Shown here piece by piece: positions 1 through 64,000 of a DNA stretch of 64,000 nt. Position numbers and translations under genes: made by a program. The stretch spans positions 27,663-91,662 of the forward strand of contig CAMJIL010000002.1 in assembly GCA_946405805.1 (NCBI GenBank), read 5' to 3'. How positions within the stretch are numbered: position 1 is the first letter of the stretch; each line of letters starts with the position of its first letter. A model generated the notes under the pieces. That model had not been told where the DNA came from, did not search any database, and saw only the letters and a program-made list of their open reading frames with translations. This DNA is from an uncultured Prevotellaceae bacterium. Its GTDB lineage: Bacteria; Bacteroidota; Bacteroidia; Bacteroidales; Bacteroidaceae.

Positions 1-1
1 T

Positions 2-331
2 TCTTCGCGTTTTTCCATTTCACGTACTTTGGGTGGAGTAATCATAGCACGTTTTGCACAAAGACAGATGAAATTAATGTTACTCATCTGCGCTCTACTT
101 ATTCTGCACATAAGTTGTCGATATATGTGTCAGAAAAAGCTTGTGGAACTCGATCGTTTAGAGGCTCGAATTGTTGAAGCCCACAATAAAGCTATTGTTT
201 GCAGTAGCATTCTTACAGAAAAAAGTCGTGAAAGCAATGTTTTGAAACGTCTATATGAAACTGGTGATAGCACATTGAAGACAAGTAGTCAGCCACCTTA
301 TTTAATAAAAGTAAATAGTGAAGAACTTTAA
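2..331 (+). CDS. FtsL-like division protein, 5' end outside window
   Basis: Small bitopic membrane protein in the position of FtsL, between rsmH (outside the window) and the division transpeptidase. The frame is open from the first bases of the window. A TTG at 29 could be read as a start, but the residues before it (…RFSISRTLGG) resemble the N-terminus of Bacteroidales FtsL-like proteins, so the true start is probably upstream. One hydrophobic segment (MLLICALLILHI) is followed by a polar helix with coiled-coil character (LDRLEARIVEAHNK). The family links FtsQ-type and FtsW/FtsI-type proteins at the division site. It overlaps the next gene by 14 nt, suggesting translational coupling. The assignment rests on position, topology and recalled family resemblance. 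Confidence 0.7.
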   Translation, partial: SSRFSISRTLGGVIIARFAQRQMKLMLLICALLILHISCRYMCQKKLVELDRLEARIVEAHNKAIVCSSILTEKSRESNVLKRLYETGDSTLKTSSQPPYLIKVNSEEL

Positions 332-2453
332 TTCAAATATTCCCCTCCTACGCTATACAGGTATTGCAGTAATACTTGCGTTTGTAGCCTTTGCTGTTTT
401 GGCCAAAGGCTTCTACATCATGACAGCAGAGAGAGATTATTGGCTTGAAGTAAGTTCTATCCTAAAATATGACAGTATTCCTGTAGACCCTGTACGCGGC
501 AATATCCTAGCATGCGATGGTCAACAGCTGGCATGTAATATTCCAGAATACAAAATATTCATGGACTTTAGAGCCCTAAAGGAAAGTAAAGCAGATACTC
601 TGTGGTACGATTCTTTAGGCAATAGCACACAAAAACTCGATCAACTTTGCATAGGCCTTAACAAACTTTTTCCAGAAAAGACTGCTGAGGAATTCAAGGA
701 ATATTTAAAACAGGGCTACGATAAAAATAGCCGCTATTGGCGTATTGTCAAACGTCGTATAGACTATACCACATATCAAAAGGTAAAAAAACTTCCTCTT
801 TTCAATCTTAGAAAGAACATCGGTGGTTTTGCTGAAGAGAAATTCCCTGTCCGCAATCGTCCATATGGTTCACTCGCACAAAGCGTTATCGGTGATACAT
901 ACAAGGAAAAAGGTATAGCCTTTTCTGGCTTGGAACTCGCCTGCGATTCATTCCTCAAAGGGCATTCTGGATATAAACATCGTAGAAAGGTCCTCAACGG
1001 ATGGGTTGACATACTTGATTCAGCAGCTGTTGACGGATGCGACATTATCACGACTATTGATGTTGGCATACAAGATCTCGCTGAACGAGCACTTATCAAA
1101 GAGTTAAAAAAGGATGGCGCATATACGGGTGTAGCAATCGTTATGGAGGTTGAGACAGGTGATATCAAAGCTATGGTAAATATGGACCTTGATCCTAATA
1201 CTGGAGAATACTTTGAGGGCAGAAATCACGCTATTGCCGACTGGCTCGAACCTGGCTCCGTTTTTAAGACAGCCAGTTTCTTGGTTGCTCTTGATGATGG
1301 AAAGATTGACACTTCAATGACAATAAACACTGGCTGTGGCATTAAAGACATGTATGGTGCAAAGATGCGTGATCACAATTGGCATAGAGGTGGATACGGT
1401 GTCATCAGTGTACCTAAAGCCTTACAAGTTAGTTCCAACATTGGAGTCAGCGCTTTGATTGACAAATATTATCACAATCATCCTGAAGAATTTGTGAAAG
1501 GATTACATCGCGTAGGCATAGCAGAAAACCTTCATTTAGGTTTTTCCGAGTATATGCCTCCTCGTGTTCGCATGCCTAAGAAAAATGATAGGGGACAATA
1601 TACAAACTGGAGTAACACCGCCCTTCCTTGGATGAGCATAGGATACGAAACCAATGTTCCACCTATTTCTGTAGTTACATTCTATAATGCCATCGCCAAC
1701 GACGGAAAACTTGTTCGCCCTCGTTTTATAAAACGTGTGGAACACAATGGAGAGATTATAAAGGAATATCCTGTTCAGGTATTGAAAGAGAAAATCTATA
1801 AAAACGAAAAAGCTCTCCGAGAAATCCAAACCATACTCTATCAAGTTGTTGATATTGGTTTAGGAAAACGTGCAGGTTCAAAAAACTTTGGAGTATCTGG
1901 TAAAACCGGTACCGCACAGAAAGCCAGCAATGGTGGATATAAAAATGGAATAACTCATTACCTGCTGTCTTTCTGCGGATATTTCCCTTCTGGTATAGAT
2001 CCACAGACAAAAGAAAGAATAAAACCGAAATACTCTTGCATAGTATGTATCCAGAAAGCAGGTCTGCCTGCATCTGGAGGTCTTATGTCCGGACAAGTGT
2101 TCCACGATATTTCCGAAGGCATAATGGCCAAGAACATTTATACGAAACTTGATCTTTCACATACGACTTCCAATACTCCAAATGCGAAGCCCAAGCCCCA
2201 CAAGGTTCTTTCGCACCAGGAATTGCTCGCACTTGCAAACAAAACAGAGCAGAAGAGTAGGGAAAAAGCCAATGGTGGAATAAAAAATGCTATGCCGAAC
2301 CTAATTGGTCTGGGAGCACGCGATGCTGTCTACCAAGCGGAAAGCAGAGGTGCAAAGGTTATTCTGAAAGGTAAAGGAAAAGTACGCCATCAAAGCAAGA
2401 GTGCTGGTAGCACAATAAATAAAGGTGAAAAAATAATACTCGAGTTAGGATGA
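318..2453 (+). CDS. ftsI: Division-specific peptidoglycan transpeptidase (FtsI/PBP class B) with PASTA domain
   Basis: Class B penicillin-binding protein that cross-links septal peptidoglycan in the periplasm. One N-terminal membrane helix lies at about residues 11-36, followed by a dimerisation region. The three transpeptidase motifs are intact: SxxK at Ser314-Lys317 (PGSVFK), SxN at Ser372-Ser373-Asn374 and KTG at 529-531. The last 55 or so residues (from [13 protein letters not shown]) form one PASTA domain, which is usual for Bacteroidota FtsI. Length 711 aa is normal. It starts inside the ftsL-like gene and its stop overlaps the murE start (ATGA). Confidence 0.95.
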
Positions 2454-3925
2454 AACTACAAGAAATCATATCCGGAATAAATCCCATTGAGGTTATTGGT
2501 TCAATTGACATCAACATCACGGGTGTAAACATTGATTCTAGAAGAATTAGTAACGGCCACCTGTTCATTGCTATGCGAGGAACTCAGGTGGATGGTCACC
2601 AGTATATCTCAAAAGCAATTGAATCTGGAGCGTCTGCCATCGTATGTGAAGAAACAACAGATTATGTTGATAATGTCACATATATAAAGGTACATAGCAC
2701 GGAAGATATCGCAGGTATCATCGCTACCACCTTTTATGGTAATCCTACTCAAAAGCTAAAGTTAATAGGTGTAACTGGTACCAATGGCAAGACAACTATC
2801 GCCACCCTACTCTACAATATGTTCCGTCGCATGGGGCACAAATGTGGATTACTTTCTACCGTGTGCAATTACGTTGAAGGCGAGGCATATCCAACAGAGC
2901 ATACTACTCCTGACCCTGTAGAACTTAATCAGCTTCTTGCAAAGATGGTTGAGGCCGGGTGTGAATACGCATTTATGGAGTGTTCCAGCCATGCTATTGC
3001 CCAAAAAAGAATTGGTGGACTCACATTTACTGGAGGAATTTTTACAAATCTCACACGTGATCATCTTGATTATCACAAAACATTCGAAAACTATCGCGAT
3101 GCAAAGAAAGCTTTCTTCGATGGCCTGAATAAAAAAGCATTTGCTATCACAAACCTTGATGATAAGAATGGTCTTGTGATGACACAGAACACAAAAGCTA
3201 CCATACGAACATATTCCACACAGCGCATGGCTGATTATATGGCTCGTATCATTGAGTGTCATTTCGAAGGCATGTATTTAGGTATAGAAGAAAGCGGAGA
3301 AAGTCGTGTCGAAAGTCGTGAGGTAGGCGTTCAGTTTATTGGAAAGTTCAATGTTTCCAACCTTCTCGCTGTGTATGGTGCTGCTCGTATGCTCGGCAAA
3401 GAGGCTGAAGAAGTGCTCATAACTTTAAGTACTTTAAAAAGCGTTGCCGGTCGTTTGGAGCCGATACATTCTGAAAGTGGCATAACGGGACTTGTTGACT
3501 ATGCTCACACCCCTGATGCATTGGAGAATGTTCTCAAAGCCATCCATGAAGTTATGGAAGGACAAGACGGTCGTATCATCACCGTTTGTGGCTGCGGTGG
3601 AAACCGTGACAAGGGTAAGCGCCCACTCATGGCACAGGAAGCCGTAAAGCAAAGCGACACAGTGATCATAACATCAGATAACCCTCGTAACGAAGAGCCG
3701 CAGGATATCATCAACGACATGTTAGCAGGTCTTAACGCCCAGCAGATGAAAAAAGTTGTGGTAATCGCTGATAGACATGAAGCAATAAAAACGTCTGTAA
3801 TGTTAGCACACAAGGGAGATGTGATTCTTGTGGCCGGAAAAGGACATGAAGACTATCAAATAATAAAAGGTGTAAAACATCATTTTGATGATAGAGAAGA
3901 ATTACGTAATGCTTTTGTGAATTAA
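2450..3925 (+). CDS. murE: UDP-MurNAc-tripeptide synthetase, diaminopimelate-adding
   Basis: Cytoplasmic Mur ligase adding the third stem residue to UDP-MurNAc-L-Ala-D-Glu. The ATP loop [10 protein letters not shown] lies at residues 107-116 and the lysine expected to be carbamylated is in YRDAKKAFF near 219. The motif DNPR at 410-413 is the signature of meso-diaminopimelate-adding enzymes; lysine-adding enzymes have DDPN. The wall is therefore predicted to be mDAP type. Residues 281-291 ([11 protein letters not shown]) are a short imperfect repeat in a surface region. The start overlaps the ftsI stop by 4 nt. 491 aa is normal length. Confidence 0.95.
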
Positions 3926-3953
3926 GTTTAATCAGGAAAAATAAACGTCAACA

Positions 3954-5225
3954 ATGTTATATTACTTCTTTCGATTTCTAGAGCAGTTTAACATCCCTGG
4001 TTCAGGAATGTGGAGTTACATATCATTCCGCTCCATATTGGCACTCATCCTATCACTGATTATTTCCATATGGTTTGGTGAACATTTCATCAAATGGATG
4101 CGAAACAATGGTGGTACAGAGACCCAACGCGACCGCTCAATTGACCCATATGGAGTTGAGAAGAAGGGAGTACCTACAATGGGGGGGATTATTATCATTA
4201 TTGCTACCATCATTCCATGTTTGCTCTTCGGAAGATTGAGGAATATCTACCTCATACTGATGATGGTCACCACTGTATGGCTAGGAGTAATCGGATTTGC
4301 TGACGATTATATAAAACTGAAAATATCGAAGGATGGATTGAAACCTATCTATAAACTTGTCGGACAAGCACTGTTGGGCTTAATCGTTGGCCTTACCTTG
4401 TGGCTTTCCCCAGATGTTGTCATTCGTGAAAACGTCTCTACCCAAAAGCAGGGTCAGGGTACAGAGGTCGTCATACACAAGAGCAGTCCCGTAAAATCCA
4501 CCACCACCACTATACCATTTGTCAAGAACAACAACCTCAATTACACTGATGTCTTTTTCTCCTGGCTTGGTAAACATCGCAGTGCTGCTGGCTGGATATT
4601 CTTCGTATTCCTGACCACCTTTGTTGTGATGGCAGTCAGCAACGGCAGCAACCTTAACGATGGAATGGACGGAATGTGCGCAGGTAATTCTGCTATAGTT
4701 TGTGTTGCTTTAGGCATATTGGCATACTTCTCCAGTAACCTTAGCTTCGCATCTTACTTTAACATAATGTATATCCCACAATGTGAAGAGTTGGTGGTAT
4801 TTCTCAGCGCCTTTACTGGTGCTTTGGTAGGTTTCCTTTGGTATAACGCCTACCCGGCACAGATTTTTATGGGTGATACAGGTTCTCTCGCCATTGGTGG
4901 TATTATTGCTGTAACAGCTATTATTATCCACAAAGAGCTACTCATTCCAATTCTCTGCTTTGTCTTCCTCTGCGAAAGTATCTCTGTGATGCTCCAAGTT
5001 CAGTTGGCAAAAATGGGTAATAAGAAGGGTAAGAAATGGCGTCTTTTCAAACGAGCTCCTATACACGATGCCTTCCGCATCAAACCAGGGCAGATCACTG
5101 ACGACATACATGTATTCCTAAACTGGCCACGCGGATGCTGGCTTGAATCAAAGATAACTGTACGCTTTTGGATTCTCACTATTGGCATGGCAGCACTGAC
5201 TATTATAACATTAAAGATTAGATAA
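3954..5225 (+). CDS. mraY: Phospho-MurNAc-pentapeptide transferase
   Basis: Integral membrane enzyme that transfers phospho-MurNAc-pentapeptide to undecaprenyl phosphate, giving lipid I. It shows about ten hydrophobic segments and the conserved cytoplasmic loops: GFADDYIKL, NGSNLNDGMDGM and AQIFMGDTGSLAIGG. At 423 aa it is longer than Proteobacterial MraY (about 360) because of a polar loop after the segment ending LSPDVVI, an insertion common in Bacteroidota. It follows murE after 28 nt and shares one base with murD (TAATG). murF is absent from this stretch, as is usual for the phylum. Confidence 0.95.
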   Translation: MLYYFFRFLEQFNIPGSGMWSYISFRSILALILSLIISIWFGEHFIKWMRNNGGTETQRDRSIDPYGVEKKGVPTMGGIIIIIATIIPCLLFGRLRNIYLILMMVTTVWLGVIGFADDYIKLKISKDGLKPIYKLVGQALLGLIVGLTLWLSPDVVIRENVSTQKQGQGTEVVIHKSSPVKSTTTTIPFVKNNNLNYTDVFFSWLGKHRSAAGWIFFVFLTTFVVMAVSNGSNLNDGMDGMCAGNSAIVCVALGILAYFSSNLSFASYFNIMYIPQCEELVVFLSAFTGALVGFLWYNAYPAQIFMGDTGSLAIGGIIAVTAIIIHKELLIPILCFVFLCESISVMLQVQLAKMGNKKGKKWRLFKRAPIHDAFRIKPGQITDDIHVFLNWPRGCWLESKITVRFWILTIGMAALTIITLKIR

Positions 5226-6583
5226 TGAAAAAGTTGGCAATACTTGGAGCAGGCGAAAGTGGCGTAGGTACCGCTATACTTGCACAGAAACAGGGCTATG
5301 ATGTCTTCGTTTCCGATATGGGAAGCATCAAAGCCAAGTACAAGAAAAGCCTCGACGAAAACAATATACGTTGGGAAGAGAACCATCATACAGAGTCGGA
5401 AATCCTTTCGGCAACTGAAGTGGTCAAAAGTCCTGGCATACCCGATTCTGCTCCCATCATCCAGGCTCTAATAAAGAAGGATACTCCTATTTTGGCAGAG
5501 TTGGAGTTCGCACAACGCTATAGCAAAGGTAAAACGATATGTATTACAGGATCTAATGGCAAGACAACAACAACATCCCTGATTTATTACATAATGAAAA
5601 AATGGGGAGTTGATGTTGGACTTGCGGGAAACATCGGACGTTCCTACGCGCTACAGGTAGCAACAAATGATCATGATTGGTATGTTCTTGAAATCAGTTC
5701 CTTCCAGTTGGACAATATGTTTGAGTTCCATGCTGATGTTTCTATTCTTATGAACATTACCCCTGATCATCTCGACCGCTACGATTTCAAGATGCAGAAC
5801 TATGTCGATTCCAAGATGCGAATCATCCAAAACCAGGGTCCAAAGGATAGCTTTATCTATTGGTCTGACGATGAGTATATCGACAAGGAACTCCTCAAAC
5901 GTCAGGATGGCTATGCCCCAAAGCCTACGCCATCATCACGCAATGCCGTGATGGGCTATCCTACCCTTCAACCTTTCAGTGATGAAGACCTCTCTGCTAT
6001 GTCAGAATTTCCCAATCCATTGCTTCCAGGCAAACATAATCTCCGCAATATGATGGCGGCATATTATGCAACACTTGCAGCAATGGCAAAAATGGATATC
6101 AGCACTGGTCAGAAAGAGAAACTGAAAGAGAAGTTGGCACAGTGCCTAAAAGATTTTCCAGGTGTGGAGCATCGTCTTGAGAGAGTCATGGAAAAAGACG
6201 ACATTTTATGGATTAATGATTCCAAGGCTACAAATGTTGATGCTTGCAACGTAGCCCTTGAAGCGATGTCCCGTCCTACAATACTGATCGTAGGTGGAAA
6301 AGATAAAGGTAATGACTATAGCACAATAGCAGGTATCGTAAAGGAGAAGTGCTGTGCTTTAGTTTTTCTCGGAGTTGACAATTCAAAATTACATACTGCA
6401 TTTGATTCTCTTGGCTTACCCATTGCCGACACCCACTCTATGAAAGAATGTGTAGAAGCATGCAGGAAATTTGCAAAAAAGGGTTGTACTGTACTCCTTT
6501 CGCCATGCTGTGCCTCTTTCGACCTATTTAAGAATATGGAAGACCGCGGAGAACAATTTAAAACATTAGTAAAACAAGCATAA
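5225..6583 (+). CDS. murD: UDP-MurNAc-L-alanine:D-glutamate ligase
   Basis: Cytoplasmic Mur ligase adding D-glutamate to UDP-MurNAc-L-alanine. The N-terminal nucleotide-binding fold begins LAILGAGESGVG, the ATP loop ITGSNGKTTTT begins near residue 107, and the central motif EISSFQLDNM and the C-terminal SPCCASFDLF motif are typical of MurD. 452 aa is normal. The ATG shares its first base with the mraY stop, so translation is probably coupled. Confidence 0.95.
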   Translation: MKKLAILGAGESGVGTAILAQKQGYDVFVSDMGSIKAKYKKSLDENNIRWEENHHTESEILSATEVVKSPGIPDSAPIIQALIKKDTPILAELEFAQRYSKGKTICITGSNGKTTTTSLIYYIMKKWGVDVGLAGNIGRSYALQVATNDHDWYVLEISSFQLDNMFEFHADVSILMNITPDHLDRYDFKMQNYVDSKMRIIQNQGPKDSFIYWSDDEYIDKELLKRQDGYAPKPTPSSRNAVMGYPTLQPFSDEDLSAMSEFPNPLLPGKHNLRNMMAAYYATLAAMAKMDISTGQKEKLKEKLAQCLKDFPGVEHRLERVMEKDDILWINDSKATNVDACNVALEAMSRPTILIVGGKDKGNDYSTIAGIVKEKCCALVFLGVDNSKLHTAFDSLGLPIADTHSMKECVEACRKFAKKGCTVLLSPCCASFDLFKNMEDRGEQFKTLVKQA

Positions 6584-6595
6584 AAGAATAAGAAA

Positions 6596-7879
6596 TTGGA
6601 CCTACAGAAGTTTCAGAATATATTCAAGGGAGACCGCATCATCTGGATGATCTTCTTCATACTGTGTATCATCAGTGTGCTGGAAGTTTATTCATCTTCA
6701 TCACGACTTGGTTATAAGTCGGGCAACTATTGGTATGCAGCGACCTATCATACTATCATTCTCCTTATTGGAGTAGTTAGCATGATTGGAGTACTGAATG
6801 TCCCTTGTCGATATTTTAAGCTAGCTACTCCTATCATGGTTCCGTTCTCGTTGATATTACTTATTCTTGTATATTTAATCGGCACGAAAGAAAATGACGC
6901 AGCACGTTGGATAAAGTTGTTTGGCATCATCCCATTACAGCCATCTGAGATAGCCAAGGGAACAATAATTCTTGCTACTGCACATATCCTATCACAGTTA
7001 CAGACGCCAGAAGGTGCACATCCTAATGCAACAAAATATATCCTTGGAACATCATTGCCACTCATTGCACTCATATTCCCTGAGAACTTCTCTACTGCAG
7101 CATTGATGCTTGGTGTTGTTTTCATGATGATGATTATTGGTCGTGTTCCAATGAAGCACATCGGATATATTATCTCTTTCTGCGTAATATCCGCTATCAT
7201 CGGCATCACGTTGATTTTCACCATCGGTAAGTCAAAATCACAACTTGGTGAACCACAAAGCAACCAACAATTAACAGAGGTCGTAACAACATCGAATAAT
7301 GGTTCTAAATCGGTTGAGATTGAAGATGCTCCAAAGCGTGGTGGTATTCTCCATCGTCTTGACCTTTGGAAACAACGTATTGATGACTTCATGGATCACA
7401 CTTATGTAGCACCAGAGGATTATGATCTTGACAAAAAAGGACAGGTAGGTCATGCCAATATCGCCATTGCTTCCTCTCACATCATAGGTGTCGGACCGGG
7501 GAATAGTGTACAACGTGACTTCCTGCCTCTGGCATTTTCTGACTTTATCTACGCAATCATCTTTGAGGAGTTGGGACTTCTCGGTGCAGCCTTTGTGGCT
7601 TTACTATATTTATCCCTCCTCTTCAGAACTGGATACATAGCACGCCGCTGTGCGAATCCATTCCCAGCCTTCCTGGCTATGGGATTGGCACTGCTCATTG
7701 TCGTGCAGGCTCTTTTCAATATGATGGTGGCAACAGGTCTCGCACCAGTTACTGGACAACCACTACCCCTTATCAGTAAGGGCGGAACCTCTTCTATCAT
7801 TAATTGTGTATACATCGGCATGATACTCTCTATCAGCCGCACAGCAAAAAAAATCGACGAATCATCTCTTAACCAATAA
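6596..7879 (+). CDS. ftsW: Septal glycosyltransferase of the SEDS family
   Basis: Polytopic membrane protein that polymerises lipid II at the septum together with FtsI. Hydrophobic segments run through the whole length, with a large polar loop at about residues 210-290 containing DHTYVAPEDYD, and the SEDS C-terminal motif PLISKGGTSS. The start is TTG at 6596: the murD stop lies upstream in the same frame and no ATG lies between, and the N-terminus from TTG (MDLQKFQNIFKGDRIIW) fits the family. The next ATG would remove the conserved FKGD segment. Confidence 0.93.
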   Translation: MDLQKFQNIFKGDRIIWMIFFILCIISVLEVYSSSSRLGYKSGNYWYAATYHTIILLIGVVSMIGVLNVPCRYFKLATPIMVPFSLILLILVYLIGTKENDAARWIKLFGIIPLQPSEIAKGTIILATAHILSQLQTPEGAHPNATKYILGTSLPLIALIFPENFSTAALMLGVVFMMMIIGRVPMKHIGYIISFCVISAIIGITLIFTIGKSKSQLGEPQSNQQLTEVVTTSNNGSKSVEIEDAPKRGGILHRLDLWKQRIDDFMDHTYVAPEDYDLDKKGQVGHANIAIASSHIIGVGPGNSVQRDFLPLAFSDFIYAIIFEELGLLGAAFVALLYLSLLFRTGYIARRCANPFPAFLAMGLALLIVVQALFNMMVATGLAPVTGQPLPLISKGGTSSIINCVYIGMILSISRTAKKIDESSLNQ

Positions 7880-7892
7880 CTAAAAAAACATT

Positions 7893-9029
7893 ATGAACCA
7901 TATCGAAGATTTACGAGTTATAATTTCAGGCGGTGGTACAGGTGGACATATCTTCCCTGCCATCAGTATCGCTAATGCAATTAAGGCGAAATATCCAAAT
8001 GCAAAGATACTATTTGTCGGTGCAGAAGGAAGAATGGAAATGACTCGTGTTCCAGAGTCAGGATATGAAATCAAAGGTCTTCCTGTAAGAGGCCTTATAC
8101 GTCCTCTTTGGAGTCCAAAGAACATTGGTGTTATGTTCGATTTCTTTCGCTCTCGCTCTATGGTGAAAGATATTATAAAGGAGTTCAAACCTCAGGTGGC
8201 TATCGGTGTTGGTGGCTATGCTTCTGCGCCTACCTTGAATGCGGCCGCAGCAATGGGAGTACCATGTCTCATACAGGAGCAAAATTCTTATGCTGGTGTC
8301 ACAAATAAGTCTCTTGCTCAAAAAGCTCAGAAGATATGCGTTGCGTACGATGGAATGGAACGTTTCTTTCCCGCTGAGAAGATAATAAAGACTGGTAACC
8401 CTGTGCGTCAATCACTTCTCAACAACACTATGACGAAGGAAGAGGCACGCTTAAAGATGGGACTCAAACCTGATATCCCAACAATATTGGTAATAGGAGG
8501 TTCTCTTGGTGCTCGTACCATAAACAATGCCATCGCCGATGGTATCTCCCGTTTTGATGAGAGAAATATTCAGGTAATATGGCAGACCGGAAAATTCTAT
8601 GCCGAGGACTGCGAGAGGATAACGGCAGACCACTACCGCAAAGCTGGTCTTGACTCTCCAAAGAGTGTTCACCCCATGCCATTTATTTCTGATATGGCAG
8701 TAGCCTACAAAGCTACAGACATCGTAATATCTCGCGCCGGTGCTTCTAGCATCAGCGAGTTATGTCTCCTTGGAAAAGCTGCTGTTCTTGTCCCCTCTCC
8801 TAATGTGGCAGAAGACCATCAAACAAAGAATGCTCGCGCGCTCTCCGACAAGGGTGCTGCAGTATTCGTTGCTGATAACGAGGCATCAAAGGTATTGGTA
8901 GAACAGGCAATAGCCCTCGTCTCTGATTATGAACAGATAAAGAAACTCGAAAACGAGATAAAAAAACTCGCTATTCACAACTCTGCAGATATCATAGCAG
9001 AAGAAAGTATAAAATTAATTCAACAGTAA
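7893..9029 (+). CDS. murG: UDP-GlcNAc:lipid I GlcNAc transferase
   Basis: Peripheral inner-membrane GT-B glycosyltransferase converting lipid I to lipid II. The N-terminal loop GGGTGGHIFPAISIA contains the catalytic His. The C-terminal domain carries the UDP-GlcNAc motifs IVISRAGASSISEL and PSPNVAEDHQTKNA. 378 aa is normal. It lies 13 nt after ftsW and abuts murC. Confidence 0.95.
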   Translation: MNHIEDLRVIISGGGTGGHIFPAISIANAIKAKYPNAKILFVGAEGRMEMTRVPESGYEIKGLPVRGLIRPLWSPKNIGVMFDFFRSRSMVKDIIKEFKPQVAIGVGGYASAPTLNAAAAMGVPCLIQEQNSYAGVTNKSLAQKAQKICVAYDGMERFFPAEKIIKTGNPVRQSLLNNTMTKEEARLKMGLKPDIPTILVIGGSLGARTINNAIADGISRFDERNIQVIWQTGKFYAEDCERITADHYRKAGLDSPKSVHPMPFISDMAVAYKATDIVISRAGASSISELCLLGKAAVLVPSPNVAEDHQTKNARALSDKGAAVFVADNEASKVLVEQAIALVSDYEQIKKLENEIKKLAIHNSADIIAEESIKLIQQ

Positions 9030-10391
9030 ATGAACTCAGTATATTTCATAGGTGCCGGAGGTATCGGCATGAGTGCTATAGCACGCTATTACATCAAACA
9101 GGGGAAGTTTGTCGCTGGTTATGACAAAACGCCTTCAAAACTCACTGACCAACTTATCAGGGAGGGTATGCATATTCATTTTGAAGATAATGTGAACCTC
9201 ATCCCCGAAGAGTGTCGCGATGTGAAGGAAACCTTAGTAATCTATACCCCAGCCATTCCTGAAACACATACTGAATTTCAATTTTTTACCAAGCAGGGGT
9301 TTGACATACAGAAACGTGCACAGGTGTTGGGAACATTAACCAAGGAGCATAAGGGGCTTTGCGTAGCAGGTACTCATGGCAAAACTACCACCTCTACCAT
9401 GTGTGCTCACATCATGCACAACTCTCATTTGGATTGCAACGCTTTTCTCGGAGGCATTTCCAAGAACTACGGAACCAACTATATCCTTTCTGACAAGTCT
9501 GATTATGTAGTCATTGAAGCCGATGAATTCGATCGTTCTTTCCATTGGTTGCGTCCTTGGATGTCTGTCATCACATCATCTGATCCTGATCATCTTGATA
9601 TCTATGGTACCAAGGAGGCTTATTTGGAGTCTTTCCGCCATTATACTACCCTCATTCAGCCAGGAGGTGCATTGATCATTCATACAGGATTGGAGATGAA
9701 GGCCGATGTCGTTGAAGGTGTGAAGACATATACCTATGGTGTAGAGGAAGGAGACTTCCATGCTGAGAAGATAAAGATTGAGAATGGTGAAATAACCTTC
9801 GACTTCATATCTCCCGTTGAAAATGTCCGAAACATACGTCTCGGTCAACCTATTCCTATCAATATAGATAATGGTATTGGTGCTATGGCAATGGCACAAC
9901 TCAATGGTTGTACTGCTGATGAACTGCGTTACGGCATGGAAACATACAAAGGTGTTGACAGACGTTTTGATTTCGCTTTGCGCAATGATAAGCATGTAGT
10001 GATTTCCGACTATGCCCATCATCCAAAGGAGATTTATCAGAGTGCAAAGAGTCTCAAACAGGTGTATAACAATCGCACCATCACGGCCATCTTCCAGCCT
10101 CACCTCTACACCCGCACTCGCGACTTCTACAAGGATTTCGCTGCAGCCCTCTCACAACTTGATGAGGTTATACTGTGCGACATCTATCCGGCTCGCGAGC
10201 TGCCTATTCCAGGTGTTACCTCACAACTCATCTACGACTGCTTGGCACCAGGTGTGAAGAAACAGATGATAAAGAAGGATGAGGTGCTGGATTTCATCAA
10301 GTCCCACGATACCGACGTACTGGTAATACTCGGTGCAGGAGATCTTGACAACTATGTTCCAGAAATAACAAAAATCATCGAAACACGTTGA
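9030..10391 (+). CDS. murC: UDP-MurNAc:L-alanine ligase
   Basis: Cytoplasmic Mur ligase for the first stem residue. The N-terminal loop is FIGAGGIGMSAIARYY, the ATP loop AGTHGKTTTSTM lies near residue 113, and YAHHPKEI in the C-terminal domain is typical of MurC. 453 aa is normal. It starts directly after the murG stop; its own stop TGA overlaps the ATG of ftsQ. Confidence 0.95.
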   Translation: MNSVYFIGAGGIGMSAIARYYIKQGKFVAGYDKTPSKLTDQLIREGMHIHFEDNVNLIPEECRDVKETLVIYTPAIPETHTEFQFFTKQGFDIQKRAQVLGTLTKEHKGLCVAGTHGKTTTSTMCAHIMHNSHLDCNAFLGGISKNYGTNYILSDKSDYVVIEADEFDRSFHWLRPWMSVITSSDPDHLDIYGTKEAYLESFRHYTTLIQPGGALIIHTGLEMKADVVEGVKTYTYGVEEGDFHAEKIKIENGEITFDFISPVENVRNIRLGQPIPINIDNGIGAMAMAQLNGCTADELRYGMETYKGVDRRFDFALRNDKHVVISDYAHHPKEIYQSAKSLKQVYNNRTITAIFQPHLYTRTRDFYKDFAAALSQLDEVILCDIYPARELPIPGVTSQLIYDCLAPGVKKQMIKKDEVLDFIKSHDTDVLVILGAGDLDNYVPEITKIIETR

Positions 10392-11215
10392 TGAAAAAGA
10401 TATTCTTCATATTATCCGACATTTTCATTGGTGCTTACTTGGTAATGGCTATGACATCATGGAATAAGGTTGCCCCCCCTACTCCTCGCTGCAAAAAGGT
10501 TACCATTCAGATTGCCGATGAGAATTCAAATGGCTTCCTTACCCAGCAGGAGATTCAGCGTCTTCTCAAAAAACATGACATTTATCCCCTAGGGCAACCT
10601 CTAACCATTGCTAATCCACGCATGATAGAGGAGGAACTGAAACGCATGCCTTTTGTCAACAAGGCTCAGTGTAGCATTGCTCAGGATGGGCATGCAACCA
10701 TTATCGTTACCCAACGAACACCTTTGGTACGCATCAAGAATGAAAACAACCAAGATTACTATATTGATGACAATGGTGGCATAATGCCCAACTCACAATA
10801 CATCAGCAACCTCATGATTGCCACTGGCAACATCAGCAAGCAATATGCTACACAATATATCAGTGTCATAGCACGCTACCTGATGCAGGACGAGTTGTGG
10901 AGTAAAGAGATAGAACAGATAAACGTAACTCCAGACCTTCACGTCGAATTGGTTCCACGCAATGCCGAGCACGTCGTAAACATCGGGCGTATGCCAAAAA
11001 TAAACAATACGCTTAGCCCCAGCAAAAGAAATGAAGAATTAAATAATTACCTAAAGCATCAACTTTCACGGCTTGAACTTTTCTATCGTTATGTGCCACA
11101 GACTCTCAATGGTGCTGTCCCCAGAGACACATCTAATACTCTCAACTCGCTATATAGCTATATAAATCTTGAATATAATAATCAGATAATATGTCAACGA
11201 AGAACTTCATTGTAG
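10391..11215 (+). CDS. ftsQ: Cell division protein FtsQ
   Basis: Bitopic division protein, cytoplasm-membrane-periplasm. I chose the ATG at 10391, which overlaps the murC stop by one base; a TTG three bases earlier adds only one residue. One N-terminal hydrophobic segment (IFFILSDIFIGAYLVMAM) precedes a POTRA-like domain (KVTIQIADENSNGFLTQQEI) and a periplasmic region. Sequence conservation is low, as usual for Bacteroidota FtsQ, so position between murC and ftsA is important evidence. The 3' end overlaps ftsA by 25 nt. Confidence 0.85.
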   Translation: MKKIFFILSDIFIGAYLVMAMTSWNKVAPPTPRCKKVTIQIADENSNGFLTQQEIQRLLKKHDIYPLGQPLTIANPRMIEEELKRMPFVNKAQCSIAQDGHATIIVTQRTPLVRIKNENNQDYYIDDNGGIMPNSQYISNLMIATGNISKQYATQYISVIARYLMQDELWSKEIEQINVTPDLHVELVPRNAEHVVNIGRMPKINNTLSPSKRNEELNNYLKHQLSRLELFYRYVPQTLNGAVPRDTSNTLNSLYSYINLEYNNQIICQRRTSL

Positions 11216-12654
11216 CCATTGAACTTGGTTCAACAAAAATCCGCGGTATTGCAGGTAAAAAGAATCCTGACGGTACTATCAGTGTTCTTGCTCTTTCCGA
11301 AGAAGATGCTACTCAATGCATCAGGAAGGGCGTAGTGTATAACATTGATAAGACTACACAAGCCATCAGTAACATCATCCAGCGCCTTCGCGCACAGTTA
11401 AAGACAGGCATAAAACAGGTTTTCGTCGGCATTGGCGGACAATCAATCCACTCTCATCACAACCTGCTGTTCTGCGACATGCCAGGCACTGAGGGTGGTA
11501 TCGTTTCACAGCAACTCATCGTGGAGATGATGGATGAAAACCGCGCTACAGAATATAGCGACAAGGAGGTTCTCGATGTTCATGTTCAGGAATATCGCGC
11601 AGACAACCTTATGCAGTCTGATCCTGTTGGTATTCCATGCACACGTTTGGAAGGTAACTTCCTTAACATCCTGCAGAACAAACGCCACTATCAGAATCTT
11701 CTAAAGTGTTTTGCAAATGCTGACGTGAAGATAGCTGATATCTATCTCGCTCCTATAGCATTGGCTGACGTTGTATTAACACCTACCGAGAAGAGAAGCG
11801 GATGTATGCTCGTTGATTTAGGTGCTGATACAACAACGGTGGTTGTCTATTATAAGAATATAGTACGCCACGTTGCTGTAATTCCTCTTGGTGGTAACAG
11901 CATAACGAAAGACCTCTGTGCGCTGCAACTCGAGGAACAGGATGCAGAGAAGGTAAAGACAAAATATGCCTCTGCCTTTACTCCGGAGAATGAAGTTGAT
12001 GGTGATGAGCAATATAATCTCTCACCTACTATCTCCGTTCCTGCCGTAAAGGTTATTGATCTTGTAGAGGCTCGCGTTGACGAGATAATCACCAATGCAT
12101 GGAACCAAGTTCCAGGCGAATTTGCAGAGAAACTTCTTGGTGGCATTGTCCTCACAGGTGGTGGTGCACAACTGAAGAATATCACTAATGCCTTCCGCAA
12201 GATTACCAGCATTGAGCAGATACGCATTGCAAAAGATAGTAATGAGGCTTTCACGCCGCAACCAATCGTACCAACCTCTTTCACTCAAAACACTCTCGTT
12301 GGCATCCTTGTCAAGGGTGACCAGAACTGTTGGGCCGATGCTGCAACACCAAGGGCTAACACAGACATGTTCGAGACTCCTGTTGCTCCTGCTGCAGAAG
12401 AGAGAAAGACATCAGAGCAGACCGCTCCTCTCTCTGGTTTCCAAACCTTCGACAATGCTGCCACTAATATAGAAATCAAACAGAAGGAAGACCCTAAGAA
12501 GGAAGAAATAAAGGAAGAGACTCCTATCACAGAGGAGGACATTCTGATAAGACAATATAGAGAACAACAAGAGAAGCGTAAAGAGCAGAATAAAGACTCT
12601 CTTGGCAACAAAATTTCTCGTTGGATTCAAGCACTCACTAACCCAGAAGAATAA
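11191..12654 (+). CDS. ftsA: Actin-like division protein FtsA
   Basis: Cytoplasmic actin-fold ATPase that tethers FtsZ to the membrane. The phosphate loop AIELGSTKIRG is N-terminal, LVDLGADTTTVVVYYKN is the second phosphate motif, and GIVLTGGGAQLKNI the adenosine motif. At 487 aa it is longer than E. coli FtsA (420): the extra residues form a charged low-complexity linker (about 395-470, rich in Glu, Lys and Gln) before a C-terminal amphipathic helix (KISRWIQALTNPEE) expected to bind the membrane. It overlaps ftsQ and lies 5 nt before ftsZ. Confidence 0.95.
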   Translation: MSTKNFIVAIELGSTKIRGIAGKKNPDGTISVLALSEEDATQCIRKGVVYNIDKTTQAISNIIQRLRAQLKTGIKQVFVGIGGQSIHSHHNLLFCDMPGTEGGIVSQQLIVEMMDENRATEYSDKEVLDVHVQEYRADNLMQSDPVGIPCTRLEGNFLNILQNKRHYQNLLKCFANADVKIADIYLAPIALADVVLTPTEKRSGCMLVDLGADTTTVVVYYKNIVRHVAVIPLGGNSITKDLCALQLEEQDAEKVKTKYASAFTPENEVDGDEQYNLSPTISVPAVKVIDLVEARVDEIITNAWNQVPGEFAEKLLGGIVLTGGGAQLKNITNAFRKITSIEQIRIAKDSNEAFTPQPIVPTSFTQNTLVGILVKGDQNCWADAATPRANTDMFETPVAPAAEERKTSEQTAPLSGFQTFDNAATNIEIKQKEDPKKEEIKEETPITEEDILIRQYREQQEKRKEQNKDSLGNKISRWIQALTNPEE

Positions 12655-12659
12655 AAACT

Positions 12660-13919
12660 ATGACAGACATTATTGATTTCGGTCCTGTGACCCAGAATAA
12701 GAGCATCATCAAAGTTATTGGCGTTGGTGGTGGTGGTGGTAATGCAGTAAACCACATGTATCGCGAGGGAGTACACGATGTATCCTTTGTTCTTTGTAAT
12801 ACAGATGCTCAGGCACTGGCTGACTCTCCTGTGCCTATCCATCTGCAGTTAGGTAAGGAAGGCCTTGGTGCTGGCAACCGTCCAGAAAGAGCTCGTAATG
12901 CTGCCGAGGAGAGTATTGAGCAGATTCGCGACATGCTCAATGACGGCACACGCATGGCATTTATCACGGCCGGCATGGGCGGTGGTACCGGAACTGGTGC
13001 GGCACCGGTCATAGCACGCGAAAGCCGGGCTCTCGATATCCTTACCGTAGGTATTGTGACTATACCATTCAAGTTCGAAGGTGCTCGCAAAATCAATCAG
13101 GCCCTCGATGGTGTGGAGGAGATGGCAAAGAATGTCGATGCCCTCCTCGTCATAAATAACGAACGTCTGCGCTCTATCTATGGTGAGTTGTCTATGATGG
13201 AAGCTTTCGCAAAGGCTGACGACACACTCTCCGTAGCAGCAAAGAGTATTGCAGAGATAATCACCGTGCATGGTACTATAAACCTCGATTTCAACGATGT
13301 TAAGACCGTTCTGAAGGATGGTGGTGTAGCCATCATGTCAACAGGTTATGGTGAAGGTGACGGACGTGTCAAGAAGGCTATTGCCGACGCTCTCCACTCT
13401 CCATTGCTCAATGATAACGACATCTTCAATTCCAAGAAGATTCTCCTCTCCCTCTCCTTCCGTGGCGACGATGCAGAGAATAAGGGCCTCATGATGGATG
13501 AGATGAATGATATCAACGATTTCATGGATCAATTCGGTCCCGACTTCGAACTCAAATGGGGTACTGCCAACGACCCATCTTTAGGCGAGAAGGTCAAGAT
13601 TACCATCCTTGCGACCGGCTTTGGTATTGCCGATATCAACGAGGCTCTTGCTGACCGTGTTCGTAGCAAGAAGACACCAGAGGAGCTTGCTAAGGAGGCA
13701 GAAGAAGCTGAACGTCGTCAACGTATGCAGGAGCGTCTTGAGAAGTACTATGGCAGCGATGGCAGCAACTCGCTGAAGAAGAGAGCTCATAAACTCTTCG
13801 TCTTCTCCAACGAAGACCTTGATGATGATGATCTCATCCTCGCTGTTGAGAATACGCCTACAGCATATCGCACGCGTTCACAACTCGAAAATCTCAACAA
13901 CCATATCTATACAGTGTGA
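12660..13919 (+). CDS. ftsZ: Tubulin-like division GTPase FtsZ
   Basis: Forms the cytokinetic ring. The glycine-rich GGGGGNAVNHM loop is at residues 22-32 and the tubulin signature GGGTGTGAAP near 105. The GTPase domain is followed by a charged helical stretch (EELAKEAEEAERRQRMQERL) and a C-terminal tail. The tail (ENTPTAYRTR) only loosely matches the usual partner-binding peptide. 419 aa is normal. Its stop overlaps the GTG start of the next gene by 4 nt (GTGA). Confidence 0.97.
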   Translation: MTDIIDFGPVTQNKSIIKVIGVGGGGGNAVNHMYREGVHDVSFVLCNTDAQALADSPVPIHLQLGKEGLGAGNRPERARNAAEESIEQIRDMLNDGTRMAFITAGMGGGTGTGAAPVIARESRALDILTVGIVTIPFKFEGARKINQALDGVEEMAKNVDALLVINNERLRSIYGELSMMEAFAKADDTLSVAAKSIAEIITVHGTINLDFNDVKTVLKDGGVAIMSTGYGEGDGRVKKAIADALHSPLLNDNDIFNSKKILLSLSFRGDDAENKGLMMDEMNDINDFMDQFGPDFELKWGTANDPSLGEKVKITILATGFGIADINEALADRVRSKKTPEELAKEAEEAERRQRMQERLEKYYGSDGSNSLKKRAHKLFVFSNEDLDDDDLILAVENTPTAYRTRSQLENLNNHIYTV

Positions 13920-15184
13920 ATTGGGAACAGCTCATATCGCAAAAGCGTCTCGGACAGGAGTTGAGACATACTGAACGCCGGGATGATCGCTCAGAATTCA
14001 AACGCGACTACGACCGTCTCATCTTTTCTGCACCCTTCCGGAGGATGCAGAATAAGACACAGGTCTTTCCACTTCCCGGCAGTGTCTTTGTCCACAACCG
14101 CCTCACCCACTCTCTTGAGGTGGCTTCCGTTGGAATGTCGTTAGGCAATGACATCAATCGCGGTAACAGCCTCGGCACTATAGTGGCAACAGCATGTTTG
14201 GCGCACGATATGGGCAATCCGCCATTCGGACACTCTGGCGAGAAAGCAATCCAAACATTCTTCACCGAAGGTCCCGGCAACATCCTGAAAGATATGATTT
14301 CACCGGAGGTGTGGAGCGACATCACCCATTTTGAGGGCAATGCCAACGCTTTCCGCCTCCTCACACATCGTTTCCAAGGTCGACGCGAAGGTGGATATGC
14401 TATGACCTATACCTCTCTCGCCAGCATTGTGAAATATCCCTACCCTTCCACGCAGGCTACTCCAGAACATCCTAAGTTCGGATATTTCTCCAGTGAGGCG
14501 GCTACCTTCAACAAGATATGCGACGAACTGGGTATGATAGGACGTCATCCATTGGTATATCTCGTAGAGGCGGCCGATGATATCTGCTACGAGATAATGG
14601 ATATCGAAGATGCTCACAAACTGAAACTTCTTTCTGACGAAGAGACCCTTTCTCTGTTGTTCGCCTTCTTCGAAGAGGATGTGCAGCAGAGCATCCGCGA
14701 ACGCATCAAGCGAGAGAATATCAGCGATGTCAACGAACAGGTTGTCTATCTGCGTGCCAGCGTCATCGGCAAGTTGGAGAACGAATGTGTCAAGGCCTTC
14801 CTCGACAACGAGGAAGCTATAATGAATGGCACCTTCACAGGTAGCCTCATCGGACATATCAGCCCACGTCAACGCGATGCTTATATAAGATGTACTGAGG
14901 TAGCCTTCAAGCGTATCTACAAGTCCAAGTCCGTCCTTGATATCGAACTTGGGGGTTATAGCATTATCGAGACTCTTATGACAAAGATGGTGGAGGCAAT
15001 CCTCCATCCTGACAGATATTACTCCAAGCAACTGCTCATGAGGGTCAGCAGCCAGTACGAAATAGGTGCGCCTGACCTCGAAACACGCATCATGGCAGTA
15101 CTCGACTTCATCTCTGGTATGACAGACGTCTTTGCCCTCGACTTTTACCAGAAAATCAATGGCACCTCGCTGCCAATAGTGTAG
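13916..15184 (+). CDS. dgt: dGTPase-like HD-domain triphosphohydrolase
   Basis: Predicted deoxynucleoside triphosphate triphosphohydrolase of the HD superfamily, which releases tripolyphosphate from dGTP. Metal ligands are visible: His65 in RLTHSLEV and His97-Asp98 in ACLAHDMGNPPFGHSGE. 422 aa fits the short dGTPase-like group rather than the 505-aa E. coli Dgt, so substrate range is uncertain. The start is GTG, overlapping the ftsZ stop (GTGA), which suggests coupling to the division operon. A heptamer array and an ABC gene follow. Confidence 0.85.
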   Translation: MNWEQLISQKRLGQELRHTERRDDRSEFKRDYDRLIFSAPFRRMQNKTQVFPLPGSVFVHNRLTHSLEVASVGMSLGNDINRGNSLGTIVATACLAHDMGNPPFGHSGEKAIQTFFTEGPGNILKDMISPEVWSDITHFEGNANAFRLLTHRFQGRREGGYAMTYTSLASIVKYPYPSTQATPEHPKFGYFSSEAATFNKICDELGMIGRHPLVYLVEAADDICYEIMDIEDAHKLKLLSDEETLSLLFAFFEEDVQQSIRERIKRENISDVNEQVVYLRASVIGKLENECVKAFLDNEEAIMNGTFTGSLIGHISPRQRDAYIRCTEVAFKRIYKSKSVLDIELGGYSIIETLMTKMVEAILHPDRYYSKQLLMRVSSQYEIGAPDLETRIMAVLDFISGMTDVFALDFYQKINGTSLPIV

Positions 15185-15192
15185 TGGGTAAC

Positions 15193-15213
15193 GGTTAAAG
15201 GTTAAAGGTTAAA
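15193..15213 (+). repeat. Heptamer array, 3 x GGTTAAA
   Basis: Three exact tandem 7-bp units lie between the dgt-like gene and the ABC ATPase. The stretch after them (CGTTTTCGTTTTGGTTTTCG) is also low complexity. No promoter motif is visible here, so the ATPase may be read from the upstream operon. Confidence 0.85.
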
Positions 15214-15256
15214 GAGGTTCTTGAAGTTTTCGTTTTCGTTTTGGTTTTCGTTGATA

Positions 15257-16000
15257 ATGCTTCAATTAAAAAATCTTACCATCGGATATAAAGGCAATGT
15301 GATTGCCAGCAACGTTTCTGCGGAGTTGCAGAGCGGTAGGCTAACATATCTTCTGGGTGTTAACGGTTGCGGCAAGAGTACCTTGCTGCGCACTATGTGT
15401 GGCTTTCTGCCGCCACTGGACGGAGAGATTTTTGTTGGCGACGAGAACCTAAACGATCTGACAGCATCGGAGAAATCGCGAAAAATTAGCATCGTCTTGA
15501 CACATAACGAAGAAGTCCGTGGCATGACGGTGTGGGATGTTGTAGCAATGGGCCGAAGTCCATACACGGGATTCTGGGGTCACCTGACAGACGAAGACAA
15601 GAGGATTATCCGAGAGAGTCTTGATATGGTAGGCATTAACTGTCAACTGTCAACTGTCAACTGTCAACTGTCAATGCTCAACCGACGGATTACTGAGATA
15701 TCAGACGGCGAACGCCAGAAGGTGATGATAGCAAAGGCTATAGCACAGCAGACGCCAGTGATACTACTCGACGAACCGACAGCCTTCCTCGATTACCCCA
15801 GCAAACGCCGTATGTTCAGGTTGCTGACACAGGTGGCAAGAGATTTAAACAAAGCGATACTATTGTCCACACACGACATAGACCATGCAAAGCGCTTTGG
15901 AGACCTTGCATGGATGATGGATAAAGGACAACTGAGATGTTCTTCGTTTGAAGAACTCATAGCAGAAAAGCCCGACTTCTTCTCGTCAGAAGAAGATTGA
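15257..16000 (+). CDS. ABC transporter ATPase, iron/cobalamin-uptake type, lone
   Basis: ATP-binding subunit resembling FecE/BtuD/HmuV-type importers of siderophores, haem or cobalamin. I chose ATG 15257; an in-frame TTG at 15221 would add a low-complexity leader. Walker A is LLGVNGCGKSTLL, the signature ISDGERQ, Walker B VILLDEPTAFLD and the switch His is in LSTHDID. Just before the signature, residues reading INCQLSTVNCQLSM are encoded by a five-unit heptamer array; homologues I recall have a short turn there. No permease or binding-protein gene is adjacent, so the substrate cannot be named. 247 aa. Confidence 0.8.
   Translation: MLQLKNLTIGYKGNVIASNVSAELQSGRLTYLLGVNGCGKSTLLRTMCGFLPPLDGEIFVGDENLNDLTASEKSRKISIVLTHNEEVRGMTVWDVVAMGRSPYTGFWGHLTDEDKRIIRESLDMVGINCQLSTVNCQLSMLNRRITEISDGERQKVMIAKAIAQQTPVILLDEPTAFLDYPSKRRMFRLLTQVARDLNKAILLSTHDIDHAKRFGDLAWMMDKGQLRCSSFEELIAEKPDFFSSEED
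15638..15672 (+). repeat. In-gene heptamer array, 5 x AACTGTC
   Basis: Five exact 7-bp units inside the ABC ATPase gene, followed by a degenerate sixth (AATGCTC). Because 7 is not a multiple of 3, three units restore frame and encode a 7-residue period (NCQLSTV). Addition or loss of one unit would shift the frame before the ABC signature and Walker B. Confidence 0.95.
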
Positions 16001-16028
16001 TTTGGCAGAATCTTAGCAGACAAACAAA

Positions 16029-18974
16029 ATGAAACAAACACTCACAAGTCATGTCAACTCGGCTTTGCCGAGGTCAAAAGTCAAAGGTCAAAGGTCAAAG
16101 GTTTTTTACATTTTACATCTTACATCTTACTTATTTGTGCTGTGGCTGGCAGCGTTCTGTACCCCTGTTTTTTCGCAGGAAGCAAAAGGCCTGAATCTGG
16201 CAGAGATTGACAAACAAGTAATTCCCGAAGACACCGCAGTGCGCAAAGGCGTGCTGTCGAACGGACTGACATATTATGTCTGCAAGAGCAACAACCCCGC
16301 AAAGCAGGCATTCTTTTACCTGTTGGTGAAGGCTGGCTCTGTCGTAGAGCAGGACAATGAGCGTGGTATCGCCCACTTCACGGAACACATGATGTTTAAA
16401 GGCACGAAGCATTTCCCAGGCAGTGTGATAAATTTCTTCCGCCGCAACGGCCTGCAGTTCGGTCATGACTCCAATGCCTTTACGGGTTTTGAGACTGTAC
16501 GCTATCAGCTGAATGCCATTCCTGTGGACAACACACTGCTGATGGATTCATGCCTGCTATTGCTTCGCGATTGGGCCGTCGATGCTATTATTGATGCTAA
16601 GGACGTAGAGAGCGAACATAATGTTGTAGTGGAGGAATGGCGTTCCAGAAACATCATATCCTTTGCAGATCAGTTGCAGAAAGATATCTATGGCAACTCT
16701 ATATATGCTAATCGCACGCCCATTGGCGACATGAACATTGTGAAAAACTGCTCGCAACAGTTGGTGCGCAATTTCTATGATCGCTGGTATCAACCCCAGA
16801 ACCAAGCCGTAGTGGTGGTGGGCGACTTCGATCCCGACCAGATGGTGAAAAAGGTAAAGAAGATGTTTGGCGACCGTAAACGTGGCAAGACCATACCACC
16901 TACCCCATCGGTCATTCCCGACACCGAAACACCGAAAACACTGCTGTCTGCTAACAAACAGCAAGCCTTCTGTTCCATCGGGCTGATAACGAGAATGACC
17001 AAGAACCCATTGGCACAGCTTAATACGGTAGGTGGCATGAAGACCGCCATACTACGAGACGAGATAAAGAGGGCGATGGGCAAGAAACTCAACAGTCTCA
17101 AGGCAAAATATGCAGATATTATCAGCGGTGACGTTACAAGATTAGACCTTGCCGACCTTAGCGACAAGCTATGGATATTTGACCTGTCAGCACCTCGGGC
17201 TAATCAATGGCTTCGCACACTGGAGCTGATGGCGAAGCAGGTGGAAGTGATTCGCCGTAAAGGGTTTGGCGATAAATATTGGAAACAGAACCATAGCTTT
17301 ACCGACCCCGAATACAATGCCGACTCTACTGCCATCATCCTTGCTGATACAGCATTTGCAAAAAATGATAATAACGTCAGAAGTTCAGACTATGTCAACA
17401 GATGCATCAATAACTTCTTCTGGGGCGAACCCATCATATCAGACATGGCACGCCAGTTGGCTGAGCGCCATATCAAGAACAATATCACTGCAGACGAGTT
17501 GCGTGAGGAGTTCTGCCGCATGACCAGCGGACGCAATATGCTGATAGGCGTAATGATGACCGACAGCACAACATTGCCTAAGAAAGAAGAAGTGGAAACC
17601 ATGTGGCAACGTGTGAAGCAGATGACCGACGAGGAATTGTCAGAAGTAGAGGTGGAAGAGGCAAAGAAACTGGAGCGTATCAATGTGGACAGCCTCGACA
17701 TCCCCACCATTTCAGGCACTATCGTCAGCCAGAAGGTGCTCAACGACAGCATCAGCGAGGTGATGTTGTCCAACGGCATAAAAGTAGTGTTCATGAAACA
17801 GAAAACTGATGCTGACATGATAAACTTCATGATTCGTCGTCCACAGGGCTTTTCTGCGCTCAACAATGATGACATCCACTACCACGATATGCTGGGCAGC
17901 TGCATCAGGAAATACGAATGCTGGAATGGAGCGACGACAATCAATGTAGAGGGCTTTGACGACAGCTACGACCACTCGGCTCGGTGGATACCAGGCGACA
18001 GCCTAAATGCCTTCAGGGTGGAGTGTACGCTGAAGATGATTTACAAGTCGCTGACTTCGACCGAGGTGGACTCCGTAGAGTTTGCCGAGCATAAGCAGAG
18101 ACTGCTGGCATCGGCCATCACCACATCAAGCCCCTTGGCGCAGTCGGCATTGAAGGTAAGACTGATGACGAATGCAGAGACAAAACGTCTGATGCCCCCG
18201 TCAGCAGATGAAATCGCTTCGTACAACGTTGACCACTTGCGTGAACTGGTGAAAGAGTACTATTCCAACTACAACGGCTCCGTGATGGTGGTACAGGGTG
18301 ATGTTGGTGCCGACAGCATAATGCCATATATCCTGAAATATATCGGTGCCCTTCCATCGAAGCCCGAACGCGTGAAACGCCTGACGTGGCCTGCTGACCA
18401 TTACAAGACACAGAATACCGTAATGGTAGAGAAGATTGAAACCCCTGCCCCAATTTCTCAGGCCACACTGTTCTACACTTGGGAGAAAGGTTTTGAATAT
18501 ACGCAGCAGACACATGCCCACAACGAAGTGCTGAAGGGCGTGCTTGCCAACCTGCTCCTCCAGACGCTGCGTGTGCAGCATAGCGATGTCTATACCCCCC
18601 AGGTTCTGATGGAAGATGCACTGCTGCCAATACCACACATGAAAATTACCATCTCCTTCGCCTGCAACCCCACCCAGCGCGAACGCATCGCAAAAGATGT
18701 AGAGCAGATAGTGAAGCAGATGGCAGAGGGTGACCTCATCACTTGGGAGCTGATAGAAAGCTACCTCAAGACGTACGCAAGGGCGAATGCCAACTATAAG
18801 GGAAATGAATATACCCGTCGCCGCAACTACCTGACGCAGGAGCTTAACGGCATCGTGACAGAAGGTGTCGGCATGATATACGTCAGTCAGGTAACACCCG
18901 CATCGCTCAAGGCTCACCTCAAGAAACTGCTGACAAAAGGCAACCTGCACATCGGCTACCTAACCACCGAATAA
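16029..18974 (+). CDS. Secreted M16-family zinc metallopeptidase
   Basis: Large pitrilysin/insulinase-type peptidase predicted to be exported. The inverted zinc motif HFTEH is at residues 116-120, with the distal glutamate in the DVESEHNVVVEEW segment; a second M16-type half lacking the motif fills the C-terminal part. 981 aa fits two-half PqqL-like proteins. The N-terminus is unusual: about 26 polar and basic residues precede the hydrophobic core (SYLFVLWLAAFCTPVFS), and this leader is encoded by a short palindrome and two heptamer arrays. It follows the ABC gene by 28 nt. Substrate unknown. Confidence 0.88.
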   Translation: MKQTLTSHVNSALPRSKVKGQRSKVFYILHLTSYLFVLWLAAFCTPVFSQEAKGLNLAEIDKQVIPEDTAVRKGVLSNGLTYYVCKSNNPAKQAFFYLLVKAGSVVEQDNERGIAHFTEHMMFKGTKHFPGSVINFFRRNGLQFGHDSNAFTGFETVRYQLNAIPVDNTLLMDSCLLLLRDWAVDAIIDAKDVESEHNVVVEEWRSRNIISFADQLQKDIYGNSIYANRTPIGDMNIVKNCSQQLVRNFYDRWYQPQNQAVVVVGDFDPDQMVKKVKKMFGDRKRGKTIPPTPSVIPDTETPKTLLSANKQQAFCSIGLITRMTKNPLAQLNTVGGMKTAILRDEIKRAMGKKLNSLKAKYADIISGDVTRLDLADLSDKLWIFDLSAPRANQWLRTLELMAKQVEVIRRKGFGDKYWKQNHSFTDPEYNADSTAIILADTAFAKNDNNVRSSDYVNRCINNFFWGEPIISDMARQLAERHIKNNITADELREEFCRMTSGRNMLIGVMMTDSTTLPKKEEVETMWQRVKQMTDEELSEVEVEEAKKLERINVDSLDIPTISGTIVSQKVLNDSISEVMLSNGIKVVFMKQKTDADMINFMIRRPQGFSALNNDDIHYHDMLGSCIRKYECWNGATTINVEGFDDSYDHSARWIPGDSLNAFRVECTLKMIYKSLTSTEVDSVEFAEHKQRLLASAITTSSPLAQSALKVRLMTNAETKRLMPPSADEIASYNVDHLRELVKEYYSNYNGSVMVVQGDVGADSIMPYILKYIGALPSKPERVKRLTWPADHYKTQNTVMVEKIETPAPISQATLFYTWEKGFEYTQQTHAHNEVLKGVLANLLLQTLRVQHSDVYTPQVLMEDALLPIPHMKITISFACNPTQRERIAKDVEQIVKQMAEGDLITWELIESYLKTYARANANYKGNEYTRRRNYLTQELNGIVTEGVGMIYVSQVTPASLKAHLKKLLTKGNLHIGYLTTE
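16058..16126 (+). repeat. Palindrome plus two heptamer arrays in a signal-peptide coding region
   Basis: In order: a perfect palindrome CTCGGC-TTT-GCCGAG (16058-16072), four units GTCAAA[A/G] (16073-16100) and three units TTACAT[T/C] (16106-16126). All lie within codons of the M16 peptidase leader. Changes in unit number would shift the frame ahead of the whole enzyme. Confidence 0.9.
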
Positions 18975-19082
18975 CAAGTTTATTTCTTCAAGATTATCAA
19001 AAACAATAAAGTACTCACCTGCGATTGTTCATAAGCACCTACTTATTTGCGATTACAATTTTGTATATTGCATCTGCATTTT

Positions 19083-25943
<6,861 letters not shown>

Positions 25944-25967
25944 ATCTTATCTGGTTATTATTGTAAA

Positions 25968-27323
25968 CTAAAAAAAGTTCATTGATTCAAGGAAGATGAT
26001 AAGGATGACGATAGGAACTATCCATCGAAGCATCATCAGGTTCAAGTATGTTACCGTTCTTGACCCTTGATATCTCGTTTTGGGGACAAACCATCCCGTG
26101 AACACTGCCGTACCCATCGCTCCAAGAGGTATCAGGATATCTGTGCAAAGGATATTTGAAGCGTCAAACAGATTCTTACCCATCACCGTAAGTCCATCAA
26201 CAGCTCCTGTCATCGACAGAATACACAGAGTATTGGTAATCAACTGTATCACACTTACGATAATCACACTCTGATGTCTGTTGAGTGGCCGTTTGGTATC
26301 TGCTGAAGCTTCATGAACAAAGGCCACCATTACCTCCATCAGTGAGATTGTTGAGGTGATAGCTGCCACACACATCAGGGAAAAGAAAGCCACACTCGTC
26401 AACGATGGTGAGAACATATGCTGGAATACCGCCGGCAGGGTGACAAAGGCCAGTTGAGGTCCCTCTGCAGGACTGAACCCATACGCAAACACCGCTGGAA
26501 ATACAATCATACCAGCCAGCAACGATACGAAAATAACCAGTCCTATCATCTGTATTGAAGTTCTAACTACATCGCTCTCTTGAGACTGTAACGTTTCTGC
26601 CTGTTCCTTTGGCATATAACTGCCGTAGGTGATGAGTATGCCCAAACCTATCGACAGGGTAAAGAAACTCAGCCCCACAGCCTCAAGGATTACCTTCGGA
26701 GTGAGTTTCGTGAAATCTGGCTCAAACAGGAATCGCAATCCTGTTGTACCACCATCCATAAATATCATGTGAGTTGCCATCACTATTAACATCAGAAATA
26801 GCAAAGGCATAAGAATCTTACTCAGACGTTCAATACCCTTATTTACATCAAACCACAATACCGCTGCTGTCAGTATAATAGAAAGTATAGCATACGATAT
26901 CATCGTTGGAGCCTGATGCTCGAAGGAAATAAAGAAATTATTCAATGCATCGGCATCCATACCGGCAAAGGCTCCCATCGCAGCCTCAACCATATAGTAG
27001 AAACACCATCCTGTAACCACAAAGTAGAAGCCTGTAAGCAACGTTACCGTTATCACCGTCATCCACGAGAGCCACTGCCACCGGTTAGTGCCGGTTAGGG
27101 TGCGGAAGGCTCCATAAGCACTCTTGCCCGACAGCTTACCTATTAGGAAATCATTCATTACCAGAGGCAATCCGAATATCAGGGAACACACCACATACAA
27201 TATGATGAAGGCACCACCGCCATTTTCACCAACTACATATGGAAATTTCCATATACTGCCTAAACCGACGGCACTGCCTGCTGCGGCTAACAATACTCCA
27301 ATCTTTGAAGAAAAAGAACTCAT
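25968..27323 (-). CDS. Sodium-dependent amino-acid symporter (NSS family)
   Basis: LeuT-fold transporter with the family N-terminal signature AAAGSAVGLGSIWKFPYVVG and about eleven hydrophobic segments over 451 aa, in line with bacterial 11-helix NSS proteins. It imports an amino acid or related amine with sodium. It lies 90 nt after the cysteine desulfidase-like gene and 24 nt before the peptide synthetase on the same strand, so it may feed either. The substrate cannot be read from the sequence. Confidence 0.9.
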   Translation of the reverse strand: MSSFSSKIGVLLAAAGSAVGLGSIWKFPYVVGENGGGAFIILYVVCSLIFGLPLVMNDFLIGKLSGKSAYGAFRTLTGTNRWQWLSWMTVITVTLLTGFYFVVTGWCFYYMVEAAMGAFAGMDADALNNFFISFEHQAPTMISYAILSIILTAAVLWFDVNKGIERLSKILMPLLFLMLIVMATHMIFMDGGTTGLRFLFEPDFTKLTPKVILEAVGLSFFTLSIGLGILITYGSYMPKEQAETLQSQESDVVRTSIQMIGLVIFVSLLAGMIVFPAVFAYGFSPAEGPQLAFVTLPAVFQHMFSPSLTSVAFFSLMCVAAITSTISLMEVMVAFVHEASADTKRPLNRHQSVIIVSVIQLITNTLCILSMTGAVDGLTVMGKNLFDASNILCTDILIPLGAMGTAVFTGWFVPKTRYQGSRTVTYLNLMMLRWIVPIVILIIFLESMNFF

Positions 27324-27413
27324 ATTTTTTTTGTTTTAGCTTTAGGATAATGCTTACAGGGCGCTAAATTACAAATATTTTTTTTATTAGCAATATTTTT
27401 TTCTATTTTTTTT

Positions 27414-28709
27414 TCAATTTTCTTTCGATGTCATGATGTTTAGTATCATATCGTCGGTCTTGCACATAGCGTCAGCGCCTATGCTGGTCAGGTTATGGAT
27501 ACTCTTATCTACATCGTCGTCAACGATACCTTCCGACGAAGTGACGCACTTGCCCTCCATCGCCAGCAGGGCCGACAGCAGGGCAGTGGAAACACCTGAG
27601 GTAATCTTCAACGAGCATGATGGCTTGGCACCGTCGCATATCATACCCGTCAGGTTGGCTACCATATTCTTCACCGAAGCACAAATACGTTCATAGTCGC
27701 CGCCCATCAGGTAGGTGATACCGCAGCTGCTACCAATGCTTGCTACCACACAGCCGCATAATGCCGACAGTTTTCCTAACGACTGCTTGATGTATATGGC
27801 CGTCAGGTGACTGAGCATCAGGGCACGAATGAGTTCCTCTTCAGTGTTTTCGTTTTCTTTGGCATAGACGCAGACGGGATTGGTGGCACAGATGCCCTGA
27901 TTACCGCTACCGCTGTTTGACATAACAGGAATCATAGCACCACCCATACGGGCATCACATGCCGATGCCGTCCTTGAGATGATGTGACAATAGATACTAT
28001 CTCCAAAGATGCCTTTTGACAACGGGCGCTCTATGCTCTTGCCGAGGTTATGGCCGTAATTACCCTTCAACGCCTCGCGTGCCGCGTTCATGTTATAGGT
28101 GCGGGCTTCCATGATGAAACTGATTTCATCCAGCGGTGTTGTTGTAGCGAAGTCATATACCAGGCGCAGATTCAAAGGCACGTCTGCGATGTCAGCAGAA
28201 CAAGTTCCACTAGTCTTACTAGTTTTACTAGCTTCCCCCTTTAAGCACGCCTCGTCATCCATGAACCTGGTGTGCCCGCCGGCAATGACGGCCGAAGCCT
28301 TCTTGTCGCCCGCAGTGCAGATGATTTCCACATACAACTTCTCGCTGATACCTTCCTTCTGCTTGATGGCAATGCGGTTCTCAGCAATAAATCTCTTGCC
28401 CTCTTCAAGGGTTTCGGGCGTTAAGTCTTTGAGCACCTCCAACTGATAGTCGCTCTTGCCGATGATGGCGCCTAAGGCGATGGCAATTGGCAGTCCCAGC
28501 ATACCCGTTCCAGGTATACCTACACCCATAGCATTCTTCAGGATGTTGGCACTCAGCAATGCTTCAATCTTTTCGGGACGGCAACCCAACTTCTCGGTAG
28601 CCTTTGCCGTACATAATGCCACACACATCGGCTCAGTACAGCCAATAGCTGGTACCACCTCGCGATGCACCATTGCAATGATACGTTCTCTTAATTCTTT
28701 ATCAACCAT
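27414..28709 (-). CDS. L-cysteine desulfidase / serine dehydratase-like protein (UPF0597, CyuA-like)
   Basis: Matches the UPF0597 family, which includes E. coli CyuA (YhaM) and archaeal L-cysteine desulfidase: breakdown of cysteine to pyruvate, ammonia and sulfide using an Fe-S cluster. Family-like segments include VPAIGCTEPMCVAL near the N-terminus and ACDARMGGAMIPVMSNSGSG. 431 aa is normal. A three-unit 9-bp repeat (28209-28235) encodes EASKTSKTSGT in a central, probably surface, loop. It has its own promoter (28752-28784) and lies back to back with the sulfur operon, so cysteine turnover is a plausible theme. Confidence 0.82.
   Translation of the reverse strand: MVDKELRERIIAMVHREVVPAIGCTEPMCVALCTAKATEKLGCRPEKIEALLSANILKNAMGVGIPGTGMLGLPIAIALGAIIGKSDYQLEVLKDLTPETLEEGKRFIAENRIAIKQKEGISEKLYVEIICTAGDKKASAVIAGGHTRFMDDEACLKGEASKTSKTSGTCSADIADVPLNLRLVYDFATTTPLDEISFIMEARTYNMNAAREALKGNYGHNLGKSIERPLSKGIFGDSIYCHIISRTASACDARMGGAMIPVMSNSGSGNQGICATNPVCVYAKENENTEEELIRALMLSHLTAIYIKQSLGKLSALCGCVVASIGSSCGITYLMGGDYERICASVKNMVANLTGMICDGAKPSCSLKITSGVSTALLSALLAMEGKCVTSSEGIVDDDVDKSIHNLTSIGADAMCKTDDMILNIMTSKEN
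28209..28235 (-). repeat. In-gene 9-bp repeat, 3 units of ACTAG[TC]TT-type
   Basis: Plus-strand units ACTAGTCTT, ACTAGTTTT and ACTAGCTTC. Unlike the heptamers, the period is a multiple of three, so unit changes would keep the frame. Confidence 0.8.
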
Positions 28710-28751
28710 ATCTTTATCTCATCAAGTACCTGATAATAACATTTTCTGCGG

Positions 28752-28784
28752 CAAATATAACAAAAATTCAGCAAAAAGTGCAAA
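28752..28784 (-). promoter_or_regulatory. Bacteroidota-type promoter for the desulfidase gene
   Basis: On the minus strand TTTG (28781-28784), 21 bp, then TATATTTG (28752-28759), matching TTTG-N19-21-TAnnTTTG. The predicted transcript start is about 35 nt before the ATG at 28709. Confidence 0.65.
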
Positions 28785-28923
28785 ACAACAAGCAAAAAAT
28801 GTAACAAAAGAATGCAAAAATTAAGAATAATATTCTAAAAGGCTTGTGTTTTTAAGAGCATTTTGGAACAATCACAATATTTTTACGGAGTATTTAGTGG
28901 TTTCTTCTGATTTAATGCAAAAA

Positions 28924-28956
28924 TTTGGAAGATATACCTAAATCGTCGTAACTTTG
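28924..28956 (+). promoter_or_regulatory. Bacteroidota-type promoter for the sulfur operon
   Basis: TTTG (28924-28927), 21 bp, then TAACTTTG (28949-28956). This exactly fits the phylum consensus. The leader to the ATG at 29000 is about 37 nt. No riboswitch fold is obvious in this short leader. Confidence 0.75.
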
Positions 28957-28999
28957 CACCCGGATTTCCATCCAAATACGAAAGAATCGAGATAAAGAA

Positions 29000-30181
29000 A
29001 TGAAGAAGCAGACTATAGCCATACATACACCTTATGTTCGCCCTGATGCTTACGGGTCGCTGGCAGTACCCATATATAGTAATGTGTCATTCGAATTTGA
29101 TGATGCACAAACTATGAGCGATGCCTTCTGCAACCGTATCAAGGCACCTGACTATGCGAGAATTGCAAACCCTACCGTGACACAGTTTGAACAGCGTGTG
29201 AAGGCCCTGACAGGAGCAGAACATGTAACGGCAGTAAATTCTGGTATGGCGGCTATCAGCACGGTATTGCTGGCTGTATCCGCACAGGGAAAGAACATCG
29301 TCACATCACGTCACTTGTTTGGCAATACACTTGCCCTCATCAGCGGTTCGCTGTTACGACTTGGGGTGAAGCCACGATTGCGTGACCTGACAGACCTGCA
29401 GGCGGTAGAGGATGCTATTGACGAGAATACTGCATGCGTATATCTGGAAATAATAACAAATCCACAGTTGGAAGTGGCAGACCTCAAGGGTATTGCCGAC
29501 ATAGCACACAAAAAGGGAGTGCCTGTAATAGCCGACTCTACCATCATCCCATTTACAGAAACCTCTTTGAAGGATTTCGGAGTGGATATTGAGGTGGTAT
29601 CGAGCACGAAATACATCTCCGGTGGCGGCACATCGTTGGGCGGACTGATAATCGATTATGGTACATTTCCTCTGATAAACAAATTTGTGAAATATGACCT
29701 CCTTATAAACTTAGGTGTTTATATGACGCCGCAGACGGCTTATATGCAGACGCTGGGATTAGAGACTCTCGACGTTCGCTACCAACGTCAGGCAGCCAAT
29801 GCGCAATGGCTTGCGGAAGCACTGAACGATGTGCCTGGAATAACGAACGTGAACTATGTCGGACTGCCCGACAATCCATTTCACGATTTAGCACAGCGAC
29901 AGTTCGGAAAGACGTCAGGAGCAATGCTCACCATAGACCTCGCATCGAAGGAAGAATGCTTCAAGTTCCTCAACAACCTGAAACTGATACATCGTGCCAC
30001 AAACCTCTTTGACAGCAGAACACTGGCAATACATCCGGCATCAACAATCTTCGGGCTCTTCCCAGAAAGACAGTTGGTACAGATGGATGTAAGACAGACA
30101 ACAATACGCCTGTCCATAGGACTGGAAGCGCCAGAGGATATTTTGGATGACATTAAGCAAGCGATAGGGAATGAAGAATAA
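29000..30181 (+). CDS. Cys/Met-metabolism PLP enzyme, O-acetylhomoserine sulfhydrylase (MetY)-like
   Basis: Fold-type I PLP enzyme of the Cys/Met metabolism family. The PLP lysine is Lys204 in VVSSTKYISGGG and the aspartate pairing with the pyridine N is Asp179 (VIADST). Family members include MetY, MetB, MetC and methionine gamma-lyase, which cannot be separated by eye. The operon, with a ThiS-like carrier, MoeB/ThiF-like activator and JAMM protease, favours a MetY-type enzyme using a protein thiocarboxylate as sulfur donor, as in Wolinella. 393 aa is a little short for MetY (about 430). First gene of the nine-gene operon. Confidence 0.82.
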   Translation: MKKQTIAIHTPYVRPDAYGSLAVPIYSNVSFEFDDAQTMSDAFCNRIKAPDYARIANPTVTQFEQRVKALTGAEHVTAVNSGMAAISTVLLAVSAQGKNIVTSRHLFGNTLALISGSLLRLGVKPRLRDLTDLQAVEDAIDENTACVYLEIITNPQLEVADLKGIADIAHKKGVPVIADSTIIPFTETSLKDFGVDIEVVSSTKYISGGGTSLGGLIIDYGTFPLINKFVKYDLLINLGVYMTPQTAYMQTLGLETLDVRYQRQAANAQWLAEALNDVPGITNVNYVGLPDNPFHDLAQRQFGKTSGAMLTIDLASKEECFKFLNNLKLIHRATNLFDSRTLAIHPASTIFGLFPERQLVQMDVRQTTIRLSIGLEAPEDILDDIKQAIGNEE

Positions 30182-30208
30182 TTATCAATTATCAACTATC
30201 AACTATCA
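30181..30208 (+). repeat. Spacer heptamer array, ATTATCA x2 and ACTATCA x2
   Basis: Four 7-bp units fill the spacer between the MetY-like and DsrE-like genes; the first unit begins on the last base of the stop codon. Similar arrays of other heptamer families fill most later spacers of this operon. Confidence 0.9.
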
Positions 30209-30220
30209 ACTAAATAAAAG

Positions 30221-30700
30221 ATGGCAGACAATAGAAAACTGAGCATCATCGCTTTCAGCGGTGATTTTGACAAGCTGACAGCAGTGTTTACACTTGCAAC
30301 GGGTGCAGCAGCAGTAGGTTATGAAGTAAATATCTTCTTTACGTTTTGGGGACTCGACGCCATAAAGCAGAAACAGGGACGCAGTTTCACCGGTGGCAAC
30401 TGGCTGACAAAGATATTCGGCTTTATGATGGGTGGCCTCAATGTCACTCCTACAAGCCGATTTAACTTCCTCGGCGCAGGACCGAAGATATTCCGTTCCC
30501 TTATGCGTAAGAATAACGTAGCAACCTTGGAGGAACTGGTAGAGGCTGCAAAGGTTCTCGGCATCAACTTGTATGCATGCGAGATGGCGATGCATGTACT
30601 GGGGCTGAAGAAGGAAGACTTCATTCCGGAAGTGAAGGATGTACTGGGGGTAGCATCATTCCTAAACCTCAGCGAAGGAGGCCAAACGCTGTTCATTTAA
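30221..30700 (+). CDS. DsrE/DsrF-like sulfur-relay protein
   Basis: 159-aa protein with the DsrE-type fold pattern (KLSIIAFSGDFDKLTAVFTLATGAAAVGYEV and a later Cys). Cys120 in INLYACEMAMHVLGL is the residue expected to carry a persulfide. In DsrE/TusBCD-type systems such proteins pass sulfane sulfur to or from TusA, and a TusA-like gene follows 60 nt later. Its exact partner here is inferred from position. Confidence 0.82.
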   Translation: MADNRKLSIIAFSGDFDKLTAVFTLATGAAAVGYEVNIFFTFWGLDAIKQKQGRSFTGGNWLTKIFGFMMGGLNVTPTSRFNFLGAGPKIFRSLMRKNNVATLEELVEAAKVLGINLYACEMAMHVLGLKKEDFIPEVKDVLGVASFLNLSEGGQTLFI

Positions 30701-30760
30701 TTGAAAATTGAACATTTATAATTGTGCATTATGCATTATGAACTATGAATTAATCGTATT

Positions 30761-30985
30761 ATGGCAACAAAAGTATTAGACATTACGAAGGAACATTGCC
30801 CTATGACCTTCGTGAAGACAAAGATTGAACTGTCAAAACTGCAGCCGGGGGACATCCTGGAGGTGCTGCTGAGTGAGGGCGAACCGCTTGACAATGTACC
30901 ACGCAATGCAAAGGAACAGGGCTACAACGTAGTAGCTATAGAGCATGTGGAGGGTTCTACCCATAAAGTCGTGATAGAGCGATAG
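30761..30985 (+). CDS. TusA-like sulfur carrier protein
   Basis: 74-aa protein with the TusA/SirA motif Cys13-Pro14 (EHCPMTFVKTKIEL) and the usual fold (LQPGDILEVLLSEGEPLDNVPRN). The cysteine carries a persulfide received from a cysteine desulfurase. A desulfurase is encoded two genes downstream and a DsrE-like protein just upstream, so it is probably the intermediate carrier. The spacer before it has ATGCATT/ATGAACT-type heptamers. Confidence 0.87.
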   Translation: MATKVLDITKEHCPMTFVKTKIELSKLQPGDILEVLLSEGEPLDNVPRNAKEQGYNVVAIEHVEGSTHKVVIER

Positions 30986-31053
30986 AAATACAAAAAAACA
31001 GACTTAGTTAGATTATATTTTTTATCAACTTTTAAAACAAAACACAAACAATT

Positions 31054-32493
31054 ATGGCTGATTCAAATTTACAGCGCAGTGTGACCACTGCGACCGCCAG
31101 AAAACTGGCTACCACTACCAAGACCGCCCCACAGATGGGCTCTATCACCCCAAGACTGCTGCTAAAGCTCCTGCCATGGGTACAGGTCAGCGGTGGTACT
31201 TTCCGCGTGAACCGCACAAAGGTGGAATTGCGTAAGAACGACCGTCTGCCAATACAGTATGTGAATGGCGTACCATCATTTACAGCAAAGAACTTAAAGG
31301 CTATTCCACTGTTCTCAGAGTTCGACGACGAGATACTGAACCGTCTGGTAAGCTCTTTCGAGACAAAAGAGGTAGATGTTGACAAATACTTCGTCGAAGA
31401 GGGTAAGGACAAACAGCGTTTCTTCATCGTTGCCAGCGGACAGGCAGAGGTTGTCAGCAAGGGTTCACACGGCGAAGACCTGCGGATTGCATTGTTGGGT
31501 GACGGCGAATACTTTGGCGAGGCAGACCTGCTCGACGAACAGAAATCTACCGTTTCAGTACGTGCCATAACACCTACTATATTCCTTGGCCTTAAACTGA
31601 AGGAACTGATAAAGTTTATCAACGAGGTGCCTGACTTCCGCGAGACATTCAACAAGGCCGTTGACAAGCAGCTGCGCCTGAAGGCATCGGTAAACGACAA
31701 TGGCGAGAAACACATCGACCTGGTATCTGGTCACGAAGAGGACAATATCATACCAGAGACATACATCGATTACGAAGAGAATCCAACAGAGTATGGACTG
31801 AACACCCTGCAGACAGTAGTGCGTGTACACACTCGCGTCAGCGACCTCTACAACAACCCTTACAACCAACTGGAAGAGCAGCTACGTTTGTCAATAGAAA
31901 GCATTAAGGAACGTCAGGAATGGGAGCTCATCAACAATAAGCAATTCGGCTTGCTGGCGTCTGCCAATCCTGCTTATCGTATTACCACACGCTATGGAGC
32001 ACCAACCCCTGACGACCTTGATGAACTGCTTTCTCTCGTATGGAAGGAGCCAGCATTCTTCATTGCCCATCCACGTGCTATTGCAGCCTTCGAACGCGAA
32101 TGCACTTGGCGCGGAGTGCCTCCTGTTACTACCGACCTCTTCGGAACAAAAGTTATACTGTGGCGCGGAGTGCCTCTGATTCCTTCTGACAAAGTAGAGG
32201 TAGAAGGACAATATCTTACCGGCCGTGGCGTTGGTACGACAAAGATAATCCTCGTTCGTGTAGGCGAAAAGAGTCAGGGTGTCGTTGGTTTACACCAGAG
32301 CGGCATACCAGGAGAGATAGCTCCATCGCTGAGCGCACGTCTGATGGGACTTGATAAGTTTGGCGTCGCTTCTTATCTCCTCACGAAATATTTCTCACTG
32401 GCTTCTCTCACCGACGATGCTATCGCAGTACTCGAGAATGTAGAGGTGGGTTATTATCATGACTATCAGCATCGCAACGCTGTTGCTAAGTGA
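31054..32493 (+). CDS. Encapsulin-type shell protein (family 2) with cyclic-nucleotide-binding-like insert
   Basis: Recognised as a family 2 encapsulin (SrpI-type HK97-fold nanocompartment shell). An N-terminal arm (1-75) is followed by a cNMP-binding-like domain (about 80-205, with the GEYFGEADLL cassette at 141-150) and then an HK97-like region (about 225-479; TRYGAPTPDDLDELLSLVW, GIPGEIAPSLSARLMGLDKF). The insert places it with cNMP-domain shells (often called 2B). The phosphate-contacting Arg expected after FGE is not present (KSTVSV), so ligand binding is doubtful. The adjacent desulfurase with an extended N-terminus is the predicted cargo. The 68-nt spacer before it lacks heptamers; no clear promoter is seen there. 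479 aa is typical. Confidence 0.88.
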   Translation: MADSNLQRSVTTATARKLATTTKTAPQMGSITPRLLLKLLPWVQVSGGTFRVNRTKVELRKNDRLPIQYVNGVPSFTAKNLKAIPLFSEFDDEILNRLVSSFETKEVDVDKYFVEEGKDKQRFFIVASGQAEVVSKGSHGEDLRIALLGDGEYFGEADLLDEQKSTVSVRAITPTIFLGLKLKELIKFINEVPDFRETFNKAVDKQLRLKASVNDNGEKHIDLVSGHEEDNIIPETYIDYEENPTEYGLNTLQTVVRVHTRVSDLYNNPYNQLEEQLRLSIESIKERQEWELINNKQFGLLASANPAYRITTRYGAPTPDDLDELLSLVWKEPAFFIAHPRAIAAFERECTWRGVPPVTTDLFGTKVILWRGVPLIPSDKVEVEGQYLTGRGVGTTKIILVRVGEKSQGVVGLHQSGIPGEIAPSLSARLMGLDKFGVASYLLTKYFSLASLTDDAIAVLENVEVGYYHDYQHRNAVAK

Positions 32494-32530
32494 AAAGTAC
32501 AGAGAGAAGAATAATTATGCATTGTGAATT

Positions 32531-33970
32531 ATGAATTTTGAATTGATTAACAACTACGACATAGAGGATCCTGGCTTCGCCCTGCTCCGTGAAGTAGCAC
32601 AAAAATACTGTCCGGAGGAATTTCAGGAACAGCGCAAGGAGTTCTTCCCCTTGCCTGATGAAGAGCTGAATCTCTCTGCAATAGAGAGCAGCGAACCGTT
32701 CGGCATCGGCATTCCTGAGACTCACAAGCTGGAGGACCTGCACTACGAAGAGGCTGACACTCTGAACTCCGACCAGATAAAGCGCGACTTCCCGGTATTG
32801 CAGCAGAAGGTGAATGGCCACGACCTCGTGTGGTTGGACAATGGTGCAACAACGCAAAAGCCTAATCAGGTAATCGACAAGATTTCTGATTACTACCGCA
32901 CGTACAACTCCAACATACATCGCGGAGCACACACTCTGGCAGCGCGTGCAACAGATGCTTATGAAGAGGCGCGTGAGAAGGTGCAGCGTTTCATCAATGC
33001 CGCAACAAGCGAAGAGATAATCTTCGTACGAGGCACTACAGAGGGCATCAACCTCGTGGCACAGGCTTACGGAAGACAATTCCTGACACCTGGCGACGAG
33101 GTGATAGTATCGGAACTGGACCACCACGCAAACATCGTACCTTGGCAGCGTGTATGTCAGGAACGCGGTGCTACGTTGAGGGCTATACCGACGGACCAGA
33201 ACGGAGACCTTATCCTCTCGGAATTTGAACGCCTCATAACACCTCGTACACGATTCGTTTCTGTAGGACATGTAAACAATACCTTCGGCACTATCAACGA
33301 TGTGCAACGCATCATAGACATTGCCCACTCACACCATATTCCGGTGCTGATAGACGGAGCACAGTCGATTGCCCACACACCTGTTGACGTACAGAAACTG
33401 GGAGCTGATTTCTTTGTATTCAGCGGTCACAAGATTTACGGTCCTAACGGCATCGGTGTAGTATATGGTCGCAAGGAGCTGCTCGACAAGATGCAGCCTT
33501 GGCAAGGCGGTGGTAACATGATTAAGGATGTGACCATCGAACGCACAGAGTATAATGAGCCACCGGCACGTTTCGAGGCTGGCACACCAAATGTGGCTGA
33601 TGCCATCGGTTTGGGAGCGGCACTCGATTACGTAAACCATCTCGGCATCCGTAATATTGAACACCATGAGCACCAGCTCACAGAGTATGCACGCGAACAG
33701 CTGGGACAGATTCCGGGCTTGACGCTCATTGGCAACCCAAAGAACCGCGTTTCGGTAGTTAGCTTCGTTCTCGACGGCATACCAGTGCCCGAGGTGGGTA
33801 CTCTGCTCGACAAGGAAGGTATCGCAGTACGTGCCGGTCACCACTGCGCACAACCTGCCCTGCGTGCTCTGGGGTACGAGATGAGTGTTCGGCCAACATT
33901 TGCTCTGTACAACACGCGCGAAGATGTTGATAAGTTAGTAATAGCTGTAAAAAAGATTATAGGAAGATAA
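32531..33970 (+). CDS. SufS-like cysteine desulfurase with N-terminal extension, predicted encapsulin cargo
   Basis: Class V PLP enzyme that takes sulfur from cysteine as an enzyme persulfide. The PLP lysine is Lys301 (VFSGHKIYGPNG), His198-His199 (ELDHHAN) and Asp275/Gln278 (LIDGAQS) line the cofactor, and the catalytic cysteine is Cys439 (RAGHHCAQPALRAL). The SufS-like body starts near residue 80 (DQIKRDFPVL). The first 75 or so residues are an acidic, probably disordered extension (YDIEDPGFALLREVAQKY…LPDEELNLSAIESS), the kind of cargo-loading segment known for family 2 encapsulin desulfurases. It follows the shell gene by 37 nt. No sufBCD genes are nearby. Confidence 0.92.
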   Translation: MNFELINNYDIEDPGFALLREVAQKYCPEEFQEQRKEFFPLPDEELNLSAIESSEPFGIGIPETHKLEDLHYEEADTLNSDQIKRDFPVLQQKVNGHDLVWLDNGATTQKPNQVIDKISDYYRTYNSNIHRGAHTLAARATDAYEEAREKVQRFINAATSEEIIFVRGTTEGINLVAQAYGRQFLTPGDEVIVSELDHHANIVPWQRVCQERGATLRAIPTDQNGDLILSEFERLITPRTRFVSVGHVNNTFGTINDVQRIIDIAHSHHIPVLIDGAQSIAHTPVDVQKLGADFFVFSGHKIYGPNGIGVVYGRKELLDKMQPWQGGGNMIKDVTIERTEYNEPPARFEAGTPNVADAIGLGAALDYVNHLGIRNIEHHEHQLTEYAREQLGQIPGLTLIGNPKNRVSVVSFVLDGIPVPEVGTLLDKEGIAVRAGHHCAQPALRALGYEMSVRPTFALYNTREDVDKLVIAVKKIIGR

Positions 33971-33973
33971 ACT

Positions 33974-34198
33974 ATGGCAAAGATAATAGTTAACGGTGAG
34001 GCACAGGAGGTACAACTGCCTGTCAGCCTCACAGAATTGATAAAAAAGAATGACGTACAGCAGCCGGAAATGGTTAGCGTACAGGTTAATGATGAATTCG
34101 TGGACCGCGACGAATGGGACAAGGTTTCAATAAAGGAAGGCGACGCCGTGGATTTTCTGTACTTCATGGGAGGAGGGGATATAAAGTTTAAAGTTTAA
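33974..34198 (+). CDS. ThiS-like sulfur carrier with C-terminal extension after the Gly motif
   Basis: 74-aa ubiquitin-like carrier (MAKIIVNGEAQEVQLPVSLT). ThiS proteins end in Gly-Gly, which becomes a thiocarboxylate. Here Gly66-Gly67-Gly68 is followed by DIKFKV, so the carrier cannot be activated until the tail is removed. The last codons and the stop lie inside an AAAGTTT array. Similar tails occur on Wolinella HcyS, trimmed by HcyD; a JAMM protease two genes downstream could do the same here. It lies 3 nt after the desulfurase gene. A role in homocysteine or cysteine synthesis is more likely than thiamine, since no thiamine genes are present. Confidence 0.85.
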   Translation: MAKIIVNGEAQEVQLPVSLTELIKKNDVQQPEMVSVQVNDEFVDRDEWDKVSIKEGDAVDFLYFMGGGDIKFKV

Positions 34199-34224
34199 AG
34201 TTTAGAGTTTAAAGTTTAAAGTTA
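34183..34224 (+). repeat. Six-unit AAAGTTT-type array spanning the thiS-like stop and moeB-like start
   Basis: Units AAAGTTT x3, AGAGTTT, AAAGTTT and AAAGTTA, ending at the A of the next ATG. It encodes the last residues of the carrier and contains its stop codon, so the array probably created or altered the C-terminal tail. Confidence 0.92.
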
Positions 34225-35030
34225 TGATTGACTTCACAGAAGAACAGATTAAACGTTATTCACGGCACATCCTGCTGCAGGACGTTGGTGTAGAGGGACA
34301 GGAGAAGATTATGAACGCCCGAGTGCTCGTTGTGGGTGCCGGCGGACTGGGAGCTCCTGTGTCTTTATACCTCGCCGCAGCGGGTGTCGGAACAATAGGT
34401 ATCGTGGATGCCGATGTAGTAGATCTTAGCAACCTGCAGCGGCAGGTGATACACTTCACAAAGGACGTGGGAGTGCCGAAGGTGAAGAGTGCAAAAGAGA
34501 AGATAGAGGCCATAAACCCTGATGTAAAGGTGGAGACATATTATGAGTTCCTCGATTCTTCCAATGCCCTCGACATCATAAAAAACTACGATTTCATCGT
34601 TGACGGCACTGACAACTTCCCGGTAAAATTCCTCATCAACGATGCTTGCGTAATGGCAGGAAAGCCTTTCTCACACGGAGGAATCCTACGCTTCAACGGC
34701 CAGACCTTCACCCACCTGCCAGGCACCGCCTGCTACAGGTGTATGTTCAAGGAGCCGCCTCCTGCAGGAGCAGTTCCTACCTGTTCGCAGGCAGGAGTAT
34801 TAGGAGCCATCGCCGGTATGTTGGGAACCATTCAGGCAGCCGAAACGCTGAAGTATTTCACTGGTGTAGGAGAACTGCTGACAAACCGCCTGCTCACCTT
34901 TGATGCAAAGACGATGCAGTTCCGTACCGTTGCCGTGAAACATCGCGACTCATGCCCTGTTTGCGGCACAGCACCTACCATCGACCACCTCATTGACTAC
35001 GAACAGGCCGCCTGCGATTTGAAACATTAA
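34224..35030 (+). CDS. MoeB/ThiF/HcyF-like adenylyltransferase
   Basis: E1-like enzyme that adenylates the C-terminal glycine of a ThiS-type carrier. The nucleotide loop is VLVVGAGGLGAPVSLYLAAAG, the aspartate motif GIVDADVVDLSNLQRQ, and zinc ligands are the pairs CYRC and CPVC. A conserved cysteine is in VPTCSQAGVLG. 268 aa; there is no C-terminal rhodanese domain, so sulfur must come from another protein, for which TusA and the desulfurase are candidates. Spacing from the carrier gene is 25 nt. Confidence 0.92.
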   Translation: MIDFTEEQIKRYSRHILLQDVGVEGQEKIMNARVLVVGAGGLGAPVSLYLAAAGVGTIGIVDADVVDLSNLQRQVIHFTKDVGVPKVKSAKEKIEAINPDVKVETYYEFLDSSNALDIIKNYDFIVDGTDNFPVKFLINDACVMAGKPFSHGGILRFNGQTFTHLPGTACYRCMFKEPPPAGAVPTCSQAGVLGAIAGMLGTIQAAETLKYFTGVGELLTNRLLTFDAKTMQFRTVAVKHRDSCPVCGTAPTIDHLIDYEQAACDLKH

Positions 35031-35078
35031 ACATCAAAAGCCTTTGACTTTTGACATTAGACTTTTGACTTTTAAAAG

Positions 35079-35477
35079 ATGAAAATACCACAAAACATAA
35101 TTGATGAATTGATCAGCCAGGCTCAGCAGGACGCGCCGAACGAAACGTGCGGCTACCTGCTGGGCACTAGCTCAGAGGATGCTGACATCGTAACAGAAAA
35201 CTACGAGATGGAGAATATAGACCATTCACCGGAACATTTCTCGTTTAATCCGAAAGACCAATTTGCGGCACTGAAGTATGCTCGCTCCAAGGGACTGAAG
35301 ATTCTTGCCAACTGGCATAGCCATCCTGCGTCACCATCACGTCCGTCACAGGAGGATATCCGTCTGGCTAACGACCCGACAATACGTTATGCCATCCTCT
35401 CCCTGCACGATGGCATACACCTGAATTCTTTCAAGATTATCAACGGTGAAATCGTTGACAAAGAAGTACATTTATGA
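35079..35477 (+). CDS. JAMM/Mov34 metalloprotease (Mec/HcyD-like)
   Basis: 132-aa zinc isopeptidase with a complete JAMM motif: Glu22 (NETCGYLLG), His80-x-His82, Ser90 and Asp93 (HSHPASPSRPSQED). Related proteins release cysteine (Mec with CysO, Mycobacterium) or homocysteine (HcyD with HcyS, Wolinella) from a carrier and can trim carrier tails. Here it would act on the ThiS-like protein encoded two genes upstream. The spacer before it is made of ACTTTTG-type heptamers. Confidence 0.9.
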   Translation: MKIPQNIIDELISQAQQDAPNETCGYLLGTSSEDADIVTENYEMENIDHSPEHFSFNPKDQFAALKYARSKGLKILANWHSHPASPSRPSQEDIRLANDPTIRYAILSLHDGIHLNSFKIINGEIVDKEVHL

Positions 35478-35598
35478 TAATTGATAATTGATAATTGACA
35501 ATTGATAATTGACCTTTGACCTTTCTTGCAGTCGGGCGTACAAACCCTTTGTGCAAGCGGACAAGCCGAGCGGACCTTAGACCTTTGACAAAAAAATT
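35478..35598 (+). repeat. Spacer with TAATTGA heptamers and a CTTGCA/TGCAAG stem-loop
   Basis: Heptamer arrays (TAATTGA-type, then GACCTTT-type) flank a stem-loop with arms CTTGCA (35525-35530) and TGCAAG (35552-35557). This is the array-plus-palindrome layout seen elsewhere in the window. No T-run follows the stem, so it is not a clear terminator. Confidence 0.7.
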
Positions 35599-36516
35599 AT
35601 GGAAAAAGACACCAACGAGATACTGATGCGAAACGTTGCTCTGCTGTCAAAACAGACAGAGCAGGAGACAAGTATGATGCCGCAGACAGATGCTCCCCTA
35701 CCCTCCGTGGAACAGGTGAAGCAGATAGTATGCCTGGTGAAGAGTATGATATTCCCTGACTACTTCACCAAACGCCCGGCAACCGAGACGATAAACTCTT
35801 ACTTCATCGGCGTGAAGATGATGGAGCTGCTGCAGCTACTGACAAAGCAGATAGCCCACGGCATGCAGTTTTGTGAGGACAGCCATAAATTCACATCTAA
35901 GGAACAGGTGTATGAACTGGCGAACAAACTGGCACTGCAGTTTATCGACACCTTGCCGGAGATAAAACGCCTGCTTTATACTGACGTACAGGCTATGTTC
36001 GACAATGACCCTGCGGCTCTGAACTATGGAGAGGTGATATTCTGCTATCCCGTAGTGCAGGCTATGACACATTACCGCATCGCCCACAAGCTTCACGAGC
36101 TAAAAGTACCGGTGATACCGCGCATTATTACAGAATTAGCTCACTCCAAGACAGGTATCGACATCCATCCTGGAGCGCAAATAGGAGAATACTTCGCCAT
36201 CGACCACGGCACGGGTGTCGTTATCGGTGAGACATCTGTCATCGGCAACCATGTAACCCTCTATCAGGGCGTCACCCTCGGTTCGAAAAATTTCAAGCAC
36301 GACGAGCAGGGCAATATCCTGAACGTCCCGCGCCATCCTATCATAGAAGACTATGTCACAGTATATTCCAATGCCAGCATCTTAGGCCGCATCACCATCG
36401 GACACCATTCTATAATAGGCGGTAACATCTGGGTAACCCATAACGTAGCCCCTAACTCACGCATCCAACAGTCAAAAGCCGTAGAAAGCCACTACGAGGG
36501 CGGATTGGGGATATAA
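35599..36516 (+). CDS. cysE: Serine O-acetyltransferase
   Basis: Makes O-acetylserine from serine and acetyl-CoA, the carbon acceptor for cysteine synthesis. A helical N-terminal region (about 1-180) precedes a left-handed hexapeptide beta-helix (TGIDIHPGAQIGEYFAIDHGTGVVIGE… VTLYQGVTLGSKNF) holding the active-site His. 305 aa fits the long bacterial form. Its place at the end of the encapsulin-desulfurase operon matches the serine acetyltransferase neighbour known from cyanobacterial SrpI loci. No cysK follows, so the MetY-like enzyme or an enzyme encoded elsewhere must use the product. Confidence 0.92.
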   Translation: MEKDTNEILMRNVALLSKQTEQETSMMPQTDAPLPSVEQVKQIVCLVKSMIFPDYFTKRPATETINSYFIGVKMMELLQLLTKQIAHGMQFCEDSHKFTSKEQVYELANKLALQFIDTLPEIKRLLYTDVQAMFDNDPAALNYGEVIFCYPVVQAMTHYRIAHKLHELKVPVIPRIITELAHSKTGIDIHPGAQIGEYFAIDHGTGVVIGETSVIGNHVTLYQGVTLGSKNFKHDEQGNILNVPRHPIIEDYVTVYSNASILGRITIGHHSIIGGNIWVTHNVAPNSRIQQSKAVESHYEGGLGI

Positions 36517-36606
36517 AGGTTAAAGTTAATAGTTGATAGATAATAGTTGATAGTTTAGAGTGTAGAGTTGAGAGTCAGTTATATAGTTTAGAGTTTAAAG
36601 TAAATA

Positions 36607-36631
36607 GCGCAAGATGCAAAGCATCCTGCGC
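36607..36631 (+). terminator. Stem-loop after the sulfur operon
   Basis: Arms GCGCAAGATGC and GCATCCTGCGC with an AAA loop (11 bp, one mismatch), 90 nt after cysE in repeat-rich sequence. There is no T-run on either side, so termination is only possible, not shown. The rest of 36517-36773 holds low-complexity AGTTTAG/GTTGATA heptamers. Confidence 0.4.
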
Positions 36632-36745
36632 CATTGTCTATTAAGCCGTAAGCTATTAAGCTACTAAGCTCTTTAACCGTTAACCTTTAACCGTTACTTT
36701 TACCGCGCTATCGATTGCCCCAATTTTAAAGCCCCAAAAATAAAT

Positions 36746-36769
36746 GTAGGCTGCAAATGTGCAGCCTAC
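36746..36769 (-). terminator. Rho-independent terminator of the minus-strand unit
   Basis: Perfect 10-bp stem (GTAGGCTGCA / TGCAGCCTAC) with a 4-nt loop, directly after the stop of the DUF5675-like frame. On the minus strand the stem is followed by ATTTATTTTT. Confidence 0.7.
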
Positions 36770-36773
36770 GCAA

Positions 36774-37202
36774 TTAACTTTTCACTCTCAACTTTACATC
36801 CCTCCCTTTAAGGGAGGTCAGGAGGGTCCTTAAGGTGAGGCGTGAATTTATCACCATCCCCACGATCTTGTTTTCCCCTACCAGGATGCAGCCCTGAGTA
36901 TCTTTGGCGGTGTCGCCGGCATGTATGCGGATGCCTTGCCAGAGGCTGTTGAAACGGCTGTCACCCGTTATCAGCGGCAGCTGCGTTTTATACCTTGGGC
37001 TGTATGTCATACTGACCCTGTATTCCCCTTCCGGTATCGCACACGGTTTTATTGCCTTTAGCAGATTCCTGTCTGCCAGCACCTCCTCAACTGTCCTGTC
37101 CACCTTCATCTCAATACACGGCGGCTCAAGAGTGTCGCAAAGATAGGCAGCCCCCTCCAAACCTCCCCCAGTTAGTGATGCCAAGGGATTGTCCCCTGGC
37201 AT
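36774..37202 (-). pseudogene. DUF5675-like gene, 5' end replaced by repeat sequence
   Basis: From CDTLEPP onward the frame matches DUF5675-type proteins, seen near phage and secretion loci (KAIKPCAIPEGEYRVSM, GIRIHAGDTAKDTQGCILVG, VINSR); their function is not established. The only ATG lies inside a palindrome (37177-37203), and the first 14 residues (MPGDNPLASLTGGG) come from that palindrome and a CT-rich repeat, not from the usual N-terminal strand. The last codons also run through a CCCTCCCTTTAAGGGAGG palindrome. I think it is a 5'-truncated remnant; a short functional form is possible. Confidence 0.55.
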
Positions 37203-37203
37203 C
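37177..37203 (-). terminator. Strong stem-loop after the TPR-like gene
   Basis: Arms GATGCCAAGGGA and TCCCCTGGCATC, one mismatch, TTG loop. It lies 13 nt past the stop of the TPR-like gene on the minus strand but is not followed by a T-run. It also contains the apparent ATG of the DUF5675-like frame. Confidence 0.5.
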
Positions 37204-37216
37204 TTTCATAACATTG

Positions 37217-38170
37217 TTATTTAGATTTACTCTTGTATTCGCGGTAGGCAGCAAGGACTTTTCCGTAATCCTCTGGACTCATGAACCAGATGCGTGAATC
37301 ACCTTCGTTGCCAACTAACCTACGCGGATTTCTTGCGAGATAACGGAAGTTGAAAACGAGATTCTTTTGCTTGCGCTCCTCCTCAGTCATGGCTATAATC
37401 TGGCCATTATCGTCAAAGAGGAGATTTGGGTCACGATTGATAGTATCATTTTCTTCATCGGCATCCAGCATTTGGGGAACCAGCCAGCCCACGAGTGGCC
37501 GCTCGATGTTCCAGTCGGCAGTCTGTATGACAAGACATCTCTTTCCTTTAAAGGTAATCAAAGGCAGGGCATAGCGGAACATTTTTGTTTGTGCTGCAAT
37601 GAACCTCTCGGTTGCTACTTCTAAGAGTATGTTGGCCTCATTAATATTTTCGATGCGTTTATTCTCCGGGGCCAGATCGTTGTTTACGAATGCCTCAAGT
37701 ATCTTTGGGAAAGCGTAAAAAGGGCGTGGACCCATCATCATCAATGAATAGATAAGCTTTGAGCAGTTAGTCAACGGGTCGTATTTTCCCAGTTCCTGCT
37801 CAAAGGCATCAGATGCCTTGTCCATGTATGACACACCCTTCTCGAAATCTTGTTTCTGCATGTATGTTGAGCCGAGTCCCAAATAGGTGAGTCCCATGAG
37901 GGTGTCTTTCATTATGGTTTGTGCCTCGGCAATCTTCTGAGCACGCTCCAAATACTGCAGGGCGAGGTCATAGTTCCTCTTGTCTTTCAGAAAATCGTTG
38001 ATGAACGCCACTCCAGCCTCATACTGCAGTTTGCCGTCATTGGGATTCTTGTCTGCCAACTTCGCTTTTTGCTCAGCATCTTTCAGTGCAATAGCTACCG
38101 AGTCTTCTTGGGCATGAATATGCAGCGCCATGGCGCATATCAGCATAATGATGGTAAAATAACGTTTCAT
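37217..38170 (-). CDS. Secreted TPR-like protein of unknown function
   Basis: 317 aa with a clear signal peptide (MKRYFTIIMLICAMALHIHAQ). Residues from about 25 to 130 look like two or three TPR-type helical hairpins (YDLALQYLERAQKIAEAQT, GLGSTYMQKQDFEKGVSYMDKASDAF). The C-terminal half is not recognised. It lies 19 nt after the C10 protease on the same strand, so it may be a periplasmic partner, but that is position only. Confidence 0.7.
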   Translation of the reverse strand: MKRYFTIIMLICAMALHIHAQEDSVAIALKDAEQKAKLADKNPNDGKLQYEAGVAFINDFLKDKRNYDLALQYLERAQKIAEAQTIMKDTLMGLTYLGLGSTYMQKQDFEKGVSYMDKASDAFEQELGKYDPLTNCSKLIYSLMMMGPRPFYAFPKILEAFVNNDLAPENKRIENINEANILLEVATERFIAAQTKMFRYALPLITFKGKRCLVIQTADWNIERPLVGWLVPQMLDADEENDTINRDPNLLFDDNGQIIAMTEEERKQKNLVFNFRYLARNPRRLVGNEGDSRIWFMSPEDYGKVLAAYREYKSKSK

Positions 38171-38189
38171 AATATTACTTCTATTTTAA

Positions 38190-40640
38190 TTAATATATTG
38201 AAATTTTACGTCCTTTGTGGATATAGATGCCTTTCTTAGTTGGCTTGCCTTGGAGCAGACGGCCCTGCATGTCGTACCAGCCCGTTGCACCAGCATCATT
38301 ATGCATTATGAATTCTGAATTATGAATTAAAGGTATCTCCGTCGGGTCATCAACCTCAATCATCCATGTGGTCAGGCAGAAGTAGTCCCTCTTGTCTATG
38401 CTGTGGAAGTCGTTGGCGATGAATATGTCAAAGAGGTACGCGCCTGACTCCAGATGTTCGGGCAGGTGGATTAAGGTTGTATTATATGTGCCGCTGATTA
38501 TCTGACATTTAGAGTAGAGTGTTTCTGTTTCGGGTAATACAGGTTCGGGGGTGCCCTCATCATTGAGTTTGTATAAATCAATCTTCAACACGGCGTCATA
38601 GTCCATCGGTGTACCATTGCCCAAGATTACCCCTATGACATAATCGGGATTACCCTTCTCGTCGGTTCCCTCGGCGTACCTTGCGCCCAGACATTCGAAG
38701 GCCAGTCTATCGAAGGCTGCAATCTTATGCCCTAAATATCCAGACACCTGGTTGATATCGGCTACGTCAGTGCCAATGATGTCATTAATGTTGGGATTTT
38801 TTGCTATCAGGAATACATAGTCGCCAATCCACGGAACGGACATTTTGAAGGATACGTCAGCCTTGCCTCCAGCTTCAATCACGGCTCTGGTTTTTGACAT
38901 GGTAGCAATATCTATCAGTTTGCCGTCCTCCACATAAAAGGCGCAGCATCGCAAGTCTCCGATAAAGTCATCGGCTGCTGCATTATTGCGGATGGTTGCA
39001 TTGACGGTTTGGGCTATATTGCATTGTTTCATACCCTTAATCTCAATGCCTGCAGAGGAGGATGTGAGCTGGGGTTGCGGATGAATTATCAGGTCGGTTA
39101 CTTCACCTCCATCTCCTATATTGACCTCTATGTAAGAGCTGGGGCCATAAACGGGTTTCCATGGGGCAGTAGTGCCGCTTTCACGGCTTACAAACATCAG
39201 TTTGTGATTGCCGGAAGAAAGGTTGCTGAATAAGTTTTCGGTGAGCGGGAAAAACACTACTCCAATATTATCATTACTGAATTTTACATAGTCGTAGCCA
39301 TCAACCTCATAATCATCGGTGTAACAGATGCTGCTCAGGTCAGGCGTAGCGTCATCATTGCGCTCAGCCAGACCAACGGTGAAGACACCGGGACGGTATG
39401 ATGAATTAACCATAAGGAACTCATCTTCAATATCTCCATCTTTGACATCCCACCCAAGGCCGTAAATATATCGATGGAACTTCTTTGATGGGTCTCGCAG
39501 CGGTTGCAGACCGATGAGTGCACTTTGACCTATATTGAAACCATCATCTATACTGGTAACGCCTGTGCCACCTGTACTGGGGTTGAGCAGGTTGATTTTG
39601 TAGAAGCCGTCGTCACCGCCGTTCCAGCCCCAGTTCACGTGGAAATAGCCTTCACCATCCTGCACCTCATAGCCGTCAAGGACAAAGGCATGGCCACCCA
39701 TGGCGCCAGATCCGCCATAAAGCACAGGTCTTTTCTCGTGGAGCTCATTGTAGAGTAGCTCATCCCACTCACTCAACGAATAGTCGGTAGGTATTGCGCG
39801 ATATGCATCAGGATCGTAACCGAAACTATTGGCAAGGAGGTCGGTGTCGTAGAAGATTCCATAAGAGATATCTGGCGAATAATCCATTTGTATCGACTGC
39901 CCGCAGTAGCGCATGAGCAGGGCTACGGCATTCTGTTGTTCCTCAGTGGTGGACACGAAATAGTCGTCCATCATATTGTCCCAGTCGAACGTTGTAACAG
40001 GCAATGCGTCTATAATACGACCATCACTCATCGTATATGCTGGTAATTCATTTGCCATCTCCCCTTGTGGCCAACGGTGATAGTTCATCACCTGGGCCAG
40101 AGCCGTGGCCATACAGCCGGTGACGCATAGTTTGCCATCAGTCTCGGGGCAGTAAGCATTGTATGGTTTCTCCGGATCGTAGGTATTTGAACCCTGTCCC
40201 CACTTGGTTGTCAACATAGGGGCAATGTCGTTGTGTGTCGGCACGCTTGTCGCCTTGACACCGAGGTCTTTGAGACGGGCGATGGCTCCTGCCGTCGTAT
40301 TGAGCCACCACTGCATATTTTCAGGAACTGACGTGGCATCAAAACTACCATTGTCGGTATATCCCAGCACGAGGTTGTCGCCTACGCAGTCGTCACCGCT
40401 CACGATAACAAAACCATCACCGGAATTAATGTTAAACACATAAAACTCCTTTTGTGCCTCCACGGCAGTAAGTTTCGCACCGTCGGAGCGTTGTGCACTT
40501 CTCGCAGACGATGTGTTACCCTTCATTGAAAAAAGAAATTTAGCTGCCTTTTCACGAGCCTCACTCTCAGTGACAGGCGCTGCTACCGCCGTCAATACAT
40601 AACTAAGGACGGCAACAAATATCAACAATACTTTTTTCAT
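38190..40640 (-). CDS. Secreted C10 cysteine protease (streptopain/interpain-like) with C-terminal sorting domain
   Basis: I chose the ATG at 40640 (MKKVLLIFVAVLSYVLTAVA, a typical signal peptide); an upstream ATG at 40667 overlaps the previous gene. An N-terminal Spi-like propeptide is followed by the peptidase domain, with the catalytic Cys in CVTGCMATALAQVMNYH and the His in GGHAFVLDGYEV, then NWGWNGGDDGFY. A long beta-rich region and a C-terminal GWYDMQGRL…KGIYIHKGRK segment, typical of type IX secretion, end the 816-aa protein. The linker before that domain (IHNSEFIMHND) is encoded by an AATTCATAATTCAGAATTCA repeat. Probably a surface or secreted protease. Confidence 0.9.
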   Translation of the reverse strand: MKKVLLIFVAVLSYVLTAVAAPVTESEAREKAAKFLFSMKGNTSSARSAQRSDGAKLTAVEAQKEFYVFNINSGDGFVIVSGDDCVGDNLVLGYTDNGSFDATSVPENMQWWLNTTAGAIARLKDLGVKATSVPTHNDIAPMLTTKWGQGSNTYDPEKPYNAYCPETDGKLCVTGCMATALAQVMNYHRWPQGEMANELPAYTMSDGRIIDALPVTTFDWDNMMDDYFVSTTEEQQNAVALLMRYCGQSIQMDYSPDISYGIFYDTDLLANSFGYDPDAYRAIPTDYSLSEWDELLYNELHEKRPVLYGGSGAMGGHAFVLDGYEVQDGEGYFHVNWGWNGGDDGFYKINLLNPSTGGTGVTSIDDGFNIGQSALIGLQPLRDPSKKFHRYIYGLGWDVKDGDIEDEFLMVNSSYRPGVFTVGLAERNDDATPDLSSICYTDDYEVDGYDYVKFSNDNIGVVFFPLTENLFSNLSSGNHKLMFVSRESGTTAPWKPVYGPSSYIEVNIGDGGEVTDLIIHPQPQLTSSSAGIEIKGMKQCNIAQTVNATIRNNAAADDFIGDLRCCAFYVEDGKLIDIATMSKTRAVIEAGGKADVSFKMSVPWIGDYVFLIAKNPNINDIIGTDVADINQVSGYLGHKIAAFDRLAFECLGARYAEGTDEKGNPDYVIGVILGNGTPMDYDAVLKIDLYKLNDEGTPEPVLPETETLYSKCQIISGTYNTTLIHLPEHLESGAYLFDIFIANDFHSIDKRDYFCLTTWMIEVDDPTEIPLIHNSEFIMHNDAGATGWYDMQGRLLQGKPTKKGIYIHKGRKISIY

Positions 40641-40660
40641 ATTCTGTTTGTCTTTAATAT

Positions 40661-42646
40661 TTACCATATCTTTACACGTTCCTCGGGGGCGAGATAGAGT
40701 TTGTCTGTCGGTTTCACGTCATAAAGGCGGTACCATTCGTCGAACAGGCGTGCGATGCCGTTGACACGGTTATGACCGGCAGAGTGTGTGTCAATGAGGA
40801 GTTGTAGCTTTAGCATTTCCACACTGCGTTCATTTTCTATTACTGCTATGGGCATTCCGTAGGAGAGCCAGTACTTCTTTAACTGCTCATCGTATTGCTC
40901 TCCAGTGAAGCCCTGCTGACGCAGGCGACGGCTATAAGCCTCAAAGGCGAGCGTAGCCCCGCCATAGTCGGCCATGTTCTCCCTGAGCGTCTTCACACCA
41001 TCTGCGGGCTGACCGGGGTATTGCTCCAGTTGGTTCCAAAGGTTTATGAGCTGCTGCTGCTTGGCCTTAAATGCAGCCTTGTCTTCTGCTGTCCACCAGT
41101 CGCGCTTGTATCCCATTTCGTCATACTCCGAACCGCCGGCATCGAATCCGTGGCACATCTCATGACCAAAGACTGAGGCCGTGCCGTAAAGTGTAGCCTC
41201 GCTCTGGGTGAGGTCGAAGATAGGGGCTATGAGGAATGCCGGTGGTATGAGAAGCTGGTTGTTCGTTTTGTTGTATGAGGCGTTGACCGTCGTAAAGGAC
41301 GTGAATGAATACCAGAAGTCCCAGCCGTGTGTATCGACGCTCTTGCCAATCAGATTGCGGAAAGCGGCTGCCTGCTGCTTGCGCAGGTTGCATACGACAT
41401 TGAGCAGTGTTGTACCATCTATGACAGGGGTCATCTCTTCGTGCCACTTGTCGGGATAGCCTATTAAGAAACTCATGTTGTCCAGCTTTTTCAGGGCGGC
41501 CTGCTTCGTAGCATCACTCATCCAGTCGAGATTGCCGATGCGCTCACGCAAAATGCTGCGGAATTCTTCCATTATTTCAGCGCACCGGTCCTTATTGATG
41601 TTCTGCGTGCCAAGGGCATCAACCAGCAGGTGGAACATGTGATATTTGGCGTACTGCATAGCGAACTGCATACAATAGCTGGCGGGAAGAGGCGACATCA
41701 GCCGGGGAATGAACATCATGTCTAATCCCATGACATATTCTATCATGTAGTCGCGCATCATTGCAACGCTATTCTCACTACCCTCAAACAACAGGTTCAG
41801 GAGCTGTTCGATAGCCTCTCCCTTTTCCTGTTCGTAACTCTCTGATACCTTGTCTGCCATGTCACCGATACCCATCAGCTGACAGACCTGAACGTAAACA
41901 TCTGAAGAACCACGGGTCATCGTACGGGTTGTAGCAGTCCAAGGGTGGATAATTCTGTTGAAGCCATTGTCGTAGGCCTTCATCTCTATTTTTTCAACAG
42001 CCAGAGCATTCGCCCCTATTTCCGCAATACGCTCGTCGCTGAAACCAAAGTTGCTGAGTTTGGAACATATTAACTGAAGGGGTTGTGACAGATTTTCCTC
42101 TTTTTCTGAATTGAATGCTTCGTTTACAAGAACTGATGGTAATTCTGATGTAAACTGGGGCTCTATAACCCTTGCATTCCCCAATGGCACCAAGCGCACC
42201 ACAGGGCTATATCCCCATTCGTGCAATTGCTTGAAGGCTGCCAGCAGCTGTTCCTGCGTCGTGATGGATGCGAGGTAATCAATGCGCTCCTTCAGCAGAG
42301 TCATGTCTGAAGAGTCGTCAGCATCGCTGGCCTTTGCCAACTGCCTAACCCCCGCAATTACGGGGTCGTTGGAGGTTTTCAGCACCTCTGCCTCTATACC
42401 TTGCAGCTTCGTAGAGAGTATTGTTGACATCGACTGCAGCTGACTGTCGTCGAGCCACTTGCCATACTGGTAGCGGTAGAAATCGTCGCCAGGTCTGACT
42501 GACGGGTCTATATACTTGTCGTATGGGAATGGTTTGTCATCAGTTACTACAACGTCGTTTTCTACTACGTAGTCATCACTGTCGGTACAGGCAGTGAAGT
42601 TTAGCACCATGATGGTCATTGCCATCAGACAGAGATTCTTTTTCAT
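40661..42646 (-). CDS. M13-family zinc metallopeptidase lipoprotein (PepO/neprilysin-like)
   Basis: The start at 42646 gives MKKNLCLMAMTIMVLNFTACTDSDD, a lipoprotein signal with a lipobox-like LNFTAC; longer in-frame starts run through the promoter. The zinc site is HEMCHGFD with the third ligand in ENMADYGG, and the C-terminal LYLAPEERVKIW end is family-like. 661 aa is normal. M13 enzymes cleave peptides outside the cytoplasm. It overlaps or abuts the C10 protease gene; both genes share an ACAAACAGAATATGAAAAA start region, suggesting a common translation-initiation context. Confidence 0.93.
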   Translation of the reverse strand: MKKNLCLMAMTIMVLNFTACTDSDDYVVENDVVVTDDKPFPYDKYIDPSVRPGDDFYRYQYGKWLDDSQLQSMSTILSTKLQGIEAEVLKTSNDPVIAGVRQLAKASDADDSSDMTLLKERIDYLASITTQEQLLAAFKQLHEWGYSPVVRLVPLGNARVIEPQFTSELPSVLVNEAFNSEKEENLSQPLQLICSKLSNFGFSDERIAEIGANALAVEKIEMKAYDNGFNRIIHPWTATTRTMTRGSSDVYVQVCQLMGIGDMADKVSESYEQEKGEAIEQLLNLLFEGSENSVAMMRDYMIEYVMGLDMMFIPRLMSPLPASYCMQFAMQYAKYHMFHLLVDALGTQNINKDRCAEIMEEFRSILRERIGNLDWMSDATKQAALKKLDNMSFLIGYPDKWHEEMTPVIDGTTLLNVVCNLRKQQAAAFRNLIGKSVDTHGWDFWYSFTSFTTVNASYNKTNNQLLIPPAFLIAPIFDLTQSEATLYGTASVFGHEMCHGFDAGGSEYDEMGYKRDWWTAEDKAAFKAKQQQLINLWNQLEQYPGQPADGVKTLRENMADYGGATLAFEAYSRRLRQQGFTGEQYDEQLKKYWLSYGMPIAVIENERSVEMLKLQLLIDTHSAGHNRVNGIARLFDEWYRLYDVKPTDKLYLAPEERVKIW

Positions 42647-42687
42647 ATTCTGTTTGTGTGTTATATAGTTGTTAAAAAATCCTGCTG

Positions 42688-42718
42688 CAAAGGTATAAAT
42701 AATTGAGAAAACAACAAA
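42688..42718 (-). promoter_or_regulatory. Bacteroidota-type promoter for the M13-C10-TPR unit
   Basis: Minus strand TTTG (42715-42718), 19 bp, TACCTTTG (42688-42695). The leader to ATG 42646 is about 35 nt. Confidence 0.7.
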
Positions 42719-42763
42719 AGAAAACAAAGATTTTTTTCCTTTTCCTATCATTTTTTGTGTGCG

Positions 42764-42795
42764 CACCCAAATATAAAATATTATCCGTACATTTG
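42764..42795 (+). promoter_or_regulatory. Bacteroidota-type promoter with no obvious gene
   Basis: TTTG (42764-42767), 20 bp, TACATTTG (42788-42795) on the plus strand. It reads into a 21-codon frame (42826-42891, MKYPASRKNNYSVRKRKLFNR plus stop) ending in a GGTTAAC-type repeat, then sequence without a long plus-strand gene. It may drive a small RNA or be a relic. Confidence 0.5.
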
Positions 42796-42891
42796 CGGCA
42801 TATTTCAACATTATTATTAAACAAAATGAAATACCCTGCTTCGCGAAAAAACAATTACTCCGTACGAAAACGAAAACTCTTTAACCGTTAA

Positions 42892-43050
42892 CCGTTATTG
42901 ACGCTGGCAGAGGTTTTTCGGTTTCCGCAAAACAGGATGCGCCTCAGCATAGCTCAAAAACGATTTTGACTCTGCATTCGGCTTTCACTGTTTTTCTTGT
43001 CGCAGACAAGGGCATTCTATGTTAAATTCCAAATATTTTTCTCATTTTAA
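42892..43050. other. Non-coding stretch with short palindromes
   Basis: No supported gene. It holds CGGTTTCCG and a perfect CTTGTC-GCA-GACAAG stem-loop (42996-43010). With the following remnant it looks like decayed or interspersed sequence. Confidence 0.4.
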
Positions 43051-43215
43051 CTACATATTCAGCGTCTTGTTGCTGAGCTCGATATCTGACGTCAGCTTAA
43101 TGATGGCCTTGTCTGCGATAGCATCGCGCAGCTCTTGGTCTGTAGAGACGTTTGTCTGTGCTGATAATGTTGTAACGCAAAACAGCGCTGTCAGCATTGT
43201 AAATAATTTCTTCAT
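43051..43215 (-). pseudogene. Truncated secreted-protein remnant, 54 codons
   Basis: Minus-strand frame beginning MKKLFTMLTALFCVTTLSAQ, a clear signal peptide, then TNVSTDQELRDAIADKAIIK and a short tail before a TAG. The part after the signal resembles the start of large Bacteroidales surface proteins with beta-helix or leucine-rich repeats (LRDAIAD…IKLTSDIELSNKTLNM). The stop comes where such proteins normally continue, and no continuation is seen downstream. It is either a relic or a very small secreted peptide. Confidence 0.5.
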
Positions 43216-43595
43216 GCAGTTTTAGTTTTTTTATTTATTTTTCGGTAAATGTAAGGATAAAAGCACATAAAACAAAAAAATCAACAAAAAAACAACAAAA
43301 CGAGACAAAATAATGCCATTATTTTTTTTTAAACTCATATTGACAACAATATAACACAAATCGGAAATTACACATTGGATGCACGTTGGATACACGTTAG
43401 GGTACACTATTTTGAATATACAAGAAAACCAAATATTTTTGTAATTTTAACTTTCGGTTGAAGTTACTTCATCTTGATAATGACACAAAATAAAAATAAA
43501 TTATCATTTCGCTTGCATTATTCAAGACTTAATCGTAACTTTTACCCCACTTTGCAGGCTTGAAGTCACTCTCACTCGAAAAAACTCAAATAAAA
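43216..43595. other. AT-rich intergenic region with near-repeats
   Basis: No gene supported. Holds long A/T runs, imperfect direct repeats TTGGATGCACG / TTGGATACACG (about 43375-43398), and CTTAATCGTAACTTTT at 43529-43543, a near copy of the cdd promoter -7 region 84 bp downstream but with TTTT in place of TTTG. Confidence 0.5.
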
Positions 43596-43627
43596 TTTGT
43601 TTATTTGCTCGCTTAATCGTAACTTTG
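43596..43627 (+). promoter_or_regulatory. Bacteroidota-type promoter for cdd, very short leader
   Basis: TTTG (43596-43599), 20 bp, TAACTTTG (43620-43627). The ATG of cdd is at 43637, so the transcript should begin within a few bases of the start codon: a leaderless or nearly leaderless message is predicted. Confidence 0.7.
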
Positions 43628-43636
43628 TCCCCCGGA

Positions 43637-44050
43637 ATGGATTACAACGAATTAATATCACAGGCGCTGGAAGCACGCAGATATGCTTATGCGCCATATT
43701 CCCACTTCAGCGTGGGTGCTGCACTGTTGGGTGCTGACGGCAGAGTGTTCAAAGGCTGTAACATCGAGAATGCGGCCTTCTCACCCAGTTTGTGTGCTGA
43801 ACGAACTGCTTTTGCGAAGGCTATTAGCGAGGGATGCAGCGATTTCATCGCAATAGCAATAGTGGGAGCGTCATCAGACAATAAGGGAACGGACTTCTGC
43901 ACACCATGCGGTGTATGCCGACAAGTGATGAGGGAATTCTGCCAGCAGGATTTCCACATTATCTGCGCCAAGACCGATGAGATGGGAGAAATTCTCGAGC
44001 AAAAGGTCTTTACACTCAGCGAGATGCTACCTGAAAGTTTTATGATATGA
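43637..44050 (+). CDS. cdd: Cytidine deaminase
   Basis: Zinc enzyme converting cytidine and deoxycytidine to uridine and deoxyuridine in pyrimidine salvage. The zinc ligand and proton shuttle are in Cys53-Ala-Glu55 (SLCAERTAF), and the other two ligands in PCGVC (90-94). 137 aa is normal for the homotetrameric form. I chose ATG 43637; a TTG at 43625 lies inside the promoter. Its stop overlaps the next ATG (ATGA). Confidence 0.93.
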   Translation: MDYNELISQALEARRYAYAPYSHFSVGAALLGADGRVFKGCNIENAAFSPSLCAERTAFAKAISEGCSDFIAIAIVGASSDNKGTDFCTPCGVCRQVMREFCQQDFHIICAKTDEMGEILEQKVFTLSEMLPESFMI

Positions 44051-44964
44051 TTCGTGGTCGTTTCGCTCCTTCCCCTACTGGTCGCATGCATTTGGGTAAT
44101 GTGTATGCTGCCCTACTCTCCTGGCTGTCAGCAAAGAGTAAGGGCGGAGAATGGGTACTTCGCATTGAGGACATTGACCCAATTCGCTCCAAACAGGAGT
44201 TTGCAGACAGGATAATGGACGATTTGGAATGGTTGGGCCTGACATGGGACGGAGAGGTGACATACCAGAGTAAACGACAAGACATCTACGAGTATTACTT
44301 TGAACTGCTGCATAAAGAGAGATTGCTATACCCCTGTTTCTGCTCCAGAGCCGACCTGCTGGTAACCCAAGCACCGCATGAGTCTGACGGCAGGGTGGTT
44401 TACAAGGGTACTTGTCGCAATCTGAGGCCTGAGAGATATCCTCAGAACATCGCCCCAGCATGGCGCATGAGGGTGCCTGATGAAACAATAGAGACAACGG
44501 ACGGACACTATGGGGCATACCGAGTGCATTTGCCAACAGAAATAGGCGATTTCATCGTGAGAAGGAAAGATGGCGCTTTTGCATACCAACTTGTTGTGGT
44601 AGTGGACGACCTGACGATGGGCATCACGGAGGTGGTAAGAGGCAGGGACTTGCTGCTATCAACGTCACAACAATTGTTTTTGGCGCAGACACTTCGATAC
44701 CTCAACACAGAAAAAGTGTTCCCTGAGGTGAGTTATGCCCACTTCCCTCTCCTGATGAACGAAGCGGGGCAACGACTCTCGAAACGCGACAAAAGTCTTG
44801 ATATGGGAGTACTGAGAGAACAACATAGTGCAGGGGAAATCATCGGTTTCATCGCGCATCTTGCCGGCATAACGCCAACACAACGCCCCATAACACCGCA
44901 AGAATTGCTACCCTTCTTCAGGTGGGAAAAGATTCCAACAGAGGACATAAGAGTGAAAAGTTAG
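44047..44964 (+). CDS. gluQ: Glutamyl-Q tRNA(Asp) synthetase
   Basis: Short GluRS paralogue without an anticodon-binding domain that attaches glutamate to queuosine of tRNA-Asp. Signature FAPSPTGRMHLGN (HIGH-type) is at the start, RLSKRDKS is the KMSKS-type motif, and a zinc-binding segment starts CFCSRADL with a later Tyr and Cys (YKGTC). 305 aa is normal. Overlaps cdd by 4 nt. Confidence 0.9.
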   Translation: MIRGRFAPSPTGRMHLGNVYAALLSWLSAKSKGGEWVLRIEDIDPIRSKQEFADRIMDDLEWLGLTWDGEVTYQSKRQDIYEYYFELLHKERLLYPCFCSRADLLVTQAPHESDGRVVYKGTCRNLRPERYPQNIAPAWRMRVPDETIETTDGHYGAYRVHLPTEIGDFIVRRKDGAFAYQLVVVVDDLTMGITEVVRGRDLLLSTSQQLFLAQTLRYLNTEKVFPEVSYAHFPLLMNEAGQRLSKRDKSLDMGVLREQHSAGEIIGFIAHLAGITPTQRPITPQELLPFFRWEKIPTEDIRVKS

Positions 44965-44971
44965 CGGTTAA

Positions 44972-45012
44972 AGAAAAAAATTGTCAACTGTCAATTGTCA
45001 ACTATCAATTAA
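44972..45012 (+). repeat. Spacer heptamer array, TGTCAA[CT]-type
   Basis: Approximate TGTCAAC/TGTCAAT/TATCAAT units in the spacer before the DUF486 gene. It is the same family as the coding array in the ABC ATPase and the synthetase. Confidence 0.8.
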
Positions 45013-45017
45013 TAAAT

Positions 45018-45386
45018 ATGAACGGAGTATATACTATATTGTTGCTGGTACTGAGCAACGTTTTTATGACATTGGCATGGTATGGACACCTGAAGTTGCA
45101 ACAGACAGGTACCAGTGCCAACTGGCCGCTATTTGTCGTCATTATCTTTTCGTGGGGCATTGCCTTCTTTGAATACTGCTGCCAGGTGCCCGCTAACCGC
45201 ATCGGTTTCATCGGCAACGGCGGGCCTTTTTCGCTGGTGCAGCTAAAGGTGGTACAGGAATGTATCTCGCTGACGGTATTCGTGATTATCGCCGACCTGA
45301 TGTTTCAAGGTGAACACCTACACTGGAACCATGCGTTGGCATTCCTCTTTATCATCATTGCCGTATATCTGGTATTCATGAAATGA
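45018..45386 (+). CDS. DUF486 (DMT-type) small membrane protein
   Basis: 122 aa with four hydrophobic segments and the DUF486 pattern (SNVFMTLAWYGHLK, CCQVPANRIGF, SLVQLKVVQECISL). Function of the family is not established; it belongs to the small drug/metabolite-transporter-like group. I chose ATG 45018, since longer in-frame starts translate the heptamer array. Its stop overlaps the next ATG. Confidence 0.85.
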   Translation: MNGVYTILLLVLSNVFMTLAWYGHLKLQQTGTSANWPLFVVIIFSWGIAFFEYCCQVPANRIGFIGNGGPFSLVQLKVVQECISLTVFVIIADLMFQGEHLHWNHALAFLFIIIAVYLVFMK

Positions 45387-46114
45387 AGAAGACGGAACAG
45401 GAACGTCTGGAACAACGCATCCGCGAACGCTTTGTGAAAGCCTTCGTGACCTACCACCTGCTGGAGGATGATGACCACATACTCGTGGGCCTCTCGGGGG
45501 GAAAGGACTCGTTGTGCCTGCTGGAGATGCTTGCGAAACGTGCCAAGATAGACCATCCACGCTTTCAGGTAGAGGCACTGCACGTGAGGATGGAGAACAT
45601 TGCCTACAGGACATCAACGGAGTATCTGGAGCGTTTCTGCAACGACTTGAACGTAAAACTGCACATCAGGACGACATCGTTTGAGAACAACGAGGATATG
45701 AAGCAGAAACCTGCATGCTTCCTATGCTCTTGGAACAGACGCAAGATTATGTTCAACCTGGCACAGGAGTTGGGATGTAACAAGATTGCCCTGGGACATC
45801 ATCAGGACGACTTGCTGAACACCACCCTGATGAACCTATTCTACCAAGGACGCTTTGACACTATGCCGGCACTGCTGAGGATGAGAAAGATGCCTCTTAC
45901 CATCATACGCCCCCTCTGCATGGTAGAGGAAACCGACATAAAGCGGTATGCAGAACTGAAAGGATACGAGAAACAGGAGAAAGTATGCCCCTTTGAACAC
46001 GACACAAACCGCACAACAATGGACAAACTATTTAAAGAGATAGAGAGACTGAGTCCTGACGTACGACACTCTATGTGGAATGCCTTAGTAAGGGATAAAA
46101 AATTGACAGAATAA
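45383..46114 (+). CDS. ttcA: TtcA-like tRNA 2-thiocytidine biosynthesis protein
   Basis: PP-loop ATPase that activates a tRNA cytidine for thiolation. The PP-loop is VGLSGGKDSLCLL, a CxxC pair is in ACFLCSWNRRK, and GHHQDDLLNTTLMNL is typical of TtcA/TilS-like proteins. 243 aa is slightly shorter than E. coli TtcA (311). Exact tRNA target is inferred. It overlaps the DUF486 gene by 4 nt. Confidence 0.82.
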   Translation: MKKTEQERLEQRIRERFVKAFVTYHLLEDDDHILVGLSGGKDSLCLLEMLAKRAKIDHPRFQVEALHVRMENIAYRTSTEYLERFCNDLNVKLHIRTTSFENNEDMKQKPACFLCSWNRRKIMFNLAQELGCNKIALGHHQDDLLNTTLMNLFYQGRFDTMPALLRMRKMPLTIIRPLCMVEETDIKRYAELKGYEKQEKVCPFEHDTNRTTMDKLFKEIERLSPDVRHSMWNALVRDKKLTE

Positions 46115-46132
46115 AAAAAATATTTTTATTTT

Positions 46133-46164
46133 TTTGCATTTTTCATAACTTAATCGTACCTTTG
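46133..46164 (+). promoter_or_regulatory. Bacteroidota-type promoter for the Na/Pi gene
   Basis: TTTG (46133-46136), 20 bp, TACCTTTG (46157-46164). The leader to ATG 46192 is about 20 nt. The -7 element sits in TTAATCGTACCTTTGC, like the cdd promoter. Confidence 0.7.
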
Positions 46165-46191
46165 CAAGCGAAACTGTAATCACATACACTT

Positions 46192-47874
46192 ATGTCTATC
46201 TGGGTTTTATTTAAACTTATCGGTTCTTTAGCTCTGCTGATGTTCGGTATGAAGTCAATGAGTGAGGCTCTGCAGAAGATGGCAGGCTCGCAACTACGTA
46301 ACGTACTTCAAGCAATGACCACCAACCGCTTTACGGGAATGTTTACGGGTGCCTTTGTAACAGCAGCAGTACAATCTTCTACGGCAACGACCGTCATGAC
46401 GGTGTCTTTCGTAAATGCAGGACTGCTGACACTGGCACAGTCAATATCCATCATCATGGGTGCCAACATCGGTACTACATTCACTGCATGGATTATGTCA
46501 GCCGGCTTCTCGTTTAACATCACAGACTTTGTTTGGCCAGCATTCTTCATCGGTCTATTGCTCATCTACAGCAAGAATAAACGTATCATCGGTGACTTTC
46601 TCTTCGGCGTCAGTTTCCTGCTGCTGGGTCTCGGAACCCTGAAGGCTACCGGTACAGAGATGCATCTGGAGAATATCCCTGCTGTGATGAACTTCTTCCA
46701 GTCGTTTGATGATAACTACCTGTCATACTTTATATTCCTGATTATAGGTGGTATAATGACAGTATGCGTACAGAGTTCTGCTGCTGTGATGGCTATCACC
46801 ATGACACTATGCTCAACAGGAGTATTGCCAATATACCTCGGTATAGCGCTCGTAATGGGCGAAAACATCGGTACTACCGTAACATCTAACGTTGCAGCCC
46901 TGACAGCAAATACACAGGCAAGACGTGCGGCTTTCGCACATATGTTCTTCAACATATTCGGTGTGATATGGGTGTTGTGCATCTTCCGTATATTCATTAA
47001 TATGGTATGCGGAATGGTGGGGTATAATCCAACTACACCAAATCCCGCCCTACTGCCTTTCGTACTTGCAACATTCCATACTACATTCAACATTCTCAAT
47101 ACAGCCATATTGATATGGTTTATACCACAGATAGAGGCATTCGTATGCAAGGTGATTACAAATAACAACCAGGAGGAGGACGAGTTCCGCCTGAAGTTTA
47201 TCTCTTCCGGTATATTGAGCACTCCAGAGCTTTCTATCTTGGAGGCAAAGAAGGAGATAAGCAACTTCGCTACACGTTGTCACAAGATGTTTGGTTTTGT
47301 TAATGACCTGCTGACTATCACAAAGGACGAGGAGTTTAACAAGACATTCTCACGCATAGAGAAATATGAGAATATTACAGACAACATGGAGGCAGAGATA
47401 GCCAACTACCTGACCAAGGTAAGCGAAGGGCACCTTTCTGACGACTCAAAGGCTCGCATAACACGCATGATGCGTCAGATTGATGAGTTGGAGAGTATCG
47501 GTGACAGTTGCTACCATCTGGCACGTACCATAAACCGCAGACGTAAGAATGCAAAGCAGGAGTACACCCCAGAGCAGATGGAACACATAAATGCCATGAT
47601 GGTGCTGGTAGAAAACGCTATGACCAATATGGAGACTATGATAAACCATCCTGACTCACAGGGTGCACAGTTCCTGAAGTCCCGCAATATAGAGAACGAA
47701 ATAAACAACTTCCGCTCTCACCTGAAGGGAAAGAACTTCGAGGACGTCAATGCCGGCAAATATCCATACCAGCTTGGTGTTTACTACATTGACTACATCT
47801 CTGAGTGCGAGAAACTGGGTGACTATATCATGAACGTCAACCAAGCTAGCAACGAATGCGCTAAGAACAGATAA
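46192..47874 (+). CDS. Na/Pi cotransporter family protein with PhoU-like C-terminus
   Basis: NptA-type membrane protein with two inverted Na/Pi repeats, each with a QSS motif (AVQSSTATTVMTVSF and VQSSAAVMAITMTL) and GANIGTT/GENIGTT. The last 220 residues are helical and charged, like PhoU. It probably takes up or exports phosphate with sodium. 560 aa is normal. A terminator hairpin follows, shared with the convergent ribosomal operon. Confidence 0.9.
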   Translation: MSIWVLFKLIGSLALLMFGMKSMSEALQKMAGSQLRNVLQAMTTNRFTGMFTGAFVTAAVQSSTATTVMTVSFVNAGLLTLAQSISIIMGANIGTTFTAWIMSAGFSFNITDFVWPAFFIGLLLIYSKNKRIIGDFLFGVSFLLLGLGTLKATGTEMHLENIPAVMNFFQSFDDNYLSYFIFLIIGGIMTVCVQSSAAVMAITMTLCSTGVLPIYLGIALVMGENIGTTVTSNVAALTANTQARRAAFAHMFFNIFGVIWVLCIFRIFINMVCGMVGYNPTTPNPALLPFVLATFHTTFNILNTAILIWFIPQIEAFVCKVITNNNQEEDEFRLKFISSGILSTPELSILEAKKEISNFATRCHKMFGFVNDLLTITKDEEFNKTFSRIEKYENITDNMEAEIANYLTKVSEGHLSDDSKARITRMMRQIDELESIGDSCYHLARTINRRRKNAKQEYTPEQMEHINAMMVLVENAMTNMETMINHPDSQGAQFLKSRNIENEINNFRSHLKGKNFEDVNAGKYPYQLGVYYIDYISECEKLGDYIMNVNQASNECAKNR

Positions 47875-47931
47875 GCAGACTTGAAACAGATTGCACCGCA
47901 AAGATAGCGGACGAACTGATAAACATAAAAA

Positions 47932-47967
47932 AGAGACGGTTCCCGAAGGAATCGTCTCTTTTCTTCT
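47932..47967. terminator. Bidirectional terminator between the Na/Pi gene and rplQ
   Basis: Arms AGAGACGGTTCC and GGAATCGTCTCT (12 bp, one G-T pair), CGAA loop, with an A-run before and a T-run after, so it can stop transcription on both strands. Confidence 0.88.
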
Positions 47968-47991
47968 ATCTTAATAAAGGATAACTCTTTA

Positions 47992-48531
47992 TTATTCAGC
48001 CTTTGGCTCTTCTGCTTTCTCCTCTGCTGGAGCTTCCTCTGCAGGTGCTTCTGCCTTAGGAGCCTCTTCTACTGCTGGAGCTTCAGCTTTAGGAGCCTCT
48101 GCTGCTGGAGTAGCGGCTTTCTTACCAGCACGACGTGTCTTCTTAGCAGCCTTAGGAGCCTTTGCCATTGCCTCGTCGAAGTCAACGAGCTCAATGAAAC
48201 AAATCTCTGCAGCGTCACCCTGACGAGTGCCGAGCTTAATGATACGTGTGTAACCACCTGGGCGGTTGCCTACCTTCTCTGCTACTACTGAGAACAGCTC
48301 CTTGATGGCAAACTTGTTCTGCAGGTATGAGAAGACAACACGACGATTGTTTGTAGTATCTTCCTTAGAGCGTGTAATCAGTGGCTCCACATATTTCTTC
48401 AAAGCCTTAGCCTTGGCAACGGTCGTAGTGATTCTTTTGTGCATAATCAGCGAAATTGCCATGTTAGCGAGCATAGCACTACGATGAGATGCAGTACGAC
48501 CGAGATGGTTGAATTTCTTATTGTGTCTCAT
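47992..48531 (-). CDS. rplQ: Ribosomal protein L17 with long acidic/Ala C-terminal tail
   Basis: Large-subunit protein ([20 protein letters not shown]). The L17 core ends near residue 125. The remaining 50 or so residues are a low-complexity Lys-Arg then Ala-Pro-Glu tail ([19 protein letters not shown]). The tail makes 179 aa against about 127 for E. coli. Last gene of the ribosomal superoperon. Confidence 0.95.
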
Positions 48532-48559
48532 TTTGACATTTTAATTTTTGTAATCAGGA

Positions 48560-49558
48560 TTAGAAATCTTCCTGATTAAGTTTGTACTTTGATATATCGG
48601 TACCAAACGACAGATTCAGACTCTCGAGCAAATCATCAAGCTCTGAAAGCGATTTCTTGCCGAAGTTGCGGAACTTCAAAAGGTCGGTCTTGTTGTATTG
48701 TACAAGGTCACCGAGTGTATCTACATCAGCAGCCTTCAAACAATTCAAGGCACGAACAGAGAGGTTCATATCAACAAGACGTGTCTTGAGGAGCTGACGC
48801 ATGTGCAGTATCTCCTCGTCGAAGTCCTGATTAATATCCACACCAGTATCTTCGAACTGGATCTTCTCGTCAGAGAAGAGCATGAAATGATAAATCAGTA
48901 TCTTTGCAGCCTCTTTAAGAGCATCCTTCGGGTGAATGGAACCATCCGTTGTAACTTCTATTATAAGCTTATCGTAGTCAGTCTTCTGCTCCACACGGGT
49001 AGGCTCAACTGAATACTTCACGTTACGGATTGGAGTGTAAATGGAATCAATGGCAATTGAGTTGATGTCTGTACAGAAATCACGGTTTTCATCAGCAGGC
49101 ACATAACCACGACCCTTGTTAACGGTAATCGTGAGCTGCATAGAAGCCTTTGAATCCATATGACAAATAACCAATTCTGGGTTTAACACTTCAAATCCAG
49201 TTAGGTACTTATTAATATCACCAGCCTTGAACTCTGTTGTGTTCTCAACAGTGATACTAACTTTTTCATTCTCGAATTCTTCTACAACTTGCTTGAATCT
49301 AACTTGCTTAAGATTCAAGATGATATTGGTCACATCTTCCTTTACACCAGGTACAGAAGAAAACTCCTGCTCAACACCTTCTATACGGATAGTGTTGATT
49401 GCAAAACCCTCGAGGGATGAAAGTAAAATGCGGCGTAAGGCATTTCCTACGGTAACACCAAAGCCAGGCTCCAACGGACGGAATTCAAACTTTCCGTAAT
49501 TGTCCGTAGCCTCCAACATCACTACTTTATCAGGTTTTTGAAATGCTAATATCGCCAT
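48560..49558 (-). CDS. rpoA: RNA polymerase alpha subunit
   Basis: Assembly platform of RNA polymerase. The N-terminal domain ([17 protein letters not shown]) and the C-terminal DNA-binding domain ([34 protein letters not shown]) are intact. 332 aa is normal. Lies between rpsD and rplQ as in most bacteria. Confidence 0.97.
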
Positions 49559-49570
49559 TAGTTTATTTTA

Positions 49571-50176
49571 TTATTTAGAGTACAACTCAACTATTAACTG
49601 TTCCTTAATATTCTCCTGTATGTCAGCACGGTCTGGACGATGGAGGAACTTACCGCTCTTAGAAGCGTCATCCCACTCCATCCATGGACACTTGCTATGA
49701 TTATAACCTGCCAGAGCATCAGCAATCACTTCAAGTGACTTTGATTTCTCACGAACTGCAATAACCATACCTGGCTTAACCTGGAATGAAGGAATGTTAA
49801 CTACTGCGCCATCAACAGTGATGTGCTTGTGGCCTACGAGCTGACGAGCAGCACGGCGTGTTGGAGCAATGCCCAAACGATAAACCACGTTGTCGAGACG
49901 ACTCTCAAGGAGTTGCAACAATACCTCACCAGTAATACCGTCAGCCTTTGCAGCTTTCTCAAACAGATTACGGAACTGGCGCTCTAATACACCATATGTG
50001 TACTTGGCCTTCTGCTTCTCCGCCAACATGACACCATACTCCGAAGTCTTACGACGACGGTTATTGCCATGCTGTCCAGGAGCGAAGTTTCTCTTGGACA
50101 AAACTTTTTCTTTACCGAGGATGGCCTCGCCAAACCTACGGTCAATTCTTGATTTCGGACCTGTGTATCTAGCCAT
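49571..50176 (-). CDS. rpsD: Ribosomal protein S4
   Basis: Primary 16S-binding protein ([20 protein letters not shown]) with the S4 RNA-binding domain ([20 protein letters not shown]). It lacks the N-terminal Cys cluster, the zinc-free form. 201 aa. Confidence 0.97.
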
Positions 50177-50211
50177 TTTGCTATAAATAAAATGTATATA
50201 CTATATTATAA

Positions 50212-50601
50212 TTATACGCGACGACGCTTTGGAGGACGGCATCCGTTATGTGGTAATGGTGTTACGTCGATAATCTCTGTTACCTCGATACCACTGTTGT
50301 GACATGCACGGATAGCAGACTCACGACCGTTACCTGGACCCTTAACATATGCCTTAACCTTACGAAGACCAAGCTCGAAAGCTACCTTCGCACAATCCTC
50401 TGCAGCCATCTGTGCTGCGTATGGAGTGTTCTTCTTAGAACCACGGAAACCCATCTTACCTGCTGATGACCAAGAGATAACCTGACCTTCAGAGTTTGCA
50501 AGGCTCACAATGATATTATTGAAAGAACTATGAACGTGAAGCTGACCAATAGCGCCAACCTTTACGTTTCTTTTCTTATTTGTTGCTGTTTTCTTTGCCA
50601 T
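50212..50601 (-). CDS. rpsK: Ribosomal protein S11
   Basis: Small-subunit platform protein; C-terminal [15 protein letters not shown] and [12 protein letters not shown] are diagnostic. 129 aa. The spacer before it contains an AAACTTT-type heptamer. Confidence 0.97.
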
Positions 50602-50633
50602 AACTTTAAACTTTAAATCGTAAACTTTAAACT

Positions 50634-51014
50634 TTACTTAGTGGCCTTCTTCTTATTAGCAACAGTCTTCTTCTTACCCTTACGTGTACGGGCATTATTC
50701 TTTGTGCTCTGACCACGAACAGGAAGACCATTACGATGACGGATTCCACGATAGCAACCAATATCCATTAGGCGCTTAATGTTCAACTGAATCTCACTGC
50801 GGAGATCACCTTCTACTTTGAATTCAGCACCGATAATTTCACGGATCTTGGAAGCCTCATCATCTGTCCAATCGCACACCTTCGTGTCGCGGTTAACACC
50901 GGCTTTATCCAATATCTTTGCTGAACTACTTCGACCAATACCATAAATGTAGGTCAATGCGATTTCGCCACGCTTGTTCTGGGGCAAATCTACTCCAACA
51001 ATTCTTATTGCCAT
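50634..51014 (-). CDS. rpsM: Ribosomal protein S13
   Basis: Small-subunit head protein ([40 protein letters not shown]). 126 aa. A good -7 promoter element lies upstream at 51085-51092, so the rpsM-rplQ group may have its own transcription start. Confidence 0.97.
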
Positions 51015-51084
51015 AATTGTTAATTAAGTGAATAAATAACTCGCTAATACTTAACTCATTGAGTTTTAAAGCGATTTTGAGGTG

Positions 51085-51092
51085 CAAAGGTA
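51085..51092 (-). promoter_or_regulatory. Candidate internal promoter (-7 element) upstream of rpsM
   Basis: TACCTTTG on the minus strand, about 70 nt before the rpsM ATG in a 178-nt spacer, the largest gap in the ribosomal cluster. No exact TTTG is found at the right distance (nearest TTTTCG). The spacer also holds an AACATTAA/TTAATGTT inverted repeat near 51140. Confidence 0.45.
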
Positions 51093-51192
51093 CACAAAAA
51101 AAACCTCACCCGAAAACTTTTTAACTCTTTGGGTGTATTAACATTAACATTTTTAATGTTTTTTAACTTCAAAAAGACTTTTCCCCTAATTT

Positions 51193-51309
51193 TTATCCCT
51201 GACGGGTCTTAAACTTAGGATTCTTTTTGTTGATAACAAACAAGCGACCCTTACGGCGTACGATAACGCAGTCAGGAGTGCGCTTCTTTACTGATGCTCT
51301 TGTCTTCAT
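51193..51309 (-). CDS. rpmJ: Ribosomal protein L36
   Basis: 38-residue protein read directly: [20 protein letters not shown] followed by [18 protein letters not shown]. Only one Cys is present, so this is the zinc-free form. It lies 11 nt after infA. Confidence 0.93.
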
Positions 51310-51320
51310 AATTATATTGA

Positions 51321-51539
51321 TTATTTATATCTAAAGCATATGCGACCATTGGTGAGATCGTATGGACTCATCTCAACCTTTACCTTGTCGCCAGGAAGAA
51401 TCTTTATATAATGCATACGCATCTTACCAGAGATATGTGCGATAATCTCTACGCCATTCTCAAGTTCAACACGGAACATCGCATTACTCAATGCTTCCTT
51501 AATGGTTCCATCTTGCTCAATTGCTGCCTGTTTTGCCAT
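51321..51539 (-). CDS. infA: Translation initiation factor IF-1
   Basis: 72-aa OB-fold factor ([39 protein letters not shown]). It helps place initiator tRNA in the P site. It lies 3 nt after map and before rpmJ. Confidence 0.96.
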
Positions 51540-51542
51540 AAG

Positions 51543-52337
51543 TCAAATTTTAATGATTTCTTCTATTTCTTCAAAAGAGGAGAGTATCTCTGCCTTTCCT
51601 TTATATATCGCAATGGTATGTTCGTAATGAGCTGCAGGTTTTCCGTCACGAGTGCATATACTCCACTTGTCTGGCATCATCCATACAGCACGATTACCCA
51701 TCGTAATCATTGGCTCAATTGCGATGCACATTCCTGCTTTGAGTTTTGTGCCGTTACCATGTTTACCATAGTTTGGCACCTGAGGGTCTTCGTGCATTGA
51801 ACGTCCGATACCATGTCCGCACAGTTCTCTTACAACACCATAGCCATGAGCTTCACAATAATCCTGTACCGTTGCTCCTATATCTCCGACATGACCGCCA
51901 TGAACAGCTTTTTCTATGCCAAGATAAAGGCTTTCCCGCGTAGTACGCAATAATTGTCTTACCTCATCGCTTATCTCCCCTACTGGGAAGGTGTATGCAG
52001 AATCTCCGTTGTAACCATTTAGCAATGTACCACAATCAACAGAAACGATGTCGCCATCCTTCAGGATTTGGTCATCACTGGGAACCCCATGAACAACACA
52101 CTCATTTACTGAACAACAAATGCTTGCAGGGAATGCTGGGCCACTTGGATTGGGGAAGCCAAGGAATGTTGGCTCTGCACCATGATCACGTATGAACTCT
52201 TCAGCCACTCTGTTAAGCTCTCCGGTACTTACACCTGGCTTTATTATTTTTGCAAGTTCTCCGAGCGTGCTGCCAACGAGCCTGTTTGCAGCACGCATCA
52301 GAGATATCTCTTCTTCAGTCTTTAAATAGATAGCCAT
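51543..52337 (-). CDS. map: Methionine aminopeptidase type I
   Basis: Removes the N-terminal Met from new proteins. Metal ligands are visible in VSVDCGTLLNGYNGDSAYTF (Asp), GHGIGRSMHEDP (His) and the C-terminal EPMITMG and YEHTIAI (Glu). 264 aa is normal. Its start overlaps the secY stop by one base. Confidence 0.96.
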   Translation of the reverse strand: MAIYLKTEEEISLMRAANRLVGSTLGELAKIIKPGVSTGELNRVAEEFIRDHGAEPTFLGFPNPSGPAFPASICCSVNECVVHGVPSDDQILKDGDIVSVDCGTLLNGYNGDSAYTFPVGEISDEVRQLLRTTRESLYLGIEKAVHGGHVGDIGATVQDYCEAHGYGVVRELCGHGIGRSMHEDPQVPNYGKHGNGTKLKAGMCIAIEPMITMGNRAVWMMPDKWSICTRDGKPAAHYEHTIAIYKGKAEILSSFEEIEEIIKI

Positions 52338-53680
52338 TAATAAGCGCTTACGCCATTCTGTGGTCGTGTACGACCGCTATTCAGAAGACCATCATAATGA
52401 CGCATCATCAGATGAGACTCTATCTGCTGCAGTGTGTCAATAACCACACCTACCAAAATCAGGAGTGATGTACCACCAAAGAACTGTGAGAATCCCTGTT
52501 GTACATTCAGCACACCTGCAAGAGCTGGCATGATAGCGATGAAAGCAATAAATAAAGATGCAGGAAGTGTCAGACGAGACATAATCTCTTCGATATAGTC
52601 TGCTGTTGGCTTACCTGGCTTTACTCCTGGTATGAAACCATTGTTACGCTTCATATCCTCAGCCATCTGAGTTGGATTCAATGTAATTGCAGTATAGAAA
52701 TATGTAAATGCAATAATCAATATCACATAAATTACACAATAAGGAATACTGCGTGTATCCATCAGTGCCTGTGCAAAGGTACTCATGCTTGCACCGCCAA
52801 ATGCCTGAAGGCAGATAGCAGGAATAAACATGATAGCCTGTGCAAAGATAATAGGCATCACATTAGCTGCAAACAACTTCAGAGGTATATACTGACGTGA
52901 ACCGCCAATCTGCTGATTTCCGACAAGTTTCTTAGCATACTGTACAGGAACCTTACGTACTGCCTGCACCAGCATGATAGCAGCACATATTACAGCATAT
53001 AGGATAAGAATCTCGGCAATGAACATCACCAAACCACCACCTGTAATAGCTGTAAAGCGGCTACCTACTTCCTGTATAAAAGCCTGTGGGAGACGAGCGA
53101 TGATACCAATCATAATGATCAGTGAAACACCATTGCCTACGCCCTTATCAGTAATACGCTCACCGAGCCAAAGGATAAACATAGAACCTGCAGCAAGAAT
53201 GATGGTTGCAGGAACCATGAATTCTGTCCATGACAGACCTGAAGCAAGTGCGCCAGGTGACTGCATCTTCAAGTTCATGAGATAAGAAGGAGCCTGGAAC
53301 AGCAGGATAGCTACTGTCAGGTAGCGGGTGTACTGCATAATCTTTTTCCTTCCGCTCTCACCTTCACGCTGCATCTTCTGGAAAGAAGGAACGGCAATTG
53401 CCACCAACTGCATCACAATAGATGCAGAGATGTATGGCATGATACCTAACGCAAAGATTGAAGCATTTGAGAATGCACCACCAGAGAACATATCAAGAAG
53501 TGACATCAATCCTCCTGCAGTCTGTTGCTGCAGTTTTTCGAGGTTTGCAGGATTGATACCTGGCAATACCACGAAAGAACCGAAGCGATAGATAGCGACA
53601 AAGAGGATGGTAATGAGAAGACGGATACGAAGATCCTCTACCTTCCAACAGTTCTTCAGTGTCTCTATGAATTTTTTCAT
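52337..53680 (-). CDS. secY: Protein translocase channel SecY
   Basis: Ten-helix channel of the Sec system (YRFGSFVVLPGINP, NPTQMAEDMKRNNGFIPGVK, LIVGV-type C-terminal region). 447 aa. Between rplO and map as expected. Confidence 0.97.
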   Translation of the reverse strand: MKKFIETLKNCWKVEDLRIRLLITILFVAIYRFGSFVVLPGINPANLEKLQQQTAGGLMSLLDMFSGGAFSNASIFALGIMPYISASIVMQLVAIAVPSFQKMQREGESGRKKIMQYTRYLTVAILLFQAPSYLMNLKMQSPGALASGLSWTEFMVPATIILAAGSMFILWLGERITDKGVGNGVSLIIMIGIIARLPQAFIQEVGSRFTAITGGGLVMFIAEILILYAVICAAIMLVQAVRKVPVQYAKKLVGNQQIGGSRQYIPLKLFAANVMPIIFAQAIMFIPAICLQAFGGASMSTFAQALMDTRSIPYCVIYVILIIAFTYFYTAITLNPTQMAEDMKRNNGFIPGVKPGKPTADYIEEIMSRLTLPASLFIAFIAIMPALAGVLNVQQGFSQFFGGTSLLILVGVVIDTLQQIESHLMMRHYDGLLNSGRTRPQNGVSAY

Positions 53681-53713
53681 TTTTTCTTTAAAGGATTAAA
53701 GAAGTTATTGGAT

Positions 53714-54160
53714 TTAAAGGACTATTGCTTCACCACCGACTGCCTTGATTGCTTCTTCCGCAGTCTTAGAGAAAGCATTTGCCTTTACTGTCAGCTTAGC
53801 CTTAAGTTCACCATTAGCAAGAATCTTTACCATTTCCTTGCCATTTGTCAAACCTGCTTCAACGAGCTGTGCTATACCAATTTCTGTCCATCCGTTCTTC
53901 TCTGACAATTTCTGCAGAGTAGAGAGATTTACAGCGAAGTACTCCTTATGATTGATGTTCTTAAAACCAAACTTTGGAACACGGCGTTGCAGAGGCATCT
54001 GACCGCCTTCGAATCCAATCTTTTTCTTATAACCAGAACGTGCCTTGGCACCCTTGTGACCACGAGTAGAGGTACCTCCCAATCCTGAACCAGGACCGCG
54101 ACCGATACGACGACGTGAATGGGTTGAACCAGCAGCTGGCTGCAAATTATTCAATTTCAT
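53714..54160 (-). CDS. rplO: Ribosomal protein L15
   Basis: Large-subunit protein (MKLNNLQPAAGSTHSRRRIG, GRGPGSGLGGTSTRGHKGAK-type glycine-rich region). 148 aa. Confidence 0.97.
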   Translation of the reverse strand: MKLNNLQPAAGSTHSRRRIGRGPGSGLGGTSTRGHKGAKARSGYKKKIGFEGGQMPLQRRVPKFGFKNINHKEYFAVNLSTLQKLSEKNGWTEIGIAQLVEAGLTNGKEMVKILANGELKAKLTVKANAFSKTAEEAIKAVGGEAIVL

Positions 54161-54184
54161 AATTCTTTGTCGTTTAATATGTTA

Positions 54185-54361
54185 TTACTCTACTACTGTT
54201 ACGAGGTGGTGAACCTTACGAATCATGCCACGGACAGAAGGAGTATCCTCCTTTTCTATTACCTGAGAAATCTTATGTAAGCCCAGTGCAAGAAGGGTAC
54301 GCTTCTGATCTGCAGAAGCACCGATACGGCTTTTAATCTGCTGAATTTTAATTGTTGCCAT
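54185..54361 (-). CDS. rpmD: Ribosomal protein L30
   Basis: 58-residue protein read directly from the minus strand (MATIKIQQIKSRIGASADQK, LGLHKISQVIEKEDTPSVRG, MIRKVHHLVTVVE). Lies between rpsE and rplO. Confidence 0.94.
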   Translation of the reverse strand: MATIKIQQIKSRIGASADQKRTLLALGLHKISQVIEKEDTPSVRGMIRKVHHLVTVVE

Positions 54362-54380
54362 TTTATATCCTCCTTCTTTT

Positions 54381-54884
54381 TTATCCGTTAAACACTTTCT
54401 TCATGTCAATACCACGATCGTGTGCTACTGTATATGCGTCACGCATCATGCTAAGTGCCTTGATAGTAGCCTTTACGAGGTTATGAGGATTGGATGAGCC
54501 CTTTGACTTAGCCAATACATCATTCACACCTGCGCTTTCCAATACGGCACGCATAGCACCACCGGCAACCATACCAGTACCAGCTGCTGCTGGCTTCAGG
54601 AATACCTGTGCGCCACCGAAGTTACACTCAACCTCATGTGGTATTGTACCTTTCAGTACAGGAACCTTAATCAGATTCTTACGTGCAGAATCTGCACCTT
54701 TAGCGATAGCCTGCTGTACCTCACCAGCTTTTCCAAGTCCCCATCCGATAGTACCATTACCGTCACCTACAACGACAATAGCAGCGAATGTGAAGGTACG
54801 ACCACCCTTCGTAACTTTTGTTACGCGGTTGATGGCTACCAGCTTCTCTTTCAATTCTTCATTGTTAATTTTTGCTCTTTCCAT
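54381..54884 (-). CDS. rpsE: Ribosomal protein S5
   Basis: Small-subunit decoding-site protein ([40 protein letters not shown]). 167 aa. Confidence 0.97.
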
Positions 54885-54898
54885 TGCTGTAATATCGT

Positions 54899-55243
54899 TT
54901 AGAAGTTAAGACCACCTTCACGTGCAGCGTCAGCAAGTGCCTTTACGCGACCATGATAGAGGTAGCCGTTACGGTCAAATACTACTGTAGTGATACCTGC
55001 GGCCTTTGCCTTCTCTGCAAGAAGAGCTCCAACCTTAGCAGCCTGCTCTATCTTTGGCATTGTTTCCATGCCTAAAGATGAAGCGCTGGCCAGTGTACGC
55101 CCGTCAACATCGTTAATAACCTGAACGTAAATCTGCTTATTAGAACGGAATACACTGAGACGTGGACGCTCTGCTGTACCAGTTACGTTCTTGCGAATTC
55201 TATACTTTATCTTGATTCGTCTTTCTACTTTCTTTGTTTTCAT
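54899..55243 (-). CDS. rplR: Ribosomal protein L18
   Basis: 5S rRNA-binding protein ([40 protein letters not shown]). 114 aa. Confidence 0.97.
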
Positions 55244-55269
55244 AATCGTTAAGAATATTTTAAAGATTA

Positions 55270-55836
55270 TTACTTAGCCGCTGCTGATTTACCAGACTTT
55301 CTGCGGATAACCTCGCCCTGGAACAAGATACCCTTGCCCTTATAAGGCTCTGGCTTACGGAAAGAACGGATCTTTGCACAAATCATACCAATGAGCTGCT
55401 TGTCGCAAGACTCAAGGATGAGTAGCGGATTCTGATTACGCTCAGACTTGGTCTCTACCTTAACTTCTTTTGGAAGTTCAATGAAGATTGGGTGGGTATA
55501 ACCGAGTGAGAACTCAATAAGGTTGCCCTTGTTTGACACACGATAGCCGACACCTACGAGCTCAAGAGTTTTCTTGTAGCCCTCACTAACACCTACAACC
55601 ATGTTGTTGATGAGTGAACGATAAAGACCGTGGAAAGCCTGCTTCTGCTTAACTTCTACAGGGCTATTTTCGTCTATTTCAAATTTTACATGACCATCCT
55701 CAATGATAACTTTGATAGATGAGTCAACCTTCTGAGTGAGTTCGCCCTTTGGACCTTTAACAGTGACGATTTCGCCATTCTGTGATACTGTAACACCTGA
55801 AGGGATAGTAATTGGTAACTTACCTATTCTTGACAT
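55270..55836 (-). CDS. rplF: Ribosomal protein L6
   Basis: Large-subunit protein ([24 protein letters not shown]). I chose ATG 55836, which follows a clear GGGAGGATTT Shine-Dalgarno-like site; a start five codons upstream would translate that site. 188 aa. Confidence 0.96.
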
Positions 55837-55851
55837 AATAAATCCTCCCAA

Positions 55852-56247
55852 TTAATAAACATAAGCAAGAACTTCGCCACCAATCTTCTGCTCAGCAGCT
55901 TCCTTGTCTGTCATTACACCTTTAGATGTGGACAGTATTGCTATGCCCAATCCGTTAATAACTCTCGGCATGTCCTTATAACCGGCATACTGACGCAAGC
56001 CAGGTGTAGAGACACGCTGCAAACTCTTAATAGCGTTTTGTTTTGTGATAGAATCATACTTCAAGGCAATCTTAATAGAGCCCTGAGGACCATCTTCAAT
56101 GAACTTGTAGTTCAGAATGTAACCTTTCTCGAAGAGGATTTTTGTTATCTCCTTCTTCAGGTTTGACGCAGGTACTTCAACCACGCGATGCTTCGCCATG
56201 ATTGCGTTTCTGAGTCGTGTCAGATAATCTGCTATTGGATCTGTCAT
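55852..56247 (-). CDS. rpsH: Ribosomal protein S8
   Basis: 16S-binding protein (MTDPIADYLTRLRNAIMAKH; C-terminal GVMTDKEAAEQKIGGEVLAY). I chose ATG 56247, the family N-terminus, not the upstream in-frame ATG. 131 aa. Confidence 0.96.
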   Translation of the reverse strand: MTDPIADYLTRLRNAIMAKHRVVEVPASNLKKEITKILFEKGYILNYKFIEDGPQGSIKIALKYDSITKQNAIKSLQRVSTPGLRQYAGYKDMPRVINGLGIAILSTSKGVMTDKEAAEQKIGGEVLAYVY

Positions 56248-56330
56248 TTTAAATAATGTTTTAATTAATCGGGACTCCCCCGACAATATTAAATAATACG
56301 GAAGATTTTTTCTCCCAATTCTTTCTTTTA

Positions 56331-56633
56331 TTACCAGCTAGCCTTCTTTACGCCAGGGATAAGACCAGCAGATGCCATCTCACGGAACTGAATACGTGAG
56401 ATACCAAACTGGCGAATATAACCCTTTGGACGTCCTGTCACCTTACAACGGTTGTGTAGGCGTATAGGATTGGCATTCTTTGGTATTGCCTGCAATGCAC
56501 GAGCTGCCTCGTAACGTTCTGCAGCATCCTCTGAAGTAGCAATTACCTTCTTCAAAGCTGCACGCTTCTCAGCATATCTAGCAACCATTTTAGCACGCTT
56601 TACCTCGCGAGCCTTCATTGATTCTTTTGCCAT
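56331..56633 (-). CDS. rpsN: Ribosomal protein S14, zinc-free form
   Basis: 100 aa with [20 protein letters not shown]; no CxxC pairs, so the longer zinc-independent form. Between rplE and rpsH as usual. Confidence 0.96.
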
Positions 56634-56645
56634 ATTCTATAATAA

Positions 56646-57191
56646 TTAAGCGTTCTTGAATGGCAGACCAAAGGCCTTGAGAAGAGCGAAGCCTTCCTCA
56701 TCGGTCTTGGCTGTTGTAACAAAGGTAATATTCATACCCTGTATACGATCGATAGCATCGATGTTTATCTCAGGGAAGATAATCTGCTCTTGGATACCCA
56801 AGGTATAGTTTCCACGACCATCAAGTTTTGACTGGATACCCTTGAAGTCACGGATACGTGGTAGTGCCACACGTACGAGTCTCTCAAGGAACTCATACAT
56901 GCGCTCACGACGCAATGTAACCATAACACCGATAGGCATCTTTTTACGCAACTTGAAGTTTGCAATATCCTTCTTAGAGAATGTAGCAACAGCCTTCTGA
57001 CCTGTGATTGTTGTAATCTCGTTGATAGCTACATCGATAATCTTCTTATCCTGTGTAGCATTACCGAGACCCATGTTAATAACAATCTTCTTCAGCTCAG
57101 GAATCTGCATTGCTGAAGAGTAGTTGAACTGCTTCTTCAACTCAGGAGCAATAGTCTCCTTGTATACTTTCTTTAACTGTGCTGTTTCCAT
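56646..57191 (-). CDS. rplE: Ribosomal protein L5
   Basis: 5S rRNA-binding protein ([40 protein letters not shown]). 181 aa. Shares one base with rplX. Confidence 0.97.
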
Positions 57192-57508
57192 TACTTGATT
57201 TCCTCCCCTGATTTTTTAGAGATACGGATAACATTCTTACCCTCATGTTTGATAGAAACACGAGTAGCCTTGCCGCTCTTTGGATCAATAAGGCTCAAGT
57301 TTGAGATATGAATCGGAGCCTCTTGTTTCACGATACCACCTTGTGGGTTCTTTGCAGAAGGCTTCTGACTCTTAGATACCATATTGATACCTTCGACGAT
57401 TGCACGCTCTTCTTTAACGAGCACCTTCTGTACCTTTCCCTTTTTGCCCTTATCTCTACCGGTAAGAACAATAACGGTATCGTCTTTCTTAATATGTAAC
57501 TTACTCAT
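57191..57508 (-). CDS. rplX: Ribosomal protein L24
   Basis: Assembly-initiator protein with a KOW motif ([20 protein letters not shown]). 105 aa. Confidence 0.97.
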
Positions 57509-57538
57509 TGTTTTTACTTTTTTTGAAGTTAGTGAAGA

Positions 57539-57904
57539 CTAAAGTACCTCAGGCGCCAAAGAAACCACCTTCATGTTAACTGCACGGAGTTCACGAGCAA
57601 CAGGACCGAATATACGGCTGCCACGCAATTCACCAGCATTGTTAAGAAGTACGCAAGCGTTATCATCGAAACGGATGTATGAGCCATCAGCACGACGAAT
57701 CTCTTTCTTTGTACGTACGATAAGAGCCTTTGATACTGCACCTTTCTTTAAATCGCTTGAAGCGATAACATTCTTGACAGCAACGACGATAGTGTCACCA
57801 ACACTTGCATAACGGCGACGTGTACCACCAAGTACGCGAATGCAAAGAGCCTCACGTGCACCGCTGTTGTCACATACTGTAAGTCTTGATTCTGCCTGTA
57901 TCAT
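57539..57904 (-). CDS. rplN: Ribosomal protein L14
   Basis: Intersubunit-bridge protein ([33 protein letters not shown]). 121 aa. Confidence 0.98.
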
Positions 57905-57906
57905 AA

Positions 57907-58173
57907 TTACTTAGCTTTTTCAATTATTGAAACTAATCTCCACCTCTTTGTCTTGGAGAGTGGACGTGTCTCCATAATGAGGACTGTATCACCTACATTT
58001 GCCTCATTCTTCTCATCATGTGCATGATACTTTTTAGTCTTCTGCACAAACTTACCATAGATTGGGTGCTTCTCCTTGAACTTGGATGCAATAACAATGG
58101 TTTTATCCATCTTGTTGCTTGTAACAACACCCTGTCTTGTCTTTCTTAAATTACGCATTTCCATCTGGACCAT
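57907..58173 (-). CDS. rpsQ: Ribosomal protein S17
   Basis: 16S-binding protein ([20 protein letters not shown]). The start could be ATG 58173 or the in-frame ATG at 58164, which gives MEMRNLRK and fits the family better. 85-88 aa. Confidence 0.95.
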
Positions 58174-58175
58174 TA

Positions 58176-58370
58176 TTATTTGTTAAGTTCACGTAAGCGA
58201 ATCTCTGTTTTCATACGTGCGATGTCACGACGAGCCGCTTTAATCTGTGATGGATTCTCGAGGGGAGACACTGTGTGGTTCAGCTTCATTGTCTCGAGAG
58301 CTGACTCGGCATTCTCCAACTTCTCTGTCAATTCCTTGACATCAAGTTCTTTTAATTCTTTAATCTTCAT
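58176..58370 (-). CDS. rpmC: Ribosomal protein L29
   Basis: 64-aa helical exit-tunnel protein ([20 protein letters not shown]). Between rplP and rpsQ with 2-3 nt gaps. Confidence 0.96.
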
Positions 58371-58373
58371 AGT

Positions 58374-58802
58374 TTAAGCGTTTTTGTCGTAATCACGACG
58401 TACAACAAATTTTGTTTTAACAGGCAATTTCTGTGCTCCAAGTCTGAGAGCCTCTTTTGCGATATCGAAAGGCACGCCTTCAATCTCGAAGAGGATGCGT
58501 CCTGGTGTTACAGGAGCCACCCATCCTGCTGGGTCACCCTTACCTTTACCCATACGTACATCCGCAGGCTTTCTTGTGATTGGTTTATCAGGGAAGATAC
58601 GAATCCACACCTGACCTTCACGGTTCATCTTACGGTTGATTGCCACACGGGCAGCCTCTATTTGTCTGCTATCTATCCACTTTGGTTCAAGGGTCTTGAT
58701 ACCGAAAGAACCGAAAGCAAGCTGTGTACCACGGTGGGCGTTGCCTTTATTGCCACGTCCATCTTGCGGTCTTCTATATTTTACTCTTTTTGGCTGTAAC
58801 AT
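58374..58802 (-). CDS. rplP: Ribosomal protein L16
   Basis: Large-subunit protein near the A site ([36 protein letters not shown]). 142 aa. Confidence 0.97.
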
Positions 58803-58816
58803 AGTAGCTTCTTGTT

Positions 58817-59551
58817 TTAACGATTATTGTTTCTCTTACGGTTTCCACCACGACCTTCGCGACGACCTGCGCCAGGACGGTTGCCGCCAGTCTTCTCCTG
58901 AGAGAAGTTAGGTGCGAGATCACGTTTTCCGTAAACCTCACCACGGCAAATCCATACCTTAATACCGAGGAGTCCGACCTTTGTAAGAGCTTCTGTCTTA
59001 CAGTAGTCGATATCTGCACGGAATGTATGCAGTGGTGTACGACCTTCTTTGAGCATTTCTGAACGTGCGATTTCTGCACCATTCAGACGACCAGAAATCT
59101 GAACCTTGATACCTTCTGCACCAGCGCGCATAGTATTCTGAATAGCCATCTTAATAGCGCGACGGTATGCTATCTTGCCTTCTACCTGGCGAGCGATAGA
59201 ATTAGCGACGATATTAGCATCGAGGTCTGGTTTCTTTATTTCGAAGATATTGATTTGAATCTCCTTACCATAGAGCTTCTTCAATTCTTCCTTCAACTTA
59301 TCTACATCCTGTCCACCTTTACCAATGACAATACCCGGACGGGCAGTGCAAATAGTAATAGTGACACGCTTCAAAGTGCGCTCGATGACAATGCGTGATA
59401 CGCTAGCTTTTGCAAGACGCTCGTTGAGGTACTTACGTATTTTCTGATCCTCTACGAGATTCTCACCGAAGCTCTTACCACCGAACCAGTTTGAATCCCA
59501 GCCGCGGACAATGCCGAGGCGATTTGCTATTGGATTTACTTTCTGTCCCAT
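58817..59551 (-). CDS. rpsC: Ribosomal protein S3
   Basis: Small-subunit head protein with KH domain ([18 protein letters not shown]). The C-terminal Arg/Gly-rich tail ([16 protein letters not shown]) is common in the phylum. 244 aa. Confidence 0.97.
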
Positions 59552-59556
59552 ACTAC

Positions 59557-59961
59557 TTATTTTTCATCATTGGTTTTTGTGTCTACAAACAGCGTTACGT
59601 GATTAGAACGTTTGCGGATACGATATCCACGTCCCTGTGGTGCAGGACGCATACGCTTCATTGTTACGCCTTCGTCAACAAATATCTTTGAGATATACAA
59701 CTCGCCATCTTCTGCTTTGCGGTCATTCTTGACCTCCCAGTTTGCGATAGCAGAGCGCAACAGTTTCTCAACATCAGCAGAAGCCTGCTTCTTAGAGAAA
59801 CGGAGTACGCCAAGAGCTCTGTTTACCTCCATGCCACGAATCATGTCTACAACGTAGCGCATCTTGCGTGGAGATGAGGGCACACCAACGAGCTTGGCAA
59901 AGTATTGATTCTTTTTAGCCGCTTTAATAGCTTCAGCAGCGTTATGTTTTCTTGCTCCCAT
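59557..59961 (-). CDS. rplV: Ribosomal protein L22
   Basis: Exit-tunnel protein ([39 protein letters not shown]). 134 aa. Confidence 0.97.
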
Positions 59962-59991
59962 TTCGTTTTCTTTTTAATGGATTAGCCCGTC

Positions 59992-60258
59992 TTATTTCTT
60001 GTTACCGGCATGTCCGCCGAAACGACGTGTTGGAGCAAACTCGCCGAACTTGTGTCCGACCATGTTCTCCGTCACATAGACAGGAATGAATTTGTTACCG
60101 TTATGAACAGCTACTGTATGACCCACGAAATCAGGTGAGATTACAGAAGCTCTGGCCCATGTCTTTACGACACTCTTCTTACCGCTCTCATTCATAGCGA
60201 GAATTTTCTTCTCGAGAGAAACGTTGATATATGGACCCTTTTTAAGTGAACGACTCAT
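59992..60258 (-). CDS. rpsS: Ribosomal protein S19
   Basis: Small-subunit head protein ([35 protein letters not shown]). 88 aa. Confidence 0.97.
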
Positions 60259-60283
60259 AATTTCTTTTCTTTAATTTGTGGGT

Positions 60284-61111
60284 TTACTTCTTGTTAGCTC
60301 TTTCTATAATGTACTTATTGCTTTGCTTCTTGGGAGCACGAGTCTTGAGACCCTTAGCATATAAGCCCTTACGTGAACGTGGGTGTCCGCCTGACTGACG
60401 TCCTTCACCACCACCCATTGGGTGATCAACTGGGTTCATTACAACACCACGGTTGTGTGGACGACGACCGAGCCAGCGTGAGCGTCCTGCCTTACCTGAC
60501 TGCTCAAGAGCATGGTCAGAGTTGCCAACAGCTCCTACTGTTGCCTTACAAGCAGAGAGCACCTTACGTGTTTCGCCTGAAGGGAGTTTAATTACACAGT
60601 AACTGCCTTCACGAGAAGTCAACTGAGCGAAATTACCTGCCGAACGTACGAGCAGAGCGCCCTGTCCAGGACGAAGCTCGATGTTGTGGATAACGGTACC
60701 TACTGGGATGCTTGCCAGAGGAAGGGCGTTACCTACCTCAGGAGCAGCCTCCGCACCAGACATCAATGTAGCACCTACCTGAAGTCCGTTAGGAGCAATA
60801 ATGTAACGTTTTTCACCGTCAACATAGTACAACAGAGCGATACGAGCCGAACGGTTTGGATCATACTCTATTGACTTTACTACAGCTGGAACACCATCTT
60901 TCTCTCGCTTGAAGTCGATCATACGGAACTTCTTCTTGTGACCACCGCCTTTGTAACGGACAGTCATCTTACCAGTGTTGTTTCGACCACCGGTAGAACG
61001 CTTACCGTAAACGAGAGACTTCTCTGGCACGGATGCAGTAATATCCTCGAACGTGCCAATAACTTTGTGTCTTTGACCAGGGGTAACTGGCTTTAATTTA
61101 CGTACTGCCAT
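60284..61111 (-). CDS. rplB: Ribosomal protein L2
   Basis: Peptidyl-transferase-centre protein ([40 protein letters not shown] containing the conserved loop). 275 aa. Confidence 0.98.
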
Positions 61112-61119
61112 TTCTTATA

Positions 61120-61554
61120 TTAAATATTGCTATAAAAATCAATTTCCTCGCCAGCCTTAAGAGTGACGATAGCTTTCTTGACGTCATTCTTCTGACCCTT
61201 GATAAGACCTGCCTTTGTATAACGAGCAGAACGCTTACCAGCGTAGTTCATTGTATTAACGTCCTCAACTGTAACATTGTAACGAGCTTCTATCTCAGCC
61301 TTGATCTGAAGCTTATTTGCCTCAGGCTTTACAAGGAAGCCATACTTTGCCTGTGCAGGCTTTGTGTATGAATAGACAGTCTTTTCCTTTTTGATTTCCT
61401 GTCCATTCTTCTTTACTGTATAGGAGATCTTCTCCTCAGTTGCACCCTTAGCCTCAGCACGATTAGCAGGAACTACGACTCTCTTATCTGCAGAAGACTT
61501 TTCGGTGACCTTTGTCATCTTTTCAGTAACAATAGGCTTAATGATAAATGTCAT
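61120..61554 (-). CDS. rplW: Ribosomal protein L23 with an internal insertion
   Basis: Exit-site protein that docks SRP and trigger factor. The start MTFIIKPIVTEKMTKVTEKS and the part from KYGFLVKPEANKLQIKAEIE on match L23. Between them about 48 residues (roughly 20-68, ADKRVVVPANRAEAKGATEE… YSYTKPAQ) are extra, giving 144 aa against about 96 in Bacteroides as I recall it. The insertion is in frame, charged and within a region that leads to the tunnel loop. Not a frameshift. Confidence 0.93.
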   Translation of the reverse strand: MTFIIKPIVTEKMTKVTEKSSADKRVVVPANRAEAKGATEEKISYTVKKNGQEIKKEKTVYSYTKPAQAKYGFLVKPEANKLQIKAEIEARYNVTVEDVNTMNYAGKRSARYTKAGLIKGQKNDVKKAIVTLKAGEEIDFYSNI

Positions 61555-61574
61555 ATTTTGTGTCTCCTATAAGT

Positions 61575-62204
61575 TTACTTTGTTAAAATCTCGTCGATTA
61601 CCTGTACTGACTTCTCAGAAACAACAAGTACGTCTGCATTGAGCACCTTGTATGCATTGATGGTGTTTGCAGTCATAACCTCTGCCTTCTGGAGATTGCG
61701 TGCTGACAGATAAACATTCTTATTAACTTCTGGCACTACGAGAAGAACCTTCTTATCTGCAACGTTGAGATTCTTTACTACGTTCAGGAACTCCTTTGTC
61801 TTTGGAGCCTCGAATGAGAAATCCTCAACTACGATGATGCCGTTCTCCTGAGCCTTGTAAGAAAGAGCGCTCTTACGTGCAAGAGTCTTAACCTTCTTGT
61901 TGAGCTTGAAACGATAGTCGCGTGGCTTAGGACCGAATACACGGCCACCGCCTACGAGTACTGGAGAGTTGATATCACCACGACGTGCGCCGCCGCCGCC
62001 CTTCTGACGACCAAGCTTACGTGTAGAACCAGACATCTCGCTGCGCTCCTTTGACTTTGCTGTACCCTGACGCTGGTTAGCGAGATACTGCTTAACGTCG
62101 AGGTAGAGAACGTGATCGTTTGGCTCGATTGCGTAGATCGCATCATTCAGGACAACCTTACGTCCGGTCTCCTGACCATTGATATTTAATACGCTAGCTT
62201 CCAT
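61575..62204 (-). CDS. rplD: Ribosomal protein L4
   Basis: Exit-tunnel protein ([40 protein letters not shown]). 209 aa. In many bacteria it represses the S10 operon; whether it does here is unknown. Overlaps rplC by one base. Confidence 0.97.
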
Positions 62205-62818
62205 TACTTCTGAATTAAGAGGGTTGAACCATTACATCCAGCTACAGAACCCTTAATGATAAGGAGATTGCTCTCTGGAATTACTTTTAACACACGAAGG
62301 TTCTGAGTGGTAACACGCTCGTTACCCATATGGCCACCCATACGCATACCCTTGAATACTTTTGCTGGATAAGAACAAGCACCGATAGAACCTGGCTTAC
62401 GCAGACGGTCGTCCTGACCGTGTGTAGCCTGACCTACACCGCCGAAACCATGGCGCTTCACAACGCCCTGGAACCCCTTACCCTTTGAAGTACCAACAAC
62501 GTCAACAAACTGAGCGTCATTGAAAATCTCCACAGAGATAGTGTCACCGAGGTTATACTCCTCGTCAAACTTGAACTCGGCCAAGTGCTTTTTAGGTGTT
62601 GTGCCTGCCTTCTTGAAGATACCCATCATAGGCTTTGTTGTACGGCTCTCCTTTGCCTCTGCAAAGCCGAGCTGAACAGCCTTATAACCGTCCTTCTCGA
62701 CGGTCTTAACCTGAGTAACAACACAAGGACCAGCTTCGATAACAGTGCACGGTATATTCTTACCGTCGGCACTGAAAACGGATGTCATTCCGATTTTTCT
62801 TCCAATTAATCCTGGCAT
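62204..62818 (-). CDS. rplC: Ribosomal protein L3
   Basis: Large-subunit assembly protein ([40 protein letters not shown]). 204 aa. Confidence 0.97.
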
Positions 62819-62864
62819 TTCAATTTAAATTTTTAATTTATTCCTTGTTACGTTTAATAATTTA

Positions 62865-63170
62865 CTACACCTTTATTTCTACTTCTACACCAGAAGGGAG
62901 GTCGAGCTTCATCAGAGCGTCAACAGTCTTTGTTGTTGAGCTGTAGATGTCGATCAGACGCTTGTAGTCTGAAAGCTGGAACTGCTCACGAGCCTTCTTG
63001 TTAACGAAGGTAGAACGGTTTACTGTATAGATGCGCTTGTGTGTTGGGAGTGGAATTGGACCACTAACGATAGCGCCTGTTGCCTTAACGGCCTTAACAA
63101 TCTTCTCAGCTGACTTATCAACCAATGTGTGGTCATAAGACTTCAGCTTGATACGGATTTTCTGACTCAT
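62865..63170 (-). CDS. rpsJ: Ribosomal protein S10
   Basis: Small-subunit head protein and NusE ([37 protein letters not shown]). 101 aa. First gene of the S10 group, after fusA. Confidence 0.97.
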
Positions 63171-63211
63171 AATCTTTTAATTTGTTTATTTATTGTTATT
63201 ATTTAAATATG

Positions 63212-63243
63212 GTACCCGTAAAGAGTCATTTGCTCACGGGTAC
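63212..63243 (-). promoter_or_regulatory. Stem-loop between fusA and rpsJ
   Basis: Perfect 8-bp stem GTACCCGT / ACGGGTAC with a 16-nt loop, 9 nt after the fusA stop on the minus strand. It could be a partial terminator, a processing site or an S10-leader control element. No full T-run follows on the minus strand. Confidence 0.45.
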
Positions 63244-63251
63244 TCTTTTAT

Positions 63252-64000
63252 TTATACCAAATCAGCGCGACCGCCGTTCTCTTCCAAGATAGTCTTGGCA
63301 ATAGAGCTTGATACTGGCTCGTGGTGGTCATATTCCATAGAAGAGGTAGCACGACCTGATGTGATGGTACGCAATGCTGTTACATAGCCGAACATCTCTG
63401 CCAGTGGAACCATAGCCTTAACGACCTTAGCACCTGAACGAGCATCTTCCATACCCTGTACCATACCACGACGCTTGTTGAGGTCGCCGATTACGTCACC
63501 CATGTTCTCTTCTGGTGTTACAACTTCTACCTTCATGATAGGCTCCATGAGGCAAGGACCTGCCTTAGGACATGCATTCTTGAAGGCGTTGCGAGCAGCG
63601 AGTTCGAATGACAACTGGTCAGAGTCAACTGGGTGGAAGCTACCATCGATAAGTGTAACCTTCAGACCTGTTACAGGATATCCACCGAGGACACCTCCCT
63701 TGAGGCAGTCTTCGAAGCCCTTCTGAACAGCAGGAATGAATTCCTTAGGCACATTACCACCCTTCACCTCATTGATGAACTGCAGATCGCCTTCCTTATA
63801 GTCCTCATCCTTAGGACCGATGTTAACGATGATGTCAGCGAACTTACCACGACCACCAGACTGCTTCTTATAAACCTCGCGGAGGTTAACTTCCTTGGTG
63901 ATTGCTTCCTTGTAGTTAACCTGTGGCTTACCCTGGTTACATTCAACCTTGAACTCACGCTTCAGACGGTCGATGATGATATCGAGGTGCAACTCACCCA
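63252..64000 (-). CDS. fusA: Elongation factor G, C-terminal part (cut by window edge)
   Basis: The last 249 or so codons of EF-G, the translocation GTPase: domain III end, IV and V. Recognised by [28 protein letters not shown]-type [16 protein letters not shown], and [20 protein letters not shown]. The gene continues past 64000. It sits before rpsJ as in the str-S10 arrangement. Confidence 0.96.

Follow-up and report, generated by a model that had tools for sequence, protein, structure and literature searches.

The window analyzed here is a 64,000-nt stretch of DNA from a Prevotella-like MAG (1.93 Mb, 72.8% complete) whose nearest genomes are rumen Prevotella MAGs. At its center for this study is an M16 peptidase gene whose leader contains a palindrome and two 7-bp arrays, a layout that can be compared with an NRPS gene, an ABC ATPase gene and a spacer in the same window. 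The features are as follows, with window coordinates and strand.

15638-15674, plus strand: coding array of five AACTGTC units (NCQLSTVNCQLS) in an ABC ATPase gene, within the loop that precedes the signature motif; in three relatives this position holds different sequence, of 37, 76 or 88 nt
16029-18974, plus strand: M16 peptidase gene with the rewritten leader, 981 aa (PF00675 and PF05193)
16048-16130, plus strand: inserted module, 83 nt where relatives have 5 nt (net +78 nt, or 26 codons); orthologues read CACTCACAA-AYTTY-TTATTGATGCTGTGG
16058-16072, no strand assigned: H1 palindrome CTCGGC-TTT-GCCGAG (CTCGGCTTTGCCGAG); the minus strand, GAC-CTCGGCAAAGCCGAG-TT-GAC, is the H1 family form
16080-16102, plus strand: 7-bp array GTCAAAG (GACCTTT on the minus strand), coding for VKGQRSK, the basic n-region
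16106-16130, plus strand: 7-bp array TTACATC, coding for YILHLTSY, which lengthens the hydrophobic core
19083-25943, minus strand: NRPS gene of 2286 aa with C-A-T modules, a terminal reductase and five coding arrays (from Pfam, the array peptides NCQLSTV and NSQLSTL, and orthologue alignment)
21898-21927, minus strand: H2 double hairpin TTCGACTAGCGAAG-CGGCAAAGCCG-ATTAC inside the NRPS gene, an in-frame insertion relative to orthologues
21928-21954, minus strand: 7-bp array GGTTCAA (GAACCTT), adjoining H2 inside the NRPS gene
25026-25094, minus strand: coding arrays AGTTGAC and TTAACTC in the NRPS gene, exactly 21 nt (three heptamers) shorter in one relative (L233) and absent from most other orthologues
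35475-35582, no strand assigned: spacer with mixed arrays and the right half only of H1 (GCCGAGCGGACC from 35565), with no CGGCNNNGCCG

All four close Prevotella relatives, with 87-95% amino acid identity in M16, lack the insert in the leader. The net gain of 78 nt was measured against the two relatives with an alignable leader start (L038 and L040), in which 5 nt separate ATGAAACAAACACTCACAA from TTATT..TGCTGTGG, rather than the 83 nt of the window. The palindrome and the GTCAAAG and TTACATC arrays that the original prediction described are all present at 16058-16130 within the 16029-18974 ORF, although the first GTCAAAG copies are imperfect and 16080-16102 is the perfect part. The insert was seen in a single metagenome assembly, and no clear junction signature is left at its site. 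A partial match to the module, with its parts in the same order, occurs at C12:32701-32776. The remainder of the gene aligns to the relatives without gaps, and its dN/dS against the four relatives is 0.11-0.14 (about 0.13), as under purifying selection. Given this ratio and the gapless alignment, the M16 protein is in use.

Since orthologues carry the uninterrupted leader MKQTLTNFLLMLWLAAF, the module rewrites the signal peptide, as had been proposed. The new n-region is basic, comes from the GTCAAAG array and has 24 residues (MKQTLTSHVNSALPRSKVKGQRSK), not the approximately 26 first reported, which is instead the number of residues gained. The hydrophobic stretch is also longer, in part due to the TTACATC array. 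We predict that export probably continues with this longer and more basic leader. A check of whether translation starts at 16029 or at a later codon had been recommended. Position 16029 is most likely the start, because its ATG, the MKQTLT that it begins and the upstream context are conserved in L038 and L040, as judged from the leader alignment. In-frame TTG at 16065, inside the palindrome, and GTG at 16137 are possible but less likely starts.

The palindrome in the M16 leader belongs to a family, H1, that is closely tied to 7-bp arrays. The pattern CTCGGCNNNGCCGAG has 10 copies in the window's genome, versus 0 for a reversed-pattern control, and all 10 are within 40 bp of a 7-bp array. The same was true of 10/10 copies in G061, a sister genome that is a close relative rather than an independent replicate, and G105 is the same assembly as G061, so it is no independent replicate either. 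As background, 3.4-3.6% of positions (3.4% when drawn at random) and, among noncoding ones, 15% were near an array, rates resting on sampled stretches of 404-438 kb. Hence, the association has a P of about 1e-15, or about 6e-9 versus the noncoding rate. The genome search suggested with the original prediction, which would have failed had palindromes been no more common beside arrays than elsewhere, therefore returned a strong palindrome-array tie. Arrays do not attract hairpins in general, as 3-nt-loop hairpins other than the CGGCNNNGCCG type were at background (16/561). In congeners with few arrays, the same 15-mer was away from arrays in 28 of the 30 copies examined, and it was almost always a chance coding word. 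The usual layout of H1 is (GACCTTW)n GAC-CTCGGCAANGCCGAG-NN-GAC CTTW, with a 20-nt unit of GAC-CTCGGC-NNN-GCCGAG-NN-GAC. On our reading of this layout, removing the 20 nt would put the array back in phase.

A single composite repeat element had been envisaged for the M16 leader, the synthetase and the spacer at 35525-35557. The layout does recur in the synthetase, where CGGCTTTGCCG at 21903-21913 lies beside the GAACCTT array at 21928-21954. It does not recur at 35525-35557, which has no CGGCNNNGCCG; within the window, CGGCNNNGCCG occurs at 16060 and 21903 and nowhere else. The 35525-35557 spacer also holds a different, imperfect inverted repeat, and at the site matching window 35475-35582 the sister genome carries H1 in near-perfect form (CTTCGGCAACGCCGAG). 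Thus, the idea of a composite mostly stands, but that of one element does not: there are two hairpin families, and the copies at 16058 and 21903 differ both in their flanks and in their heptamer words (GACCTTW for the first, TTC-ending words for the second). The G061 counterparts of window positions 15189 and 15678 have yet another C-rich hairpin class (CCCTCCCCTTGGGAGGGTCGGGG type) among arrays.

The hairpin in the NRPS gene represents the second family, H2, which has a 30-nt form in the window and a 35-nt sister form, in which TTACACCTAAAGGTATAAG is the first hairpin. TTC lies directly 5' of H2 in 18/18 distinct copies, collected from part of a few related genomes, and the right flanks vary. 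In the relative G060, one H2 copy is an exact 30-nt insertion; the window, G061 and a second G060 copy all have the empty site TTC-ATAACTTAATCG. No target duplication was seen at this filled/empty pair, the one such pair. Overall, H2 sites resemble exact insertions that leave the target unduplicated. Together, H2 and its array add a net 14 aa to the adenylation-domain region of the NRPS relative to most orthologues. Elsewhere, at L225:17000-18100 in G061, two H2 copies lie 987 bp apart inside a tandem duplication. The pair encloses no transposase; the small ORFs between them, named by eye, are of nucleotidyltransferase/HEPN-like toxin-antitoxin type.

Heptamer arrays are widespread in this genome. 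Counting perfect arrays with 2.5 or more copies, 438 kb contained 88 at period 7, compared with 16 at period 6, 4 at period 8, and 0-7 at each period from 9 to 15. Short arrays numbered 68 at period 4 and 30 at period 5, the period-5 number being level with that of shuffled sequence (29). The 95 arrays in 404 kb comprise 43 word classes, against about 90 for chance draws, and the words form a network of near neighbors. Intergenic arrays are mostly in tandem, co-directional spacers (59/69), and arrays often adjoin start codons. Only 19 of 93 are inside ORFs, even though ORFs make up 89% of the DNA. Most arrays have no adjoining hairpin and, therefore, hairpins are not needed for arrays. Orthologous sites in sister species often have other heptamer words or none, and array length differs as well. 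At a broader scale, AGGTCAAx3 occurred in 0/294 other genomes of the order and GACCTTNx3 in 15/200 congeners.

Coding arrays give the same peptides (NCQLSTV and NSQLSTL) in unrelated proteins. The ABC ATPase loop measures 37, 37, 76 or 88 nt across the window and its relatives, with differing sequence but a length that is always 1 mod 3. An aminotransferase class-V (SufS-like) gene has its start replaced by an AATTATG-type array at 32513-32544, which appears to supply the ATG; relatives start with MIDLKN. Another array, at 38298-38329, codes for LIHNSEFIMHN near the C-terminus of a C10 peptidase.

A search of the window's own genome, a MAG that is 72.8% complete, did not find Y1_Tnp (PF01797). 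The sister G061 has a RAYT-type Y1_Tnp gene of 291 aa (NHIH...YIHQNP) at L288:17265-18140 (C4), which matches the Bacteroidetes subclass 2.6 motif given in PMC6006769. This gene is flanked by AACCGTCCCC repeats, with an ACTTTTC run upstream and a TGATCCT array downstream, and by no H1 or H2. We rejected a phage origin of H1 or H2, as the exact patterns were absent from viral contigs, and a known RNA family, as the window contains no Rfam family. Our literature search returned no description of such modules in Prevotella.

The hairpin-array inserts behave like Rickettsia palindromic elements (RPE) and REP; the arrays themselves have their closest counterparts in TAACTGA heptamers and Borg repeats. 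RPE are in-frame palindromic repeats in unrelated functional genes, where their peptides are tolerated (PMC10969869). M16 and NRPS likewise hold a palindromic repeat in frame, but RPE are palindromes of about 150 bp with a conserved ORF/peptide, whereas here hairpins of 15-35 bp accompany variable 7-bp arrays in Prevotella. Like REP with RAYT, H2 is 30-35 bp and lies mostly outside genes but at times inside them; its short flank is fixed and the target is apparently not duplicated (PMC3733652, PMC6006769). Its 18 distinct copies also agree with the size and copy number of REP (palindromes of 20-40 bp that are present many times and mainly extragenic). Unlike in REP, no GTAG or CGTC tag was noted in H2, its foot instead reading GTAAT or GTAAC on one strand, and it sits inside heptamer arrays. 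The RAYT-type gene in G061 has AACCGTCCCC-type repeats rather than H1/H2 at its flanks. The location of H2 3' of a fixed TTC (18/18), with one clean pair lacking duplication, is also reminiscent of single-strand insertion by IS200/IS605, with a putative enzyme.

TAACTGA heptamer direct repeats are found in Beggiatoaceae, Cyanobacteria and some Bacteroidetes (PMC4679880). The arrays described here share their 7-bp units, mainly intergenic location and occasional coding in a stop-free orientation (PMC4679880), but one word dominates TAACTGA repeats, whereas here 43 word classes in 404 kb are mixed with hairpin families. Archaeal Borg tandem repeats are likewise fast-evolving, occur in spacers and ORFs, and create new amino-acid repeats (PMC9879509). 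However, Borgs are extrachromosomal elements of archaea, while the present arrays have a fixed 7-bp period in a bacterial genome. We did not assign these features to the RPE, REP, TAACTGA or Borg class because tested defining features of each were missing.

The explanation we favor, and consider reasonably probable, is that two REP-like hairpin families and slippage-prone heptamer arrays are spreading in operon spacers and are tolerated in genes only if stop-free and in frame. The genome holds hundreds of arrays built from many related 7-bp words, with at least two REP-like hairpin families (H1 and H2) among them. Hairpins, with adjoining pieces of array, would be copied to new sites, H2 probably moving by single-strand (Y1/HUH, REP-like) transposition with a putative enzyme. 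The hairpin elements may insert wherever heptamer words chance to provide a short target. Arrays presumably expand and diversify through slippage in 7-nt steps and through exchange with arrays at other sites. The majority of copies would settle between co-directional genes, and selection would purge genic copies that break the frame or bear stops, such that survivors are in signal peptides, loops and linkers. The M16 leader would then have received one copy of a lineage-specific composite consisting of a GACCTTW-type array, the 20-nt H1 and a second array. Insertion, frame, selection on the gene and the tie to arrays are observed directly; the copying is inferred. Counting against this explanation are the lack of a Y1_Tnp hit in the window's own 72.8% complete genome, the different repeats around the G061 transposase, the many arrays with no hairpin beside them, the missing junction signature at M16 and the reliance of the M16 insert on one assembly.

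Mutation alone might generate such features if polymerase slippage with a 7-nt preference acted on chance seeds and hairpins arose by local template switching, with no movement between sites. Both the network of near neighbors formed by the 43 word classes among 95 arrays and the different words carried by sister species at the same site are compatible with this process, and in many bacteria no long tandem repeat is more frequent than the heptamer, for which the polymerase footprint is a proposed cause (PMC4679880). Nevertheless, we regard this explanation as unlikely, given that identical hairpins and flanks recur at unrelated loci and in sister species, and that 43 word classes are far from the approximately 90 of chance draws. 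It also fits poorly with the exact 30-nt H2 insertion caught in G060 and with the M16 site having gained a multi-part module absent from all relatives.

Alternatively, the arrays and hairpins could be sites for regulators that bind RNA or DNA, or the coding arrays could be phase-variation switches of the M16 gene through the number of 7-bp units. Arrays do crowd co-directional spacers, often beside start codons; gain or loss of one unit shifts the frame; and MacGregor proposed translational control for TAACTGA repeats (PMC4679880). Yet orthologous sites do not conserve the word, length or presence of arrays, the strand bias of arrays with respect to genes is not significant (37 vs 22, P 0.07), the coding differences seen preserve the reading frame (a 21-nt change, and loops of 37, 76 and 88 nt that are all 1 mod 3), and the window is without any Rfam family, making a functional role of this kind quite improbable. 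Highly implausible is an artefact, whether a true start after the module (e.g., at TTG 16065 within the palindrome or GTG 16137) or an assembly error in the one MAG with the M16 insert, as the ATG at 16029 and MKQTLT codons match relatives without the module, the reading frame is preserved across the module from one conserved part to the next, the basic n-region would be lost with a start at 16137, and similar modules exist in independent assemblies.

Heptamer arrays might also be landing platforms and carriers for tiny hairpin transposons, with TTC-ending words recruiting H2, GAC-bearing words recruiting H1, and hairpin and array traveling as one mobile unit, a proposal that we put forward tentatively and with some doubt. 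If true, mobile hairpin-array units would steadily supply new protein segments, such as signal-peptide extensions. The M16 leader offers a case of noncoding repeat DNA caught becoming protein in a housekeeping-type gene, with near relatives providing the empty sites. Heptamer arrays and REP-like palindromes, usually treated apart, are thereby linked in a manner that makes their relation testable. The coding arrays also account for odd peptides (NCQLSTV and NSQLSTL) that turn up repeatedly in Prevotella proteins of no relation to one another, a potential source of misleading annotation.
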